A stretch of 64,000 nt of DNA from Desulfogranum japonicum DSM 18378 (lineage in GTDB: Bacteria; Desulfobacterota; Desulfobulbia; Desulfobulbales; Desulfobulbaceae), in assembly GCF_000429945.1 (NCBI RefSeq), contig NZ_AUCV01000002.1, forward strand, positions 124,001-188,000, in the 5' to 3' direction. The notes beneath the pieces were generated by a model, which was given only the letters and a program-made list of their open reading frames with translations, was not told the DNA's origin and did no database searches. The translations under genes were made by a program, and so were the position numbers. This document shows positions 1-64,000 of this stretch, in pieces (positions within the stretch are counted from its first letter, which is position 1; every line of letters begins with the position of its first letter).

Positions 1-189
1 TTCCAAAATTTAGCTTCGCCATGGGATGCATTTTTACCACAGGCATATATCTGCTATCGGAGTCTCCACTTGCCTTCGAGTATGAAATTTTGAGCATAAC
101 GCGGAAAAGGACCAGGCAAGTGATAGATGAAACGCCTAAAAGATCCCATTATCGACAGACACTGGGCAAACTATATTTAAGGTTAGAAT
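1..189. other. Left edge, lexA upstream region
   Basis: This is the sequence upstream of lexA and is cut by the window edge. An open frame at 21-296 crosses the lexA start but has no plausible protein character and no Shine-Dalgarno sequence, so I do not call it. I could not find a clear palindromic LexA-type operator or a convincing -35/-10 pair, and the TGTACA motif seen before imuB is absent. Confidence 0.5.
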
Positions 190-831
190 ATGCACCAACT
201 TCCCCTGACTCCGAGACAGCGGGAATTTTACGCCTATCTCGAGAACCAGATAGCCAGGCACGGCCACTCTCCAAGTTTACGGCAGGCAGCCCATGATATG
301 CGCATCAGCCATACGGCCGTGGCCAGTCTCCTCCACACTCTTCAGGAAAAAGGGTGGTTAAAACGTGAAGGGCGTTACAGCCGAAATATCACTCTGCTTT
401 CGTCGGCTGTTGAAAAGGATGTTGTTCCGCAGGGAAAGCAGATTCCGATTATCGGCAGGGTAGCCGCAGGATTGCCTCTATATGCCCAGGAAGAATGGGC
501 TGGAACTGTCTATGTGGACAGCACTCTCTACCGAGGTAACAACCTTTTTGCCCTCACGATAGAGGGAGATTCCATGAAAGACGTCGGGATCCTCAATGGA
601 GATCTGGCCATTTGTGAACCCAGACAATTTGCCGAAAATGGCGAGATCGTAGTAGCCCTGATTGATCATGAGGAGGCAACTGTAAAGAGATTCTTTTACC
701 GGGGCGATCATATCGAACTGTTTCCAGAAAACAGCGAACACCAGTCCATGCGTTTTGGGCTTGGTGACGTGCTGATTCAGGGAAAAGTCATCGGTATTCA
801 TCGGGGGCCTGAACAAATGAAAAAACTATAA
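190..831 (+). CDS. lexA: LexA-family SOS repressor / autoprotease
   Basis: Transcriptional repressor of the SOS regulon that self-cleaves when RecA filaments form. The 213-residue length is normal for LexA. The N-terminal winged-helix domain (about 1-70) opens with the LexA-like LTPRQREFYAYLE, and its recognition-helix region is at about 40-55. The C-terminal S24 peptidase domain carries the Ala93-Gly94 cleavage site (RVAAGLPL), catalytic Ser128 in GDSMKDVGI and Lys166 in ATVKRFF, so autocleavage should work. The start at 190 matches the family N-terminus; the Shine-Dalgarno (AAGG) is weak. It is followed 44 bp later by a DUF72 gene. imuB and dnaE2 lie 4.5 kb downstream, so this repressor may be the dedicated regulator of the mutagenesis cassette. 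Whether a second LexA exists elsewhere cannot be seen. Confidence 0.95.
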   Translation: MHQLPLTPRQREFYAYLENQIARHGHSPSLRQAAHDMRISHTAVASLLHTLQEKGWLKREGRYSRNITLLSSAVEKDVVPQGKQIPIIGRVAAGLPLYAQEEWAGTVYVDSTLYRGNNLFALTIEGDSMKDVGILNGDLAICEPRQFAENGEIVVALIDHEEATVKRFFYRGDHIELFPENSEHQSMRFGLGDVLIQGKVIGIHRGPEQMKKL

Positions 832-875
832 CCCGATACTGATTTTTCCTGGAAACACAAAGGAATAATGACTCC

Positions 876-1664
876 ATGACATGCTCTGTATTTGTCGGGA
901 CATCAGGCTTTTCCTATCCGGAATGGGTAGAGCACGGCATATATCCTCCCGGCACAAAATCCGCTGACATGTTACAATTGTACAGTGTACTTTTTCCAGT
1001 TATCGAACTCAACTACACCTGGTATCAGATGGTACGCAAGGAAAGTGTTGAGCGTATGTTGAGCCGCCTGGAAAAGCCTTTATATTTTACCGCCAAGCTG
1101 ACCCGCAGCATGACCCATGAAATTGATGGGCACTGGCGACATCAGGCTGCATTATACTGTGAAGGTATTAAACCGCTCCTCGAGGCAGACAGCCTCCTTG
1201 CTGTCCTGGTTCAGTTCCCAGCCGCGTTTCACCGAACTCAAGCCAATAGATATTATCTGTCGCACTTGTTCGATGCGCTGGCAGACCTCCCCTTAGCGGT
1301 AGAATTCCGTAACTCTTCCTGGGCCCATGAACAGGTATATGCTGGATTACAGCAGAGAAATATTACGCTTGTGACGGTGGATACGCCTCCCCTGCCCCGT
1401 CTGTTTCCCTGCCTTGACGTGGTGACAAACCCGAAGCTTTTCTACATACGCCTGCATGGAAGAAATAGTCAGGGATGGTATTCCGGCACCATGCAACAGC
1501 AATTTAACTATCTCTATTCCAATGAGGAATTACTGCATTTTCAGAATAGATATTTACTCTCCCTGCAACATCGCTGCAGCCAGGGGGTTATTTTTTTCAA
1601 TAACCATGTAGCTGGCCAGGCTGTCCATAATGCAAAGACTCTGGTACGGATGCTTCAGCAATAA
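876..1664 (+). CDS. DUF72 (YecE-like) family protein
   Basis: A 262-residue protein of the DUF72/YecE family, a TIM-barrel-like fold of unknown biochemical function. The N-terminal FVGTSGFSYPEWV and the later PLAVEFRNSSW (around 140-150) and FYIRLHGRN (around 190) are hallmark motifs of this family. It has no signal peptide or membrane segments, so it is cytoplasmic. An AGGA lies upstream of the ATG, and the 44 bp gap from lexA suggests co-transcription. It converges with the minus-strand gene at 1677, leaving only 12 bp between stops. DUF72 genes often sit near DNA-repair or iron-sulphur genes, but I would not assign a function here. Confidence 0.9.
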   Translation: MTCSVFVGTSGFSYPEWVEHGIYPPGTKSADMLQLYSVLFPVIELNYTWYQMVRKESVERMLSRLEKPLYFTAKLTRSMTHEIDGHWRHQAALYCEGIKPLLEADSLLAVLVQFPAAFHRTQANRYYLSHLFDALADLPLAVEFRNSSWAHEQVYAGLQQRNITLVTVDTPPLPRLFPCLDVVTNPKLFYIRLHGRNSQGWYSGTMQQQFNYLYSNEELLHFQNRYLLSLQHRCSQGVIFFNNHVAGQAVHNAKTLVRMLQQ

Positions 1665-1676
1665 CCAGACACTACT

Positions 1677-2369
1677 TCAAAATACTCTTTCATTTCCAGC
1701 ACTGTATTCTTTATAGGAGATATTTGCATCAAGGAGTTCATTTATATTGTTGAAAACTTTGCGTATATTTTGCGGAGGATTCTCCATGGTACAGCGACGC
1801 ATGCTTGCCCCCTGCCTGAATGCTGTTATTACTGCATCGATTTCCTCAATCGGCTCAGAAAGATTTTTCTGCAGAGAACGAAGAAAAATCATCCCTATGA
1901 TAAATGAAGTGGTGCCCATAAATACAATAGCCCATGCTCCGGCTTTTCCCAGTTGCTGGGCCCCAATATCGGCTCTATGCATCGCCTTTCGATTAACTTC
2001 GGCCAGGGCTTCAATGGCACTGAGCGTCTGGGCAAGGGCTAGTGTATCTCCGGTAAAGGCAGCTGGGTAATAGGTGATAATGCTGCGTATGACTACGGGC
2101 TCTTTTTTTTCTGTAATATTATCCTCAGCATTCTGCAGGGCGTTGCGAAATCGTTCGATTGGCCTACTCCCGTCATCTATTGTAATATTCGCCTGCAGCA
2201 AGGCTGTTAACATGTTTTCGCAGGATTCCAGGGAAGCAGCATTACGTGCAATGATCACTTCAATGGCCGGAGCCATGCGCATAAAAATCCAAATAGAAGC
2301 AAACGCCATGAAGAGATTCATAACAATGAGCAGCCATGCACCGAATTGTACAGGTTGTGCAATTTTCAT
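1677..2369 (-). CDS. Two-helix membrane protein with 4-helix-bundle/HAMP-like architecture
   Basis: A 230-residue protein I do not recognise by name. It has a transmembrane segment at about 10-32, a mostly helical periplasmic region (about 33-142), a second transmembrane segment at about 143-164, and a HAMP-like linker with the SEPIEEI signature at about 171-177. It then ends without any kinase, methyl-accepting or cyclase output domain. This resembles the sensor half of a chemoreceptor or kinase. Its ATG overlaps the trkA stop codon (ATGA), so it is translationally coupled to trkA and is the third gene of a trkH-trkA operon. A role in sensing or modulating the Trk system is an inference from this coupling only. 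Confidence 0.75.
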   Translation of the reverse strand: MKIAQPVQFGAWLLIVMNLFMAFASIWIFMRMAPAIEVIIARNAASLESCENMLTALLQANITIDDGSRPIERFRNALQNAEDNITEKKEPVVIRSIITYYPAAFTGDTLALAQTLSAIEALAEVNRKAMHRADIGAQQLGKAGAWAIVFMGTTSFIIGMIFLRSLQKNLSEPIEEIDAVITAFRQGASMRRCTMENPPQNIRKVFNNINELLDANISYKEYSAGNERVF

Positions 2370-3031
2370 GACTCAAATCCTTTTGTCAACAGAGGGATTG
2401 CTGCCTCATTGGAGGCGATAATCAAGCTGTCATCTTTCTGTAAAGGATCATCCGGTGAAGGTTGCAGCACCCTTTTGCTGGTTCCCCGCCGTATCCCAAC
2501 CACCATGATTCCATACCGCTTAGGGAGTGCGAGTTCCATCAAACTTTTGCCTATCATACCAGGTTGGATCAAAATCTCAGTAAGATGCAGATCGTCACCC
2601 AAGTTCGTATCAACGATGACGTCTCTATAGAGCAGGCGATTGGCAAAACGCTTGCCAAATTCATGCTCAGGGTTGATTACCTGGTGGGCTCCGACAAGGT
2701 GCAATATTCGCTGATGCACCTTGTCATTTGCCCGTGCAATTACGACAGGCGCCCCCATTTGCCGTAAGAGAGCAGTGCAAATAATGGAGGATTCCCTGGA
2801 ATCATCGCCGATCGCGCAAACAGCTGCATCCCGCTTTTTGGGCTCAAGTCGAGCCAGATCGGTTTCATCAGTTGCATCTATAACTATAGCTTCAGCGACA
2901 AATGTTGCGGCTTCTTCCACCAGTGCGGTGTTGATATCAACCGCCAATACTTCCGCACCTTTCTCTGAAAGTGTTCTCGAAAGAGACATGCCGAACTGTC
3001 CGAGTCCGATAATGAGTATTTGTTGTGCCAT
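2366..3031 (-). CDS. trkA: TrkA/KtrA-family potassium uptake regulatory subunit
   Basis: Cytoplasmic RCK protein that binds nucleotides and gates the TrkH/KtrB pore. The 221-residue length fits a single RCK unit (KtrA type) rather than the double unit of E. coli TrkA. The Rossmann RCK_N domain (1-130) has the dinucleotide-binding GLGQFG at 9-14 and an acidic residue ending beta-2 (VDIN, 31-34). The RCK_C domain spans about 135-215. It starts 19 bp after the trkH stop on the same strand, and its stop overlaps the next gene by 4 bp, so the three genes form an operon. Confidence 0.93.
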   Translation of the reverse strand: MAQQILIIGLGQFGMSLSRTLSEKGAEVLAVDINTALVEEAATFVAEAIVIDATDETDLARLEPKKRDAAVCAIGDDSRESSIICTALLRQMGAPVVIARANDKVHQRILHLVGAHQVINPEHEFGKRFANRLLYRDVIVDTNLGDDLHLTEILIQPGMIGKSLMELALPKRYGIMVVGIRRGTSKRVLQPSPDDPLQKDDSLIIASNEAAIPLLTKGFES

Positions 3032-3050
3032 GGACTTACTACCTCGTTGC

Positions 3051-5063
3051 TCATGTAAAAGAAATACGTTCTACGGGATATCTGGTGTCAGAAACAGCCT
3101 GTTCATTCCTGAGGAGCATAAACATGGATATCGGCCCAACCCTCCCAAGAAACATGGCTATAATGACGATGACCTTTCCTATTCCATCCAGCATAGCCGT
3201 AGCTCCTATGGACAATCCAACCGTACCAACAGCCGATGTCGCCTCAAAAATCAGGCTACGGGAAGAAATAGGCTGGGTAACCTCGAGCATAATGACAACC
3301 AAAAAACATACAGCTGTTCCGGCAATCATTATCGTTATCGCGCGATATACAGTATCATTATGAATACGTCGGTGTTGAATAACCAGTTGACTCTGGTTCG
3401 TGATATTTGCCCAAAAAGTCATGGCCAAAACGCCCACTGTGGTGGTTTTTACTCCTCCTGCCGTACCGCCTGGACTGCCGCCGATAAACATCAAAAACAA
3501 AAAAACGAGAAAAGTCGGGTTTGAGATGTTTGTCAGGTTCACGGAATTGAAACCAGCTGTACGAAGTGTAACTGACTGGAACCATGCGTTTTGACATTTT
3601 TCTGCAAATGAAAATCCCGCTAAAGCACCGTCCCATTCAAAAACCAGCATACACAGAGTTCCGCAAAACAAAAGGACAACCGTGCTGACCAGGGCTATTT
3701 TTGCCGGAATGGGAACTGTTTTTCCTCTGATCCATCGCGGAATCATAAGACTGGTTGCCGGAGCTAACCCACCTGCAATGATCAACACCGCGATCGTGTG
3801 CAAAACCAGGGGCTGACTCTGGTATGGAACAAGACTGTTAGTCTGCAGAGCAAATCCTGCATTACAAAATGCAGATACAGCTGTAAATACACCTCGCCAG
3901 AGGGCCTGCACAAAGGAGTCGCCAATTCTGTAAAATTCCGCCACAAGTAAAAGAGCCCCTATCCCTTCAGTTATAAACGTAAACTTCAGTATACCCCCTA
4001 GAGATTGCAGGAGATCCTGATGGCTCGTATCTGTCATGGATGTCAGGAGTTTCTCATGTCGAAGACTCAGGCGTCGCCCCATGGCATGGAGTGCAACCGT
4101 TGTAATACTCATAATTCCCAGGCCACCGAGCTGTATCAAAACCAGAATGATCCCTTGTCCGAAGAAAGTAAAGTCCGTGGAGGTGTCAAGGACACTCAGT
4201 CCTGTTACACAGACAGCACTGACCGAAGTAAACACTGCATCGATAAAGGAAATGCTTCCCAATGATGTTGATGCGGGAATGCTCAAAAATAATGACCCAG
4301 CCAGGCTCAGCAAAAAAAACGTGGTAAAAAGAATTCTTTCAGGATGGGTCAGTAGAAAGCTCCACCACTGTTCTTCTTTTTCCAGTCGTCCCTGCTTTTG
4401 GGGTGCATGAGGCATTAACAGAAGAAAAACCGGACAAAGCAAGATAACCAGGCAAATGACAAACGTTTCGGAAAATTGGGATACAGAAAATATTACTGTA
4501 ACCATCGATAACAGGGATAATGCAACGCGCCACCATGATCTGATCGCCACAGACCATTGCAGAAAAAGTGCTTGGCCAATACATGATGCGGCTGCGAAAC
4601 CATCCACTCCAAATTTGCTCCCGGAGACCGAGAATACGATGGAAATCATGACTACCATGGGTGCAGCCAGGGTACCCCACCATGATCGCTGCAGAGAGTA
4701 GCCGGCATGATTGACCAAGGTTTTCAGACTTGCATCAGTCACCTTACCAAGAAGGGAAACAATAAATACAACAGTGACAGAGGCTGCAAGCGCCAGCGCA
4801 GGGGCTGTCACCAGACAGGGCAATATCATTCCATACATAGTAAGGACTGCACCTATTCCCAGAAATTTCCCCAGTAAAGGTCTCCTCAACAGGGTGAAAC
4901 CACTACAAAGAAAGAATACCGCTGAAATAACCATCAGAATAACCTGCCAGTTATCCGTCCTCCCCGCCCCAGCTCCGTCCCCGAAAAAAATTATGGGCAG
5001 AGATGAAAACGTCAGGAAAACGCCTTCGATCCCCGCTCGAGAGATATATTGTTTTGATCTCAT
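3051..5063 (-). CDS. trkH: TrkH/KtrB-family potassium transporter, extended N-terminus
   Basis: Integral membrane K+ uptake pore subunit. The C-terminal ~430 residues carry the four selectivity-filter-like repeats of TrkH/KtrB, for example SVSAVCVTGLSV, VSAFCNAGFAL, TLRTAGFNSV and the GGSPGGTAGGVKTTT segment between the last repeats. At 670 residues it is longer than the usual 440-500. The extra ~230 residues are several hydrophobic helices (about 12-215) before the conserved core, an extension I cannot assign. It is the first gene of a minus-strand operon with trkA and a HAMP-like membrane protein, and is divergent from imuB. The Shine-Dalgarno is weak, and an internal start is possible but would remove predicted membrane segments. 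Confidence 0.9.
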   Translation of the reverse strand: MRSKQYISRAGIEGVFLTFSSLPIIFFGDGAGAGRTDNWQVILMVISAVFFLCSGFTLLRRPLLGKFLGIGAVLTMYGMILPCLVTAPALALAASVTVVFIVSLLGKVTDASLKTLVNHAGYSLQRSWWGTLAAPMVVMISIVFSVSGSKFGVDGFAAASCIGQALFLQWSVAIRSWWRVALSLLSMVTVIFSVSQFSETFVICLVILLCPVFLLLMPHAPQKQGRLEKEEQWWSFLLTHPERILFTTFFLLSLAGSLFLSIPASTSLGSISFIDAVFTSVSAVCVTGLSVLDTSTDFTFFGQGIILVLIQLGGLGIMSITTVALHAMGRRLSLRHEKLLTSMTDTSHQDLLQSLGGILKFTFITEGIGALLLVAEFYRIGDSFVQALWRGVFTAVSAFCNAGFALQTNSLVPYQSQPLVLHTIAVLIIAGGLAPATSLMIPRWIRGKTVPIPAKIALVSTVVLLFCGTLCMLVFEWDGALAGFSFAEKCQNAWFQSVTLRTAGFNSVNLTNISNPTFLVFLFLMFIGGSPGGTAGGVKTTTVGVLAMTFWANITNQSQLVIQHRRIHNDTVYRAITIMIAGTAVCFLVVIMLEVTQPISSRSLIFEATSAVGTVGLSIGATAMLDGIGKVIVIIAMFLGRVGPISMFMLLRNEQAVSDTRYPVERISFT

Positions 5064-5310
5064 TATATCTTAATTCGCCTATTATCTTTTGTTCAGTAAC
5101 TGCTCATAGGGCAGGTGACTAAATCTGGAAACTTTCCTGTGCGTGTAAGTAGTTACATGGTACCTGAGGTTTTCGCAAGCAGGGTTGGATAATATAGTTT
5201 TCCACGGCCAATAAGTGCATACCTCTTTCAAGTGTAAATGACAAGACCCTGAGCAGGCATTCTGTTTCTGTTCACGAAACATGCCACGAGTGGCAGGTAG
5301 CAGCCCTGCG

Positions 5311-5344
5311 AATGTACAGTTTAACTTTACATTAACTGTACATT
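5311..5344. promoter_or_regulatory. TGTACA inverted repeat, candidate operator of imuB
   Basis: AATGTACAGTT (5311-5321) and AACTGTACATT (5334-5344) are perfect 11-bp inverted arms with a 12-bp spacer. Each arm contains the self-palindrome TGTACA, and the two are 24 bp apart centre to centre. The repeat covers the -35 box and much of the spacer of the imuB promoter, the position expected for a repressor. LexA is the obvious candidate protein, but this is not the E. coli box (CTGT-N8-ACAG) and no copy is seen before lexA. Confidence 0.6.
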
Positions 5345-5354
5345 TGTCTATTAT
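5326..5354 (+). promoter_or_regulatory. Sigma-70-type promoter of imuB, predicted leaderless
   Basis: TTTACA (5326-5331) and TATTAT (5349-5354) are separated by exactly 17 bp. Transcription is expected about 6-8 bp downstream, at 5360-5362, which is the imuB ATG at 5361. There is no Shine-Dalgarno sequence before that ATG, only a T-run, which agrees with a leaderless transcript. Confidence 0.6.
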
Positions 5355-5360
5355 TTTTTC

Positions 5361-6560
5361 ATGGAACGAAAAATAATTCACCTAAATATTGCTGACTTCA
5401 GTGTAGCCGTTGAACGCTTACTGGATAGTTCGTTGCAAAGTTCAGCACTTATCATTGCGGCACCGACCCCTCGATCCACAGTGTATGACATGAGCGAAGA
5501 GGCATATCAGGACGGGGTGCGTAAGGGAATGATGCTCTATCAGGCACGAAAACGATGTCGTCAGGCGATCGTCCTGCCGCCAAGGCCTGAACAGTATCAG
5601 AAAATTTTAGGTCGTTGCCTGGAGCATGCCCGTCAATTTTCTCCACGTATAGAACCGTCACAGGGTAATGGACATATTTACCTTGACGTCACCGGAACGC
5701 ACCGGCTGTTTGGTCCACCGCCGGATATTGGTTGGCGATTGCGAAACATTCTTCGCCAGGATCTGGGCCTTGATCCCATATGGTCGGTTGCTCCAAACAA
5801 ACTCACTGCCAAGGTGGCCAGTCGTCTGGTTAAGCCTGTGGGGGAGTACATTGTCGCTGCAGGTGAAGAGGATACCTTTCTGGCTCCCCTGGACCTGCAT
5901 TTACTTCCCGGCATCATGCCCCATGAATTATTCCAACTGCGCAGTATACACATGTACAAAGTCTATCAGGCACTCCACCTGTCAGCACATGAACTTGGCC
6001 TTCTGTTTGGCACTCGGGCGCATAGTCTGTACCAACTGTTGCGTGGCATAGATCTGTCTCCTGTAAGTAGCAACTCACCTGCAACAACAAGGCAAAGGTA
6101 TGTGCATGTCTTCAATCAAGATACCAATCATGAACCTCTGGTTCGCTCGGTAGTTGCATATATGAGCGCCCAAGGGGCTCATGACTTACGGGAACGTGGC
6201 TTGGGATGTCTACAGGTGGGAATTCAGTTGACTTACAGTGACAGCATCCAGGTAACCAGACAGGCAACAGCTAACTCTCCTGCCACAGACAACTATGCTA
6301 TGGAGCAATTAGCCCTTACAGCGTTGTATAGATGCTGGCGAAGGCGAGTACGCTTACGCCGGATAGAACTGTACTGTTCCCGGTTACGCCAACCTGTACA
6401 GCAACTCTCTCTTTTTTCTGACAAGGGCAAGATTCAGCAACACACAAGAAATCATGCCATAAGCAAAGCTTTGGACAGCATTCAGGGGAAGTACGGTTCG
6501 TTAACAGTACAGCGAGGAATATGCCTGCATCCAAGCGCTGCGTTACCACCTATCCAATAG
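5361..6560 (+). CDS. imuB: ImuB-like inactive Y-family DNA polymerase, mutasome subunit
   Basis: ImuB is the non-catalytic Y-family polymerase that tethers DnaE2 to the sliding clamp during damage-induced mutagenesis. The protein has 399 residues. The N-terminal motif reads HLNIADFSVAVE: the catalytic Asp of active Y-polymerases is Asn9 and the next conserved Asp is Ala11. In the second motif (SIDEAYLD in active enzymes) the Asp-Glu pair is Gly104-His105, before YLDVTG. All three metal ligands are therefore lost. A canonical beta-clamp-binding motif, QLSLF, is at 348-352. The start is fixed by the family N-terminus beginning at residue 5. dnaE2 follows 101 bp later. No RecA-like imuA is present in the window, so the cassette is the two-gene kind or imuA lies elsewhere. 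Confidence 0.9.
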   Translation: MERKIIHLNIADFSVAVERLLDSSLQSSALIIAAPTPRSTVYDMSEEAYQDGVRKGMMLYQARKRCRQAIVLPPRPEQYQKILGRCLEHARQFSPRIEPSQGNGHIYLDVTGTHRLFGPPPDIGWRLRNILRQDLGLDPIWSVAPNKLTAKVASRLVKPVGEYIVAAGEEDTFLAPLDLHLLPGIMPHELFQLRSIHMYKVYQALHLSAHELGLLFGTRAHSLYQLLRGIDLSPVSSNSPATTRQRYVHVFNQDTNHEPLVRSVVAYMSAQGAHDLRERGLGCLQVGIQLTYSDSIQVTRQATANSPATDNYAMEQLALTALYRCWRRRVRLRRIELYCSRLRQPVQQLSLFSDKGKIQQHTRNHAISKALDSIQGKYGSLTVQRGICLHPSAALPPIQ

Positions 6561-6661
6561 AGGGGACACGTTCGTTTTTATAATGACAAAATAGTACACA
6601 AAAACAGTTAAATGGAAATGAAACCTAGAAACAACATTATAATTTCAGGTGTGACGCAGTC

Positions 6662-9600
6662 ATGATTCCCCTTGGTGTACATTCTCATTTTTCCTTTATG
6701 CGTGGTACAGCATCCATGCCTGCATTGTGTCGGTACGCTCGAAAACAGGGATACAGCACCGTTGGGCTCACAGATTTGGGAAGCCTGCATGGGTTATGGT
6801 CTTTTCTTGCCGCCTGTGAACGAGAGCAGATCAAACCGATAATTGGTGCTGAAATTCACAGCAACAGACAGCAGATTTATTGTCTGGTAAAAAACCTCAG
6901 GGGATATCGTCATCTCTGTCAACTCCTTACCCGTGCACATCGCCAGTTGAATTTTGATCTGTATCAATCACTTCAAGAACTGCACCAGGGAATGGTCTGC
7001 CTGGCGGCTACCCCATCATTGCTGCGTTATTGCCATGAAATAGAGGCTGATACCTTTGCCGCCCTTCCAGGTGGCCCCAATCGGAAAAACAGTGAAATGT
7101 TCCGCATGGCAAAACAGCTGCATATACCCGCAGTGGCTCTCAGTGATGCTTTTTTTCTGCAGCCTTCTGATCATGTGCTGCATCAACTGCTTAGAGCCAT
7201 TGACACGAACAGTTCACTTAGCCGTATCAATATGCAGGAACAAGTTGAAAAAAACAGGTATCTCGCTGCTCCAACAGAATATCGGCAACGGTTCAATCAA
7301 TGGCCGGAAACAATCATGGCAACCCATGCAGTTGCGGAAAGATGTAACTATCGCAAACCTGTATTTGGTCTGGTGATGCCACCTTATACAGAGGATGATG
7401 CCAGATCAATACTCCGTTATGCAGCCTATGAGGGGGCTCTCAAACGTTACGGTAAGCCTTTGCCTCATCCAGTAGTAAGTCGACTGGATCACGAGTTGCA
7501 AGTAATTGAAAAAATGAGATTCTCATCGTATTTCCTGGTTGTGCGAGATATTATTGGCCCTGTAGCCAGAACCTGCGGTAGAGGATCCGGTGCCGCCTCG
7601 CTAGTTGCTTATTGCCTGTTTATCACCAATGTCTGCCCTGTGAAACACAATCTCTATTTTGAACGGTTTCTTAATCCTGGAAGAACTGATCCTCCTGACA
7701 TTGACATAGATTTTTCCTGGGATGAACGTGATACCGTTCTCACCGGAGTATTGGAGCGGTTCGGATGCAGGGCAGCCATGGTTTGTAATCATGTTCTCAT
7801 GCAGCCGCGAATGGCAATTCGAGAGACAGCCAAGGTTTTTGGCCTGCCGGGAGCTGAGGTAAGTCAGGTTACCAAAAGACTTCCCTGGATGTGGCGAGCC
7901 CATCATCATCAGGAGGGATACATGGACTATATTTCCTCCCTCCCTCAATTGCGTAACGAGACCTTTGCAGAGCCCTGGCCGCGAATCTTCCGTATGGCAG
8001 CTCAGATAGCAGGTACACCGAGAAATCTTTCAGTACACCCTGGCGGAGTCATTATTACCCCTAAACCCGTTGATCACTACGTTCCAGTGGAAACTGCCCC
8101 AAAAGGTATTCCTATTATTCAATGGGAAAAAGATGGTGCTGAAGAGGCAGGTCTGGTCAAAATAGATCTGCTCGGCAACCGCAGTCTCGGAGTTATCAGG
8201 GATACAATTCAGGCCATCGGAGAACAAGGTATTATCTTTGATGAACATTCCTGGGAACCGGAGGATGACATTTCAACCAGGCAGAATATTGCCAAAGGCA
8301 ACACCATGGGGTGTTTTTATATAGAGAGCCCAGCCACACGTCTTCTGCAACGAAAAGCCAGGACCGGTGATTTTGCACATTTAGTGCTGCATTCCTCCAT
8401 TATCCGGCCTGCTGCCAATGAGTACATACGTGAGTATCTGCGACGACTGCACGGCGGTCAATGGCAGCCCCTGCATCCACTGGTAGGGAATGTACTCAAT
8501 GAAACCTATGGTATCATGGTCTACCAGGAAGATGTCTCCCGGGTTGCTGTACAGTTTGGTTTCTCCCATGCCGATGCTGACCGGTTGCGTAAAATCATGT
8601 CTAAAAAGGATCGCCACCATACTCTGGTAGATTATCAATCCCAATTTTCTCAAAGCGCTGCGGAAAAAGGAGTGGGGCAGGAAGACATTGCACGTATCTG
8701 GGATATGATGATGAGCTTCAGCGGCTATTCCTTTTGCAAACCCCACTCTGCCAGTTACGCCAAAGTATCATTTCAGGCTGCATATCTGAAAACCCACTAC
8801 CCGGCCGAGTTCATGGCAGCAGTTATTTCCAATCAGGGAGGATTCTATTCCACTTTCGCGTATGTATCAGAAGCCCGCCGTCTTGGAATTGCAATCCAGC
8901 CTCCCGATGTCAATCGGAGCAGAATCCACTGGCATGGGCATGACAAAAAACTTCGTGTAGGGCTCATGGCTCTTAACGGACTCTCCCATGCAACCATGCA
9001 TACTATTATTCAAAAACGAAATAGAGGGCCTTATGGAAGCCTTATGGATTTTTTACAAAAAGTGAAACCTGAGCGTAATGAAGCCCATGCCCTTATTCAC
9101 TGTGGAGCCCTGGACTGCTTGGAACCACATACGGACAAACAACAAAACAGAGGAGTACTATTCTGGATACTCAACATTTGGTTACAACAAAAACACGCTT
9201 CACCCGCACGTTTGTTTGGCCATGGCTGCTCTGCTCCAAAATTACCAGAGCAGCCGCCCCTGGAACGACTACGAAACGAGTATCGTATACTCGGCTTTTT
9301 GTGTCACATCCACCCCATTACTTTATATGACAACTATCGACAACGATTTCAAACTATAAAAGCGGAACAAATCAGCAATTCGTGTTCCGAAAATCAGACC
9401 ATACGTTTTCTTGGCTGGCTCATTACGGGAAAAATCGTTGGTACCAAGCACGGAGACCTTATGGAATTTCTCAGCTTTGAAGACGAGACAGGACAGGTGG
9501 AATGCACCTTTTTCCCACAAGTCTACAAACGGTATTGCCATCTGCTACACAGTAAAGGTCCACTCTTACTTGAAGGGATTATTGATAAAGAGTTTGGTGT

Positions 9601-9667
9601 CCACACATTAACTGTACACAAAGCAGCAGATAAGCAGAGTGGTTTTCGTTTTGCCAGCGATTATTAA
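6662..9667 (+). CDS. dnaE2: Error-prone DNA polymerase III alpha subunit DnaE2 (ImuC)
   Basis: C-family polymerase that performs error-prone lesion bypass with ImuB at the clamp. Its 1001 residues fit DnaE2, which is shorter than replicative DnaE (about 1160). The N-terminal PHP domain (1-~210) starts with the metal-site motif HSHFSFMRG at 7-15. The polymerase core has GRGSGAASLVAY at 306-317 and the catalytic PDIDIDF at 345-351. The helix-hairpin-helix region and an OB-fold (about 900-990) follow. The DnaE2-type opening (VHSHFSFMRGTAS) and the imuB neighbour separate it from the housekeeping DnaE. The 101-bp gap before it holds two TATAAT-like boxes (6579-6584, 6638-6643) without convincing -35 boxes, so it may be read from the imuB promoter. 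Confidence 0.95.
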   Translation: MIPLGVHSHFSFMRGTASMPALCRYARKQGYSTVGLTDLGSLHGLWSFLAACEREQIKPIIGAEIHSNRQQIYCLVKNLRGYRHLCQLLTRAHRQLNFDLYQSLQELHQGMVCLAATPSLLRYCHEIEADTFAALPGGPNRKNSEMFRMAKQLHIPAVALSDAFFLQPSDHVLHQLLRAIDTNSSLSRINMQEQVEKNRYLAAPTEYRQRFNQWPETIMATHAVAERCNYRKPVFGLVMPPYTEDDARSILRYAAYEGALKRYGKPLPHPVVSRLDHELQVIEKMRFSSYFLVVRDIIGPVARTCGRGSGAASLVAYCLFITNVCPVKHNLYFERFLNPGRTDPPDIDIDFSWDERDTVLTGVLERFGCRAAMVCNHVLMQPRMAIRETAKVFGLPGAEVSQVTKRLPWMWRAHHHQEGYMDYISSLPQLRNETFAEPWPRIFRMAAQIAGTPRNLSVHPGGVIITPKPVDHYVPVETAPKGIPIIQWEKDGAEEAGLVKIDLLGNRSLGVIRDTIQAIGEQGIIFDEHSWEPEDDISTRQNIAKGNTMGCFYIESPATRLLQRKARTGDFAHLVLHSSIIRPAANEYIREYLRRLHGGQWQPLHPLVGNVLNETYGIMVYQEDVSRVAVQFGFSHADADRLRKIMSKKDRHHTLVDYQSQFSQSAAEKGVGQEDIARIWDMMMSFSGYSFCKPHSASYAKVSFQAAYLKTHYPAEFMAAVISNQGGFYSTFAYVSEARRLGIAIQPPDVNRSRIHWHGHDKKLRVGLMALNGLSHATMHTIIQKRNRGPYGSLMDFLQKVKPERNEAHALIHCGALDCLEPHTDKQQNRGVLFWILNIWLQQKHASPARLFGHGCSAPKLPEQPPLERLRNEYRILGFLCHIHPITLYDNYRQRFQTIKAEQISNSCSENQTIRFLGWLITGKIVGTKHGDLMEFLSFEDETGQVECTFFPQVYKRYCHLLHSKGPLLLEGIIDKEFGVHTLTVHKAADKQSGFRFASDY

Positions 9668-9686
9668 CCTGACGGCTATGGATCAT

Positions 9687-9706
9687 AGGGGTGAAGGTGC
9701 ACCCCT
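9687..9706. terminator. Hairpin between convergent dnaE2 and chemoreceptor genes
   Basis: AGGGGTG (9687-9693) pairs with CACCCCT (9700-9706) across a 6-nt loop, in the 66-bp gap between two converging genes. There is no T-run on either side, so it is at best a weak bidirectional terminator. Confidence 0.35.
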
Positions 9707-9733
9707 TGTCCGTTATTGGCTGACGGTTTCCTG

Positions 9734-11686
9734 CTATTGCCGAAAAGTATCCAGGGTTATTTTCAATTGTTCTGCCAGCCTAGAGAGTTCTTCGGCACTG
9801 GCCTGCACTTTATTGCTGCCGCTGTCGACGGCCTGGGATGCTTGATTGACCATGGATATTTCGTCTGCAATACCATTTGCCGCCACAGTACTCTGAGCAA
9901 CATGTTCATTCACCTCTGAAATACCTTCGGAGATCTGGGCAACATTTTGGCTTATTTCTGACGTAGCCGCAGACTGTTCCTCCACAGAGGTGGCGATAGT
10001 GGTTATTATGGCATTGATTTCACTGATAACCGTGGAAATACCTTCAATATCCATAATTGTTGTTTGGGTGGAACTCTGCATTTCTTCAATCTGCTTTTTA
10101 ATATCCACAGTTGCCTCAGCTGTTTGTCTGGCCAGCTCCTTAATTTCATTAGCCACAACGGCAAATCCTTTCCCAGCTTCCCCTGCCCGTGCCGCTTCAA
10201 TGGTAGCATTAAGAGCAAGTAGATTGGTCTGCTCGGATATTTCAGTGATAGCTTCGGTTACTTTACCTATTCTGTCCGCGCTCCCTCCCAATTCACTCAT
10301 TTTACCGGAGGCTAAAAGAGTTTTTTCAACTGCCTGCTCTGAAATAATCTTCGCCTGTTCCGTTTCTTGAGCTATTGTGCTGATTGTTGAAGACATTTCT
10401 TCAGTAGAGGAGGCCACCATATTGGTATTGGTGGCTGACTGCTCCATTGCCACTGAAACGGAATGGATATTGGCGTTCATGTCTTGCGTTGAGGCGGCAA
10501 CATTTTTCGTTTTCTGTGCTGCATCACTCGCCGCACCAATCAAATCACTAGAAATAACACTCAGTTCATCTGAAGAAGAAGAGATGGTATTGATGCCCAG
10601 GGAAAGATCGGTGATGATAGCCGAAATATTGGTGCGCATTGTATTAAGACTTGCAGCCAGCTCCTGAAACTCATATCTGAATCTCCCTGAAAGTTCCTGG
10701 GACAGTTTCCCGCTGGCAATATTTTTGGCAAAAACTTCCATGTGCTTGAGGGGAGTGACAAACAATTTTCTCATCAGGAAGTTGATCAGCAAAATAACAA
10801 GAACTACAGTGGCTATTCCCATGATCAAGAGAATAATTTTCTGCTTGCTCGCGCTTGCTGCAAGCTCATCTTCATAGGCACTCATTGCTATTACCCAACC
10901 TGTGGCTTCGTTGGTTGTAAATGCCAGTATCTTCTTTTCTCCTTTCCACGTATAGCTCACTGTGCCTTCTTTATTCTTCAGCATGGTCTGGGTAAAAGCA
11001 TATTGCGATATATTCTCCAGAAGAAGCTTTTTATCAGCTGCATGGGCAATAAGTCGTCCCTCATGGTCGATGACGAAAGCATACCCTCTTTTGCCAAAGG
11101 CAATGGGATCGATGAAAACCCTGGTAAAACTGGTCCAGTTGGGGACGACCGCCGCTCCACCCACAATATCTCCGTTCCTGTCATAGACAGGCTGTGAGAT
11201 GGCAAAAAACAGGGAGCCATCAACTTTGCTTTTAAGCAGGGTTTTCTGAATAAATTCAGCCTTGCCGGAAAGAGCAGCCTTACAATAATCTCTACTGCTT
11301 ACATCGACACCCTTAATATTTTTTAATCCCGAATCAAAACCCTGGGTGATTTTTCCTTGCTGGTCAAACACATAAAGATAATTGTAATTGCTGTATTTCT
11401 TGATGAATGTTTCCAGGCGTTTTTCCCCGACCGGGCTCTCTCCGGTCAAGGAATTGGTAATGGCAGACTGGTGAGCTAGAGAAAAGAGCAGATTACCTGC
11501 CCCGTTGAGATATTGGTTGAGGGATTGGTTGACAGAACGGGCCATGCCCAGCATGCTTTCCTGTTGATTGTGCAGCACCATGCTTCTTGAGGAAAAATTG
11601 ATATAGAGCACGAGGCCTGCCACGGCAATGAGAATCACAAAAGAGACATACATGGTCAAAATTCTACTGATACTTTTCTTAAACAT
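9734..11686 (-). CDS. Methyl-accepting chemotaxis protein with dCache-like sensor
   Basis: Inner-membrane chemoreceptor of 650 residues. A transmembrane helix (about 11-31) precedes a periplasmic double-Cache-like sensor (about 35-280) with [18 protein letters not shown] and [15 protein letters not shown], typical of the two Cache lobes. A second transmembrane helix (about 283-305), a HAMP domain with [17 protein letters not shown], and the long cytoplasmic coiled-coil signalling domain follow. The conserved hairpin tip is clear ([19 protein letters not shown], then [14 protein letters not shown]). The ligand is unknown; dCache domains usually bind amino acids, organic acids or amines. It is monocistronic here. 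No che genes are in the window. Confidence 0.93.
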
Positions 11687-11883
11687 ACGTAACCTTAAAA
11701 AAATTTGAATTAACGTATTAACATCTCAATAGATTATTGTCTCAAGCTCTACAGAAAGTGTATACCATCCTATTTTTTTTTCCAGAAATTTATCCTGGGC
11801 TTCGAATTTCGATATATTTTCGGATCCTTGTCATAGTTGCGGGAGATAAGGAGGTATACTGTCTAGAATGCGCACGAATATAA

Positions 11884-12054
11884 CGCTGTGGGATTACTGT
11901 TGTAAGAGGTAAAAAAGGTAAAGGTCGTCCCAGAATCTATGGGAACCGTCTTGGCAGTGCTGATGACTGTGCAGAGAGATGGCGTGACATGGCAACGAGT
12001 TGTACCTGGGGCGCCTCAGTAATTCATGGCAGGCTTATCGAAAACGGGCCGTAA
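11884..12054 (+). pseudogene. Possible transposase fragment (decayed)
   Basis: An open stretch of 56 codons without a start codon. It contains KGKGRPRIYGNRLGSADD, resembling the basic GRPRxYGxRLGS segment in several DDE-type transposases, then AERWRDMA. It ends at a stop at 12052-12054 and the homology-like character then disappears. The absence of a start and flanking coding sequence argues for a remnant. The family cannot be fixed by eye. Confidence 0.4.
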
Positions 12055-12257
12055 AACAGGAAGCTTCTGCATCTTAAGGAACCGTCAAAATTTATGGCTC
12101 CCCGCTTTTCAGGAAAATCCATAAAAAATCACATCACTTCAGGCGTTGGAACTACAGACAGCTTCTGGGTCTGATAAAAATATTGCATAGCAGTAAAAAT
12201 GCATCTACAAGAAAGGGGAGAAATATTTACAAAATATTTACCTCTCATCTAATTTTA

Positions 12258-12440
12258 TTAAATAGCGTATTCGCTTGCTCGAACATGCTGTTGTAGATGT
12301 GCAACTGTCGCAAGATCATAGGGTTGCCTTAAAAATAGGTCAAAATGCCCACGAAACAACTCGGCAGTAACGCGCATTGGACGTAGGCAGTATTGAGTAA
12401 GCGGAAAAAATGCGACTTTTGCATTGGAGGGAGACTGGAA
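12258..12440 (-). pseudogene. C-terminal remnant of an unidentified protein
   Basis: A minus-strand open stretch of 60 codons, bounded by a stop at 12441-12443, with protein-like composition. It includes LTQYCLRPMRVTAELF and DLATVAHLQQHVRASEYAI, and ends at a stop at 12258-12260. The only in-frame ATG (12377) would give a 39-residue peptide. It lies between the plus-strand transposase-like fragment and the EamA gene, so a mobile-element remnant is plausible, but I do not recognise the family. A small functional gene starting at 12377 cannot be excluded. Confidence 0.35.
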
Positions 12441-12476
12441 TCAGTCACCTGCTGGATACTTTTCAACACCTTTTTT

Positions 12477-13391
12477 ATGAATATTCCCACGTATTTTTCC
12501 CTCATCCTGACCACTTTTTTCTGGGGCGGGACATTTATTGCCGGTCGTGCCCTGGCGGGATCAGTTCCTCCGGCCACTGCCGCATTTTATCGTTTTGCCA
12601 TTGCCTCGGTCGCGCTCCTGGCTCTCTGCCGCATCATTGACGGTCGCTTGTCCTTCCCGCCCCCCAGTCTCTGGTTTTCCCTGCTGTTGCTCGGATTTAC
12701 CGGTGTATTCAGTTACAATATCTGTTTTTTTAACGGACTGCACTACATCGAGGCGGGGCGTGCTTCACTCATCATTTCACTCAACCCTCTGGCCATTACA
12801 CTTTTTGCCTCTCTGTTTTTTCACGAGACGCTAACACTCAGGCAATTAAGCGGTGTTATTTGCTCACTCGTTGGCGCCATTTTTGTTATTAGCAACGGTC
12901 ACCCCGCTGTCATTCTCACCGGCAGTTTTGGCCGAGGTGAACTGGCAATACTCGGCTGTGTCATCAGTTGGGCTACCTATTCCCTGGTGGGACGCTCTGT
13001 GGTCAAGACACTTACCCCGTTGTCAGCTGTACTCTATTCATCCATTCTCGGCTGCCTGATGCTCCTTTTTCCAGCCTTACAGGAAGGCCACCTATTGCTA
13101 GCCAAATACTCATTTATGGACGTTGTCAATATCGCTTACCTTGGTCTCTGCGGTACTGCCATCGGCTTTTCTCTCTATTACCAGGCAATCCGAAAAATCG
13201 GCGCAACCAGGTCGAGCGTATTTATCAATCTCGTGCCGGTGTTTGCCATTCTGCTTTCATGGGTTATGCTTGGAGAAGCAATCAAACCGAGTGTGCTCTC
13301 CGGTGGCTTGCTAGTTCTGGCCGGAGTATCGCTCACCAATATGCCGAAGAAAAACAAAAAGAAGATTCTGTTCAAAAGGAATGCCACCTGA
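12477..13391 (+). CDS. EamA/DMT-family 10-helix transporter
   Basis: Inner-membrane drug/metabolite transporter superfamily permease of 304 residues with two tandem EamA repeats of five helices. The typical start MNIPTYFSLILTTFFWGGTF matches the conserved FWG(G/S)xF of helix 1. The repeat boundary falls near LGCVISWATYSLVGR, and the protein ends in a lysine-rich cytoplasmic tail. I chose the ATG at 12477 because an upstream TTG (12393) would add 28 unrelated residues; neither start has a good Shine-Dalgarno sequence. The substrate cannot be predicted; relatives export amino acids or metabolites. It is monocistronic and converges with ppk. Confidence 0.9.
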   Translation: MNIPTYFSLILTTFFWGGTFIAGRALAGSVPPATAAFYRFAIASVALLALCRIIDGRLSFPPPSLWFSLLLLGFTGVFSYNICFFNGLHYIEAGRASLIISLNPLAITLFASLFFHETLTLRQLSGVICSLVGAIFVISNGHPAVILTGSFGRGELAILGCVISWATYSLVGRSVVKTLTPLSAVLYSSILGCLMLLFPALQEGHLLLAKYSFMDVVNIAYLGLCGTAIGFSLYYQAIRKIGATRSSVFINLVPVFAILLSWVMLGEAIKPSVLSGGLLVLAGVSLTNMPKKNKKKILFKRNAT

Positions 13392-13509
13392 AATCAGTGC
13401 CCGGTGAGGTTTCCATTCATTTTTGGTTGCGGAACCGTTGTCTCAAAATCACAGGAGCCGCCTAGCAGTGGTGATGTTAAAAGGTTTTAATAATGTCTTT
13501 TTTTTGAAA

Positions 13510-13570
13510 CATGTGGCTATTTTTCACATGCATTGTTGCCTGCCCTCGAACTGAGCATCCCCTTTGGGGA
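13510..13570. terminator. Two short hairpins between convergent eamA-type gene and ppk
   Basis: CATGTG/CACATG (13510-13515 and 13525-13530) and TCCCC/GGGGA (13558-13562 and 13566-13570, 3-nt loop) sit in the convergent gap. Neither has an ideal T-run, so a terminator role is tentative. Confidence 0.3.
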
Positions 13571-13592
13571 CACTATCTAGCAATCGACGACC

Positions 13593-15824
13593 TTATTTAT
13601 TTTTTCGTTTGGCTATTTTTTTAGTAGCAAACTTCTTCTTGTACTGTTTTCTGGCCGCTGCCAGGCGCTCCGCACTCCTTTCAATCAAGAGATCTTGACT
13701 GGATCGAATTTGGTCGACCTCTGCAGGTTGACGCTGGATATAGCTTCCATCAGATTGCATATCCCAGGCGCTTCGTTGATCTGCAAGTTGCAGGTCTAAA
13801 ATTTCCCGTAACTGTCCTCTTAAGGTTTCATCGACTATCGGCGTGATGACCTCTACCCTTCGTTCCAGATTGCGCTTCATCAAATCAGCCGAACCAATGA
13901 AATATTTTTCATCACCCCGATTTTTGAAGTAATAAACACGGGCATGTTCAAGAAATCGTCCAACTATGGAAATAACAGAAATATTTTCTGAAAGTCCTGG
14001 TATTCCTGGTCTGAGCAGACAGCTGTCTCGAACAATCAGATTGATCTGTACGCCAGCCTGGGAGGCCTGATACAGTGCGGCAATGATATCAGAGTCGGTC
14101 AAGGCATTGGTTTTGAGCTGAATCAATCCTGGATTTTCAGTTGTGTGGTTATCTATTTCGGCCTGGATATACTCCAGAAGAGCGTTTTTTAAAACCCGCG
14201 GCGAAGGCAATAGTTTGATATATTTACGCTGCGGCGCATATCCCATGGTAAGAAAATTAAACAACTCGGTCAAATCTCGTCCGATTTCAGGGTCACAGGT
14301 TAACACGCCCAAATCACTATATAGCCTTGCGGTTCCAGCGTGATAATTCCCAGTTCCCACATGGGCATATCTTTTCAGGCCATTGTAGTCTCTTCTTACT
14401 ACAAAAATAACCTTGGAATGGGTCTTTAACCCCACAACACCATAGGTAACATGAATACCGGCTTCTTCCAGATAGGTCGCCCAGTGAATATTTGCAGACT
14501 CATCAAATCGCGCCATCAACTCCACCACAACGGCTACCTGCTTGCCGTTATGTGCAGCATCAAGTAAATATTGGATAATACGTGAGTCTGAAGATGTTCT
14601 GTACAAAGTCATTTTAATGGCAAGCACTTTAGGATCAGTACTGGCTTCCTTGAGAAAACGCTCAATGGATGCACTAAAAGATTCATATGGGTGCTGCAAC
14701 AGGAAAGGACCTTCTTTACGAATCAGATGAAATATATTAGGAGCATCGCTGTCCAGCTTATAATGATTCAAAGGTTGGTGTGCTGGATACATAAGCGCTG
14801 GCTTGTTGATGCCCACAATCTGCATCAGATCATGCTTATCCATGATACCGTTGACTGTAAATACATCCATTCTGGAGTCAATACCAAGCTCGGCAGCCAA
14901 CATCCCCCTATGTTGCGGGGTCATGTAGTCACTGACCTCCAGACGAACAATCTCTGCAAATTTACGGTCACGCAGTGCAGACTCAATCATGGATAGCAGA
15001 TCGGTAGCCTGATCAACGGTATTTTCGGTTACTGCGTTTCTGGTAACCCTGAACAGTTCAGCACTATCTATAACCATGCCAGGAAAAATCTTATCCAGAT
15101 TATTGGCAACCACATCTTCGTAACGTACATAAATATGCTTGTGTGCATCCACACGTATAAACCGGGGGATACCTCCAACTCCAATGGGCATTTTAATACG
15201 GTTTAAAAAGATATGATTGTCGTTTTTATGATGGGTTGCCACCAGAAGATTCAGGGAAAGATTGGAAATAAATGGAAACGGGTGTGCAGGATCCATTCCC
15301 TGTGGAGTCAGCAGCATGTAAATATTTTCGTCAAAATAAATATCTATGCTCTTCTGGTGCTCCTGTTCAAGCTGGCTATATTCAAGTAGATGCACTTGTT
15401 CATCTGCAAGCAATGCAAGAAGTTGTGTCTCAAGGGCTTGCTGCTGAGACAGAATATCCCGGACAACTTCATATGCCTCTTTGATCTGCTGCTGGGGCGT
15501 TCGTCCGTCCACAGAGAGTTTTTTCAAGCCAGCCCCAACCTGCTGCTTCAACCCCCCTATACGTTTCATGAAAAACTCATCCAGGTTGGAACTGATAATG
15601 GACATGAACTTCACACGTTCCAAGAGAGGGGTACGATCATCCTGTCCCTCATGGAGTACCCGACGATTAAACTCCAGCCACGTAAGCTCCCGATTCAAAT
15701 ACCATTCCGAACTTGAGAGATCAAATTGATCTTTTCCGTCTTCCAGCATCTCTAAAAGTGCAACGGATGATTCTGCAACCGAAAAAATTTTCTGTTTATC
15801 GTCTGTCATTTTTACATTTGCCAT
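13593..15824 (-). CDS. ppk: Polyphosphate kinase 1
   Basis: Makes inorganic polyphosphate from ATP reversibly, through a phosphohistidine. The 743 residues include the N-terminal domain (YLNRELTWLEFNRRVLHE at 42-59), the head domain, and two C-terminal PLD-like domains. HPYESFSASIERFLKEA (378-394) is a PPK1 signature, and the predicted autophosphorylated histidine is His469 in LKTHSKV. The C-terminus ends in a lysine/arginine-rich tail (KKKFATKKIAKRKNK). It is followed 21 bp before its stop-side neighbour by no co-directional gene except the lipoprotein upstream, so it may be expressed together with that gene. Confidence 0.97.
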   Translation of the reverse strand: MANVKMTDDKQKIFSVAESSVALLEMLEDGKDQFDLSSSEWYLNRELTWLEFNRRVLHEGQDDRTPLLERVKFMSIISSNLDEFFMKRIGGLKQQVGAGLKKLSVDGRTPQQQIKEAYEVVRDILSQQQALETQLLALLADEQVHLLEYSQLEQEHQKSIDIYFDENIYMLLTPQGMDPAHPFPFISNLSLNLLVATHHKNDNHIFLNRIKMPIGVGGIPRFIRVDAHKHIYVRYEDVVANNLDKIFPGMVIDSAELFRVTRNAVTENTVDQATDLLSMIESALRDRKFAEIVRLEVSDYMTPQHRGMLAAELGIDSRMDVFTVNGIMDKHDLMQIVGINKPALMYPAHQPLNHYKLDSDAPNIFHLIRKEGPFLLQHPYESFSASIERFLKEASTDPKVLAIKMTLYRTSSDSRIIQYLLDAAHNGKQVAVVVELMARFDESANIHWATYLEEAGIHVTYGVVGLKTHSKVIFVVRRDYNGLKRYAHVGTGNYHAGTARLYSDLGVLTCDPEIGRDLTELFNFLTMGYAPQRKYIKLLPSPRVLKNALLEYIQAEIDNHTTENPGLIQLKTNALTDSDIIAALYQASQAGVQINLIVRDSCLLRPGIPGLSENISVISIVGRFLEHARVYYFKNRGDEKYFIGSADLMKRNLERRVEVITPIVDETLRGQLREILDLQLADQRSAWDMQSDGSYIQRQPAEVDQIRSSQDLLIERSAERLAAARKQYKKKFATKKIAKRKNK

Positions 15825-15845
15825 AACGGTTTGTTTGGTAAGGTA

Positions 15846-16409
15846 TTATTTTTCATGGCCAGGGGGGAAATGATTCAATATCTCAGCTACGTATTCATCA
15901 ATAAAATGCTGCATTTTCTCCTGATCATCGTATTTCCTGCTCATGCGAATGCCCTCACCTCGCCATATCAACTCGGAATCCGCAGCTCTTATAATATCTA
16001 TAATCAGCGTCCCTTCCGTATAGTAATGGATATCTACCCTGTCCCTGTAATAATAGCTTCTCGGCCAGGGGTACATGTAAAATCCATGGGGACCGCCCCA
16101 GTCAATAACCTGCATTTTGTTTTCAAAACCAGCTTGTACTGCCAGGTACACGTCAGGTGTATCAGCCAGGATATATCCCCGGCCCTGCATGTAGGTGTTA
16201 ACACCTTCAACAATGCGTTTTTTCAGTAAAGGGTTTGCCTGCAACGCATCACCTGGTATTTGAATCTCTGTCCAACCATATGTGCGAATGCCTTGAAACG
16301 CTGCATTCTGATCAAAATCATAATGTACGCTGATGGGATTGCAACCGCTACAGAGACATAGAGAAACCAGGTATGCGCAACATACAAAAAATCGGGATAA
16401 AAAGATCAT
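15846..16409 (-). CDS. DUF4136-like lipoprotein
   Basis: A putative envelope lipoprotein of 187 residues. From the ATG at 16409 the N-terminus is a signal sequence ending in a lipobox-like LCSGC with Cys23, followed by VHYDFDQNAAFQGIRTYGW, typical of the DUF4136 family. A good Shine-Dalgarno (GGGAGAAG) precedes this ATG; a start at 16451 would add 14 residues before the signal peptide. It lies just upstream of ppk on the same strand (21-bp gap), so co-transcription is likely. Function unknown. Confidence 0.8.
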   Translation of the reverse strand: MIFLSRFFVCCAYLVSLCLCSGCNPISVHYDFDQNAAFQGIRTYGWTEIQIPGDALQANPLLKKRIVEGVNTYMQGRGYILADTPDVYLAVQAGFENKMQVIDWGGPHGFYMYPWPRSYYYRDRVDIHYYTEGTLIIDIIRAADSELIWRGEGIRMSRKYDDQEKMQHFIDEYVAEILNHFPPGHEK

Positions 16410-16613
16410 AAATCTTCTCCCATGAAAATGGTTTGAAGACTTCTCGAACAAAAATCCTTATTTATGGATAGATACTGACTACATATTATAAGCTGGAAGC
16501 GGTGAGAATGAAAGTTAAAGATGTGTTAGGATTTTTTCAGCAGCTCCGGTCAGAGTGCCAGGGCGATTGTCGAACATTTCTGAAAATACTCTGGTGATCA
16601 GGAATGTTCAAGC

Positions 16614-16640
16614 AAGCCCTCCGGGTTACCCGGAGGGCTT
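16614..16640 (-). terminator. Strong 13-bp hairpin downstream of pldA
   Basis: AAGCCCTCCGGGT (16614-16626) and ACCCGGAGGGCTT (16628-16640) form a perfect 13-bp inverted repeat with a nominal 1-nt loop. It sits 38 bp past the pldA stop. No long T-run follows on the minus strand, but its strength and position suggest termination or mRNA 3-prime-end protection. Confidence 0.6.
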
Positions 16641-16677
16641 AGCAGTGTATATTCACACAAGTCATGGAAAATGCAGA

Positions 16678-17718
16678 TTAAAGCCAATCGGTCAGAGAGA
16701 CACCAATACCTATACGGTTAGTGTGCTGGTTATAATCAATCAGACTTTCACCATAACCATTGAAATATTGAACATATCCCCGGAGATATGGCCAGTATAA
16801 AAGAGGAAAGCTCCAACTGAGTTGCACCGCACCTTTTGAAAATTCGGATTCTATATTGTTGCGGGTCATCAGGCTGAACACGTTCTCTTTGTATCGATAG
16901 GCTGCAAGGAGCTCACAATGCCCCATGTAGTCACTGATATCGGGATTGTCATCATCAGCTTCGGATTCCGGGATACGAACCCACGGCTTAAAACCAAGGG
17001 CCAGATTGCCATGCTCTAAGGTAATATTGGCATACACCCTGTTCCAACTTCTTGAGAGTGTGCCCCCCTGCCCGTTTGACTGATGACTAAAGCCAATCCT
17101 ACTCAACGTGTTGTTAAAGCCAAGCATATTCCATTCAGGATGAAATTGCAGCCAAACTTCTGGTTCATGGTTGGTCTCGCGAAATGGCGAGGAGATATCA
17201 TCGTTGAATACCTGCCAGAATGATCGATTGGTATAGGCGGCATAGATATCCATGGAACTGCCAAATAAATCCGTCATCAGGGGAAACTTGACAGACAGCT
17301 GAAATTGAGCCTCCATATCGTCGAAACGGACATCCTGGACCCCATATTGCTCGTTAAACGGATCCTCGTTATATCCATCTGAATTGTGGGCAAAGAAAAG
17401 CAGATAATTGGGTTTATGCGCCATGAGTGTAAACGGTTCAAGAACATGCTCATTATCAAGCTTTACTCTTTCCTCAACTACCCCCACTTCGATCTTATTT
17501 TTCGTGCTGATGCCGGCCTGTTCTGGAACCGCCTTGACAGCAGTTTCCTTTTGTTGCCGATTCTGACAACGCTCCCTGAGTTGTCCCATGGTAACATCAT
17601 CCGCAGCTGTTTCCATGGCTTTATAAAGACACTGTTTAAACGTGTCTGCCTGAACATACAAGGGAAAGATAACTACACCGCATATACAAAAAAAAGAAAA
17701 CAGCCACATTCTATTCAT
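16678..17718 (-). CDS. pldA: Outer-membrane phospholipase A1 (OMPLA)
   Basis: Calcium-dependent outer-membrane lipase that hydrolyses phospholipids reaching the outer leaflet. The 346 residues begin with a signal peptide (cleavage probably after VQA, near 24), then a non-conserved linker (25-~95), then the 12-stranded barrel. The catalytic triad is visible: His212 and Ser214 in GFSHQSNGQ and Asn226 in RSWNR. The final residue of the chain is Leu, not the usual Phe, after GVSLTDW. It is 23 bp downstream of the small zinc-finger-like gene, in a run folD - small gene - pldA on one strand. Confidence 0.93.
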   Translation of the reverse strand: MNRMWLFSFFCICGVVIFPLYVQADTFKQCLYKAMETAADDVTMGQLRERCQNRQQKETAVKAVPEQAGISTKNKIEVGVVEERVKLDNEHVLEPFTLMAHKPNYLLFFAHNSDGYNEDPFNEQYGVQDVRFDDMEAQFQLSVKFPLMTDLFGSSMDIYAAYTNRSFWQVFNDDISSPFRETNHEPEVWLQFHPEWNMLGFNNTLSRIGFSHQSNGQGGTLSRSWNRVYANITLEHGNLALGFKPWVRIPESEADDDNPDISDYMGHCELLAAYRYKENVFSLMTRNNIESEFSKGAVQLSWSFPLLYWPYLRGYVQYFNGYGESLIDYNQHTNRIGIGVSLTDWL

Positions 17719-17741
17719 ACAACGTTTACCAAGACCGAGCT

Positions 17742-17921
17742 TTAAGCTTCTTTATTCTCTTCAGAGGCTTTTTCATCATCTTCAAGAATGTATCCAAGAC
17801 CATAACAAGCCGGGCACTCCTCCCTGGTAATAAAGAATCGACTTTCTCCTTGAAAATAGCCAATCTCCCCAGATCCACCGCAGGTGTCACAAATCTTTTT
17901 CTTTTCTTGTGAATCAGCCAT
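17742..17921 (-). CDS. 59-residue protein with two CxxCxGxG-like zinc motifs
   Basis: A short gene between folD and pldA. The 59-residue product has two DnaJ-type cysteine repeats: CDTCGGSG (11-18) and CPACYGLG (36-43), about 25 residues apart, with a lysine-rich N-terminus and acidic C-terminal tail. Two such CxxC pairs probably bind one zinc ion. It starts 5 bp after the folD stop and ends 23 bp before pldA, so it is probably in one operon with both. Standalone DnaJ-like zinc-finger proteins of this size are known but poorly described; a role in protein folding or a metal-linked process is only an inference. Confidence 0.8.
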   Translation of the reverse strand: MADSQEKKKICDTCGGSGEIGYFQGESRFFITREECPACYGLGYILEDDEKASEENKEA

Positions 17922-17926
17922 GAAAC

Positions 17927-18814
17927 TTAAGCAATGTTTGCCTGCTGCTTTGCAGCCTGGACAGTATTTTTCATCAACATGGTTATGGTCATAGGTCCCA
18001 CACCTCCGGGCACAGGAGTGATGGCCGCAGCTATTTCCTTCACCTCATCAAAGGCCACGTCACCTGCCAGTTTAGCTTTGCCAGCATCTGTCACGCCGAT
18101 ACGATTGACACCAACATCGATAACCACGACGCCTGCCTTAACCATGTCAGCAGTGATCATGTTGGCCACGCCTGCCGCAACGATAAGTATATCTGCGCGC
18201 CTGGTGTGAAACGCCATATCCTTTGTACGTGTATGGCATAAGGTTACAGTAGCATTACCACTGTCTCTTTTTTGCAACATCAAGTTTGCAATCGGTTTAC
18301 CTACGATATTTGAACGACCAACTATAACCACTTCCGCTCCGGATGTTTCAACACCGGTTCGTTGTAGCAGTTCAAGGATACCATGGGGTGTACAGGGAAG
18401 AAAACACTGCTCACCAAGTACCATTTTACCGACATTCACTGGATGAAATCCATCTACGTCTTTTTCAGGATCTATGGCAAAGAGTATTTTGGCCTCATCA
18501 ATGTGTCTGGGTAAAGGCAACTGTACAAGAATCCCATTGATCTTTGGATCACTATTGTACTTGTGAATCAGATCAAGCAGGTCCTGTTCCGCGGTTTCAG
18601 CTGGTAAAGTCACCTGCTCGGAATGAATACCTAAATTTTTAGCAGTTTTATTTTTAGCAGCCACGTATGATTGGGAGGCAGGATCTTCCCCGACCAGTAT
18701 GGTCACAAGACCAGGGACAACTCCATGTAAGTCTTTGAGTTCCGCTACCTCTCTGGTCAATTCTTCTCTGATTGTTTTTGCAATTTCGGTTCCACTAATA
18801 ATTTGTGCACTCAT
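17927..18814 (-). CDS. folD: Bifunctional methylene-THF dehydrogenase / methenyl-THF cyclohydrolase
   Basis: Cytoplasmic one-carbon enzyme interconverting 5,10-methylene-, methenyl- and 10-formyl-tetrahydrofolate with NADP. It has 295 residues. The substrate-binding SYVAAKNKTAKNLGI holds the catalytic Tyr50 and Lys54. GRSNIVGKP near 165-175 is the dinucleotide-binding segment and VPGGVGPMT near 268-276 is the C-terminal signature. It is 105 bp downstream of recD2 and directly precedes the small zinc-motif gene. Confidence 0.97.
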   Translation of the reverse strand: MSAQIISGTEIAKTIREELTREVAELKDLHGVVPGLVTILVGEDPASQSYVAAKNKTAKNLGIHSEQVTLPAETAEQDLLDLIHKYNSDPKINGILVQLPLPRHIDEAKILFAIDPEKDVDGFHPVNVGKMVLGEQCFLPCTPHGILELLQRTGVETSGAEVVIVGRSNIVGKPIANLMLQKRDSGNATVTLCHTRTKDMAFHTRRADILIVAAGVANMITADMVKAGVVVIDVGVNRIGVTDAGKAKLAGDVAFDEVKEIAAAITPVPGGVGPMTITMLMKNTVQAAKQQANIA

Positions 18815-18919
18815 AATAACTCGTTGTAAAAGGAATAAAGTAACTTGTACCTGTCAGGATAAGCATTTTTTCGCTGCAAAAGATGAAATATGCAAATTAG
18901 CCTGCAGGCTGGCAAATAC

Positions 18920-21391
18920 TCAACATATTTCTCCCCGCAGCAAACTTTTCAGCGCTGTCTGTCGTAATGATGTATCCATATTCCGCACAGCCATTGCAAA
19001 AGCTTTGCGCGTACCCACCAACACCACTAACTTTTTGCCCCGGGTAATACCAGTATATAGTAAATTACGAAAGAGCATTTTAAAATGCTGGGTTACCACC
19101 GGAATAATCACAGCATCAAATTCCGAGCCCTGGGATTTATGAATGGTGATTGCATAAGCCAGTTCCAGTTCACCGATCTGTTCCTTGCTGTATTCAACCT
19201 CCCGGTGATCTGGAAGAAATGAAACCACGACAGTCAGCTCATAGGGATTTACGGAAAGAATTCTGCCAATATCACCGTTAAATACATTCAGATCATAGTT
19301 GTTACGTCGATGAATAACTCTATCACCTACCCGGAAAATACGCTCACCAACGTGCAATTCGGCTTTGCTGTCATGGGCAGGGTTTACCTGTTCCTGGAGT
19401 GATTTATTCAGGTTGGCTGTACCCAGTCCGCCACGAATCATAGGGGCAAGCACCTGAGTTTCCACATCACTGCCCAAGTATTTGGGAATCCACCTGGTGT
19501 AGAGATTGTGTACCACATCCAAGGCAGTCATCCCGTAATACAGAGAGGACCAGGGATGAATTTTTCTGCTCATCACCTTGAGTTGATCTGCTGAAGATTC
19601 AGCTGCCGCAAGGGCAGGAAGGTCAACGTGGGCGTATTGTTCAGGGACTGTTGGCAGCACTTGAGTAGCTGCAGCCATTTCCTCATCGGGATCGGTGTAT
19701 AGTGGTTCTGTGTATTGACATTCTCTGTCTTCAATGGTTCTGTAGTGTCGCTTTATCTTGGCAACAAATTGCATTTGGGCTTTGGTGGCTTCATCTGAAT
19801 CAATGAAAAAACAATCTACTTGTTTCCATATATCAGGCTCTTTAAATGGTGACTTCAACTGAGGAGTCACTCCGTCATTGATGGAATGAGCAGCTTGAAT
19901 GATCATGGATTGTGCAGCCTGTCGGAAAATAGTAGTCAAGTGATAACAGGGAATTATTTCGGAATGTATACAGTCTTTCAATACGTTTCCCGCGCCGACA
20001 GATGGGAGCTGATCTGGATCACCAATAAACAGCAGCGACGTTTCAGGGCTTACGGCCTTTAATAATGATGCTGTGAGCGAAATATCAAGCATGGAACACT
20101 CATCAACAATGAGAAAGTCTGCCTGTAGTGGATTCTCTTCACAACGCTGAAAGCCTGTCCCTTGGAATTCCAACAGACGGTGTATGGTTTTTGCTTCCAT
20201 TCCAATTACTTCCGCCATGCGCTGGGCAGCCCTTCCAGTTGGCGCGGCAAGCAAGACGGTATTATCCATGGCAAGCAGTAACGCAACTATGACTTTCGTG
20301 GTAGTGGTTTTTCCACAGCCTGGCCCACCTGTCAGTATGGAAAAACGCTGATTTGCTATGGCACAAACAGCTGCACGTTGCTCACTGCTCAATTCCAGGC
20401 CTATCTTCTGGCAATATTTTTTTACCCAGTTAATAATACGTTTCTGGTCATTATTTTTGGACTCGACATGCAACATAAGGCGCTTTGCGACATAGTCTTC
20501 ATCGTAATACAACGATTTTGAATAGTAACAGGTCACATGCTCCTGTTCCTTTTCAAGGGCTAGCACTCGAGTACACAGTTGCGATTCCTTCTCCATCAAC
20601 TCTAACTGTTGAGGAATCACATTTTCTACGGAAAGGTTGAGAAGTACATTCACCTGGTTTGCAATCTGTGTTTGGCTTAAGTAACAGTGACCGGACTCCC
20701 TTGCAGAGGAAAGAACATGCCGTATAGCGGCAGTGATCCGCAAGGGACTATCTTCAATAAATCCCATGGACAAGGCCACTTTATCAGCAGTAAAGAAACC
20801 TATGCCATAAAAATCAGAGGCTAGTCGATATGGATTCTCCTGAACCAGAGCAATGGCGTTATCTCCGTATTGTTTATAAATCCTCACGGCAAACAGGGTG
20901 GAAATACCATGGGATTGCAAAAACATCATCACATCACGAACTGCCCTATGCTCAATCCAGGAGAGCTTGATATTCTCAAGTTTTTTTTCAGCTATACCAG
21001 GAACATGAATTAATTTATCAATATCTTTTTCAAATATATCCAGAGTATGTTCACCGAAATGGCCAACTATTTTTTTAGCGGTTTTGGGGCCAACCCCTTT
21101 TATCAGCCCTGAGCCAAGATATTTTTCCAGGGCACCGGCAGTGGCAGGTTTTAATTCAGTGGCATAATACGCTTTAAACTGTTTGCCATATACTGAATGA
21201 TGGGTCCAGTTTCCTACGAATTCCATGGTGGCTCCGGCAAAAACCTTTGTCTGATGAACAGTTACCGTAACCAGGTCGCTGTACCCGGCAAACGTGGAAA
21301 CTCTGAGGACTGACCACCCATTGCTTTCGTTAAAATAGGTAATTCGCTCCACAATACCGCGGATTTTTTCTTCAACTTTGTTATTGAACAA
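18920..21391 (-). CDS. recD2: RecD2-type SF1B DNA helicase with an insertion
   Basis: A 5-prime-to-3-prime DNA helicase of the RecD2/RecD-like ATPase family acting outside RecBCD. The 823-residue chain has an N-terminal OB/HhH region (1-~330) with two helix-hairpin-helix-like segments (GLIKGVGPKTAKKIV near 95-109; HVPGIAEKKLENI near 129-141). Walker A is GGPGCGKT (355-362), followed by Walker B DECSM and a C-terminal SH3/UvrD_C_2 region ending with AITIHKSQGSEFDAV. Between the motif around FRQAAQSMIIQAAHSIN and QVLAPMIRG there is an unusually long, low-complexity acidic stretch (about 560-640) that I take to be an insertion. No recB or recC is nearby. Confidence 0.93.
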   Translation of the reverse strand: MFNNKVEEKIRGIVERITYFNESNGWSVLRVSTFAGYSDLVTVTVHQTKVFAGATMEFVGNWTHHSVYGKQFKAYYATELKPATAGALEKYLGSGLIKGVGPKTAKKIVGHFGEHTLDIFEKDIDKLIHVPGIAEKKLENIKLSWIEHRAVRDVMMFLQSHGISTLFAVRIYKQYGDNAIALVQENPYRLASDFYGIGFFTADKVALSMGFIEDSPLRITAAIRHVLSSARESGHCYLSQTQIANQVNVLLNLSVENVIPQQLELMEKESQLCTRVLALEKEQEHVTCYYSKSLYYDEDYVAKRLMLHVESKNNDQKRIINWVKKYCQKIGLELSSEQRAAVCAIANQRFSILTGGPGCGKTTTTKVIVALLLAMDNTVLLAAPTGRAAQRMAEVIGMEAKTIHRLLEFQGTGFQRCEENPLQADFLIVDECSMLDISLTASLLKAVSPETSLLFIGDPDQLPSVGAGNVLKDCIHSEIIPCYHLTTIFRQAAQSMIIQAAHSINDGVTPQLKSPFKEPDIWKQVDCFFIDSDEATKAQMQFVAKIKRHYRTIEDRECQYTEPLYTDPDEEMAAATQVLPTVPEQYAHVDLPALAAAESSADQLKVMSRKIHPWSSLYYGMTALDVVHNLYTRWIPKYLGSDVETQVLAPMIRGGLGTANLNKSLQEQVNPAHDSKAELHVGERIFRVGDRVIHRRNNYDLNVFNGDIGRILSVNPYELTVVVSFLPDHREVEYSKEQIGELELAYAITIHKSQGSEFDAVIIPVVTQHFKMLFRNLLYTGITRGKKLVVLVGTRKAFAMAVRNMDTSLRQTALKSLLRGEIC

Positions 21392-21524
21392 TTTTCCACC
21401 AAATCAAGAAGAATGTTGCCTGTAAGCGTTCACAGGCACGCCAATTCGCAAGTAATAACGAAAGATCAGCTTACAAATATATGATAACAGATCAGAGAGT
21501 TACCCACCACAGGGAGAGTTACTA

Positions 21525-21553
21525 TTGTCGAGAAGCTCAAGTCGTGCTATGAT
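21525..21553 (+). promoter_or_regulatory. Sigma-70 promoter upstream of the NifU-like gene
   Basis: TTGTCG (21525-21530), a 17-bp spacer and TATGAT (21548-21553). Expected transcription start is near 21560, giving a leader of about 36 nt with an AGGAG Shine-Dalgarno before the ATG at 21596. Confidence 0.6.
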
Positions 21554-21595
21554 AGAATGCTTTTGAGATACTGGCAATAAGCAATAGGAGAATTC

Positions 21596-21829
21596 ATGCA
21601 TCCATTACAACCGGATATCCTCAGAGCCTTGGAAGAGGTTCGTCCAACCCTGCAAAAAGATGGCGGGGATGTCGAATTTATTTCTGTTGATGAGCAGAAT
21701 GTTGTTACAATACGTCTTACGGGCGCATGTGAAAACTGCCCTATGTCTGAAGTTACCCTCCGAGAGGGAATCGAAAAATTTATCAAAAGTGAGATTCCTG
21801 CAGTGCAGTCAGTACAGGCGCTCGCTTAA
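21596..21829 (+). CDS. NifU C-terminal-domain-like Fe-S scaffold protein
   Basis: A 77-residue protein made of a single NifU_C (Nfu) domain, which holds or transfers iron-sulphur clusters. The conserved KDGGDVEF (21-28) and the cluster ligands Cys45 and Cys48 in CENCPMS are present. It has no other domain, so it is the small Nfu type. A strong AGGAG precedes the start. The SleB-like gene follows 11 bp later, probably in the same transcript. Confidence 0.93.
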   Translation: MHPLQPDILRALEEVRPTLQKDGGDVEFISVDEQNVVTIRLTGACENCPMSEVTLREGIEKFIKSEIPAVQSVQALA

Positions 21830-21840
21830 TGTAGCACATC

Positions 21841-22233
21841 ATGAGTTTTTTAGAAGGATTGTTGTGGCTTACTCTCAACGTCTATCACGAGGCGCGAAGT
21901 GAGCCGGAAATTGGCCAGTTAGCAGTTGCCCATGTTACCTTGAACAGGGCTATATCAAAACATACCAGTGTCGGAGAGGTTGTCACAGCTCCCTACCAGT
22001 TCAGTTGGACGTTCCAGAAAAAATCATACTTCCCTACAGAATTTAACGCATTGCAGCAGAGTGCAGGGGTTGCGCTCAAGGCGCTTACCACTCCTGATTT
22101 TACTGATGGGGCCACGTTTTACCATCGTACAGATGTACACCCTAACTGGGCATCAGATATGGTCTTTATCGCACAGTATGGTTCTCACCTGTTCTATCGT
22201 AAAGATAGAGATTTTGTTCACGCCACATTTTAG
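21841..22233 (+). CDS. SleB-like cell wall hydrolase (Hydrolase_2)
   Basis: A 130-residue protein of the Hydrolase_2/SleB family, lytic transglycosylase-like enzymes acting on peptidoglycan. The family pattern is clear: LTLNVYHEARSEPEIGQLAVAHV with the catalytic-type Glu in YHEAR (near 16-20), then ATFYHRTDVHPNW. It has no signal peptide or lipobox, which is odd for a wall hydrolase, so it might be exported by another route, be released by lysis, or act like phage or gene-transfer-agent hydrolases. It sits 11 bp after the Nfu gene. Confidence 0.85.
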   Translation: MSFLEGLLWLTLNVYHEARSEPEIGQLAVAHVTLNRAISKHTSVGEVVTAPYQFSWTFQKKSYFPTEFNALQQSAGVALKALTTPDFTDGATFYHRTDVHPNWASDMVFIAQYGSHLFYRKDRDFVHATF

Positions 22234-22243
22234 CCCGCATCTC

Positions 22244-22260
22244 CCTTGCCTTTGGCAAGG
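22244..22260. terminator. Short GC hairpin after the SleB-like gene
   Basis: CCTTGCC (22244-22250) and GGCAAGG (22254-22260) with a 3-nt loop, 11 bp after the stop codon. There is no T-run, so it is a possible but incomplete terminator. Confidence 0.4.
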
Positions 22261-22288
22261 AAATACCCTTGGGTAGTATTGATTTCAA

Positions 22289-22332
22289 AAAGCATCTACG
22301 CGTAAATACTATTAGCTACGCGTAGATGCTTT
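22289..22332. repeat. Perfect 16-bp inverted repeat
   Basis: AAAGCATCTACGCGTA (22289-22304) and its exact complement TACGCGTAGATGCTTT (22317-22332) are separated by 12 nt. It lies between the plus-strand SleB-like gene and the minus-strand lipoprotein gene. It may be a bidirectional terminator (short A/T tails of 3 only) or a site for a DNA-binding protein. Confidence 0.7.
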
Positions 22333-22421
22333 GCACTCTTTAGAGTCCTCTGTAAGTGGCCTTGTCAGAGTCTGAGCCAGCCTACTCTTGGACGAAAAGT
22401 CTTGTTTCCTGCACCCCCCTT

Positions 22422-22787
22422 CTAATTTTTGAAGTCCCACGAGACCATCTTAAACTGACTTGGGGAACCCCATTTTTCCCATCCCACAACTGTTTCTGCG
22501 CCAAGCTCTTCGCTATCCAGGGTGACTCTAAGTTGGAGGCGATATGTTATGTTTTCCCCCATCTGCTGTTCTGCTTTGGTAATTTCCAGTAGTTTAAGCT
22601 TACTTGCTCGCCGCCCCATCCCATGATTAAGAGCATACTGCTCCTGCTCTACAGCATAATGAGCAGCCATAATGATCCGGGGTTTATCGATAGGTATTTC
22701 AATATAGGCGTTGGGATCTGGTTTGTCAGTAATGCAACCAGTCAGGACCACAAGCATAACCATAAGCATGAATGAAAAAATACGCAT
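22422..22787 (-). CDS. Small lipoprotein with cystatin-like pattern
   Basis: A 121-residue predicted lipoprotein. The ATG at 22787 is preceded by a strong GGAGGA, and the N-terminus MRIFSFMLMVMLVVLTGC has a lipobox with Cys18; an upstream start at 22883 adds 32 non-signal residues. The mature part contains AAHYAVEQEQYA, LKLLEITKAEQQ and NITYRLQLRVTL, a pattern like the helix and beta strands of cystatin-fold proteins, where QxVxG is the inhibitor loop (here QQMGE, so inhibition of proteases is doubtful). Function unknown. Confidence 0.7.
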   Translation of the reverse strand: MRIFSFMLMVMLVVLTGCITDKPDPNAYIEIPIDKPRIIMAAHYAVEQEQYALNHGMGRRASKLKLLEITKAEQQMGENITYRLQLRVTLDSEELGAETVVGWEKWGSPSQFKMVSWDFKN

Positions 22788-23212
22788 ACAAGGTCCTCCT
22801 CCAGTAAGGACGAAATGAATCCTGAAAACACAAGTACTTTTTTTATTTTTACGCACTATCCAGGTAGTGGAGTACCTTAACATTTCTTGCTCAAGCGGTC
22901 TATTATGAATGGAATCTGCCCTTGAATTGATGTTGGAAAGTCAGGAAAAATTTTGTCCTATGCTGACATAGAGTGACATGTCAATTAGGGTGGGCCATAA
23001 CTTGTGTCTGGTATGACAGGCAGATAGTTACTATCGGATTCTACGCTCATCTTCGAGGGAAAAATTTTGAACACCATCACAAAATGGGCAACTAAGGCAA
23101 GATGAGAAGGCTGGTTCTTTTATCTCATTTTTGTTGGTGAATGTTTTCTCGCCGCAGGTAATCGTTCTTAAAAATTATGGACGTATCTTAGGGCGTAGAA
23201 AGAGAGAATCGA
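22788..23212. other. Intergenic region without recognised genes
   Basis: About 425 bp between the lipoprotein and the IS110 remnant. I see stop-rich sequence in all frames and no strong promoter pair or repeat. Confidence 0.5.
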
Positions 23213-23370
23213 CATAGTATCACTATCGGAATGGACCTCGGCCATAAAAACAATGTCATTTATGTTCGTAATGGCAAGGGCATTATCCCTGGATCAGCCG
23301 CCTGCTTAGAGAATTGAGGGCCAGGTTCTGGTCGGTAATCCTCGAAAGCTGCGGGCAAGCCAGAATCCCC
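23213..23370 (+). pseudogene. Decayed IS110-family transposase fragment
   Basis: Three short pieces in different frames match the order of an IS110-type transposase N-terminus. ITIGMDLGHKNNVIYV (from about 23219) is the RuvC-like DEDD start motif. PWISRLLRELRARF and then GQVLVGNPRKLRA resemble the later helix and strand of the same domain. Frameshifts, a stop and an apparent internal deletion separate them, so the gene is dead. The rest of the transposase is absent. Confidence 0.65.
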
Positions 23371-23550
23371 CGGCAATATACAGATTGTTGTATGCAGGAT
23401 ACGAATTGGCTACGTGTAATGAACGGATTAATACTGACATTACTCTTCGATAATATACGTATGCCTGCCATTTGGCGTTATTCGAAATCGACCGGTCATC
23501 AAATCACCGTTATCTATCTTTTCGTCCAGTAACTGCATAACTTCAGGCGG

Positions 23551-23922
23551 TTACGTGGCGCCTAATATTGCAATTCCCGCATATGGATAAGAATCAGGAC
23601 CCTCCCAATTGTAATTTCCTCCTAAAGGAGTAGTTCCCTGAAAGTGTTGAGGAGAAATGAGATATTCAAAACCGTACCCAGGAGGGAGAATAACATGGCT
23701 GTCATCGGGGAATTTTCCATGTTCTAACGCGACGGTTATAAATGCTTTCTCAACCACTTTAAGATCATTCATCGCCTCTATAACATATGCTCGAGTTCTA
23801 TATCGAGCAAAAGAAGGGATGGCGATAGCGGCAATAATTCCTATGACTGCAATTACAATCATAAGTTCCACCAAAGTAAAACCACATTGAAAATGTCGGG
23901 AGGAAATCTTGATATAACGCAT
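23551..23922 (-). CDS. Type IV pilin-like protein
   Basis: A 123-residue prepilin. A short leader ends in CG, followed by [20 protein letters not shown], so prepilin peptidase would cut after Gly14 leaving Phe15 at the mature N-terminus. The hydrophobic helix runs to about 36. Glu5 of the mature protein, needed for pilus assembly, is present. The C-terminal part is short and lacks a disulphide pair. No pil assembly genes are nearby, so this is an orphan major or minor pilin, or a pseudopilin. A candidate sigma-54 promoter lies 60 bp upstream. Confidence 0.88.
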
Positions 23923-24423
23923 ATTCTTTCACCTTGTTGATTTTAAAATCTCATGTATGATGAAGAACCACTACGGTAAACGCAAACGATACTCCACCTG
24001 GCAAAAAAATATAATATCAACTATTTCTGCGCGTTATGACATTCACTAAATATTTGTGCAGTGATTTGAACAGTTGATGTGCATAGACATGTTGCCGCGT
24101 AGCTGCATCAAGTGACATTTATTGTCACTTTCAAATCGATAAGAACCTTCAGGCGATATTCTTCCCTGGCCACGATAGCCATCTAAGCAAAACGTAATGT
24201 TTACCTATTTTGAAAATAATATTTCCTTAAAATTTTTTTTATAAAATTAGATTTTTTTTAAAGCAAAAACTCATCAATTTTACTAAGAAGATCGCTATGC
24301 ATCCTCGTGGTTTGCATATGTGGTTGTGTTTGAACATCATTTCAACATAGCCCTACAATGCGGTGGAATAGGTAAAAGGGGGGCTGGGACAATTACCTTA
24401 TTCACATTAACGAGGAGGAAAAG
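23923..24423. other. Divergent regulatory region between pilin and outer-membrane gene
   Basis: About 500 bp, AT-rich, between divergent genes. It holds the candidate sigma-54 promoter for the pilin. Before the outer-membrane gene is a strong GAGGAGG Shine-Dalgarno (about 24411-24418). No small gene or riboswitch is recognised. Confidence 0.5.
23982..23996 (-). promoter_or_regulatory. Candidate sigma-54 promoter for the pilin gene
   Basis: On the minus strand, TGGAGTATCGTTTGC has the invariant GG and GC dinucleotides with the required 10-bp spacing (GG-N10-GC) and a full TTGC -12 element, but a poor -24 element. Start of transcription would be near 23970, giving a leader of about 48 nt. Pilin genes are often sigma-54 dependent. 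Confidence 0.4.
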
Positions 24424-25281
24424 ATGAAAAGAAGTATCCTGAGTTGTGCTGTATTAGGTGCCTTGGTTTTTTCGGGTCAGGCGTTTGCCAATAATGCACG
24501 GGATTATATCCCTCTGGACCCTGGCAGTTTTTTCCTTGGCCTCTATTACAATCACACAGGAGCAGATGATTACTACCTTGATGGCGATAAAGTAAACTCA
24601 TCAATGGACTACACGGGCAATGTTTCTATCCTTCGTCCTGTGTATTACACTAATATTGGCTCCATTACCCTAGATCCACAACTTATTTTACCCGTTGGTG
24701 AAGCCAGCCTGGCCAATGATCAATCGTCCGGTATTGGTGATGCCATTGTTGCAGCGACCATTTGGTTTGTGAATAATAAAGAGAGCAAGTTTCTCTTTGC
24801 ATACACACCGTTCATTACCATGCCAACCGGTGATTATGATGAGCAAAGTTCTGTTAATCTTGGTGCGAACCGCTGGGCACACAAACACGAATTTTGTGTT
24901 GTTAAGGGATTCGGGGATAGCACTTGGCTGGAACTGTCAGCATACGCTCAATTTTTTACCGACAATGATGATGTTTTAAGTGCTGACAATGTTAAAGTCG
25001 AACTTTCTCAGGAAATGGTATACGGTGCCGAAGCCCACCTGAGCCACAATTTCACGCCTGAATTTTTCAGTTCTTTAGATTATATATATACCGGTGGTGG
25101 AGAGACCTCAATCAATGACATTGATCAGGATAATGAACTGAGCACCCATAATCTTGGTGTTACCTTTGCATATATGCTGACACCCAATGTCCAGGTGATG
25201 ACAAACTTCAATACCGATGTATCTGTTGACACAGGATTAAAGACCACAACCTTTATGGGGCGATTAGGCTTTATCTTCTAA
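24424..25281 (+). CDS. Outer-membrane channel-like protein (MetA-type)
   Basis: A 285-residue predicted outer-membrane beta barrel. A signal peptide ends at AFA (near 22). The rest alternates polar and aromatic residues in strands and ends with a phenylalanine (RLGFIF), the usual barrel-assembly signal. The pattern (GSITLDPQLILPVGEAS, IGDAIVAATIWFV, YTPFITMPTGDYD) fits the MetA-pathway-of-phenol-degradation family, which contains presumed hydrophobic-substrate channels. Strong Shine-Dalgarno and long upstream region suggest high expression. The substrate is unknown. Confidence 0.8.
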   Translation: MKRSILSCAVLGALVFSGQAFANNARDYIPLDPGSFFLGLYYNHTGADDYYLDGDKVNSSMDYTGNVSILRPVYYTNIGSITLDPQLILPVGEASLANDQSSGIGDAIVAATIWFVNNKESKFLFAYTPFITMPTGDYDEQSSVNLGANRWAHKHEFCVVKGFGDSTWLELSAYAQFFTDNDDVLSADNVKVELSQEMVYGAEAHLSHNFTPEFFSSLDYIYTGGGETSINDIDQDNELSTHNLGVTFAYMLTPNVQVMTNFNTDVSVDTGLKTTTFMGRLGFIF

Positions 25282-25347
25282 TTATCCCTGTGACGCATTG
25301 TAAGCTTCACATATTGTAAGACAACATGGTATGAAGCTTGTCGTCTA

Positions 25348-25388
25348 AAAAAATGGAATGTGAAGAATGCTTTCGCATTCCATTTTTT
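25348..25388. terminator. Bidirectional rho-independent terminator
   Basis: AAAAAATGGAATG (25348-25360) and CATTCCATTTTTT (25376-25388) form 13-bp arms flanked by A- and T-runs. An inner tetraloop hairpin GAATGC-TTTC-GCATTC lies at 25365-25380. It is placed to end the outer-membrane gene (plus) and the icmF transcript (minus). Confidence 0.8.
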
Positions 25389-25577
25389 CACATTTTCACA
25401 ATATGCCCTATCTGCCCCTACCCTCTAAGACCACAATCTCTACCAGTAAAAAACTAGTCAACAGCATACTGATTGTTCATTTGTTCGTATCGGCAGCAGG
25501 ACGGAAACGACCAATGTACCTCCCCTCATTTGAGCCGAGGGATTTGGTGTTCAAAACATTGCAACAGCCTCCACCAG

Positions 25578-28500
25578 CTACATGTTCCGACGGTATTTCC
25601 CTCCCACCTCATTGAGAGCACCTACAATTTTGCCAAGACTGCAGTACCGTACCGTATTCATCAGTTCTGCAAAAATATTTTCGCCTCTTAAAGCCACCTG
25701 CTGCAGTTTCTTTAGAGCGTCTTCCATGTTATCAGCATGATCGGAATTGAACATGGACAAACGCTGCAATTGCGATCTTTTTTCTTCCTCTGTTGCACGG
25801 GCCAGCTCCACACTGCCGGCCAATGCATTAAAATCAGCATCGGGATCAATAAAGGTGTTCACGCCAACAATCGGAAACTCACCAATATGTTTCATGGATT
25901 CGTAATAGAGAGATTCTTCCTGTATCTTACTTCGCTGGTATCCGGTCTCCATGGCACCCAATACTCCGCCCCGAGTGGTTAACCGCTCAAACTCCATCAA
26001 AACCGCCTCTTCAACCAGGTCGGTTAATTCCTCGACAATAAAACTGCCCTGATTCATGTTCTCGTTTTTGGCCAGGCCCCATTCTTTATTCATTATCAGC
26101 TGAATTGCAAGGGCACGGCGCACCGATTTTTTGCTGGGGGTCGTCACAGCCTCGTCATAAGAGTTGGTATGCAGACTGTTGCAGTTGTCATAAACCGCAC
26201 AGAGCGCTTGCAAGGTCGTACGGATATCATTGAACTGCATATCACGACTGTGAAGGGAACGCCCGGATGTCTGAATATGATACTTTAGCATCTGGGAACG
26301 CGCTGATCCACCGTATTTATTCCGCATGGCTACTGACCAAATTCTTCGTGCCACACGTCCAATAACTGTATATTCCGGATCCATACCGTTGGAAAAGAAA
26401 AAGGAGAGATTAGGGGCAAAGGTATCAATAGGCATGCCCCGTGACAAGTAATACTCCACATACGTAAACCCGTTCGCCAGGGTCAGGGCTAACTGGGTAA
26501 TCGGATTGGCCCCCGCCTCTGCGATGTGGTAACCGGAAATGGAAACGGAGTAGAAATTCCGAATGTTCCGGTCAATAAAGTACTGCTGAATATCTCCCAT
26601 CATCTTGAGTGCAAAATTAACAGAAAAGATACAAGAATTTTGTCCCTGATCCTCCTTGAGAATATCGGCCTGCACAGTTCCGCGGACATTACTCAGAGTG
26701 AAGTTCCTGAGTTCTTCTGCCTCTTCTACTGTTGGCTCGCGATGGTTTTCCTTCCGGAACTTGTCCAACTGCTGGTCAATGGCGGTATTCAAAAACATGG
26801 CCAGAATGATTGGCGCAGGACCATTGATAGTCATAGAAACCGAAGTGATTGGATTGCAAAGCTCAAATCCGTCATAGAGCGTTTTCATGTCTTCCAAGGT
26901 GCAGATGCTCACCCCTGAGTTACCGATTTTGCCGTAGATATCCGGCCGCTCATCTGGGTCAAAACCGAATAGAGTTACGGCATCAAAGGCTGTAGAAAGC
27001 CGCTTTGCCTCGTAGTTGGCAGACAGCAGTTTAAAACGTTGATTGGTACGAGCAGGATCCCCCTCTCCGGCAAACATCCGTGTCGGATCCTCACCGACAC
27101 GCTTTAGGGGAAATAAACCTGCCGTATACGGGAAATATCCGGGCAAATTTTCCCGTCGCATCCAACGATACACCTCTGCGGGATCGTCAAATGCTGGCAA
27201 GGATATTTTTGGAATCCGGCTGTGGGACAGCGACTCAGTGTAAAGTGGTACGCGAATTTCTCGCCCACGCACCTGGTACACAAGCTCATCATCATTATAG
27301 CGACTCTTTATATCCTCCCACTGTGCCAGGATTTCCTTTGTTTCTTCGCTTAATCGCCCCTGCACCTTCTCAACTTCCTGCTTCAAACGAACTGTTAATT
27401 TTACGCTTTCCTCATCAGCGGCAAGTGCCTTTTCTGCTCCTGCTAAATTTGTAACCTTTCGAACCAGTTCTTTCTGAATGTCGGTTTCCTTATGATAATT
27501 TCGAACACAATCTGCGATTTCTGCCAGGTAACGAGTCCGTTCAGGAGGTATGATCACTGTCTGTGAGGAGGGTATTTTAAGGCCGGTGCGCGGAAAACTC
27601 GATTCAAGCGTTATGCCTTTTTTCTCTTTGATCTTATCCAGTACTCCATGATAAAAAGCAGTTACTCCGTCATCGGCGAACTTGGAGGCGATGGTTCCAT
27701 ACACCGGCATCTCTTTGGCGTCGACACCAAATGCTCTCATGTTTCGCTGCATCTGCTTTTGTACAGCCAAAAGGGCATCTTCACTGCCTTGCTTTTCATA
27801 TTTATTGATCACTACCAGATCAGCGTAATCCAGCATGTCGATCTTTTCCAACTGTGAAGCTGCCCCGAAATCACTGGTCATCACATAGATGGGAATGTCC
27901 ACCAAGTCAATAACACGGGAATCCCCCTGTCCGATACCGGCAGTTTCAACAATAACGACATCAAATTCGGCCGCTTTAGCTACTAAAATGGCATCTTGCA
28001 GGCTGATCGGGACTTCGGAGTGAGATTTGCGGGTCGCCAGGCTCCTCATATATACCCTCGGGCTGGCAATGGAATTCATGCGAATCCGGTCCCCCAACAA
28101 GGCACCACCCGACTTTCGACGTGAAGGATCACAACTGATGACTGCAATCTTCAAATCTTTAAAATCATGCAAAAATCGAAAGATTAACTCATCCGTTAAA
28201 GAAGACTTCCCTGCACCACCTGTTCCCGTTATACCTATAATCGGTATCTGCTTCTCACTTATATTCGTATTCAGCTTATTTCGTAAGTCTGATGCTGTGC
28301 CTCTGCCGGAATCAGTCACCTGCTCAAAAATTGTCATCATTCGCGCGACAGCCGCATGATTAGTCAAATCAAGGTCTTCCGAATCTAAACCACTGATATC
28401 TGATACCGGGAAATCCAACAGCTTTGTCATATGGTTGATCATGCCCTGCAAGCCCATTTTTGCGCCATCCTCGGGCGAATATATTTTTGTCACACCATAG

Positions 28501-28862
28501 GCTTCCAACTCCTTTATCTCAGCTGGTACAAATACACCTCCGCCACCGCAAAAAACTTTGATATGAGGAGCATTGCGTTCTTTCAACAAATCCACCATAT
28601 ACTTAAAGTACTCTACATGTCCTCCCTGATAGCTGGAAACAGCAATCCCTTGTGCATCCTCCTCAATAGCAGCATCCACAACATCATTGACCGAGCGGTT
28701 ATGCGCCAGGTGTATCACCTCAACACCTGTATCCATGAGAATGCGCCGCATGATATTGATGGTTGCATCATGGCCATCAAATAATGCCGTCGCTGTAACA
28801 ATCCGGATATTATTTTGTGGTTTATAGACCTCTGTTTCCTGAATAGCGACATTTGCAGTCAT
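25578..28862 (-). CDS. icmF: Fused isobutyryl-CoA mutase IcmF
   Basis: Adenosylcobalamin-dependent acyl-CoA mutase that interconverts isobutyryl-CoA and n-butyryl-CoA (some members pivalyl- or isovaleryl-CoA), fused to its own G-protein chaperone. The 1094 residues are in the order typical of IcmF. First comes a B12-binding domain (about 18-150) with the lower ligand His31 in DGHDA. A MeaB-like GTPase (about 205-420) follows, with P-loop GTGGAGKSS at 213-221 and NKYEKQGSEDA as the base-recognition area. The mutase barrel starts at about 530, with NLPGYFPYTAGLFP. All parts look intact. A TetR gene lies 89 bp upstream on the same strand, probably the regulator. Substrate specificity cannot be decided from motifs alone. 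Confidence 0.95.
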   Translation of the reverse strand: MTANVAIQETEVYKPQNNIRIVTATALFDGHDATINIMRRILMDTGVEVIHLAHNRSVNDVVDAAIEEDAQGIAVSSYQGGHVEYFKYMVDLLKERNAPHIKVFCGGGGVFVPAEIKELEAYGVTKIYSPEDGAKMGLQGMINHMTKLLDFPVSDISGLDSEDLDLTNHAAVARMMTIFEQVTDSGRGTASDLRNKLNTNISEKQIPIIGITGTGGAGKSSLTDELIFRFLHDFKDLKIAVISCDPSRRKSGGALLGDRIRMNSIASPRVYMRSLATRKSHSEVPISLQDAILVAKAAEFDVVIVETAGIGQGDSRVIDLVDIPIYVMTSDFGAASQLEKIDMLDYADLVVINKYEKQGSEDALLAVQKQMQRNMRAFGVDAKEMPVYGTIASKFADDGVTAFYHGVLDKIKEKKGITLESSFPRTGLKIPSSQTVIIPPERTRYLAEIADCVRNYHKETDIQKELVRKVTNLAGAEKALAADEESVKLTVRLKQEVEKVQGRLSEETKEILAQWEDIKSRYNDDELVYQVRGREIRVPLYTESLSHSRIPKISLPAFDDPAEVYRWMRRENLPGYFPYTAGLFPLKRVGEDPTRMFAGEGDPARTNQRFKLLSANYEAKRLSTAFDAVTLFGFDPDERPDIYGKIGNSGVSICTLEDMKTLYDGFELCNPITSVSMTINGPAPIILAMFLNTAIDQQLDKFRKENHREPTVEEAEELRNFTLSNVRGTVQADILKEDQGQNSCIFSVNFALKMMGDIQQYFIDRNIRNFYSVSISGYHIAEAGANPITQLALTLANGFTYVEYYLSRGMPIDTFAPNLSFFFSNGMDPEYTVIGRVARRIWSVAMRNKYGGSARSQMLKYHIQTSGRSLHSRDMQFNDIRTTLQALCAVYDNCNSLHTNSYDEAVTTPSKKSVRRALAIQLIMNKEWGLAKNENMNQGSFIVEELTDLVEEAVLMEFERLTTRGGVLGAMETGYQRSKIQEESLYYESMKHIGEFPIVGVNTFIDPDADFNALAGSVELARATEEEKRSQLQRLSMFNSDHADNMEDALKKLQQVALRGENIFAELMNTVRYCSLGKIVGALNEVGGKYRRNM

Positions 28863-28951
28863 TTTTCCGTCCCTTTTATTAAAATATCAGTGACTATAAT
28901 CCTTGTATCAAGTTGAATCGCAATCCCTCAGCATGATTCCAATGAACGAAA

Positions 28952-29548
28952 TCAATTTCTCAATTGTCCGATATACAATTTAAGCTGCTCGATTGTCTGT
29001 CGCCAGATTTCAGAATCTCTAGAAGCAGTATAAATGGCAAACGCTCCGTTCAGCGCAATCACTATAAAACTAGCCACGTCCCGGTAATTCAGCCCAGGTT
29101 TAAGCATACCCAGCTCACCAGCTTCACGTAACCAATTCCGCATTAACCGGGAAAAACGAACATACCCCCGCAGTATATGACGCCTCATGGATTCCGACTG
29201 CCCTGACATCTCCACCAGCATGTTCAGAAAAAAGCAACCCCCATCAAAAATATTGGCAGCAAGATAGTCTCGCATGATCCGGTCAATAACCAGCTCAACA
29301 CGCTCCAATGGGTTTTCCACCGTACGCAACCCATGAAAAACAATCCCCCGCCAGATAGTCACTGCCTCGTCATACACAGCGTACCAGATTTCTTCCTTGC
29401 TTTTGAAATGCCCATATAACCCTCCTTTGGTCAACTCGGTCACTTCCAGGATATCATTAATGGAAGTATTGTAATATCCCTTGACGGAAAACAACTGCAT
29501 TGATTTTTCAATAATATTCCGCCGGGTTTGTTTGCCTTTGTTTGTCAA
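28952..29548 (-). CDS. TetR/AcrR-family transcriptional regulator
   Basis: A 198-residue one-component repressor. The N-terminal helix-turn-helix (about 8-55) reads FSVKGYYNTSINDILEV then TKGGLYGHFKSKEEIW, typical of TetR/AcrR proteins. The C-terminal ligand-binding helical domain follows. It is 89 bp upstream of icmF on the same strand and so is likely its regulator and co-transcribed with it; an acyl-CoA ligand would fit but is inferred. A palindrome lies directly before its start. Confidence 0.92.
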   Translation of the reverse strand: MTNKGKQTRRNIIEKSMQLFSVKGYYNTSINDILEVTELTKGGLYGHFKSKEEIWYAVYDEAVTIWRGIVFHGLRTVENPLERVELVIDRIMRDYLAANIFDGGCFFLNMLVEMSGQSESMRRHILRGYVRFSRLMRNWLREAGELGMLKPGLNYRDVASFIVIALNGAFAIYTASRDSEIWRQTIEQLKLYIGQLRN

Positions 29549-29574
29549 GCAACCTCCCTTTCAAGTCTAAATAT

Positions 29575-29584
29575 ACCAACCGGT
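29575..29584. promoter_or_regulatory. Candidate TetR operator upstream of tetR-icmF
   Basis: ACCAACCGGT (29575-29584) has ACC-N4-GGT symmetry around an AACC core, and overlaps the ACCGGTC hexamer palindrome. It lies 27 bp upstream of the tetR start, next to an AT-rich TATATT box on the minus strand, where a repressor would block transcription. It is short, so the assignment is tentative. Confidence 0.4.
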
Positions 29585-29835
29585 CTTTTTATTAACACCT
29601 TGAATAATTTTTTGTCAAGAGAGTTTCCAAATGATCCCGATACCATCGATATCATTTGGATTACGCATAAAAACAATTGCTCCGACGATACATACAAATA
29701 TTTACTATGGTACTATTTATTAACTTTTTTCTGCCCTAAAGTTAAACTTAAGGATTAACTCTATTTTATAATCGACCGTTTTTACATTCTTATTAATAAC
29801 AAGCAAAGAGTTTGCCCAAGGCTATACAGATTCTG

Positions 29836-29864
29836 TTGACAAACCATCATTGGCCCGCTATAGA
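29836..29864 (+). promoter_or_regulatory. Sigma-70 promoter of the thi operon
   Basis: TTGACA (29836-29841, consensus) with a 17-bp spacer and TATAGA (29859-29864). The start would be near 29871, just before the riboswitch. Confidence 0.8.
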
Positions 29865-29872
29865 TTATTGAA

Positions 29873-29956
29873 ACGCTAGGGGTGCAATCTCTTGCTGAGA
29901 GGATTTAGTCCAACCCTTAGAACCTGATCCGGATAATACCGGCGAAGGGAAGCGAA
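29873..29956 (+). ncRNA. TPP riboswitch (THI element)
   Basis: Senses thiamine pyrophosphate and controls the downstream thi genes. The conserved parts are present: GGGGTGC near 29879-29885, TGCTGAGAGG (about 29893-29903), ACCCTTAGAACCTGATCCGG (about 29913-29932), and ATACCGGCGAAGGGAA (about 29936-29951), with closing P1 CGCT/AGCG. It is followed by a terminator hairpin, so control is probably transcriptional. Confidence 0.97.
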
Positions 29957-30002
29957 TAGTCACAGATACAACCAGGTAAAATCCTGTGTTAGATATCCGA
30001 GA

Positions 30003-30042
30003 AACCGCTTATCCCTTTTCAGGGGACAAGCGGTTTTTTTTT
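30003..30042 (+). terminator. Riboswitch-controlled intrinsic terminator
   Basis: AACCGCTT (from 30003) pairs with AAGCGGTT, with TCCC/GGGA inner pairs, followed by a T-run ending at 30042. It lies between the TPP aptamer and thiS. TPP binding is expected to allow this hairpin to form and stop transcription. Confidence 0.88.
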
Positions 30043-30067
30043 GCTTTTTAAAACGGGGGTCTACACC

Positions 30068-30265
30068 ATGCTACTTCGCGTAAATGGCGATAGTCAAACC
30101 ACTGCAGCCACCACTCTGGAAGAACTGATCCAAGAAATTGGCCTGAAAACAGAGTCCCTGGTGGTAGAACATAATGAACATATAATCCGTCAGGAGCTCT
30201 GGGCCAAAACCAGATTGCAGGATCAGGATCAGGTTGAACTGCTGAGTTTTGTCGGTGGAGGATGA
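30068..30265 (+). CDS. thiS: Sulphur carrier protein ThiS
   Basis: A 65-residue ubiquitin-like sulphur carrier for thiazole synthesis; its C-terminal Gly-Gly (VGGG) is adenylated by ThiF and thiocarboxylated. I chose the ATG at 30068 because it gives the family N-terminus MLLRVNGD; a start at 30041 adds nine residues without support. The end contains the Shine-Dalgarno GGAGGA of thiG. Confidence 0.95.
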   Translation: MLLRVNGDSQTTAATTLEELIQEIGLKTESLVVEHNEHIIRQELWAKTRLQDQDQVELLSFVGGG

Positions 30266-30268
30266 ACT

Positions 30269-31039
30269 ATGAATGATGAGGGGTTACGTCTTGGGGATAC
30301 CACATTTACTAACCGTTTGTTCACAGGCACAGGTAAGTTTGCATCCAATGAAATAATACCAGAAATGTTAGAGACCAGTGGTTCTCAAATGATAACTGTG
30401 GCCTTAAGACGCATAGATATGCAATCTGTAACAGATAACATTCTGCAATATATACCTGACGGCGTCACGTTGCTGCCCAATACATCAGGAGCCAGAACGG
30501 CAGAACAGGCTATTCGCGTAGCCCGCATTGCCCGTGAAGCCGGATGCGGCAAATTTATAAAAATAGAAGTTATAACAGATGCCAAATATTTAATGCCAGA
30601 CAACCATGAAACCCTTCGTGCAACCGAGACCCTGGCCAAAGATGGTTTTGTAGTTCTTCCGTACGTATTACCAGACCTCCCACTTGCAAAACGACTGGAA
30701 AATGCCGGTGCCGCTGCAATTATGCCTTTAGGAGCACCCATTGGCACCAATCGAGGGCTTGAAACAAAACCATTAATTGCCATGTTGATCGAGAACAGCG
30801 CTGTGCCTGTGATTGTTGACGCGGGAATCGGTTTTCCCTCCCAGGCTGCTGCTGCCATGGAAATGGGGGCTGATGCGGTACTGGTAAATACGGCTATCGC
30901 CACTGCTGAAGATCCGGTTGCCATGGGCCATGCTTTCAGCCTCGCCGTGCAAGCCGGACGAGCTGCCTATCTGGCTGAAGCTGCCGGCCAGAGTGTCGTG
31001 GCCAGAGCTTCGTCACCACTTACAGGGTTTCTTGATTAA
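30269..31039 (+). CDS. thiG: Thiazole synthase ThiG
   Basis: Forms the thiazole phosphate ring from deoxyxylulose phosphate, ThiS thiocarboxylate and dehydroglycine. The 256-residue TIM barrel has FTGTGKFAS near the start, [16 protein letters not shown] at about 71-86, the Schiff-base lysine region KFIKIEVI (about 94-101), MPLGAPIG and [11 protein letters not shown]. It starts 3 bp after thiS, indicating coupling. Confidence 0.97.
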
Positions 31040-31060
31040 ATTCGAGTACAGGGGGGATGT

Positions 31061-32170
31061 ATGTCTTTTTACAATACACTTGAACAGTTTGATCACTTTG
31101 ATTTTTCAAGTTTTTTCAACTCTGTCAGTGATGATCGGGTGCGAGATTGTCTTACAAAAGAATATCTGAATGCATATGACTTTCTTACTCTGCTAAGCCC
31201 AAAAGCTGGCAACCATCTGGAAATGATAGCCAAGGTGGCACAAAAAAAAACCATTCAATATTTTGGCAAAACCATCCAGTTATTTGCACCTTTATACATA
31301 TCTAATTATTGCACCAACAAATGCATATACTGTGGATTTAATCATGCCAATGTCATTGATCGCCGAAAACTTACCATAGAAGAGATAGAAAAAGAAGCCA
31401 AGGCTATTTCATCAAGGGGAATACAGCATATCCTTCTGCTGACAGGTGAGTCTCGCCAGGCCACGCCCATGGAATACCTTCTGGAAGCGGTTAAATGCTT
31501 GAAACATTATTTTGCATCAGTTTCCATTGAAATCTTTCCACTGGAATGCCACGAGTATGTGCTGCTCCAACAGGCTGGTGTTGATGGGCTTACTCTGTTT
31601 CAGGAAGTATACGACAAGGTAATTTACGACAAGGTGCATCTGGCTGGCAAAAAAAAGGACTATCATTACAGACTCGATGCACCCGAACGAGGAGCCATGG
31701 CTGGTTTCAGGAATGTTAACATCGGCGCATTGCTGGGGTTGGGTGAGATGCGCAGCGAATTTTTCTTTACAGGGTTACATGCCAGATACCTTGACGACAA
31801 GTATCTGGATACGGAAGTTGCTGTTTCCCTACCGCGATTCAATCCTGCAGAATGTGATTTTCACCCTGAATTCCCCGTAAATGATAAAACTTTCGTCCAA
31901 TTTCTGCTGGCGTTTAGACTCTTTTTTCCCCGTGCCGGCATTACGGTTTCAACACGAGAAAATGCCTACATGAGAGATCATCTCATACATCTGGGAGCCA
32001 CGCGCTTTTCTGCTGGTGTGAGTACCAGCGTCGGAGGATATGCTCAACATCAGGATCAATCCACCCCACAGTTTGAAATTACAGATGGAAGAAGTGTGGA
32101 GGAAGTTGTCTCTGCAATAAGCTCCAATGGTTACCAGCCTGTCTACAAAGACTGGGATCGTGCAATATGA
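31061..32170 (+). CDS. thiH: 2-iminoacetate (dehydroglycine) synthase ThiH
   Basis: Radical SAM enzyme that cleaves tyrosine to dehydroglycine for the thiazole ring, the anaerobic alternative to ThiO. The 369 residues contain the radical-SAM cluster motif CTNKCIYC (Cys84, Cys88, Cys91), followed by a GE motif (LLLTGES), and the ThiH C-terminus with STSVGGYAQ. A strong GGGGGG precedes the start. Its choice over ThiO suggests an anaerobic organism. It overlaps thiF by 4 bp. Confidence 0.96.
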   Translation: MSFYNTLEQFDHFDFSSFFNSVSDDRVRDCLTKEYLNAYDFLTLLSPKAGNHLEMIAKVAQKKTIQYFGKTIQLFAPLYISNYCTNKCIYCGFNHANVIDRRKLTIEEIEKEAKAISSRGIQHILLLTGESRQATPMEYLLEAVKCLKHYFASVSIEIFPLECHEYVLLQQAGVDGLTLFQEVYDKVIYDKVHLAGKKKDYHYRLDAPERGAMAGFRNVNIGALLGLGEMRSEFFFTGLHARYLDDKYLDTEVAVSLPRFNPAECDFHPEFPVNDKTFVQFLLAFRLFFPRAGITVSTRENAYMRDHLIHLGATRFSAGVSTSVGGYAQHQDQSTPQFEITDGRSVEEVVSAISSNGYQPVYKDWDRAI

Positions 32171-32703
32171 AAATAGGCATAGCCGGAGCAGGTGGCATAG
32201 GTTCCAATGTAGCTGTCTCTCTGGTCAGGTCAGGAATCAGACAAATCAAAATCGTTGATTTTGACAGAATAGAACAGAGCAACTTGAATCGTCAATTTTA
32301 CTTTGCTGACCAGATCGGAAAAATGAAAATCGATTCCCTTGTGGAAAATCTACATCGTATTGCTCCCACCTGCATCGTGGAAACAGTTGCAAGCAAAATC
32401 ACTCAAGATAATATCGGTAAAATTTTTAATGATTGCAGCATTATAGTAGAAGGCCTTGATAACCGTCAAGACAAGAAAATGCTGCTGGAAAATCTCGGTC
32501 CACACAAAGAGCTGGTGGTTTCTGCGTGTGGTATTTCCGGGCATGCAACCAACCGCATCACAACCCGTACTATGGGTAGTTGCTGCATAATTGGTGATTT
32601 TACTACGGATTGCGCACAAGCCAAACTCTATACCCATAAGGTTATGCTTATTGCTGCAATGATGAGTGGACGAATCATTGAATATATCGAGGAAAATCAA
32701 TGA
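32167..32703 (+). CDS. thiF: ThiS adenylyltransferase ThiF (short form)
   Basis: Activates the ThiS C-terminus with ATP. The 178-residue short HesA/MoeB/ThiF protein keeps the nucleotide motif AGAGGIGSN (6-14) and the DRIEQSNLNRQ segment (33-43) that contacts ATP. The zinc-binding CxxC pairs and C-terminal part of E. coli ThiF are absent, as in the short ThiF of anaerobes. It overlaps both thiH (4 bp) and thiE (4 bp), so the genes are coupled. Confidence 0.9.
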   Translation: MKIGIAGAGGIGSNVAVSLVRSGIRQIKIVDFDRIEQSNLNRQFYFADQIGKMKIDSLVENLHRIAPTCIVETVASKITQDNIGKIFNDCSIIVEGLDNRQDKKMLLENLGPHKELVVSACGISGHATNRITTRTMGSCCIIGDFTTDCAQAKLYTHKVMLIAAMMSGRIIEYIEENQ

Positions 32704-33338
32704 ACGATTACAAACTGCCAAAAGGGCTGTATGGAATTACAGCAGAACAATTTTCTCTTGGTCGTTCCAACATCGAAGTTGTACAGGAAATGATTAAGGG
32801 AGGCATCGGTATTATTCAATACCGCGAGAAACGGCATAAAAAAGATTACTGCGAAATTTTCAAAGAATGCCAGGAGATTCGTAAGATAACCAAAGAATGC
32901 GGAGTGACCTTTCTCATCAATGACTTTGTCGACATTGCTCTGCTGGTTGATGCAGATGGGGTACACGTCGGCCAGGAAGACCTTCCTGTTCCTGCGGTTC
33001 GTGAGCTTCTTGGACCAGATAAGATCATTGGCCTCTCTACTCACTCACCGGAACAGTGCAGAGACGCTGCAAAGATTGGAGCAGATTATATCGGTGTAGG
33101 ACCTATATACTCCACCCAAACCAAAGAAGATGTTTGCAATGCGGTTGGCTTTGAGTATCTGGATTATGCAGCTGCGCATAGTACACTTCCCTTTGTTGCC
33201 ATAGGAGGCATCAAAAAACATAATATCGCAGAGGTATCAAGGCATGGAGCACAATCAATTTGTCTGGTTACGGAAATAGTTGGAGCCAAAGATATCAATG
33301 CCATAATACGCGAACTCACGCAGACCATGCAGATATAA
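32700..33338 (+). CDS. thiE: Thiamine-phosphate synthase ThiE
   Basis: Joins HMP-pyrophosphate to thiazole phosphate. The 212-residue TIM barrel has GIIQYREKRHKK (phosphate/pyrimidine site, about 37-48), FLINDFVDIALLVDADGVHVGQED, and DYIGVGPIYSTQTK. It starts in a 4-bp overlap with thiF. Confidence 0.96.
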   Translation: MNDYKLPKGLYGITAEQFSLGRSNIEVVQEMIKGGIGIIQYREKRHKKDYCEIFKECQEIRKITKECGVTFLINDFVDIALLVDADGVHVGQEDLPVPAVRELLGPDKIIGLSTHSPEQCRDAAKIGADYIGVGPIYSTQTKEDVCNAVGFEYLDYAAAHSTLPFVAIGGIKKHNIAEVSRHGAQSICLVTEIVGAKDINAIIRELTQTMQI

Positions 33339-33423
33339 ATACGAAACGCAATTAACGGGATGACCAGTCGCGCATAACGCCAGTATTTTGCGCAGCAAAC
33401 ACCATTTATCAGGAGAAATATCT

Positions 33424-34716
33424 ATGCCTTATGCAACACAAATGCAAGCAGCCAGGAAAGGAATTCTAACGCCACAAATGCAACATGTCCTTCAAGAAGA
33501 GGCTATAGAGCCAGACGTGCTCCTGAAAAGAGTTGCTGAAGGTACCATAGCTATTCCTGCCAACAAGAATCATCACAACCTCAAAGCTACAGGTATCGGG
33601 CAGGGATTACGTACAAAAATCAATGTTAACCTTGGAGTTTCTGAAGATTGCTGCCATGTTGAAAGTGAGTTGAATAAGGTTCGCCGTAGCGTCGAACTTA
33701 AAGCTGACGCTATCATGGATCTCAGCACTTTTGGTGATACCCGAACATTCCGTAGACGTACTGTGGATATTTGTCCCGCAATGATTGGTACAGTACCTGT
33801 ATACGATGCTGTGGCGCGATACGGTAAAGACGTGGCGTCGATCACTGTGGATGATTTTTTTGATGTGGTCGCCATGCATGCTGAAGATGGAGTTGACTTT
33901 ATGACGATTCATGCCGGCTTAAATCTGACGGCAGTGGAAAGATTAAAAAACAACCAGCGTCTGACCCATGTGGTCAGCCGGGGCGGTTCCCTTCTTTTAT
34001 ACTGGATGGAAAAAAATCAAAAAGACAACCCATTCTTTGAACACTTTGACAGGTTGCTGGAAATTTGCAGGAAGTATGACGTAACTCTAAGTTTAGGAGA
34101 TGGACTCAGGCCAGGTAGCCTGAAAGATGCCACCGATGCGCCCCAAATCCAGGAGTTGATCATCCTTGGTGAATTGACAAAACGAGCCTGGGCTGCAGAT
34201 GTCCAGGTGATGATTGAAGGTCCGGGGCATGTGCCTTTAAACGAAATTGTTTCCAATATGCAGCTTGAGAAAAAACTCTGCCACGGTGCCCCGTTCTATG
34301 TTCTTGGACCACTGGTTACAGATGTCGCACCAGGATACGACCATATAACTTCAGCCATTGGAGGCGCGTTGGCTGCAAGTTATGGAGCAGATTTCCTCTG
34401 TTATGTTACCCCGGCCGAGCACCTGCGTCTTCCTGACATGGATGACATGAAGGAAGGGATAATTGCCTCTCGCATTGCTGCCCATGCAGCAGATGTTGCC
34501 AAAGGAATTCCCCATGCCATAGACTGGGATAATCGCATGAGCTACGCCCGCAAAGAACTGGATTGGGAAGCAATGTTTGACTTGGCTATCGATCCGGAAA
34601 AAGCTCGAAATTATAGAGAAACATCACAGCCAATAGATAAAAGTGTCTGTACCATGTGCGGTGATCTTTGCGCGGTAAAACGTAGTCGAGAAATTCTTGA
34701 ACCTGCGACAGAATAA
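33424..34716 (+). CDS. thiC: Phosphomethylpyrimidine synthase ThiC (short form)
   Basis: Radical SAM enzyme that rearranges aminoimidazole ribotide to HMP phosphate. Starting at the ATG at 33424 after an AGGAG, it has 430 residues, the short form typical of anaerobes. [24 protein letters not shown] and the [22 protein letters not shown] segment are family hallmarks. The C-terminal cluster motif reads CTMCGDLC, that is C-X2-C-X3-C, one residue shorter than the CX2CX4C I know from E. coli-type ThiC. Its place directly after thiE supports ThiC. The paralogous anaerobic benzimidazole synthase BzaF looks much alike and is not ruled out by motifs, especially as the B12-dependent IcmF is nearby. A hairpin follows at 34741-34775. 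Confidence 0.92.
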
Positions 34717-34740
34717 AAAAAGTATTTTTTACTGAAACAC

Positions 34741-34775
34741 ATGAGCCGGATGACTGTTTCACACCTCCGGCTCAT
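34741..34775. terminator. Hairpin downstream of thiC
   Basis: ATGAGCCGGA (34741-34750) and TCCGGCTCAT (34766-34775) form a perfect 10-bp stem with a 15-nt loop, 24 bp after the thiC stop. There is no T-run directly after, so it may be a weak or factor-assisted terminator. Confidence 0.5.
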
Positions 34776-34781
34776 GATATT

Positions 34782-34944
34782 AGGGTCGCGGAAAATAATA
34801 AATATCTAAAGTTTGCGTAGGATATCGGTTTGGTAACGTCATTGCGTCAATGGTTGCGTACTGGCCGTATTGAACAATTGACGTGGCGACGTTACCAAGT
34901 TGAGAGACAAGCAAGATTGGATAATGTACTTTTTTCGTGACCCT
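34782..34944. mobile_element. MITE-like element with terminal and internal inverted repeats
   Basis: Ends are AGGGTCGCGGAAAA at the left (34782) and AGGGTCACGAAAAA read from the right end (34944 inward): 12 of 14 bases agree. Inside, TTGGTAACGTC (34830-34840) and GACGTTACCAA (34888-34898) are perfect 11-bp inverted arms extended by CGTCAAT. There is no coding capacity, and the size of 163 bp fits a non-autonomous element. No clear target duplication was found and no second copy is in this window. Confidence 0.5.
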
Positions 34945-34953
34945 TATATTTCT

Positions 34954-36051
34954 TTACCTGCTTTTTTCTATCTGTTTTTCAAACAAGCGCAGGTATTCTC
35001 CATAGCCTTCCTGGTCCAGGTCTTCAACTGGAATAAATCGTAATGCAGCCGAATTGATACAATACCTGAGTCCTGTAGGTTTAGGGCCGTCTGAAAATAC
35101 GTGCCCCAAGTGTGAATCGCCCTGTTTGCTTCGCACTTCTGTTCGCACCGTAAACAGGCTGCGGTCACTTTTTTCAACTATATTCTGCTGTTCGAGAGGC
35201 TGATAAAAACTAGGCCAACCAGTGCCTGAATCAAATTTTTCAAGTGAACTGAACAATGGTTCTCCTGAAACCACATCCACATAAATTCCTTGTTTTTTGT
35301 TATCCCAATACTCGTTTTTAAAAGGAGGTTCTGTACCATCATTCTGTGTCACTTCCCATTGTAGAGGGGTAAGTCGCTCACGCAAAGTTGAACTCTCAGC
35401 ACGTATCTCTTTGGGAATATTCTTCCAGGTTTTTTCAAGGAAATCGTCTCTGCCGGAACGTGAACGATAAAATTTATAACGGAGTGGATTTTTTTTGTAA
35501 TAATCCTGATGATACTCTTCTGCTGGATAAAATTCTTTGGCTTCCAAAATCGGAGTCACAACAGGTTCCTTAAAAATCCGTGACTTTTCCAGATTTTGTT
35601 TTGATTGTTCTGCCTGATGCTTTTGCTCCTGGTCATAATAAAAAATGGCTGTACTGTAACCATGCCCCCTATCTACAAACTGTCCTCCTGCATCAGTAGG
35701 GTTTACCTGCCGCCAATATACATCCAGCAACTTTTCATAAGGGACTTTTTGGGGATCAAACAAAATCTGAACCACTTCCAGGTGATCACCATCGTGATAG
35801 GTTTGGTACGTCGGATGAGCGGTAGTCCCTCCAGCATATCCTGAAATTACGGCATGCACACCATCCAGTTTTTCAAAGGGGGCTTCCATACACCAGAAGC
35901 ATCCACCCGCAAACATAGCTTTACTGAGATTGCTCTTTTTCATGGTCATCCTATCATCTTCTGTTGTTGTCGCATTGGAGAGTACCAGGAACCAAATCAG
36001 TAGAAAGAGAATACAACCTGTTCCTGCCATCAGTGAAGATCGGGATCTCAT
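34954..36051 (-). CDS. msrAB: Fused peptide methionine sulphoxide reductase MsrA-MsrB, membrane-anchored
   Basis: Repairs both S- and R-methionine sulphoxide in proteins. From the ATG at 36051 the product has 365 residues; a start at 36138 would add 29 residues before the hydrophobic anchor. The N-terminus is a signal anchor (about 9-26). The MsrA domain follows (about 43-200) with the catalytic GCFWC at 50-54. The MsrB domain (about 220-350) has GWPSFYQPL and the catalytic Cys in [11 protein letters not shown]. The zinc CxxC pairs of many MsrB are absent. An exported or periplasmic enzyme fits the leader. It is alone on the minus strand, preceded by a long spacer. Confidence 0.93.
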
Positions 36052-36381
36052 TACTATTCCTCCAAAATAACTGCTCACAGCACACCTGGTCTTTCCACCA
36101 TCCGACCTGGCTAGTGGATATGTAATACGCTGCACCACTGGCCTGTTTGGGACAATATCAGGTACTCTGTCACCAGTTACAGGTTCGGGAGAGTTGCAAA
36201 CCTGTCAGTCTCCCCCACGAGTAATTGCCCTCCCAGAAGGGCTTAGCTTTACATGTTATACTATGACCATTCTCATTCAGCTGGCAAGAGACTGGTATTA
36301 AGAATTACTCACAAAACAGGTGCGCAAATAAAATGTATAATAATTGCAGGGAGCTAAAATAGAAAAACTCTTAGTGAAGGG
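36052..36381. other. Spacer between msrAB and the hybrid kinase
   Basis: About 330 bp with no gene. It contains small hairpins such as CAGGTT/AACCTG (about 36180-36205) and GCCCT/AGGGC (about 36228-36243). AAGAGACTGGTAT (about 36287-36299) recurs identically at about 61812-61824. The hybrid-kinase end of the spacer is AT-rich. Confidence 0.5.
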
Positions 36382-38388
36382 TTACTTCTTTAAAGCGAGA
36401 TCAACGGCCGTTGCAATATCTGAAATGGTATAGGGTTTTAGAATATACGACTTTACGCCCATATCTATGGCATCCTGGATCCTTTCAGATGAGGCAAAAC
36501 CACTGGCAATAATAGCTTTCTGATCTGGATACAGCCTCAATATATGTTGATATGTCTCCAGGCCATCCATCCCGGGATCCATCAACATATCCAATAAAAC
36601 CAGATCCATAGGTTTGTGCATGAGAAATTCGAGAGCTTTTTCACCACTTTCTACGGTCTCCACCAAATACCCGAGATGGATAAAAATATCCTCGGCAATC
36701 ATCCGCTGGTTTTGAGAGTCATCAACCACCAGAACAGATTGCCCCTGGCCCATAATCGGCTTGTTGCCTGCTACATCTATTTTGCTGACAGTCTCCTTGA
36801 CTGCCAAAGGCAAAAGTATCGAAAAAGTCGTGCCCTCTCCCTCGGTACTGTTCACCGTGATAAGACCGTGATGATCCTCAACCGTACCCCACACCACCGC
36901 CATACCCAACCCTGAGCCGCTCAATCCCATAACTTTACTGGAATAAAATGGTTCAAAAATACGGTCAATAAACTGTTCGGGTATACCTACCCCCGTATCC
37001 TGAATGGTGACTTGCACGTAATCGCCAGAACGCCAATCCTTAAAACCAACAGGCTGTTTTTTCAGCCGCATTACCTGGCAGGAAATCACAATGTTACCTC
37101 CTTCTGGCATGGCCTCGGCAGCATTGGCAAGCAAATTCATCAGCATTTTTGAGAGATGTACAGGTGAACCAATCAATGGAAGGTCCTGTTCCGGTTTTTC
37201 AAAAATAATCTTAACATTGGGATGATTGACGAGCATCTCCAAACTCTCAGGACTCCGAAGATGATCCTTGATTAAATTCCCCAGTTCAACCCTCTCCTCT
37301 ACTTTTACCCCCCGCCTTGCCAAAGTCAGGAGATCCTGCACTATAGCTGCAGCCTTTGAACCCGATGTCTTTATGGCATTAAGCGGCTTATACAGGGGTG
37401 AATCTTCTGGCAAGGTGGCAAGGAGAAGATCCGGGTAGGTTACTATTCCGGAGAGGATGTTGTTCAAATCATGGGCCACACCGCCAGCAAGCGTGCCTAT
37501 TGCTTCCATTTTCTGTGCATGGGCGAGTTGTGCTTCCGCCGCTTTACGCTCTTCAATTTCCTCAATAAGTTGAGCATTGGTTTGACGGAGTTCTTCAGTT
37601 CGCTGATTAACCAGTTCTGTCAATTGATTGCGATGGCGATCAAGTTCATAGTCCCGCTTTTGTATCTGAGACAGCATATTGTTAAATCCATCAATCAATA
37701 CACCGAGTTCGTCCTCTCTTTCTTTTGTGACTCTGATACCATAGTGCTGCTCTGCACTGACAATCTGCATCCCTTCAACAAGGTTGAAAATCGGTTTGAT
37801 AAGCGAACGATTCAACCTGAAAGTAATAACCAGTCCGAGGACGAACAAGAGAACGCTGAAAACAAATAACATGACCGTGAAATACACGATTTGGGTCTGT
37901 ATTGGAGACAGATCTGCAAGAATACCTATATGACCTATGGTTTTGCCATTAAGCAAAACAGGACCGAATATGGAAAACCTATCGTTGGTAAATGCCTGAA
38001 TATGCTGATCATTATATTTCGAGGGAAGGGGTAAAACAGTACCGGACGTATTCGATTCTCCTTCTTCCGGTTTCCAGTTTTGTCGAGTGTATGTAGCGAA
38101 ACGTTTCTTATCTGCATCAAAAAGAATGGCTGCAAGTACACTATCTTCAGCTTCTAACGCTGAAAGAATTTCACCTGCTGTTTCCTGATCTTGAAATATC
38201 AGAGCAGCTGTACTGTTCGTGCCTGTTATTTGTAGCAATACTGTCATTTTATCCTGCACACTATGACGGAACGTAAGTACTTTTTCAACAGTAATAGCCA
38301 CAGCCATTATGCCGATAAGCAGTCCAGAGGTAATAATCACGATAACGGAAAGCTTACGGCTAATCGACCAGTCGAGAAAATGTTTCAT
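36382..38388 (-). CDS. Hybrid histidine kinase with CHASE8-like sensor, HAMP and receiver
   Basis: Membrane sensor kinase of 668 residues. It has a transmembrane helix (about 14-34), a periplasmic CHASE8-like sensor (35-165), a second transmembrane helix (about 167-190), HAMP (191-245), a coiled coil, and HisKA with phosphoacceptor His306 in GGVAHDLNNIL. A HATPase domain (about 410-530) with GSGLGMAVV follows, and a C-terminal receiver (552-665) with phosphoacceptor Asp600 and Lys651. It lies 9 bp after the YfiR-like gene and 613 bp after the TonB receptor stop, all on the minus strand, so it is the last gene of a TonB receptor - YfiR - kinase operon. No dedicated DNA-binding response regulator is nearby. 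Confidence 0.92.
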   Translation of the reverse strand: MKHFLDWSISRKLSVIVIITSGLLIGIMAVAITVEKVLTFRHSVQDKMTVLLQITGTNSTAALIFQDQETAGEILSALEAEDSVLAAILFDADKKRFATYTRQNWKPEEGESNTSGTVLPLPSKYNDQHIQAFTNDRFSIFGPVLLNGKTIGHIGILADLSPIQTQIVYFTVMLFVFSVLLFVLGLVITFRLNRSLIKPIFNLVEGMQIVSAEQHYGIRVTKEREDELGVLIDGFNNMLSQIQKRDYELDRHRNQLTELVNQRTEELRQTNAQLIEEIEERKAAEAQLAHAQKMEAIGTLAGGVAHDLNNILSGIVTYPDLLLATLPEDSPLYKPLNAIKTSGSKAAAIVQDLLTLARRGVKVEERVELGNLIKDHLRSPESLEMLVNHPNVKIIFEKPEQDLPLIGSPVHLSKMLMNLLANAAEAMPEGGNIVISCQVMRLKKQPVGFKDWRSGDYVQVTIQDTGVGIPEQFIDRIFEPFYSSKVMGLSGSGLGMAVVWGTVEDHHGLITVNSTEGEGTTFSILLPLAVKETVSKIDVAGNKPIMGQGQSVLVVDDSQNQRMIAEDIFIHLGYLVETVESGEKALEFLMHKPMDLVLLDMLMDPGMDGLETYQHILRLYPDQKAIIASGFASSERIQDAIDMGVKSYILKPYTISDIATAVDLALKK

Positions 38389-38397
38389 AGTACTGCG

Positions 38398-38949
38398 TTA
38401 TTTAACCAGTTTGGCGAGGCTAAGCAGTTTGGAGCTAATGGAAATTCCTGCAGGTTCTACGGCATCCGGATTAATTTCGATTTGAATGCGGTTGTGAATA
38501 TTCAAGAGATTTACCATACCACCCTGTTGGCAGAATTGCTTACTGTCACCAACGGTAAGTATAGGCAGGCTGTTGACACCAGGATTGGAGGTAAACCATT
38601 GTAGAACATAATTTTCGGAAATAAATAAAAGGTGAGGTTGCATGCGAAGAGCACTTTCTACATCTTCAAAATATACCATTTGGATGGGAAGTCCCCCCTT
38701 TTTCTCCCCTTTTACAGCCTCTTCAACGATTTCAGAGAAATACACATCTCCCAAAACGCCAATGGTAAACGTATTTCGGTTGTTCATGGTTTCCTGGGGC
38801 CAGGAAACAAAATGAATGAGATTATATAGAAACACGGCTTTTACATGCTCCTCCTCAGTTGCCCCATGCACATTCAGTGAAACTGACGTATGCAACAGCA
38901 TAACCAAAAAACTAGAAAAGAGAAGCAGCCTTCGCATTGGATACTCCAT
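38398..38949 (-). CDS. YfiR-like (DUF4154) periplasmic protein
   Basis: A 183-residue exported protein of the YfiR/DUF4154 family. A signal peptide (about 1-28) is followed by EEEHVKAVFLYNLIHFVSWP, the family opening, and a C-terminal LLNIHNRIQIEINPDAVEPAG. YfiR of Pseudomonas is a periplasmic repressor of the diguanylate cyclase YfiN; here the partner is probably the neighbouring hybrid kinase, which starts 9 bp later. A start at 38937 (Met5) is also possible. TonB receptor - DUF4154 - kinase operons recur in Gram-negative bacteria and their ligands are mostly unknown. Confidence 0.88.
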   Translation of the reverse strand: MEYPMRRLLLFSSFLVMLLHTSVSLNVHGATEEEHVKAVFLYNLIHFVSWPQETMNNRNTFTIGVLGDVYFSEIVEEAVKGEKKGGLPIQMVYFEDVESALRMQPHLLFISENYVLQWFTSNPGVNSLPILTVGDSKQFCQQGGMVNLLNIHNRIQIEINPDAVEPAGISISSKLLSLAKLVK

Positions 38950-39000
38950 GCCTTAAGAATCCTGCAGAGTGAAATGCATTGCCGTGACAATAACCATATC

Positions 39001-41070
39001 TTAAAATAAATACTGCATTTTCAATGAGAAAATTCTTGGTATTTCAGATATTTCAATACCTGATCTTTCTATAAATTCCACGTGCCCCTCATCAAAAAGG
39101 TTTTCAATATTCATACTAACCTGCAATGCTTCAGTGGGCTGCCATCCGCAACGAAGGTCGACGCGTAAATATTCTGACACGTTGTTGTCAAGTTCACTTA
39201 CATAATACACCTCGCTATCCAGGGAAACATTATGGGGCAAATCAATATAACTTCGTACGCTGAATTGATGATTAGGACTCAGATCCATGTCAGATGGCTC
39301 ACCTTCCAACACTTGATCTGTAAATTGGAGATCCATTTGCAACCATGAATATGCCGCAATGAATTTCAGCCATTCAACGGGTTTCCACGAAACCTGAAAT
39401 TCCAGGCCATATGTTTGTCCTTCTATGGAGTTGGAAATGATTTGGGGAATCACTAGATGAGGGGGATAGGGATTTGTCTCGACAAAATACGCCCCTAAAT
39501 CAGTTGATCTTAACTTGTCGTAATCATTGTAAAAAGCTGCAATGTCAAGGGAAAGGTCATGCAGTGGCTGCCATCTGTATCCTGCCTCATAAGCTATGAG
39601 TTCTTCTGAGTCAAAATTCTCATTACCGAGAAGACGTATGATCGACGGCATGCCACCTGAATTTGCTGTCAGAGCTTCGTGATCAAAAACCAGGCTACCA
39701 ATATTGCTACTGACCCCATAATCAACCCGTGACGGAGTATGTACAGCTCTGGAAACAGATGCCCAAAGCAAACGTTCAGCTGAAAATTTATATCTTGCTC
39801 TCATCGAAGGCTGAAACTCAAACCCCGAGTAGTCGTTATGTTCAAATTTAGAGCCAAGGGTTACCCAGAAGGTATCATCAATGAGCATGATATCATCCTG
39901 AATAAACGTGTTGAACAGATTATCCGTTTGACTGTCTGGTTCAAAGGACATGTTCTCTGTTTCAGTAAGCGAATCACTTGTAAGGCGATAGCCAACTCCC
40001 CAGACCACCTCATGCATCGTATGCGGATTCCAGTGATGTTTGAATTCCACATCAAGGGTATCTCTCGTTTCATCAATGACGTACTGGTCACGCTCGGTAT
40101 GATCGTAATACAATTGCAACTCTGCGGAAGAACGATGGGAAAAAGCATGATTCCAGCGTCCAAGAATATTGGTGCCACTATATTCTTCTGTTACCAGGGA
40201 TGTCTGTTCATAGGGTGCTTCCAGGTAACCGGAAAGGGTCAGCATGGCGTCGGCTTTACCTCGATATACATCACCTGTCACGGTGAAGGTATTCTCCTCA
40301 CCGCCATTCCATTGAGCAGTAAACCCTGAACGCAGCTGCTGCCAACCATCATATGCATCATCCCCCTGCTCTGTGGAATATTCGCTTCGATTGGAGGTCT
40401 TGGCATATACTCGGTAATATCCTCTATCGCCAATCTGCCCTCCATATCTTGCAGCAGCAGTTGGCTGATCTATGTTTCCGACTTCGGCCACAAGCAAGGC
40501 GCCCTGTGTGTCTTCAGGTTTTTTAGTAATTATATTGATAACGCCATTAACAGCGTTGGCTCCCCAGACAGTCGCGCCCGGCCCCCGTATTATTTCGATA
40601 CGTTCAATATCTTCTATCATGGTATCCTGGCCATTCCAGTATACACCTGAAAACAAGGGAGTATACACGCTCCGGCCATCTATGAGTACAAGCAGCTTAT
40701 TGGAAAAATAATCAGCAAATCCACGAGAAGATATTGCCCACCTGTTGGCATCCAGGTGGGAAACCTGAATACCAGGTGCCAGACGCAAGGCATCCGGCAA
40801 GGTGCGTATACCTGCTCTTTGCAGATCTTCCTGGGTGATAACTGTCACAGCTGCGGCAGCATCAAATAATTGCTCGGACCTTTTGGAAACCGAAACAATT
40901 TCAGTTTGCAGGAGTTGTTCAATACTCAAACTTTTAAGATAGGAAAGAGTCTCTGTATCAGCAGGCTCAGAACCAGATACATTGGCAGGAAACAAAATCG
41001 GCACACCTGCGCAAAACATTGATACAGTAAGAAAACTGCAAGAAAACAATGCATTACAGAGGTTTTTCAA
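39001..41070 (-). CDS. TonB-dependent outer-membrane receptor
   Basis: Imports a large or scarce substrate with energy from TonB. The 689 residues include a signal peptide (about 1-33), a Ton-box-like region (EIVSVSKRSEQ), the plug domain (about 60-180) with PDALRLAPGIQV and ERIEIIRGPGATVWGANAVNGVINIITK, and a 22-strand barrel ending in FSLKMQYLF. Cobalamin or siderophore specificity cannot be read from the sequence; no riboswitch or Fur box was recognised upstream. It is the first gene of an operon with the YfiR-like and hybrid kinase genes (51-bp and 9-bp gaps), which suggests that a surface signal or its substrate feeds the kinase. Confidence 0.93.
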   Translation of the reverse strand: MKNLCNALFSCSFLTVSMFCAGVPILFPANVSGSEPADTETLSYLKSLSIEQLLQTEIVSVSKRSEQLFDAAAAVTVITQEDLQRAGIRTLPDALRLAPGIQVSHLDANRWAISSRGFADYFSNKLLVLIDGRSVYTPLFSGVYWNGQDTMIEDIERIEIIRGPGATVWGANAVNGVINIITKKPEDTQGALLVAEVGNIDQPTAAARYGGQIGDRGYYRVYAKTSNRSEYSTEQGDDAYDGWQQLRSGFTAQWNGGEENTFTVTGDVYRGKADAMLTLSGYLEAPYEQTSLVTEEYSGTNILGRWNHAFSHRSSAELQLYYDHTERDQYVIDETRDTLDVEFKHHWNPHTMHEVVWGVGYRLTSDSLTETENMSFEPDSQTDNLFNTFIQDDIMLIDDTFWVTLGSKFEHNDYSGFEFQPSMRARYKFSAERLLWASVSRAVHTPSRVDYGVSSNIGSLVFDHEALTANSGGMPSIIRLLGNENFDSEELIAYEAGYRWQPLHDLSLDIAAFYNDYDKLRSTDLGAYFVETNPYPPHLVIPQIISNSIEGQTYGLEFQVSWKPVEWLKFIAAYSWLQMDLQFTDQVLEGEPSDMDLSPNHQFSVRSYIDLPHNVSLDSEVYYVSELDNNVSEYLRVDLRCGWQPTEALQVSMNIENLFDEGHVEFIERSGIEISEIPRIFSLKMQYLF

Positions 41071-41615
41071 GGGGTTTCCTCCTTGACCGTTAGAAAATTT
41101 TTATTATCACATGTAACATGTCGGTCATTACTGCGTACTTTTGTAGATACTGATCGGAAATCAGCATCATGTGGAGAGGTGAAACATAACTTTAACAATA
41201 TTGTAGCAAGCTACCATCAACTGTCAAAATCTATATAGCCTGAACCCCTGATACCTCAGGTATATTTTATACCATAGACAGTTATTATCAAAAAAAACTA
41301 TGACCAATTGATCACAGACATTCCACAAAGCCTCTCGCCGGCCCCTTATCTCTTTGAACAAACGTTATTTCATGCATGGGCAGGCTAACGGAGTCTGCGC
41401 TTACCTGCAAAATAATCACGCTTGTCCAGATAGGCGGTGCCTGTGATCAGTTACAGGTCGGAGCTGAGTGGAACCAAGAAAATTCAAACTCCGTGGTTAG
41501 TTACGACAGTGGGGGCACAAAGTGAGTAAGGACTGCGGTGAAGTACTCCCTTGGAAGTACTCCAAGGGAGATATGAAAAAGGTTTTATTCAGTCAAAGAA
41601 TGCCTGCTGCTCCTG
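41071..41615. other. Upstream region of the TonB receptor operon
   Basis: About 545 bp without a gene. At 41251-41263 lies ATACCTCAGGTAT, a perfect 13-bp palindrome with one central base, overlapped by GGTATA-TTT-TATACC (41259-41273), giving alternating ATACC/GGTAT half-sites. The parC-proximal end has a repeat-palindrome unit, described separately. No small ORF or riboswitch is recognised. Confidence 0.55.
41540..41570. repeat. Palindrome with direct repeats downstream of parC
   Basis: CTCCCTTGG (41546-41554) and CCAAGGGAG (41562-41570) form a 9-bp hairpin, and GAAGTACTCC occurs twice (41540-41549 and 41554-41563). It lies 46 bp past the parC stop. It could help 3-prime-end formation or be a REP-like unit. 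Confidence 0.5.
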
Positions 41616-43637
41616 TCATTTTTTATCGTTTTCTGAAGGATAATTTTGAAATCCAGGAAGTTCAGGGATAACGGGCTCCTGTTGCACTGGTTTTCCAGTA
41701 GCATCACTTACCCTGCGAACTACTCTGGTGGATATACGCTTACCTTTTGCAGCAGCCCCTTTGATCATGTAGTCGCTGAAATCGATATCAAGGCTGTTAT
41801 ATTTGGCCCGTGAAGAAGGGACTAAATTTATCCTGGCTCGAATTTCATCATTGCCGGTTTTCAAAAAAAGTATTGCGGAACGATTGTGCTCTTCAAAAAG
41901 ATGATACTCCCTGTTCAGGATGAACTTAGGGGTTGCAAATCGTTTGACATAGCACATATTCTCCAGACCATTACGATAAATAATATTAAACGTAACCTCT
42001 GGATCTACGAGATCCATATACAACAGCTCGCTGCCGACAAATATTTTTTCCTGTACATTGATGACTTTATACAACCCTGATTTGAAGATAAGCAGAACAC
42101 GGTCATATTCTGAACAACTAATTTCCAGATCGTTCTGCGGATCCTCAACTTTGAGCTTATGGCCGATGAAACCTGTTCCACTCTGATACACCAGTTGAAG
42201 GTTCGCCAGAGCAGCTGAACGTGCATCCACCTCGTTAAGGGTGTTCAACTCACTGATTCTTGGGTGTGCCTCACCGTATTTTTCCTTGATATCAGAGATA
42301 TACCCAATGGTGAAGCCAACCATATCTTTGAGTTTGTTTTTTACTGACCGAATGTTTTTTTCAATCTCCCGCAACTCTTTCTGCTGTTTGTTGATATCGT
42401 AACGAGAGATTCGACGAATCTTAATTTCCAGAAGACGCTCAATATCTTCTTTGCTTACCGCCCGTTTAAGTTCATCTGCAAACGGTTTGAGCCCCTCATC
42501 AACAGCTTTGACCACATCCTGATATTTAGTCTGCTCTTCAATCTTTTTATAGATACGTTCCTCAATAAAAATCTGCTCCAGTTTCCTGGCATGCCATTTT
42601 TCCTGCAATTTGCCTAATTCAAGTTCCAGTTCCTTACGCAGATTTTCCAGCAGCATGTCAGTATTACGTTTGAGCACGTCTTCCACCTGCATCTGCTGCG
42701 GCATGTTATTTACAATGGTAACCAGAGACGGAGAAATACTGATCTCGCAATCTGTAAACGCATACAACGCATCAATGGTTTCATCGGCATGCACGCCTCT
42801 GGAAAGCTTAATCTCTACCTCGACTTTCTCTGCAGTATAGTCGTTGATCGAGGCAATTTTCAGTTTTCCGGCCTTGGCTGCCCTTTCCACTGAATCAATC
42901 AACCCTTGGGTCGTAATATTATACGGAATTTCGGTTATCAGGATAGTCTTATCATCTGGCATTTCCAATCGTGCCCGACAACGAATACGCCCATTACCAT
43001 GGTCATAGTCACTGACATCGAGAAGCCCCCCTTTTGGGAAGTCTGGGTATAAGGTAAATTCCTTATTCTGTAGATAATCAATCTGAGCCTGCAGTAATTC
43101 ATTGAAGTTATGGGGCATGATTTTCGTTGCCATCCCCACAGCAATCCCCTCAGCTCCCATGAGAAGCAGTAGGGGAATCTTGACCGGTAAGGTCACAGGT
43201 TCCTGCATACGCCCATCATAGGAATCAATGAATTCTGTCAGTTCCTTATTGAACAGTGTTTCCCTGGCAAGCGGAGAGAGTCTACACTCTATATATCTGG
43301 CAGCCGAGGCCTGATCACCGGTGTAAATATTTCCAAAGTTTCCCTGGCGATCAATCAGAAAACCTTTATTCGCCAGGTTGACTAAAGCTGCAAAAATGGA
43401 TTGATCCCCATGGGGATGGAGTTTCATGGTCTCCCCTACTACGTTGGCGACTTTATGATATCGCCCGTCATCCATATTATGTAGAGTTTGCAGGATTCGT
43501 CGTTGTACAGGTTTAAGACCATCATCTACATCTGGAATAGCTCTTTCCCGGATAACATATGAAGTATATTCAAGAAAGTTTCCATCAAAAAGCTGGTGCA
43601 GTTTACCGTGCTGTCGTTCTGTTGATGTTTCGCTCAT
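41616..43637 (-). CDS. parC: DNA topoisomerase IV subunit A (ParC type)
   Basis: Cuts and rejoins DNA with ParE to unlink sister chromosomes. The 673 residues show the breakage-reunion domain: YVIRERAIPDVDDGLKPVQRRI (27-48), a basic-acidic KLHPHGDQSIFAA (72-84) and the catalytic Tyr115 in ARYIECRL. The C-terminal region is shorter than in E. coli ParC and lacks the GyrA box, which argues for topoisomerase IV rather than gyrase. An internal coiled-coil region (about 330-440) is long. The ParE gene ends 4 bp inside its start, so the two are coupled. Confidence 0.92.
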   Translation of the reverse strand: MSETSTERQHGKLHQLFDGNFLEYTSYVIRERAIPDVDDGLKPVQRRILQTLHNMDDGRYHKVANVVGETMKLHPHGDQSIFAALVNLANKGFLIDRQGNFGNIYTGDQASAARYIECRLSPLARETLFNKELTEFIDSYDGRMQEPVTLPVKIPLLLLMGAEGIAVGMATKIMPHNFNELLQAQIDYLQNKEFTLYPDFPKGGLLDVSDYDHGNGRIRCRARLEMPDDKTILITEIPYNITTQGLIDSVERAAKAGKLKIASINDYTAEKVEVEIKLSRGVHADETIDALYAFTDCEISISPSLVTIVNNMPQQMQVEDVLKRNTDMLLENLRKELELELGKLQEKWHARKLEQIFIEERIYKKIEEQTKYQDVVKAVDEGLKPFADELKRAVSKEDIERLLEIKIRRISRYDINKQQKELREIEKNIRSVKNKLKDMVGFTIGYISDIKEKYGEAHPRISELNTLNEVDARSAALANLQLVYQSGTGFIGHKLKVEDPQNDLEISCSEYDRVLLIFKSGLYKVINVQEKIFVGSELLYMDLVDPEVTFNIIYRNGLENMCYVKRFATPKFILNREYHLFEEHNRSAILFLKTGNDEIRARINLVPSSRAKYNSLDIDFSDYMIKGAAAKGKRISTRVVRRVSDATGKPVQQEPVIPELPGFQNYPSENDKK

Positions 43638-45466
43638 TCAGGCCTCAAGGTCAAATGTTCCATAATATATTGACGACGCTCGGGTGTATTTTTTCCCATA
43701 TAGAATTTCAGTACTCTGCTCACCTCGCTCAATGAATCTATACGCACTGGTTTTAAGCGCATGTCCTCTCCAATGAATTGCTTGAATTCAGCAGGAGAAA
43801 TTTCTCCAAGGCCTTTGAACCGCGTAATTTCCACGCTACGGTCGGATTTCCCCTTTGCTTTGAGGATGGTAAATGCCTGCTGCATTTCTTCATCGGTGAA
43901 GCAGTAGATTGTTTTCTGTTTATTACGAACTCTGAATATGGGAGTTTCCAGAATATATACATGGCCCTGTTTAATGAGTACTTCAAAATAGTGTAAAAAA
44001 AACGTCAGTAGAAGATTGCGAATATGCAAGCCGTCCACATCCGCATCTGTGGCCAATATAATTTTATCAAACCGCAAATTGGCAATGGACTCCTCAATAT
44101 TCAATGCCCGCATCAGGGAATACATTTCGTCGTTTTTATACAGTAGATCTAGGCGTTGTCCGAGAACATTCATAGGTTTTCCCTTAATGGAAAACACTGC
44201 CTGGGTCATCGGATCACGTGAACTGACTATGGAGCCTGCCGCAGATTGCCCCTCAGTGATAAAAAGCATATTTTCCCGCCCTGATTGGGAGGGTTTCCCT
44301 TTGGCAGGATGATATTTACAGTCTTTGAGTTGTGGAATTTTGAGGGCGACTTTCTTGGCCTTTGCTTTCGCTTCCTTCCTTACCGACTGTAGCTCTCTAC
44401 GTATTTTTTCATTGTGCTGTACTTTTTCAAGAAGCAATTCAGCTATATCTGTCTGTTTATACAGATGATTGGCTACAGCATCTTTAACAGCATTGACAAT
44501 GGGGGAACGGACGTCAGTGTTTCCCAATTTATTCTTTGTCTGGGACTCAAAAACAGGTTCCTGGACTTTGACGGCAAGAATTCCCACTATACCGTCACGA
44601 ACGTCCTGGCCATTAAATTTTTTATCGCTGAATTCGTTGACACCCTTGAGAATACCTTCGCGAAATGCAGAAAGATGCGTTCCACCTTCACTGGTAAACG
44701 TTCCATTAACAAAGGAAAAATAGGATTCTCCATAGTCATTGGTATGGGTAAAGGCAAATTCAACGGTTTTGTCCGCAAAATGAAACGCCGGGTAAATACG
44801 ATCGTTGCTTACTTCCCTGTCCAGAAGATCCAGGAGTCCGTTTTTAGAATGATATGCGCTTCCATTACAATGGAGGGTGAGACCGGCATTCAAATATGCA
44901 TAACGCCATAGCCGCTGTTCAACGTACTCAAAATCAAATTTGTACTCAGGGAACAGTTCAGCATCAGGATGAAAACTGACCAACGTACCATTTTTTTCAG
45001 TACATTCTCCTTCTTCTTCCTCTATCAGCGTGCCTCGATCAAATACTGCACGCTTATACTTTCCTTCCCTGTACGCACAAACTGTAAAATTAGTGGAGAG
45101 TGCGTTGACTGCTTTCGTACCTACACCATTAAGACCAACAGAGAATTGAAATACATCGGTATTGTATTTCGCGCCGGTGTTAATAGTTGAAACACACTCA
45201 ACGACTTTCCCCAAAGGTATTCCCCTGCCATAGTCCCTTACACTGCAGGTTCCCTCATGATCGACGGTGATGTCCACCTTCTTTCCATACCCCATAATGA
45301 ATTCATCCACGGCATTGTCGATGACCTCTTTTAAAAGAATATAAATACCATCATCGGGGTGGGAACCATTACCGAGTCGTCCGATATACATACCCGGTCG
45401 TTTCCGGATATGCTCAAGGGAACTGAGGGTTTTAATCTTGGACTCGTCATATTGCTGTACTGACAT
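43634..45466 (-). CDS. parE: DNA topoisomerase IV subunit B (ParE type)
   Basis: ATPase subunit of topoisomerase IV. The 610 residues carry the GHKL fold (EVIDNAVDEFIMGYGK near 46-61, RDYGRGIPLG, LNGVGTKAVNAL), the transducer domain, and the TOPRIM segment with LFITEGQSAAGSI and DADVDGLHI near the end of the chain. It starts 62 bp after the zinc-ribbon gene and overlaps parC by 4 bp. Confidence 0.94.
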   Translation of the reverse strand: MSVQQYDESKIKTLSSLEHIRKRPGMYIGRLGNGSHPDDGIYILLKEVIDNAVDEFIMGYGKKVDITVDHEGTCSVRDYGRGIPLGKVVECVSTINTGAKYNTDVFQFSVGLNGVGTKAVNALSTNFTVCAYREGKYKRAVFDRGTLIEEEEGECTEKNGTLVSFHPDAELFPEYKFDFEYVEQRLWRYAYLNAGLTLHCNGSAYHSKNGLLDLLDREVSNDRIYPAFHFADKTVEFAFTHTNDYGESYFSFVNGTFTSEGGTHLSAFREGILKGVNEFSDKKFNGQDVRDGIVGILAVKVQEPVFESQTKNKLGNTDVRSPIVNAVKDAVANHLYKQTDIAELLLEKVQHNEKIRRELQSVRKEAKAKAKKVALKIPQLKDCKYHPAKGKPSQSGRENMLFITEGQSAAGSIVSSRDPMTQAVFSIKGKPMNVLGQRLDLLYKNDEMYSLMRALNIEESIANLRFDKIILATDADVDGLHIRNLLLTFFLHYFEVLIKQGHVYILETPIFRVRNKQKTIYCFTDEEMQQAFTILKAKGKSDRSVEITRFKGLGEISPAEFKQFIGEDMRLKPVRIDSLSEVSRVLKFYMGKNTPERRQYIMEHLTLRPE

Positions 45467-45528
45467 AAATGAGTAAGTAAAATAAAGTTGTAGGTTGAAA
45501 AAACGCTGGGATAAACCAGACCAGAAAC

Positions 45529-45738
45529 TTATTCCATCATATGAACCCGACCACAGTCAGGACATATCCATGTGGGACCGTTACTGATACCCCAAGTGTT
45601 TTCCTGGAAACATTCAGGACAAATCTGAAAACCGCAGGAACAATTCCAGCAAAACGGTTTTGTCTCTTTACAGCAATGACACTGAAACGTTTTCTTTTTC
45701 CGTCGTCCTCTTCTGTTTTTTGTAGTTGAATCAGACAT
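45529..45738 (-). CDS. 69-residue zinc-ribbon protein
   Basis: A small cytoplasmic protein with many cysteines: FQCHCC, FCWNCSCGFQICPEC, and WICPDCGRVH at the end, giving at least two CxxC-type zinc sites. The N-terminus is basic (NRRGRRKKK). It lies between cutA (3-bp gap) and parE (62-bp gap) on the same strand, so it is in the topoisomerase operon. A frame-shifted open stretch at 45537-45749 is a shadow. Function unknown; a nucleic-acid-binding role would fit the basic start. Confidence 0.78.
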   Translation of the reverse strand: MSDSTTKNRRGRRKKKTFQCHCCKETKPFCWNCSCGFQICPECFQENTWGISNGPTWICPDCGRVHMME

Positions 45739-45741
45739 ATT

Positions 45742-46083
45742 TCAATCATCCTGCCTGTTCACTTCCTGGTTCAACCATTGAAAATATGGTTCATGGCCGT
45801 CTGTTATTTCTGTGGCAATAATTTCAGGCACCTCATAGGGATGTACTTCACAGAGCCTGTTTTTGAGACGATCAAAGAGTTCCGAACGTGTTTTCATAAG
45901 ACAGAGATGTTCCTGGGTCTCTTCAATCGTTCCCTGCCAATGATAGCGCGAAAGGCAAGGAACGATCTGTACACAGGCTGCCAGTCGCGAGGAGAGAACT
46001 GCCTCAGCTATTTTTTTGGCATCTTTCGAAGTAGAAACTGTCGTATGTACCTGTATATATGGTCGACTCACTTTTTTCTCCAT
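45742..46083 (-). CDS. cutA: CutA1 divalent-ion-tolerance-like protein
   Basis: A 113-residue protein of the trimeric CutA1 family linked to copper tolerance, precise role debated. ARLAACVQIVPC-like (AEAVLSSRLAACVQIVP), the YHWQGTIEETQEHLCLMKTR segment and the HPYEVPEIIA motif are typical. It has no signal peptide, so it is cytoplasmic. It is the first gene of the cutA - zinc ribbon - parE - parC run and diverges from coaX. Confidence 0.93.
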   Translation of the reverse strand: MEKKVSRPYIQVHTTVSTSKDAKKIAEAVLSSRLAACVQIVPCLSRYHWQGTIEETQEHLCLMKTRSELFDRLKNRLCEVHPYEVPEIIATEITDGHEPYFQWLNQEVNRQDD

Positions 46084-46212
46084 AAAAAATGATTGTGAAC
46101 GCCCCGACAGGGCGGACTCAACTGGAATAATTTTGCAAAGTGGAATATCTTACCAGCCTCAGGAAAAAAATACAAATGCTCTGCATATTACCAGCCCTCA
46201 TCAGGAGGAATC

Positions 46213-47001
46213 ATGCTTTTTGTTGTCGATGTAGGCAATTCACATACGGTCAGTGGTGTTCTTCATAAAAACAAATTTATTGCCAACTGGCGACTGCAGT
46301 CCAATCAGGACCGAACCGCGGATGAGCTTGCCATTCGCTATAATGCCCTTTTTCAAATGGCTCAGATAGACCCCAAGGCTATCCATGGGTTTATTGTGTC
46401 TTCTGTTGTCCCGCCTCTTGAAACAAGCTGGATGGATTTTGCAGAAAATTACCTTACAACCACCTATAAGCCGCTTGCTGTGAGCAACTCACTTAACCTG
46501 GGGGGCCTTATAATACGGATAGAAAATCCTGCTGAAGTTGGCGCTGACCGTATTGTCAATGCAGTGGCTGCCTGGGAGCGATATCACTCCTCTCTCATTG
46601 TGGTTGATTTTGGTACTGCCATTACCTTTGATTGTGTCAGTTCCAACATGGAATACCTTGGCGGAACCATTCATCCCGGAATCGGTATTTCCCTGGATGC
46701 ACTGGCATCCCGTACAGCCAAGTTACCGCGCCTGGATATTGGTGTTGCTCCTGAAAATCCCATAGGTTCATCCACTGTCAAGGCTATCCACTCTGGGATG
46801 CTCTATGGCTTTGGCGGACTCATTGATCGTATGGTAGAGGTGCTGAGTAAAGAAATGGAACCTGACGGAAAGCATGTACATGTTATTGCCACCGGTGGCA
46901 TGGGAAAACTGATTCACCCTTATGCCCGCAGTATTGAGGTGACAGACAAGCATCTCACCCTGACCGGCTTGCAGATACTCTTTGAACTCAATAAGGAATA
47001 A
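46213..47001 (+). CDS. coaX: Type III pantothenate kinase CoaX
   Basis: First committed step of coenzyme A synthesis, phosphorylating pantothenate with ATP; type III is not inhibited by CoA. The 262 residues have the ASKHA phosphate loop DVGNSHTVSGV (5-15), GADRIVNAVAAW, VDFGTAITFDCV and YLGGTIHPGI. An AGGAGGA Shine-Dalgarno precedes the start. It heads a plus-strand group with the S66 peptidase gene 3 bp after its stop. Confidence 0.95.
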   Translation: MLFVVDVGNSHTVSGVLHKNKFIANWRLQSNQDRTADELAIRYNALFQMAQIDPKAIHGFIVSSVVPPLETSWMDFAENYLTTTYKPLAVSNSLNLGGLIIRIENPAEVGADRIVNAVAAWERYHSSLIVVDFGTAITFDCVSSNMEYLGGTIHPGIGISLDALASRTAKLPRLDIGVAPENPIGSSTVKAIHSGMLYGFGGLIDRMVEVLSKEMEPDGKHVHVIATGGMGKLIHPYARSIEVTDKHLTLTGLQILFELNKE

Positions 47002-47004
47002 GCC

Positions 47005-47946
47005 ATGCCACGTCCAGTTTTCCCCAGGCGTCTGCGCAGAGGCGATACCATCGGGCTTTTTTGCCCTGCTGGCCCCATACATAAATCCATGGAAATGGAG
47101 CGCGGAATACGTGTGCTCACATCCATGGGGTTTCAGGTAACCATTCATGGCAATATGCAATGTGGTCATCCTTATCTCGCAGATACAGACCAGGCCAGAG
47201 CAAACGCGTTCCTTTCCTTGTGGCATGACGAAGAAGTGCAGGCGCTTATGGCGGTTCGTGGTGGTTTTGGATGTATGCGCCTCATGGATTACCTGGGACT
47301 GGACAGCCTGCAGGGACAACCAAAACTACTCATAGGTTTCAGTGATATCACAGCCCTTCTTCAGGGCTTGCTGGTTCATGGCAATATAGTTGGCATACAC
47401 GGACCAGTGGTAACATCATTGGCAGACCAGGATGAAAACAGCACTCGTAGCTTCTTCTCCCTTGTCACTGGCGAAATCAATACACCCATCATGCCGTTAA
47501 ACCTTGAAATTCTCCGCAGTGGAGATGCTCAGGGACCACTTGTGGGAGGCAACCTGACCACCCTTATTCACCTCATGGGCACGCCCTGGGAATGCCCATG
47601 GGACGGAGCCGTACTTGTTCTCGAAGACACCGGGGAAGTTCCATACCGACTTGACAGAATGCTGACCCAGCTTGCCTGCAGTGGTCGGCTGGCAAACCTC
47701 GCAGGTATCATACTGGGAACATTTGATCAGGGGAAGGAAATGGACAGCCTGGAATTGCTAAGGCTTCAGGAACAGGTTTGGACAAGAGTCCTGGAACTTA
47801 CCCAGGCATACGGATACCCAGTGTGGGGCAATTTTCCCATAGGGCATCAAAAAAGCAATGTAGGCCTGCCCATTGGTATGGAGGTGCAAATGAACTCTTC
47901 CACTGGCCAGTTACAGCTCCTGCAGGAATCTGTTACCTTGCTTTAA
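47005..47946 (+). CDS. S66-family carboxypeptidase (LD-carboxypeptidase / MccF-like)
   Basis: A 313-residue serine peptidase of family S66. The N-terminal GDTIGLFCPAGPI, the nucleophile region LIGFSDITALL (Ser in GFSD, about 112-122), LVGGNLTTLIHLMGTPWE and the C-terminal FPIGHQKSNVGLPIG with the catalytic His are typical. Members trim LD-bonds of muropeptides (LdcA) or hydrolyse microcin C-like compounds (MccF). It is cytoplasmic and fits peptidoglycan recycling. It is coupled to coaX (3-bp gap). Confidence 0.9.
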   Translation: MPRPVFPRRLRRGDTIGLFCPAGPIHKSMEMERGIRVLTSMGFQVTIHGNMQCGHPYLADTDQARANAFLSLWHDEEVQALMAVRGGFGCMRLMDYLGLDSLQGQPKLLIGFSDITALLQGLLVHGNIVGIHGPVVTSLADQDENSTRSFFSLVTGEINTPIMPLNLEILRSGDAQGPLVGGNLTTLIHLMGTPWECPWDGAVLVLEDTGEVPYRLDRMLTQLACSGRLANLAGIILGTFDQGKEMDSLELLRLQEQVWTRVLELTQAYGYPVWGNFPIGHQKSNVGLPIGMEVQMNSSTGQLQLLQESVTLL

Positions 47947-47951
47947 CAGGT

Positions 47952-48605
47952 ATGGTCAAACGCTATTTATATACATCAGGGGCGTTCTTTTTTCTGCTGC
48001 TTATCTACATTTTCAGCCTGGTACCTTTTTTCTTTATACGAAAGGTTCTCTCGCACGATCAATATATACTGATCCTTAGTGGATGGGCGGTAGTGGCCCT
48101 GCTCTGTCTGCTGCCTGCAATGAGCCTTATAATTCGACATATCTGGTTTTTTAAAGGGACGGGTAAAACACTGGAAATGGAAGCAATGCGGCAGAAACTT
48201 TTCTCTATCAATGCAATGGACTGCCCTGTGCAGGTGATTAAGAAAAAACGTTCCCTCATTGTTACCTGGAACCATAGTGACTGGAAATGGTGTGATTACA
48301 TGAGCTGCGCGGGTATGAAAACACTATATGAACTGTGCCTGCACTTTGAACCTGCAACAAATACCGTTAATATTAGCGATAAAATCAGATCCGTGTATTT
48401 TATTGTCTGTCCAGATGAGGTAAAAACAGGGCTGTTTAGTTGGCCCAGGCCATTGCTTAACCTCTACACGGGAGAAAAATGGACCATTGAGAAATACATC
48501 GACTGTATTCCTCCTGATTTCTCTTTTACTCCGCAGGAAATAAAATCTCCTGTTCTCGGCACGTTACGAAAACATGGCTGGAACATACGTTTTCATTATT
48601 TCTAG
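47952..48605 (+). CDS. Membrane-anchored protein of unknown function
   Basis: A 217-residue protein I do not recognise. The ATG at 47952, 5 bp after the S66 stop, is preferred; an earlier start at 47778 would overlap the S66 gene widely. Two transmembrane helices (about 8-28 and 36-60) form a hairpin. The remaining ~155 residues are basic and cytoplasmic or periplasmic, with WNHSDWKWCDY and an aromatic C-terminus. The stop codon lies within the left inverted repeat of a MITE-like element, so the last residues may have been changed by insertion. Confidence 0.65.
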   Translation: MVKRYLYTSGAFFFLLLIYIFSLVPFFFIRKVLSHDQYILILSGWAVVALLCLLPAMSLIIRHIWFFKGTGKTLEMEAMRQKLFSINAMDCPVQVIKKKRSLIVTWNHSDWKWCDYMSCAGMKTLYELCLHFEPATNTVNISDKIRSVYFIVCPDEVKTGLFSWPRPLLNLYTGEKWTIEKYIDCIPPDFSFTPQEIKSPVLGTLRKHGWNIRFHYF

Positions 48606-48750
48606 GAGTTTGTCGGAGAATTGCTATTTTTTCTCAGATTAAGGCATTTTCAGGAAATCAAGCACAGCCATATAGTTGATATTGCGAGCATTGATTTTCT
48701 GAAAATAACACAAATATGGGGAAAAAGAACTTTCTCCGACAGATTCCTAG
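48602..48750. mobile_element. MITE-like element, copy 1
   Basis: The ends are CTAGGAGTTTGTCGGAGAA at the left and, read from the right end, CTAGGAATCTGTCGGAGAA: an inverted repeat with 3 mismatches. Both ends are flanked by CTAG, which could be a 4-bp target duplication like that of IS5-type elements. The element has no coding capacity and is about 149 bp including CTAG. A copy of about 85 percent identity is at 61862-62007. It follows the membrane-protein gene directly. Confidence 0.8.
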
Positions 48751-48834
48751 TGTACAGCTTGACAGGCGCCAGGTTTCTCATTAAGAAATTATTATATTCC
48801 TGCTAATATCCCAACAGCTTCATAGGAGGATAAC

Positions 48835-49272
48835 ATGTTTGCCTCTCCAAACAGTTGTGATGTAAAAGGCGGCAGAATTCGTACAGTCTGTTCACGGTGT
48901 AAAAGTGTACGTTACGTCCCTGTATCCAGTAATACTCGCAGAAAAGCCGTCCGCTGCAGATGTGGAAAAAACACCACCTATATGGTCAACCATCGCGGTT
49001 TCAGGCGGGAAACGACCTCTGGCGTTGCAGAAATTTTCATGCCAAACGGAGGTAAGATGAATGTATTGCTCAATGATGTTTCCAGCGCAGGCATAGGCTT
49101 TACAGCCAGGTCCGGTGGGCTCCGGGCACTCGCCATAGGTTCTGAAATCACCCTGAAATACAGAAGTGGTGACAGTCAGACAAATCGAAAAGCACGAATA
49201 AGAAACGTTGCAGGAAACAGAGCCGGAGCAGAATTCACCGATGGCCTGGCAAATCTTATGAAAATGTTGTAG
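48835..49272 (+). CDS. PilZ-domain protein with N-terminal zinc ribbon
   Basis: A 145-residue protein. The first half has CSRCKSVRYVPV and CRCGK, a zinc-ribbon-like pair. The second half (about 60-145) looks like a PilZ domain for cyclic-di-GMP binding, with HRGFRRETTSG (arginine-rich RxxxR-type site), LNDVSSAGIGFTA (D/NxSxxG site) and a final strand AEFTDG. A strong AGGAGG precedes it. Its fusion of a ribbon with PilZ hints at a c-di-GMP-dependent adaptor. It lies upstream of the binding-protein operon, 195 bp away. Confidence 0.78.
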   Translation: MFASPNSCDVKGGRIRTVCSRCKSVRYVPVSSNTRRKAVRCRCGKNTTYMVNHRGFRRETTSGVAEIFMPNGGKMNVLLNDVSSAGIGFTARSGGLRALAIGSEITLKYRSGDSQTNRKARIRNVAGNRAGAEFTDGLANLMKML

Positions 49273-49274
49273 CC

Positions 49275-49336
49275 AGTGCCGGTCCATTTTAGGGTATAAT
49301 CCAAAAAATGGAAAATACCTTGTATGGACAGGCACT
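49275..49336. repeat. Inverted repeat AGTGCCxGTCCA
   Basis: AGTGCCGGTCCA (49275-49286) and TGGACAGGCACT (49325-49336) are inverted with one mismatch and a 38-nt spacer that itself can fold (CCATTTT/AAAATGG). The same AGTGCCTGTCCA occurs at 55530-55541. Their similar ends suggest a short non-autonomous element or a half of one. Confidence 0.45.
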
Positions 49337-49467
49337 ACCCCATCATGGGATCTATATTTTCCTGATACCTGCTAATGATTTTTTAATTTTCAATGAATCC
49401 TCGCATATGCTAATTTGAGGGTAGTTACTTCTACCAATCCTCTCAAAATGCACGAGGAGGGCCTGCG

Positions 49468-50601
49468 GTGCTTAGGAAAACTCTATATGTTTTGCTTGTT
49501 CTCAATATTGTTACAACATGCATTACCTTACAGGGATGCAGGAACAGGCAAGATGATATTCCTGTGCTTCGACTTGGCTACGCTCCCCACGATCACCATT
49601 CTCCTCTTTATATAGCAGCCTCTAATCCCCAATACTTCAGGGACAATGGTGGTATCTTTCTGGAAGAGGTTGTCAAGAAAGAGAAATATTTCCTTGTTGC
49701 ACATGAAAAACGTATTGCCGAAATCATCATCAAAAGCAGTACCGGTGGTAAAGAAATTATCAGGAAACTGATCGAAGGCCAGTATGATTTCTCCTTTGGT
49801 GGAGTACCTGCCGTGCTCCATTTTATCGATGCAGGAGCTGACATCTCCATAATTTCTCCGGTAATGGCGGAAGGTGCCGGCTTTGTGGTCGCCAAGGATC
49901 TCCCAGTTTCCAACTGGCAGGAATTTATTGCATTCGTTCGTGCCCACCCGACCACATTACGAATTGGTTACAAAATTGATGTCTCCGTACATAACCTGAT
50001 TTTTGAATTTGCCCTGCAGGATGAAAATATTGCTTTTCAAAAAAACAGAGAACATGCACAAGGGAAAATACGTATACTCAACCTTCACGGAGCCCAAAAC
50101 CTTATACCTGCCCTGGAAAACCGCCTGATTGACGGCTTTGTTGTTAATCAACCCTATCCTGCGCTTGCAGAGACCTCGGGTGTAGGAAAAATCCTGGCAC
50201 AACTGCGGGACCTTCCCCCCGAAGGAAGGTGGCACGGGCACCCCTGTTGCGCCCTTGCTGCAAGCAATGCATTTATTCAAGATAATCACGCAGTCTCAAC
50301 CGCTCTCACGGCTTTGCTCATGCGGGCCAACCAGTTTATAACCAGGGACCCTGCTCTCAGCCAGGAACAGATTGCCCAATGGTTGAACCTGCCCATAGAA
50401 GTAGAAAAACGATCACTTCCGACCATTCTCTTCACATCTGAATTAGATAATCAATGGCATGAGGGAGTGGATTTCTGGATACATGCTATGATGGACAAAG
50501 GCAAGCTGCAGAACAAAGTCAAAGAAGCAGTAATGCACAAACGGTTGCAGGAAGTAGTCTACCGACTGGATATCTACACTGAAGCCCGGGATATGCTATA
50601 A
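49468..50601 (+). CDS. NMT1/SsuA-like substrate-binding lipoprotein
   Basis: A 377-residue periplasmic binding protein anchored as a lipoprotein (LQGC lipobox, Cys24). The fold is like SsuA/TauA/NMT1 proteins that bind sulphonates, nitrate or pyrimidines: LRLGYAPHDHHSPLYIAAS near the start, YDFSFGGVPAVLHFID, and RLIDGFVVNQPYPALAE. No ABC permease or ATPase is beside it. Instead its stop overlaps the start of a PAS hybrid kinase by 1 bp (TAATG). It could serve as the sensor for that kinase, like binding-protein-linked kinases elsewhere. Confidence 0.85.
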   Translation: MLRKTLYVLLVLNIVTTCITLQGCRNRQDDIPVLRLGYAPHDHHSPLYIAASNPQYFRDNGGIFLEEVVKKEKYFLVAHEKRIAEIIIKSSTGGKEIIRKLIEGQYDFSFGGVPAVLHFIDAGADISIISPVMAEGAGFVVAKDLPVSNWQEFIAFVRAHPTTLRIGYKIDVSVHNLIFEFALQDENIAFQKNREHAQGKIRILNLHGAQNLIPALENRLIDGFVVNQPYPALAETSGVGKILAQLRDLPPEGRWHGHPCCALAASNAFIQDNHAVSTALTALLMRANQFITRDPALSQEQIAQWLNLPIEVEKRSLPTILFTSELDNQWHEGVDFWIHAMMDKGKLQNKVKEAVMHKRLQEVVYRLDIYTEARDML

Positions 50602-53156
50602 TGCGCTGGTCTCTGAACTCTAAACTTTTTTGTTTATTCCTTCCCTTAACCATAGTTTCCCTTGTCTTTGGTTTTATTGTCTTCAACAGCCTTACACAAA
50701 TTGAAAAAGACAACAGACATATCCGTGAGTTCAAATCTTTTCAAATCCAACTCAAGTCTTTAGAGACATGGCAAAAAAAACTCATAAATCACCAAGCCAG
50801 CCTACAGAAAGAAACATTCCTTCAGGAAATCAGCATAACAAAGCAAATGGCGGAGAAACTGGTAGATCTGCCCCTTGAGCTGAACAGGGAAACGGCAAAC
50901 AAACTGAATGGCTTCTCCGAATTGTTTGAAGTTTTTTCAAATTCTTACATTGAGCTCTTTGAACTGTATCAGCAAGATGCGGCAATACCCCAAAAAAGCG
51001 CATCTTACCTACGCAATATTCAACAGATCAGTGCGCAATCCGCCTATACATCGACTGATTCGACGAATAATAAATTGCCACTGCTCATATCTCATCTAAT
51101 ATTTACTTTTCGCAATCTGCTGATTCGAGTACACCACGAAAATGACATCACCGCCATAAAGGACGGTAAGGAATTCCTTCCTGACATACTCGAAGAAATT
51201 AACGATTCACAGGTTGCCACCCTGTCCTATCAACTTTTTGATATTCTGGAGGAAGATTATGTAAGACATCTGGAGATACAGGATAGAGAAGCCTTTCTTT
51301 CAGAAACGACCCAGTATGTGTTTACTACAGCCAATGAAATAGCCGATGAAATCCTCGACGGTCTTGATCAGACCAAGCGGTATTCCCGGATTCTTATCCT
51401 GATTACAGTAGGTGGAGCCATTTGTCTCAACCTATTTTGCTGGTTGGTTGCTTCCCGCTATATTGCCACCTTTCTCGGTATACAGAAAAAAGCAATCCAG
51501 TCCATTGAAAGTGGCAACTATCAGCTGGAACTTGGTCCTCTTCCCAAAGATGAAATCGGGGATCTGTCCAGCACCATGATTGCAATGGCCGCACGCCTAG
51601 AAGAAAGTCTGAGCCAGCTGACATCTTCAGAGAAACGCCACCGTAACCTGGTTGAAAATCTCAACGATCTTCTCTGGGAAACTGATACAGAGCACCGGAT
51701 TACTTTTACCAACGCAGCAGCAGAGTCAATACTTGGCTACAGTCCTGAAGAACTTGTAAATGTCCCTATTACAGATCTGATTATACACACCGATGATCCT
51801 CATACACAGAGGGCTCACGAGTATTTCTCCCGTGCTGAATCCTTTCAAGGTACGTTTTCCTTTAAACATAAGAGCGGTAACACTGTGCTCATAGAAGTGG
51901 ATGCCCGGGCCATATATCACCAAGGAGATTTCCTTGGTTTTCGTGGTCTGGGAATGAATATCACTGAAAAAAATCTCCTGGAACAGCAGTTACGGCAGTC
52001 TCAAAAATTGGAATCCATTGGCAGACTGGCCGGAGGAATCGCCCATGATTACAACAATATGCTGAGTGTAATCATCGGTTACAGTGAGTTATCCCTTGAT
52101 GATCTCCCAGAGGATCATGAAGTGCATGATAATATAAAAGAAATTCACGCTGCAGCTCTACGTTCCATGGAAATTACCCGACAACTCCTTGCCTTTGCCA
52201 GGAAACAGACTATTTCACCGGAAATATTGGACATTAATAAGGTGATCTCAGGCATGACCAAAATGCTTCAGCGTCTCATTGGAGAAAACATAACTCTCGC
52301 ATGGATACCGGAGCAAGATGTCTGGTCCATCAAGATGGATCCTTCCCAGATTGACCAGATCCTCGCCAATCTTTGTATCAATGCCCGCGATGCTATTCAA
52401 GATATAGGTACGATTACCATTGCGACCAAAAATGTCCGCATTGACAGCATAATAAAATATGGCACTTTTACCCTTAACAAAGGGCATTATATCATGCTGA
52501 CAGTGAGTGATACGGGCTGCGGAATGGATTCAGTAGTGAAGAGCAAGCTTTTTGAACCGTTCTTTTCCACAAAAGGAGAACAGGGAACAGGCCTTGGCCT
52601 TGCCACAGTATACGGAATAGTCAAACAAAACCAGGGGTTCGTTCATGTATACAGTGAACTTGGCAAAGGCACCGTGTTCAAAGTGTACATCCCAAGATTT
52701 GAACGGCAGGATGACTGGCCTGAATCAGAAGCTTCACTTGAGTTGGCCATACCTTTGGGCAGGGGAGAAAAAATTCTACTGGTCGAAGATGAGCAGGCAA
52801 TAACCGGTGTGGTGGAAAACATGCTGAAGAAATTGAATTACGTACCCATAATAGCAAATTCTCCAGAGCAGGCTCTCTCTCTTGCATCAGTCTACAACGA
52901 CTTTGATCTCCTTATAACAGATGTTATAATGCCGCATATGAACGGCAGGGAACTTGCTGAAAAAATTCTCCAAAGCCACAGGCACATCAAAACATTATAC
53001 ATGTCCGGATATACTGCGGATATAATCGCCAATCAAGGGGTTCTGCATGAAGGAATTCATTTCATTCAAAAGCCTTTCAGCAAGGGCGAACTTGCCATGA
53101 AAATTCAGACAATGCTGCAACCCACCCTGTCAAATTCTGACAAAAAATCTCAATGA
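50601..53156 (+). CDS. Hybrid histidine kinase with PAS domain and receiver
   Basis: A 851-residue membrane sensor. It has a transmembrane helix (about 10-32), a helical periplasmic region (33-262), a second helix (263-285), a HAMP-like linker, PAS (about 345-455), HisKA with His482 in GGIAHDYNNML, HATPase (about 580-700) with GTGLGLATV, and a receiver (725-845) with Asp774. The long periplasmic part may contact the binding lipoprotein upstream. The genes overlap on both sides: TAATG upstream and ATGA with the permease downstream. No separate output regulator is adjacent. Confidence 0.92.
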   Translation: MRWSLNSKLFCLFLPLTIVSLVFGFIVFNSLTQIEKDNRHIREFKSFQIQLKSLETWQKKLINHQASLQKETFLQEISITKQMAEKLVDLPLELNRETANKLNGFSELFEVFSNSYIELFELYQQDAAIPQKSASYLRNIQQISAQSAYTSTDSTNNKLPLLISHLIFTFRNLLIRVHHENDITAIKDGKEFLPDILEEINDSQVATLSYQLFDILEEDYVRHLEIQDREAFLSETTQYVFTTANEIADEILDGLDQTKRYSRILILITVGGAICLNLFCWLVASRYIATFLGIQKKAIQSIESGNYQLELGPLPKDEIGDLSSTMIAMAARLEESLSQLTSSEKRHRNLVENLNDLLWETDTEHRITFTNAAAESILGYSPEELVNVPITDLIIHTDDPHTQRAHEYFSRAESFQGTFSFKHKSGNTVLIEVDARAIYHQGDFLGFRGLGMNITEKNLLEQQLRQSQKLESIGRLAGGIAHDYNNMLSVIIGYSELSLDDLPEDHEVHDNIKEIHAAALRSMEITRQLLAFARKQTISPEILDINKVISGMTKMLQRLIGENITLAWIPEQDVWSIKMDPSQIDQILANLCINARDAIQDIGTITIATKNVRIDSIIKYGTFTLNKGHYIMLTVSDTGCGMDSVVKSKLFEPFFSTKGEQGTGLGLATVYGIVKQNQGFVHVYSELGKGTVFKVYIPRFERQDDWPESEASLELAIPLGRGEKILLVEDEQAITGVVENMLKKLNYVPIIANSPEQALSLASVYNDFDLLITDVIMPHMNGRELAEKILQSHRHIKTLYMSGYTADIIANQGVLHEGIHFIQKPFSKGELAMKIQTMLQPTLSNSDKKSQ

Positions 53157-55531
53157 GCCTGGAAATACTACTTGTTCTCATCATATTGATGATAGTAATC
53201 ATTGTACTTATCACCGAGGTTATGCCCCTTGAAGTGCTGGCCCTTCTGGTTCTGGGAACATTGGCTATTACCGGCCTGGTAAATCCCACAGAGGCTTTGG
53301 CAGGATTCAGTAACCCAGCAGTTGTAACTATCTGGGCTGTCTTTATTCTCAGCGGAGGACTCACCCGTACCGGTATTGCCAATATTCTCGGACGAAATCT
53401 TTTGAAGGTGGTCGGTACAGGCATTTCACGACTTATCATTTCTATAATGCTACTTTCCGGCATCCTGTCCGCCTTTATGAATAATGTTGCGGTAGCTGCT
53501 CTTATGCTGCCGGTTGTTATGGATATATCCAGGAAAACAGGTAAGTCTCCTTCCATCCTGTTGATGCCGCTGGCCTATGGATCACTGCTTGGTGGCGTCA
53601 CAACCATGATAGGTACTCCTCCCAACATTCTGGTCAGTGAAGCATTACGTGCCAATGGTCTTGTGCCATTCGGACTTTTCGATTTCACCCCGGTGGGAAT
53701 ACTTGTAATGATTTTCGGCATGTTGTTTGTCACCTTCATAGGAAGACATTTTTTACCACAGCAGACACTTCTCGATTCAGATAAAAACGAGGAAAATCTC
53801 ATCATACAACAATATCGGATTCAGGAGCGACTATTCAAAATCTATATCCCAAAAAAATCAGCTCTGGTTGGCCATACACTGGCTTCAAGTCATCTCGGTT
53901 CTGGATTTGGTTTGAATGTCATTGGCATCAGCCGTGATCGCCAGACTTTCCTTGCACCTGATCCATTTGAGAAAATTAAAGGTAATGATGAACTGATTGT
54001 TGAGGGACGCCTGGATCGAATTCAGGAAATGAACAACTGGGGACAACTGTTATCAGAGGATATTTCTCTGCAGACAAACATGCTGCAATGTTTTGACATG
54101 CAAGTGGCAGAGGTACAGATTACAGAAAACAATCCATGGGTTGGCAAAACGATTTCCACCCTGAACTTTCGCAATCGGTATGGAGTAAACGTACTGGAAA
54201 TTTTGCGTTTTGACCGTAAAGTCAACATCCGTATCAAAGCAGAGGAAATTGTTGCCGGAGACATACTGGTCCTACATGGACCAATAGACAACATTAACAA
54301 GCTGCACAACAGAGAAGGTGTGGCATCTCCCGTTATTCTCGAAAAAGATATTGTAGAGCAAAAATACGAACACGATAACAACATTCGTTTGTTCAGTGTC
54401 CCGGACACTTCACGCCTGCTTGGTATGACGATTTCCGATAGTTGTCTGGGTGACGCCCTGGATATACAGATTCTCGCCATTGTCAGAGAAGACAACAGCG
54501 CAGTTATACCGGCTTCAGATGTAATGTTTGAACCAGGCGACAGACTGCTGGTTTCTGGAATGTGCGATCTGGTTGGAGCTGTTCTCCTGCAGGGACTTGA
54601 AGCGGTTTTCGAGCATAATCAGTCAACGATAGATGATTTTTCCCTTCTGCAGAGTGACAAGGTAGGCTTTGTGGAAGTAATCCTTTCTCCCCATTCAACT
54701 CTCGCAGGCCAGTCATTACAACAAATCAGCTTCCGTGAAAAATTCGGACTGACAGTCCTGGCCGTATTAAGAAAAGGAAAAATTACCCGCTCAGGGTTAC
54801 GAGATTTCCAACTGCAGCTTGGCGACGCCATGTTAGTTTTTGGAGAATGGAAAAAATTGCACGCCCTTTCCCAAAACCCTGACTTTGTCATTTTAACCGA
54901 AAAAATGCAGGAAATAGCCCGGGAAGAAAAAGCGTCAACTGCACTTGCTATTATGACGTTTGTACTGCTTCCGGTTATATTTGGTTGGGTGCCAATCTAT
55001 ATTGCCGTAGTTGTAGGAGCTGCATTCATGGTCCTGACGAAGTGCCTGACCATGGAAGAAGCCTACCGTTATATTGAGTGGAAGGCTGTGTTTCTGATTG
55101 CGGGAATGCTGCCGCTTGGAACGGCACTTGATAAATCGGGAGCCGCCGCCTTGGCTGCGGAAAAGGTAATTACCGTATTTGGATCATTTGGCCCGTATGG
55201 TGTGCTCCTGGGAATACTCAGTATCACATTCCTGGCAACCAGTATAATCCCCACTGCAGCATTAGTGGTTCTTATGGTCCCGATTGCGCTTAAAATTTCT
55301 GTGAGCCTCGGAATGTCTCCCTATCCCTTCATGATGGGAATCGCCATGGCCGCGTCTTCCAGTTTTACATCACCAATTTCTCATCCTGCCAATGTACTGG
55401 TCATGGGCCCCGGGGGATATAAATTCATGGATTACGTAAAAATTGGCGTTCCCCTGACGCTGGGAATATTGGTCCTGCTGATGGCGATTATTCCATTTTA
55501 CTGGCCGTTTACTGGAGAGATTTCAAGCTAG
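53153..55531 (+). CDS. SLC13/DASS-family permease with four RCK_C-like domains
   Basis: A 792-residue membrane transporter. The two halves of the DASS/ArsB-like transport fold (about 1-205 and 595-790) flank a long cytoplasmic insert. Family motifs include FMNNVAVAALMLPV (107-120) and TSIIPTAALVVLMVP in the second half. The insert holds four consecutive RCK_C (TrkA_C)-like units at about 226-290, 316-382, 410-475 and 502-570, each with the pattern of a helix-turn start (VGHTLASSHLG, VGKTISTLN, LGMTISDSCLG, LAGQSLQQI) and a GD..LV.G loop. Most relatives have one or two. The substrate is not predictable; SLC13 members take up sulphate, dicarboxylates or phosphate. It is coupled to the kinase gene by a 4-bp overlap. 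Confidence 0.9.
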   Translation: MSLEILLVLIILMIVIIVLITEVMPLEVLALLVLGTLAITGLVNPTEALAGFSNPAVVTIWAVFILSGGLTRTGIANILGRNLLKVVGTGISRLIISIMLLSGILSAFMNNVAVAALMLPVVMDISRKTGKSPSILLMPLAYGSLLGGVTTMIGTPPNILVSEALRANGLVPFGLFDFTPVGILVMIFGMLFVTFIGRHFLPQQTLLDSDKNEENLIIQQYRIQERLFKIYIPKKSALVGHTLASSHLGSGFGLNVIGISRDRQTFLAPDPFEKIKGNDELIVEGRLDRIQEMNNWGQLLSEDISLQTNMLQCFDMQVAEVQITENNPWVGKTISTLNFRNRYGVNVLEILRFDRKVNIRIKAEEIVAGDILVLHGPIDNINKLHNREGVASPVILEKDIVEQKYEHDNNIRLFSVPDTSRLLGMTISDSCLGDALDIQILAIVREDNSAVIPASDVMFEPGDRLLVSGMCDLVGAVLLQGLEAVFEHNQSTIDDFSLLQSDKVGFVEVILSPHSTLAGQSLQQISFREKFGLTVLAVLRKGKITRSGLRDFQLQLGDAMLVFGEWKKLHALSQNPDFVILTEKMQEIAREEKASTALAIMTFVLLPVIFGWVPIYIAVVVGAAFMVLTKCLTMEEAYRYIEWKAVFLIAGMLPLGTALDKSGAAALAAEKVITVFGSFGPYGVLLGILSITFLATSIIPTAALVVLMVPIALKISVSLGMSPYPFMMGIAMAASSSFTSPISHPANVLVMGPGGYKFMDYVKIGVPLTLGILVLLMAIIPFYWPFTGEISS

Positions 55532-55572
55532 TGCCTGTCCAGAAATACCTTTTTACCCGAGGGACTCAGCTT

Positions 55573-56169
55573 TTATACGCTCTGTTTCAGTGACGCTATA
55601 ATCCATCGTACTGCTGCCAAAAGATTCTCAGCAATATAGTCTGGCTGTATGCTCTGTCCCGGCCCGATATATTGGGCATCTCCCTTTCCGTATCCTGTGA
55701 GCACTAATATTGGGGCTGCCCCCACTGCTGCTCCGCACCGAATATCTGACCATCGATCTCCCACTACAAAAGAGCGTTTCAAATCTATGTTGAAATCTTC
55801 AGCAGCCTGTTCCAGCAATCCGGGTTTAGGCTTTCTGCAGTTACAGTCTTCCCTGTATTGTCGTTCCTTGGCCTCCGGGTGGTGCGGACAGATATAAATA
55901 CCATCAACATGAGCACCCTGTTCTGCCAGTTCAACAGCCATCTTTGCATGAACCTCATCGAGCAGTGTAGCTGGAAAGTATCCTCTTGCAAGGCCTGACT
56001 GATTGGTGACGATGATGACCGGTATTTCTTCCTGATTCAATAAGGCGATGGCTTTGGCCACGTCAGGTAAAAGTATAAAACGGCTGATATGGTTAATATA
56101 TCCCATTTGCTCATTGATGGTTCCATCTCTATCAAGGAAAACAGCCGGTTTTTGCTCACTCTTTTTCAT
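55573..56169 (-). CDS. gmhB: D-glycero-beta-D-manno-heptose 1,7-bisphosphate 7-phosphatase
   Basis: HAD-superfamily phosphatase in ADP-heptose synthesis for the LPS core. The 198 residues have the HAD motif FLDRDGTIN with nucleophile Asp13 and acid/base Asp15, VTNQSGLARG, and zinc ligands Cys94, His96, Cys109 and Cys111 (ICPHHP and DCNC), typical of GmhB. It is 19 bp after waaF on the minus strand and ends the ycaO - waaF - gmhB run. Confidence 0.94.
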   Translation of the reverse strand: MKKSEQKPAVFLDRDGTINEQMGYINHISRFILLPDVAKAIALLNQEEIPVIIVTNQSGLARGYFPATLLDEVHAKMAVELAEQGAHVDGIYICPHHPEAKERQYREDCNCRKPKPGLLEQAAEDFNIDLKRSFVVGDRWSDIRCGAAVGAAPILVLTGYGKGDAQYIGPGQSIQPDYIAENLLAAVRWIIASLKQSV

Positions 56170-56188
56170 AAGGCCTCTGCTCCTGTGA

Positions 56189-57238
56189 TCAATGAAGAAG
56201 TTCTTGTATAGCTACCAGCACCTCTTCTGAAGAAATGGATCTCAAGCAATTCAGGTGTTGTTTGGGGCAGTCTGTTTTTTTACAGGGACTGCAGGGAAGA
56301 TCTTTGCGAATAATCTTTGCACGTTCTGAAAAAGGACCTGTGGCAATATGGTCTGTAGAACCAAATATAGCAACCAGAGGCGTATCCAGAGCTGCAGCTA
56401 CATGCATGAGACCGGAATCATTGGTCACAAAAGCGGAACAGCATTGTATGAGTGCAATGGCTTCTATCAATTGCGTTTTTCCGGTAAAATCCAGAATACG
56501 ATCTGGCTCAGGTACAGAGTCTCCAATCAAAGAGGCTGTAGCCTGATCTGCTTCAGTTCCGAAAACTGCAATATCCGCATCCATTTCCATACAGATACGT
56601 CTGGCAAGGTCGGCAAACTGTTTCGCGGGCCACCGTTTTGCGGGACCGTATGCGGCTCCCGGGTTAAACCCTATAAGGGGACGCTGAGCTTGTGCAGTAG
56701 TCAGCTGCAGTAAACGCTGCCTGGCTTTCTGCTGAATTTCTTCAGGTACAAACATTTCCAGCTTATTTTCAGATGGCTTCAACCCCAGCCCTTGCACCAT
56801 TTCCTGATAATAGTGCACCTGGTGCTTCAAGCCGATATCAGGCGCCTTTTTTACACCATGGGAAAGTAAAAGTCCACGGGCATCTGTTGTATAGCCTCCG
56901 CGAACAGGGATTCCTGCAATACAGCTTATCAAAGCTGCTTCAAAAGCATTTTGCAAAAGAATAGCGCAATCAAACTGCTCCCTGGCTAACTCCCTTCCAA
57001 GCTTCCATTTACCCTTTAGTCCATTGTGTCGTCCATTCCGGTCATAATACAACAGGTTATCAATCCTGGGGCTATATTTAAACACATCCGCAACCCAGGG
57101 AAGGACAAGCATACTTATTTCACTCTCTGGGAAGTTCTCACGAATGCTACGAACGGCAGGAGTGGTCATTACCGCATCACCTATCCAATTGGTGGAGCGA
57201 ATGAGTATCCGCTTGGGATTTGCAGGAAACGCCTTCAT
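56189..57238 (-). CDS. waaF: ADP-heptose:LPS heptosyltransferase II
   Basis: GT9-family glycosyltransferase that adds the second heptose to the LPS inner core. The 349 residues have RSTNWIGDAVMTTPAVRSIRENFP near the start (14-37), GFNPGAAYGPAKRWP (about 193-207), and FVTNDSGLMHVAAALDTPLVAIFGSTD (about 268-294). CSPCKKTDCPKQHLNCL near the end contains the cysteine pattern of the C-terminal zinc-like site. Its ATG overlaps the ycaO stop (ATGA), so it is translationally coupled to the YcaO gene. Confidence 0.93.
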   Translation of the reverse strand: MKAFPANPKRILIRSTNWIGDAVMTTPAVRSIRENFPESEISMLVLPWVADVFKYSPRIDNLLYYDRNGRHNGLKGKWKLGRELAREQFDCAILLQNAFEAALISCIAGIPVRGGYTTDARGLLLSHGVKKAPDIGLKHQVHYYQEMVQGLGLKPSENKLEMFVPEEIQQKARQRLLQLTTAQAQRPLIGFNPGAAYGPAKRWPAKQFADLARRICMEMDADIAVFGTEADQATASLIGDSVPEPDRILDFTGKTQLIEAIALIQCCSAFVTNDSGLMHVAAALDTPLVAIFGSTDHIATGPFSERAKIIRKDLPCSPCKKTDCPKQHLNCLRSISSEEVLVAIQELLH

Positions 57239-59019
57239 GCCTCCCCTCTTTCAGCTCTGTTCATGAGTAATGTCTCAAGGCGCTCAAGTGCAAATGCAAT
57301 GTGTGGGTCCAGGCCGAGAGCTACCTGATATTCTTCAATTGCTTCTTCCAACTGCCCTGTTTTTTCAAGGTTCAATGCAAGATTGGCATGATCTATGGCT
57401 GAGACAGGATTTAAAACAACGGCCCTGCGAAAATGTTGCACAGCTTTCTCATATTGATCGGTTTTGAAATAGCACACGCCTAGAATATTATGCATATCAG
57501 GCCGTTCTTCGTCATAACTAAGACCCTGCTGTATGTTTTCTATGGCCAGATCAAATTGTTCCAAATCTCGCTGGCAGCAGCCAAGATATGAATAGATGTA
57601 TGGAATATCTTCTTGATTCGGAGACAGGGCAAGGGATTGGGTGAACAAATCAAGGGCCAGGCTGCAATCGCCCTGTTCATACGCAAATTTCCCCCTATAG
57701 AAAGCTAGATAGTAGCTATCTTTAATGTAGTTTTGCATATCTTTGAGTTTATCCTCAAGAATACTTCCCTCAAGAAGTTGAGTGGCGAGCTTGGCGGCAA
57801 ATAACGATGCACTTCCACCCATTGCACGTTCCCTGAAATGTGCTCCGGGAATAATGGTATAAATCGCCGGGATCTGCAGCAGCGGATGCATGGTATTGAT
57901 CAGGTATATATCCGATCCCATTTTACGTACAGCCTGTAGATACTGCTGAATTTCAACAAACATGTCATCATCTGCAAGACAAACCATTTCTTCCACTGTC
58001 GTTGTTTTATCCGGATGAACCACATGTTCAACTTCATCCAGTGAAAGTGGCTTTGGAAGTCCACTGGCCACATAATTGGAACCGGTTTCAAAATCTCCGG
58101 CCAATTGCGCAACCTCAGTCAAGGCACGAATAAGTGCTTTATTGGGATCTGGGGTGGTTCCTGCAGTATAGACGATTTCGCTTTTATCTGGAAACGTCTT
58201 GGGATCCCATGCCAGTGCGGCAACGGTTGGGATTCCTGTATCCAGGGTAAAATCATTAAGGTAGAGTTCAATGCCCTGTGATCTGAATTTTTGAATCAGT
58301 TCCCTGGCTACAGGTTCCTGGATACTATTTTGATCAATGGCAGGAGTTGCTAATTTATCCCGGCTCACAAGAGCACAAACGTGGCGCTCAATAAGTTCAG
58401 AAACTCCCTGAAGAACAGCTTCTTCAAAAGTATTGCCTGCAGAAGGCCCGTTAAATTCATTGATGGCATAAAACCAACTGAAAGGGATCAGCACAGACGC
58501 ATTATCAGACAATCTTGTAGCCCAGGTCCATTGCATTGGCAGCCCATGGAGAAGCCGGTCAAAAACCTCAGGAGTAAGACTGTGGTCATGCACCGATGCC
58601 AGGAGTATTTTCTGATCAAGCACTGGATATCCCATGCTGATCATCTCAGCATAGTCTCCAACTAGAAAATTATCATCATTCCTGATAAAGCTGAAAAAAC
58701 TATAGCGTTCTGCAAGTTCCATGCAGGCACTGGCCTGGGATTGTTCAGGAGTTGATCCTTTACCCATCTGTTTTTTGTTGCCAATTACAGCAGAGGCTTC
58801 CTCCCCACAAACACTGAAATATACGGGAATATCAAGACGGCCTGTGTCAATACGTTTTACTTCTTTGAGAATATCAAGTCCGGTCTCTTTAAGACGTTCC
58901 TTGAAACGTGTAACTGTCTGCTCTGGCGAGCAGAACTTATCTTGATCATGGGTATATTGCTTTCGGCACGATTGCAGACGAATACTTTTCTTTTGCATTG
59001 TAGAACTGTAATGAAACAC
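57235..59019 (-). CDS. YcaO-domain protein with C-terminal TPR repeats
   Basis: A 594-residue fusion. The YcaO domain (about 30-410) is an ATP-dependent enzyme that in other systems makes azoline, amidine or thioamide changes in peptides. Its ATP/Mg motifs are visible: SQASACMELAERYS (94-107) and EAVLQGVSELIERH (about 205-225) with the glutamates that bind metal. The C-terminal part (about 430-590) has at least four TPR repeats, for example YRGKFAYEQGDCSLALDLFTQ and LGVCYFKTDQYEKAVQHFRR. No TfuA partner, RiPP precursor or dehydrogenase is seen. It is coupled by 4 bp to waaF. The substrate is unknown. Confidence 0.9.
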   Translation of the reverse strand: MFHYSSTMQKKSIRLQSCRKQYTHDQDKFCSPEQTVTRFKERLKETGLDILKEVKRIDTGRLDIPVYFSVCGEEASAVIGNKKQMGKGSTPEQSQASACMELAERYSFFSFIRNDDNFLVGDYAEMISMGYPVLDQKILLASVHDHSLTPEVFDRLLHGLPMQWTWATRLSDNASVLIPFSWFYAINEFNGPSAGNTFEEAVLQGVSELIERHVCALVSRDKLATPAIDQNSIQEPVARELIQKFRSQGIELYLNDFTLDTGIPTVAALAWDPKTFPDKSEIVYTAGTTPDPNKALIRALTEVAQLAGDFETGSNYVASGLPKPLSLDEVEHVVHPDKTTTVEEMVCLADDDMFVEIQQYLQAVRKMGSDIYLINTMHPLLQIPAIYTIIPGAHFRERAMGGSASLFAAKLATQLLEGSILEDKLKDMQNYIKDSYYLAFYRGKFAYEQGDCSLALDLFTQSLALSPNQEDIPYIYSYLGCCQRDLEQFDLAIENIQQGLSYDEERPDMHNILGVCYFKTDQYEKAVQHFRRAVVLNPVSAIDHANLALNLEKTGQLEEAIEEYQVALGLDPHIAFALERLETLLMNRAERGEA

Positions 59020-59105
59020 TAACGGTTATTTGATTTGATTAAGACAGAGAGAAGGATATGCGTCCAAGAGCAAACTTATCAAGGCAAAATAGTCTCCTCA
59101 CGTTT

Positions 59106-59235
59106 TTAGGAATCAGTCTCGATCCTACGTGTGGAGCAATTCATACACTTACCGTCCCAGGAGGGCAAGTGTTTTGCACATTGAGCAGGAGAAAGATCAC
59201 AAATTTTGAAACTCGGCGCAGAGTTTTCTGAGTTG
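59106..59235 (-). other. Possible cysteine-rich coding stretch lacking a start codon
   Basis: Just past the tsaE stop, in another frame, the minus strand encodes about 31 residues including ICDLSPAQCAKHLPSWDGKC and then MNCSTRRIETDS before a stop at 59106-59108. It looks protein-like (CxxC near the end) but no ATG, GTG or TTG opens it; only an internal ATG gives a 12-residue peptide. It may be a remnant, use a non-standard start, or be chance. Confidence 0.25.
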
Positions 59236-59721
59236 CGGAATTCTTTCTATCCAGTCAGGCCCGTGGGGCTGCAAATATATTTTTCTGTTTGCTGGTTCAG
59301 CTTCGACCAGGGTCACATTGAGGTGATTCTCAGGACACGCCCTCCCAAGCCGGTCGGGCCACTCAATAATACAAGCACCTTTTTCATTGAAATAATCAAG
59401 CAAACCAGCAGCCTCCACATCATCTGCATCGTTCAGACGATAGAGGTCCATATGGTATATAGACATATTTACACCTTCATATTCATGCATCAACGCATAT
59501 GAAGGGCTGGAAACATACTGATCATCGCTTATGCCGAGGCCAAGGGCCATGCACTGCACCAAAGTGGTCTTACCTGTGCCCAATTCACCATGCAGAAGCA
59601 AAACATCGCCTGATTTTATGTACACAGCCAGTTTTTCGCCAAAACGACAAAGCTGATGCAAAGGTAGCGGGAGGGTCTCAAATCGATAATGTTGTGTAGT
59701 ATCCACTGTTTTCACAGGCAA
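59197..59721 (-). CDS. tsaE: tRNA t6A biosynthesis ATPase TsaE
   Basis: ATPase of the TsaB-TsaD-TsaE complex that makes the N6-threonylcarbamoyl group at A37 of ANN-decoding tRNAs. The 174 residues have Walker A HGELGTGKTTL (44-54), SPSYALMHEYEG with the switch threonine replaced by serine-rich positions, and DLYRL plus IIEWPDRL in the Walker B/lid region. It lies 177 bp upstream of ycaO on the same strand. Confidence 0.94.
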   Translation of the reverse strand: MPVKTVDTTQHYRFETLPLPLHQLCRFGEKLAVYIKSGDVLLLHGELGTGKTTLVQCMALGLGISDDQYVSSPSYALMHEYEGVNMSIYHMDLYRLNDADDVEAAGLLDYFNEKGACIIEWPDRLGRACPENHLNVTLVEAEPANRKIYLQPHGPDWIERIPQLRKLCAEFQNL

Positions 59722-60041
59722 AATTCTTTTTTGAAGCTCTCAGCATTGGTACATAAAAAACATGCATACTCAATGAGTAGGAGCTACGACGTAACTAAAT
59801 GAAATAATACAGAGTGATCAAAATCGCTATCAACGGGCGGCCCATTCTTCCTTTGACACTATACGTGTTAAAAAGGTTCCATGACGCAAACGTGTTGTAT
59901 AATGCAACAGACCGTTTGCCGAAGTCAGCTACTGCCTGCTATTAATACATCAAAAAAAAACTTGTCAACAACTTAAATGGCCTTTTCAATACAGCGAATT
60001 TGTCATACCAAATAACACAACAAGTCCTGCTCATATTCAGG
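59722..60041. other. Intergenic region between tsaE and rlmH
   Basis: About 320 bp, AT-rich near rlmH. I see no gene, tRNA or strong promoter pair; stop codons occur in all frames. Confidence 0.5.
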
Positions 60042-60515
60042 TTATTTATGATATTTATGACCACCCAATATGGTATAGGCACGATAGAGTTGCTCGAGCA
60101 GTATCAATCTTGTCATCTCATGGGTAAATGTTAAAGCAGAAAGAGAAATAACCTTATCACTCTGTTGTAGAACCGAGCTATGTAATCCTAAATGCCCTCC
60201 GATGAGCCAGGTAACCGTTCCTGTTCCCTGATTTTGCCATTGCTGTAGCAAGGCAGCCAGGGCTGGAGAATCTATGGTTGCACCCAGAGGATCAAGTGCA
60301 ACCACAGCTGTGCTTCCACTGGCAGGTATTCTTTCCAGAAGGAGACCAGCTTCAATCTGCTTTACCTTATCTTCACTTGCTTGCCGATCTTTTACTGTCC
60401 GTATTACAGGCACTGTCACCGGGCTGTAATGACGCAACCGTTTCAGGTATTCGTCAATACCGGTTTGAAGAAATTTCTCTTTGGTTTTCCCCAGAAAAGG
60501 AATAATTATCTTCAT
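60042..60515 (-). CDS. rlmH: 23S rRNA pseudouridine-1915 N3-methyltransferase RlmH
   Basis: SPOUT methyltransferase acting on 70S ribosomes. The 157 residues keep the SAM-binding knot: TWLIGGHLGL (about 102-111) and the C-terminal LLEQLYRAYTILGGHKYHK, nearly invariant in the family. It overlaps the upstream YkgJ-like gene by 4 bp. Confidence 0.97.
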   Translation of the reverse strand: MKIIIPFLGKTKEKFLQTGIDEYLKRLRHYSPVTVPVIRTVKDRQASEDKVKQIEAGLLLERIPASGSTAVVALDPLGATIDSPALAALLQQWQNQGTGTVTWLIGGHLGLHSSVLQQSDKVISLSALTFTHEMTRLILLEQLYRAYTILGGHKYHK

Positions 60516-60934
60516 CCTTCAGCAGTGGCCTTCTTTTGCAGAATAAGTTCCAGTTTTTTACAAAATTCTTCGTAACTGATTTCTTTGTTAAGGCCTGGAC
60601 ATGACTCGGTAATAGTCAGATAATTATTGTGATCATGAAGCATGCTGGGGTGAAGCGGCCATTCGCGACAGCGTTCAGGACGACCTTCGTGAACGCTGCA
60701 ACCCTGCAGAACATCATCGTAGAAAATACAATGCCCTTCCACAACTTTCATTTGAACCACATTGCCGGTTACCCGCCAATATCTCTCCCTGGCCTCTTCT
60801 TCAGAAAGCCCAAGGGCTGCCGCCATACGTTTTTGGTCGTACGAGGAAAGTGAAACTGTGGTTTCGCCATGGCAACAGAACCCACATCGTGTGCATGTAA
60901 AAATAGATGAACTATCCACTTCTTGAGTATCCAT
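60512..60934 (-). CDS. YkgJ-family cysteine-cluster protein
   Basis: A protein of the YkgJ/UPF0153 family with a cysteine-rich putative zinc or Fe-S cluster. From Met34 (60934) it has 140 residues beginning MDTQEVDSSSIFTCTRCGFCC; the longer start at 61033 adds a basic 33-residue segment. The remaining cysteine motifs are GHCIFYDDVLQGCSVHEGRPERCREWP and SCPGL. Function unclear. It overlaps rlmH by 4 bp and so is coupled. Confidence 0.85.
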   Translation of the reverse strand: MDTQEVDSSSIFTCTRCGFCCHGETTVSLSSYDQKRMAAALGLSEEEARERYWRVTGNVVQMKVVEGHCIFYDDVLQGCSVHEGRPERCREWPLHPSMLHDHNNYLTITESCPGLNKEISYEEFCKKLELILQKKATAEG

Positions 60935-61031
60935 TCTTGCTGTTATAAAGGTAGAAGCGACCACCCTTTTACGCCGGGCGCTCGCAAAGTGTTTATTAAG
61001 AAAATGATCTAATATCTTTGATAATGAACAC

Positions 61032-61065
61032 AAAAAAAAGCGCTGACTCGATCGGAATCAGCGCT
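61032..61065 (-). terminator. Rho-independent terminator of yqgE
   Basis: On the minus strand AGCGCTGA and TCAGCGCT form an 8-bp stem (61058-61065 and 61039-61046) with an 11-nt loop followed by eight T residues (61032-61039). It is 26 bp past the yqgE stop and upstream of the YkgJ-like gene. Confidence 0.88.
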
Positions 61066-61090
61066 CGTCGTGAACTATTTCCCCACAGTG

Positions 61091-61642
61091 TCAGGCATAT
61101 CCTATCATATCACCAAATGAGGAGATGTCTATTCCAAAAGTTTGTGCAGCTTTCTTCCACTTCTGATCATCTGGAGTGTGAAACAATACATCATAATCAG
61201 CCGGAACTGTCAACCAGCTATTGTCGATGAGTTCTGATTCCAGCTGGCCAGGTCCCCAGCCGGCATATCCCAGCAAAAAAAGATAATTTTCCGGCCCCTG
61301 CCCTCTACTGATATCTTCAAGCAGCCGAGTATCGCGTGAGAGCGAAATAGTAGGGGTTATTTCTAATGAATACCGTTCATGGACTGCAGCGTGGTACAGT
61401 ATAAACCCTGCATCAAGTTCAACAGGCCCACCTATGTATACAGGTGGAAGTGGTCCTTCCGGTATCGGAAGATTTATCCCGTGGAAAATATCAAACAGGG
61501 TGATCTCGTAATTGGGATTATTAACAACTACCCCCATAGCCCCTTCTTCATTATGGGCACACATGTATATGACCTGCTCACTGAACCTGGGATCGGGCAT
61601 TTGCGGCGTTGAAATCAAAAAGTTACCGGCAAGACTTTCCAT
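61091..61642 (-). CDS. yqgE: YqgE/AlgH family protein
   Basis: A 183-residue protein of the YqgE/AlgH (UPF0301) family, role not well defined. The sequence has LAGNFLISTPQMPDPRFSEQVIYMCAHNEEGAMGVVVN, the typical N-terminal pattern, with GGPV, FLGYAGWGPGQLE and WLTVP. No signal peptide. It ends in a clear terminator. Confidence 0.95.
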   Translation of the reverse strand: MESLAGNFLISTPQMPDPRFSEQVIYMCAHNEEGAMGVVVNNPNYEITLFDIFHGINLPIPEGPLPPVYIGGPVELDAGFILYHAAVHERYSLEITPTISLSRDTRLLEDISRGQGPENYLFLLGYAGWGPGQLESELIDNSWLTVPADYDVLFHTPDDQKWKKAAQTFGIDISSFGDMIGYA

Positions 61643-62064
61643 ACATTTGAATCCTGTTGAAGTTGTCCTTTAACTCACTGTAGCACCATTAAAATGCTCG
61701 AGTCAAGTGGAAGCCGTTTCCCCCACTAAAGCATGGGAGGTGCCTCTTACTGTAAAAACAAAGACTCATGATACCCGGACAACAGTATTGTTCCCACAAA
61801 TTTCCTGTGGTAAGAGACTGGTATCACATATAGCTCGGGGCGCAGCGAGAAAAATTATCCCAGGAGTCTGTTGAAGAATTGCTATATTTTCTCAGATTAA
61901 GGCATTTTCAGGAAACAAAGCACAGCCATACAGTCGATATTGCAAGCATTTATTTTCAAAAAATAGCACAAACAAGAGGAAAGAGAGCTTTTCCGACAGA
62001 CTTCTAGAGAAATATTCTCTTTATGCCCCTTATTATGACCGTTACAGCATTGAGGAGTAATAAC
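61643..62064. other. Spacer holding the second MITE-like copy
   Basis: About 420 bp. It contains AAGAGACTGGTAT at about 61812-61824 (also near 36290), the MITE-like element at 61862-62007, and the Shine-Dalgarno GAGGAG for the small gene at 62065. No further gene is recognised. Confidence 0.6.
61862..62007. mobile_element. MITE-like element, copy 2
   Basis: Aligns with 48602-48750 over its whole length at roughly 85 percent: the internal block TTTTCTCAGATTAAGGCATT is identical. The left end is AGGAGTCTGTTGAAGAATT and the right end, read inward, is CTAGAAGTCTGTCGGAAAA, so the terminal repeat is more decayed than in copy 1. The flanks are CCAG and CTAG, a degraded duplication. It is just upstream of a small gene, whose promoter could be supplied by it. 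Confidence 0.75.
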
Positions 62065-62286
62065 ATGGGTGATGGCAGCGGACTCTATTCACACGGTGAA
62101 AAAATGAAAAAAGTGTTATGCTGGATCAGCGAAATGCAGGAGCTACATCCTGAAATCACCAGAGTAGCCCTTTTACAGCAGGCAGAAATAAAGTTTGACC
62201 TGTGTCCGGCTGATTGCGTTTTTCTGGAAAAAAATTTTAGCAAGACTCATACTACAGATTGCAGGTGTGGCGATGGTACCCCTTAA
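62065..62286 (+). CDS. 73-residue conserved-looking protein
   Basis: A small cytoplasmic protein. Starting at the ATG at 62065 after a strong GAGGAG it has 73 residues; the frame can be opened at 62023 but that adds 14 unsupported residues. SHGEKMKKVLCWISEMQ, then HPEITRVALLQQAEIKFDLCP and ADCVFLEKNF look like a helical domain with a conserved acidic pattern, and the C-terminus is cysteine-rich (TTDCRCGDG). I recall similar small hypothetical proteins in Desulfobacterota, but no function is known. It is convergent with the kinase that follows. Confidence 0.7.
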   Translation: MGDGSGLYSHGEKMKKVLCWISEMQELHPEITRVALLQQAEIKFDLCPADCVFLEKNFSKTHTTDCRCGDGTP

Positions 62287-62358
62287 TTTGCTGTAGTTGC
62301 TCACAGTGCACCTACTCTTTCCGCCAGCTCCATCCTCTTTTTCATTATCAATATAACA

Positions 62359-64000
62359 CTACTGATCACCAAGCTCCCCTTTTCTTCCTGAAACGGGGAG
62401 TATAAGGTTCACAAGAGTCCCCTTTCCCTGCTGACTTTCAATTGTAATATCACCATTGTGGTCAGCCATAATTTTCTGCGTAATTGCCAATCCTATTCCG
62501 GTACCATGCTTCTTCGTGGTGAAATAGGGATAAAACACCTGATCCAGGGTTTCTTTGTCCATACCTTCACCTGTATCCTGGATGGAGATAACAAGTTTAG
62601 GAACTGCGCGAAAAGTAAAGAAGGCTGAAACGTTCAGTTGTCCGCCATCTTCCATTGCCTGCAAACTATTTAAAAAGATATTCATAAACACCTGATTGAG
62701 CCTGTCTCGGTCTCCAAGTACCGCTGGCAGATTTTCTTCAACTTCCAACTTGACGTGTACCCCCCTGCTCAAGCACTCCGTCCGTAGAAAATCAAGCGAT
62801 TTTGTCAATAACGGGCCAATATACAACACTTCTCTGTGCAGGGTCATTGGCCGAGTCAGGCTGAGCATCTCAGTTATGGTGCGATTCATCCTCTCAGTTT
62901 CCTGAATCAGCAGATCAGCTGTATCCTGCTCTTTACTACCAGGTGAAAATTTATTTTTGAGCAAGAGAGCCAACCCCTTTATAGAACTCAATGGATTACG
63001 GACTTCATGCGCCACCCCTCCCGCCATTTTCCCTATTGCGGCCAAACGTTCATTTTCTCGCATTTTCTGCTCAAGAAGTTTCATTTCAGAGACATCAGAA
63101 AGAAGTAATACCTCTCCCATATAACGTTGTTCGCTGTCAAGGATACTGATAGAACGGCAAAAAAGGACAAAATCATTCCCCTGAAAATGCACTGCAAGTT
63201 CCCGCTCCTTATGCTCTTTCTCACGTATTTCATCTCTATGCCTGAAAAATAAGGCTATTTCTTCGGGCAAGATATCTTTCGGATATCTGTTTATTGCTTC
63301 AGAAGGTTGCAGCCCTGTTATCTCTGCGACCACCTGATTCCAAGTAGCCACTCTGCCCTGTTGATCTGTGGCAATAATACCTACGGGTAGTTTGGCAACC
63401 AATAATGAGGTAAAAGCCTGAATCTTATCCAGGGTCCGTTGAGATATTCGATAACCATGGATAATTGAAATGGAAAGCCAGCCGGCAATGCCTACGAGCA
63501 GCATGGCAGCGGAAAGCATGATTAACTGTACACGTAGACGTCTTATGGTCTGATCAAAAGCAGCCATATCGAGACCAACGAGAATAAAATAGCGTTTATG
63601 TATATCTAGGGGATCGGGCAATGGAGTTATCAAAGGAGGTGATGCCCCCCTCTCCCCCATAAAAAAGCGATTAAAGCGAGGAAGGTTTGGTCTGTTCATT
63701 CCTTTTGGCAACATGGGAACAATGGCTGGAAAAGGCCGTATAGCACGAAACATGCGATTCCCCTGCGGAGTGTCGTCTATGGCATAGGAAAGTTCATTGA
63801 TAAGGGTAACTTCATTTTCCTTTTCGATAAATGGCCGTACCGGTATTTCAGAGCCGACTTTATCGGTATCGCTATGGGCCAGTACTTTTCCTTGTTCATC
63901 TATGATTGCCAACTCCAATACATCGTTATCCTCTATGAGATGATCTATTACACGTTGCACATGACTCGACCAGGGTTCACTTTGCCAATACCCTTTACGC
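62359..64000 (-). CDS. ZraS-like sensor histidine kinase, 5-prime part beyond the window
   Basis: A membrane sensor kinase cut at the right edge. The frame stays open from Met at 63960 to the window end with family-like KGIGKVNPGRV before it, so the N-terminus lies outside. Visible parts are a periplasmic single-Cache-like sensor (LAIIDEQGKVLAHSD), a transmembrane helix near the centre (VQLIMLSAAMLLVGIAGWL), PAS (about 190-300), HisKA with His in GGVAHEVRNPLSSIKG and a HATPase with HGTGIGLAIT. The order is that of ZraS/AtoS-type NtrB-like kinases, which pair with sigma-54 activators. Its response regulator should lie next to it, outside the window or elsewhere. Confidence 0.92.
   Translation of the reverse strand, partial: RKGYWQSEPWSSHVQRVIDHLIEDNDVLELAIIDEQGKVLAHSDTDKVGSEIPVRPFIEKENEVTLINELSYAIDDTPQGNRMFRAIRPFPAIVPMLPKGMNRPNLPRFNRFFMGERGASPPLITPLPDPLDIHKRYFILVGLDMAAFDQTIRRLRVQLIMLSAAMLLVGIAGWLSISIIHGYRISQRTLDKIQAFTSLLVAKLPVGIIATDQQGRVATWNQVVAEITGLQPSEAINRYPKDILPEEIALFFRHRDEIREKEHKERELAVHFQGNDFVLFCRSISILDSEQRYMGEVLLLSDVSEMKLLEQKMRENERLAAIGKMAGGVAHEVRNPLSSIKGLALLLKNKFSPGSKEQDTADLLIQETERMNRTITEMLSLTRPMTLHREVLYIGPLLTKSLDFLRTECLSRGVHVKLEVEENLPAVLGDRDRLNQVFMNIFLNSLQAMEDGGQLNVSAFFTFRAVPKLVISIQDTGEGMDKETLDQVFYPYFTTKKHGTGIGLAITQKIMADHNGDITIESQQGKGTLVNLILPVSGRKGELGDQ

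Follow-up and report, generated by a model that had tools for sequence, protein, structure and literature searches.

The stretch of 64,000 nucleotides of Desulfogranum japonicum DSM 18378 analyzed here (hereafter the window) contains three overlapping genes, encoding a binding lipoprotein, a hybrid sensor kinase and a permease. This locus raises the question of whether the three products constitute one uptake-signalling unit, as proposed in the initial annotation, or whether only some of them belong together.

Organization of the cassette

Three open reading frames were confirmed on the + strand. The first two overlap by 1 bp and the last two by 4 bp, exactly as initially described. These genes, together with the relevant domains and the repeats at the cassette borders, are as follows:

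49468..50601, + strand: NMT1-type substrate-binding lipoprotein; 377 aa, GTG start, lipobox Cys24; conserved His43, His44, Cys260 and Cys261
50601..53156, + strand: hybrid sensor kinase; 851 aa, with TM, helical periplasmic domain, TM, HAMP, PAS, HisKA, HATPase and receiver
50712..51362, + strand: periplasmic sensor domain of the kinase; residues 38-254, predicted fold like the McpS and TorS sensor domains
53153..55531, + strand: CitMHS/DASS-like (SLC13-type) permease; 792 aa, apparent local addition to the pair
53768..54952, + strand: permease insert on the cytoplasmic side, containing four TrkA_C stretches; residues 206-600, limits set by eye
49275..49336, no strand assigned: dispersed 12-bp repeat in two copies that face each other, one with a mismatch; upstream of the cassette
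55530..55541, + strand: third copy of the 12-bp repeat; overlaps the permease stop codon

Inspection by eye of the ORFs neighbouring the cassette revealed no recognisable ABC permease. Promoter-like and terminator-like sites were close to their shuffled means (16 vs 13.0 and 7 vs 7.0, respectively) and were not used. The assembly comprises 5.8 Mb in 124 contigs, and its dsrA gene scores above the curated cut-off.

Conservation of the lipoprotein-kinase pair

A tree of 30 proteins separated 23 members of a signalling clade from seven ABC-linked proteins (split support 98/98). A partner protein with the same sensor region is encoded directly downstream of the lipoprotein gene in 23 of the 26 signalling-clade loci, which include three fragments placed by identity outside the tree (L081, L082 and L134) and in which L079 and L080 are counted as one locus. 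The 23 paired loci include genes cut by contig ends (L070, L078, L079/L080 and L082), a lipoprotein split in two (L134) and an interrupted kinase (L077). Three loci lack a kinase partner: L081, a fragment of 105 aa, L085 and L087. Spacing was measured in 19 loci and lies between -14 and +6 bp; in ten of these the two genes overlap by 1 or 4 bp (the 4-bp overlap of L075 being taken from coordinates). The pairing was observed within the taxonomic order of the window, in more distant members of the phylum, in two Chromatiales and in a MAG titled Denitrovibrio.

Lipoprotein matches (E <= 1e-12) were found in 16 of 257 genomes of the order, spread over seven family codes and 15 genera, and in 25 of 395 genomes drawn from the phylum; the latter sample overlaps the former, and its matches include distant ABC relatives. 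The neighbourhood survey covered the phylum matches other than twelve weaker ones (E 1e-13 to 1e-16). A scan of named-genome contigs with the lipoprotein sequence alone as query yielded no relative, and the scan with a narrower alignment yielded 17 loci. Five of these were new (L124 and L138 of Chromatiales, L135 of Malonomonas rubra, L131 of a Desulfobacteraceae MAG and L134 of the Denitrovibrio MAG), and the other 12 were counted once with the known loci. Members of the family occur in Malonomonas rubra DSM 5091 and Lamprobacter modestohalophilus DSM 25653. The plasmid matches were distant only (21-26% identity).

Co-occurrence pointed in the same direction. Among the 257 genomes, the lipoprotein was found in 16 and the sensor in 19, and both were present in 15 vs 1.2 expected (Fisher p 9e-20, a value uncorrected for kinship and too small, because the genomes are related). 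The sensor cut-off of E <= 1e-60 was set after a gap had been seen between 3e-63 and the next match, G053 at 8e-29; at 1e-8, 45 genomes would be included. The single genome with the lipoprotein and without the sensor is the one carrying the fragment (G065). The reverse situation was found in G231, whose contig starts inside the kinase, and in G222-G224. In two of these last three (L176 and L177) the gene before the kinase was taken by eye for purA, and G043 (L069) has purA, lipoprotein and kinase in succession. The kinase can therefore stand without an adjoining lipoprotein gene, which argues against a strict need for the lipoprotein. In addition, the distances among the lipoproteins correlate with those among their partners (r 0.57, 19 pairs, reached by 0 of 10,000 permutations, species kinship uncorrected); this comparison omits the contig-end-cut L070, as well as L080, L082 and L134, which have no lipoprotein row.

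The lipoprotein and the kinase are a conserved two-gene module, and the initial proposal of a binding lipoprotein paired with a kinase rather than with an ABC permease is borne out in the 23 paired loci. Two neighbouring genes were considered as clues to the ligand and rejected as single cases, namely a chloride-channel gene before the pair in L067 and a gene read by eye as thiC after the pair in L073.

An ABC-linked sister clade

In the seven loci of the sister clade, a related permease and an ATPase are encoded nearby (7/7), and a double-cubane reductase is found near five of them. L088 was labelled as ABC in the tree before the permease check, which then found a permease at 36% identity. 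The permease and ATPase of this clade resemble those of Sao-like ABC transporters (NCBIfam SaoP and SaoA), with all scores below the curated cut-offs (SaoP 178/295, SaoA 251/360 and SaoX 23/300 bits). The window lipoprotein itself reaches 35.4 bits against the SaoX model NF040735, below the cut-off of 300.

These relationships bear on the reading that an ABC importer encoded at another site uses the lipoprotein, whose placement ahead of the kinase would be a matter of regulatory convenience. The ABC linkage of the sister clade and the presence in the genome of related permeases, the nearest at most 34% identical to those of the sister clade, speak for such an arrangement. However, the search of signalling-clade loci found the permease kind of the sister clade beside none of them (ABC ATPases of unrelated type lie near a few), and the signalling lipoproteins carry a lipobox where the ABC rows carry Tat or other signals. 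A search of the genome for further members of the binding-protein family returned none at E <= 0.001. Thus, the matching ABC operon that would have spoken against the initial annotation was not found in this genome, and we regard this reading as highly improbable. As judged from sequence, the signalling lipoprotein appears to share its stock with ABC-transport binding proteins, with the transporter absent and a lipid anchor present.

Conserved residues and predicted fold of the lipoprotein

The lipoprotein was assigned to NMT1_2 (PF13379, E 1e-27) by a Pfam scan. Its predicted model (pLDDT 94.3, pTM 0.88) has as structural neighbours the regulatory domain of CmpC, 3un6, NrtA, CmpA and SsuA (Z 27-33), and Thi5, which has a Cys-rich motif in the region of the Cys pair, is also among the matches. 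A search of PDB sequences with the lipoprotein alone as query gave no match, and a search with its profile gave six sequences, with 3qsl and 3un6 at the top. In the profile alignment, 3un6, which is titled as zinc-bound, retains one His and the Cys-Cys pair of the lipoprotein.

The alignment separates the clades by their N-termini, the lipobox Cys being present in 19/19 signalling rows vs 0/7 ABC rows; several ABC rows start with Tat-like signals, that of L090 being a Tat match by model. Four other residues are shared by both clades: His43 (19/19 signalling and 7/7 ABC rows), His44 (19/19 and 6/7), and Cys260 and Cys261 (each 20/20 and 7/7). These counts omit three rows, namely L076, whose N-terminus is out of frame, and L085 and L087, which have no partner; in L087, Asn replaces His44. 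From the secondary structure, we infer that the four residues may lie in the ligand cleft. The residues kept in the signalling clade only are E103, P114, M133, Q175, L177, F224, A262 and Y365, although the lipoprotein of the Desulfogranum window has His at position 175.

It may tentatively be suggested that the pair belongs to a sensor family responding to a soft metal, a metalloid or a thiol-reactive compound, because the adjacent Cys-Cys and a His are kept where the zinc-titled 3un6 also has them, and because the ABC-linked sister clade often adjoins double-cubane reductases.

The sensor domain and its outputs

The kinase is a HAMP-PAS-HisKA-HATPase-receiver hybrid according to Pfam; for its periplasmic part (about residues 31-262) the Pfam scan returned no family. 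The model of residues 1-340 is all-helical (pLDDT 86.5, pTM 0.67). Its best structural match is the ligand domain of McpS (Z 18.4, rmsd 2.4, 215 residues), tied or nearly tied with others, followed by the TorS sensor domain (Z 17.0, rmsd 2.4, 203 residues). The TorS-TorT complexes score Z 14.4-14.6 and a designed helical protein 13.8, values to be read against a baseline of about 13 that helical bundles reach through their common arrangement alone. The sequence identity of these fold matches is 10-12%, and their Foldseek E values are 0.02 or worse, with none <= 0.001. The two stacked helical bundles that characterize the HBM domains of McpS and TorS can be observed on the predicted model. The fold was assigned from structure, because a PDB profile search with the sensor region, in which McpS and TorS were not among the matches, yielded other helical proteins, the best being ancestral PcpI (1e-6) and an aromatic-acid chemoreceptor (0.004). 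We therefore describe the sensor domain as having a predicted fold like that of TorS and McpS. The initial claim of sensing via the binding protein gains support from this predicted fold, TorS being a kinase fed by a binding protein.

Aligned across 23 sequences, the sensor region is 17-29% identical to that of the window kinase, and Glu217 is its sole invariant residue on the periplasmic side. This bears on the idea that the sensor domain binds its ligand directly, as McpS does, the lipoprotein merely scavenging or delivering it. Such a role would suit the top rank, tied or nearly so, of the direct binder McpS among the structural matches, as well as the kinases of G222-G224 that occur without the lipoprotein. 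The strong pairing and near-zero spacing of the two genes argue against it, and a single invariant Glu offers little for a shared ligand site. We consider direct binding improbable.

Ten partner proteins were scanned for their output domains. Eight are kinases: six with one receiver, L068 with two receivers plus an Hpt domain, and L134 without a receiver; the remaining two (L124 and L138) are GGDEF-EAL proteins. The input of the partner proteins is constant and their output is variable.

The permease as a probable local addition

The body of the permease matches CitMHS (300 bits) and Na_sulph_symp (66.7 bits) over the Pfam cut-offs. Against the NCBIfam DASS model it scores 151.5 bits, under the cut-off of 198.6, the match being split by the insert. 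It thus shares its body with DASS/SLC13 permeases and differs from them by four inserted TrkA_C stretches. The regulatory insert recognised in the initial annotation is real, but it is not particular to this unit, since permease relatives of the same length carry it as lone genes.

Permease matches at E <= 1e-60 (31-75% identity) were found in 30 of the 257 genomes, that of the window included. Among the neighbouring ORFs shown for 18 of the 29 other genomes, the genes of the pair were not found beside the permease in any (18/18), two of these neighbourhoods being short upstream (about 0.4 kb in L112 and about 1.1 kb in L120). An unrelated kinase lies four ORFs from the permease in L119. The co-occurrence of lipoprotein and permease in the 257 genomes (3 vs 1.9 expected, p 0.28) indicates no association, and in G015 and G073 the two genes are on different contigs.

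The borders of the cassette were compared with other genomes of the same genus. In G002 and G006, a PilZ-like gene (matched by eye) and a GmhB-like gene adjoin with no cassette between them; in G003 the PilZ-like gene is 0.6 kb from the next conserved gene; and in G004 and G005 no cassette is found beside the GmhB-like gene. The 12-bp repeat edging the cassette has 25 exact copies in the genome vs 1 for the reversed control, and an extra copy with a mismatch lies within the permease gene. The repeats and the absence of the cassette from the same-genus genomes fit one local insertion or rearrangement. The permease seems to be a local addition outside the general module, and its link to the pair is real in this genome without being general.

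A three-gene unit confined to this lineage has to be weighed against this interpretation. In such a unit, the lipoprotein would sense the permease substrate, and the kinase, or a nucleotide bound to the TrkA_C stretches, would control uptake. Co-translation of kinase and permease is likely, as the 4-bp overlap comes without an obvious ribosome site, and co-expression would be expected. No other close permease copy was found in the genome at E <= 1e-60, and permease expression may therefore now hang on the kinase gene. Moreover, given the absence of the cassette from the same-genus genomes, the three genes may have arrived together. Against the unit stand its restriction to this genome, the 18 other permease neighbourhoods without the pair and the lack of co-occurrence. 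We find it rather doubtful as a functional unit, although the kinase may control the permease in this one genome. Rarity of adjacency, which was initially named as evidence against the unit, was found for the permease, whereas the pair is commonly adjacent: of the proposed three-gene system, the lipoprotein-kinase part is conserved and the permease lies outside this module.

Comparison with known systems and proposed mechanism

The closest parallel is TorT-TorS (PDB 3o1h, 3o1i and 3o1j; kinase domain alone, 3i9y and 3i9w), in which a binding protein feeds a hybrid kinase with the same predicted helical sensor fold. We take the TorS sensor to be of the HBM type, in agreement with the structural match of our sensor model. 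The window binding protein differs in being NMT1-type and lipid-anchored; its fold neighbours are Cmp, Nrt and Ssu proteins, and TorT presumably belongs to another class of binding proteins. McpS crystals hold malate or succinate directly, according to their PDB titles. According to PMC6321045, TorS is activated by TorT, and the HBM receptor CtpL is activated by PstS. CtpL is thus likewise driven by a binding protein, and CtpL and McpS, the top match of the sensor domain, are chemoreceptors, unlike the window kinase. PMC5908839 describes AioX-AioS, ArxX and ArrX as a signalling-only offshoot from a family of binding proteins for ABC transport, with a histidine kinase encoded alongside; AioX is PhnD-like, is adjoined by a response-regulator gene and may serve by analogy as a precedent for a transport-type binding protein turned sensor. 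According to PMC9602780, receptors fed by binding proteins are considered common, yet only about ten cases involving kinases have been characterised. A small keyword search found no literature report of an NMT1-class binding protein feeding a kinase or an HBM-type receptor.

The pair is probably a binding protein feeding a sensor, similar to TorT-TorS but with an NMT1-class lipoprotein. Taking all the evidence together, we consider it likely that the pair is a binding-protein-dependent sensor of the TorT/TorS kind built on an NMT1-type lipoprotein, and that the permease is an ordinary transporter joined to it locally. The lipoprotein, tethered in the periplasm, would bind a small ligand and dock with the kinase at its helical periplasmic domain. 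The state of the ligand would then be relayed across the membrane via HAMP and PAS to the kinase core and receiver, presumably in the direction followed in TorT-TorS. The permease, which stands alone elsewhere, would have been attached at the pair's 3' end in this genome.

If the metal or thiol reading is true, an NMT1-class binding protein would in this family drive HBM-type receptors whose outputs, kinase or c-di-GMP, are exchangeable. The family displays both sides of a divergence, an ABC binding protein on one and a dedicated sensor partner on the other, and its lipid anchor and differing outputs are visible in sequence. Because members occur in two named DSM strains, those of Malonomonas rubra and Lamprobacter modestohalophilus, the family is open to testing.

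Repeats at the cassette edges

The cassette of lipoprotein, hybrid sensor kinase and SLC13-type permease genes is bordered on both sides by a dispersed 12-bp repeat, and a near-copy lies within the permease gene:

49275-49336, dispersed 12-bp repeat, upstream cassette edge
55041-55052, near-copy of the 12-bp repeat, within the permease gene
55530-55541, dispersed 12-bp repeat, downstream cassette edge

The repeat has 25 exact copies genome-wide, whereas the reversed control has 1, and it may be a REP-like element or the end of an insertion element.

Incomplete and related loci

The sensor kinase was retained without the lipoprotein gene in three genomes (G222-G224; loci L176, L177 and L178). 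In two of these, the kinase gene follows purA (identified by eye), at the same position where G043 carries both lipoprotein and kinase genes. Lipoproteins of the signalling clade were found without a kinase in L085 (G313) and L087 (G511), which share a common neighbourhood; that of L087 includes an ethylbenzene-dehydrogenase-type heme protein. In L077 (G037; 8665-13914) the kinase gene is broken, the sensor part stopping at about 9627 and the catalytic part restarting at about 10851.

In the ABC sister clade, double-cubane reductases adjoin five of the seven loci (L089, L090, L091, L093 and L094), YedF also being present at L093, and the importer may be linked to an anaerobic reductase.

G053 (L179:3494-9091) encodes a protein distantly related to the sensor kinase (E 8e-29), positioned two genes downstream of an ABC_sub_bind binding protein and separated from it by another kinase. 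This locus perhaps represents the same kind of receptor with another class of binding protein.
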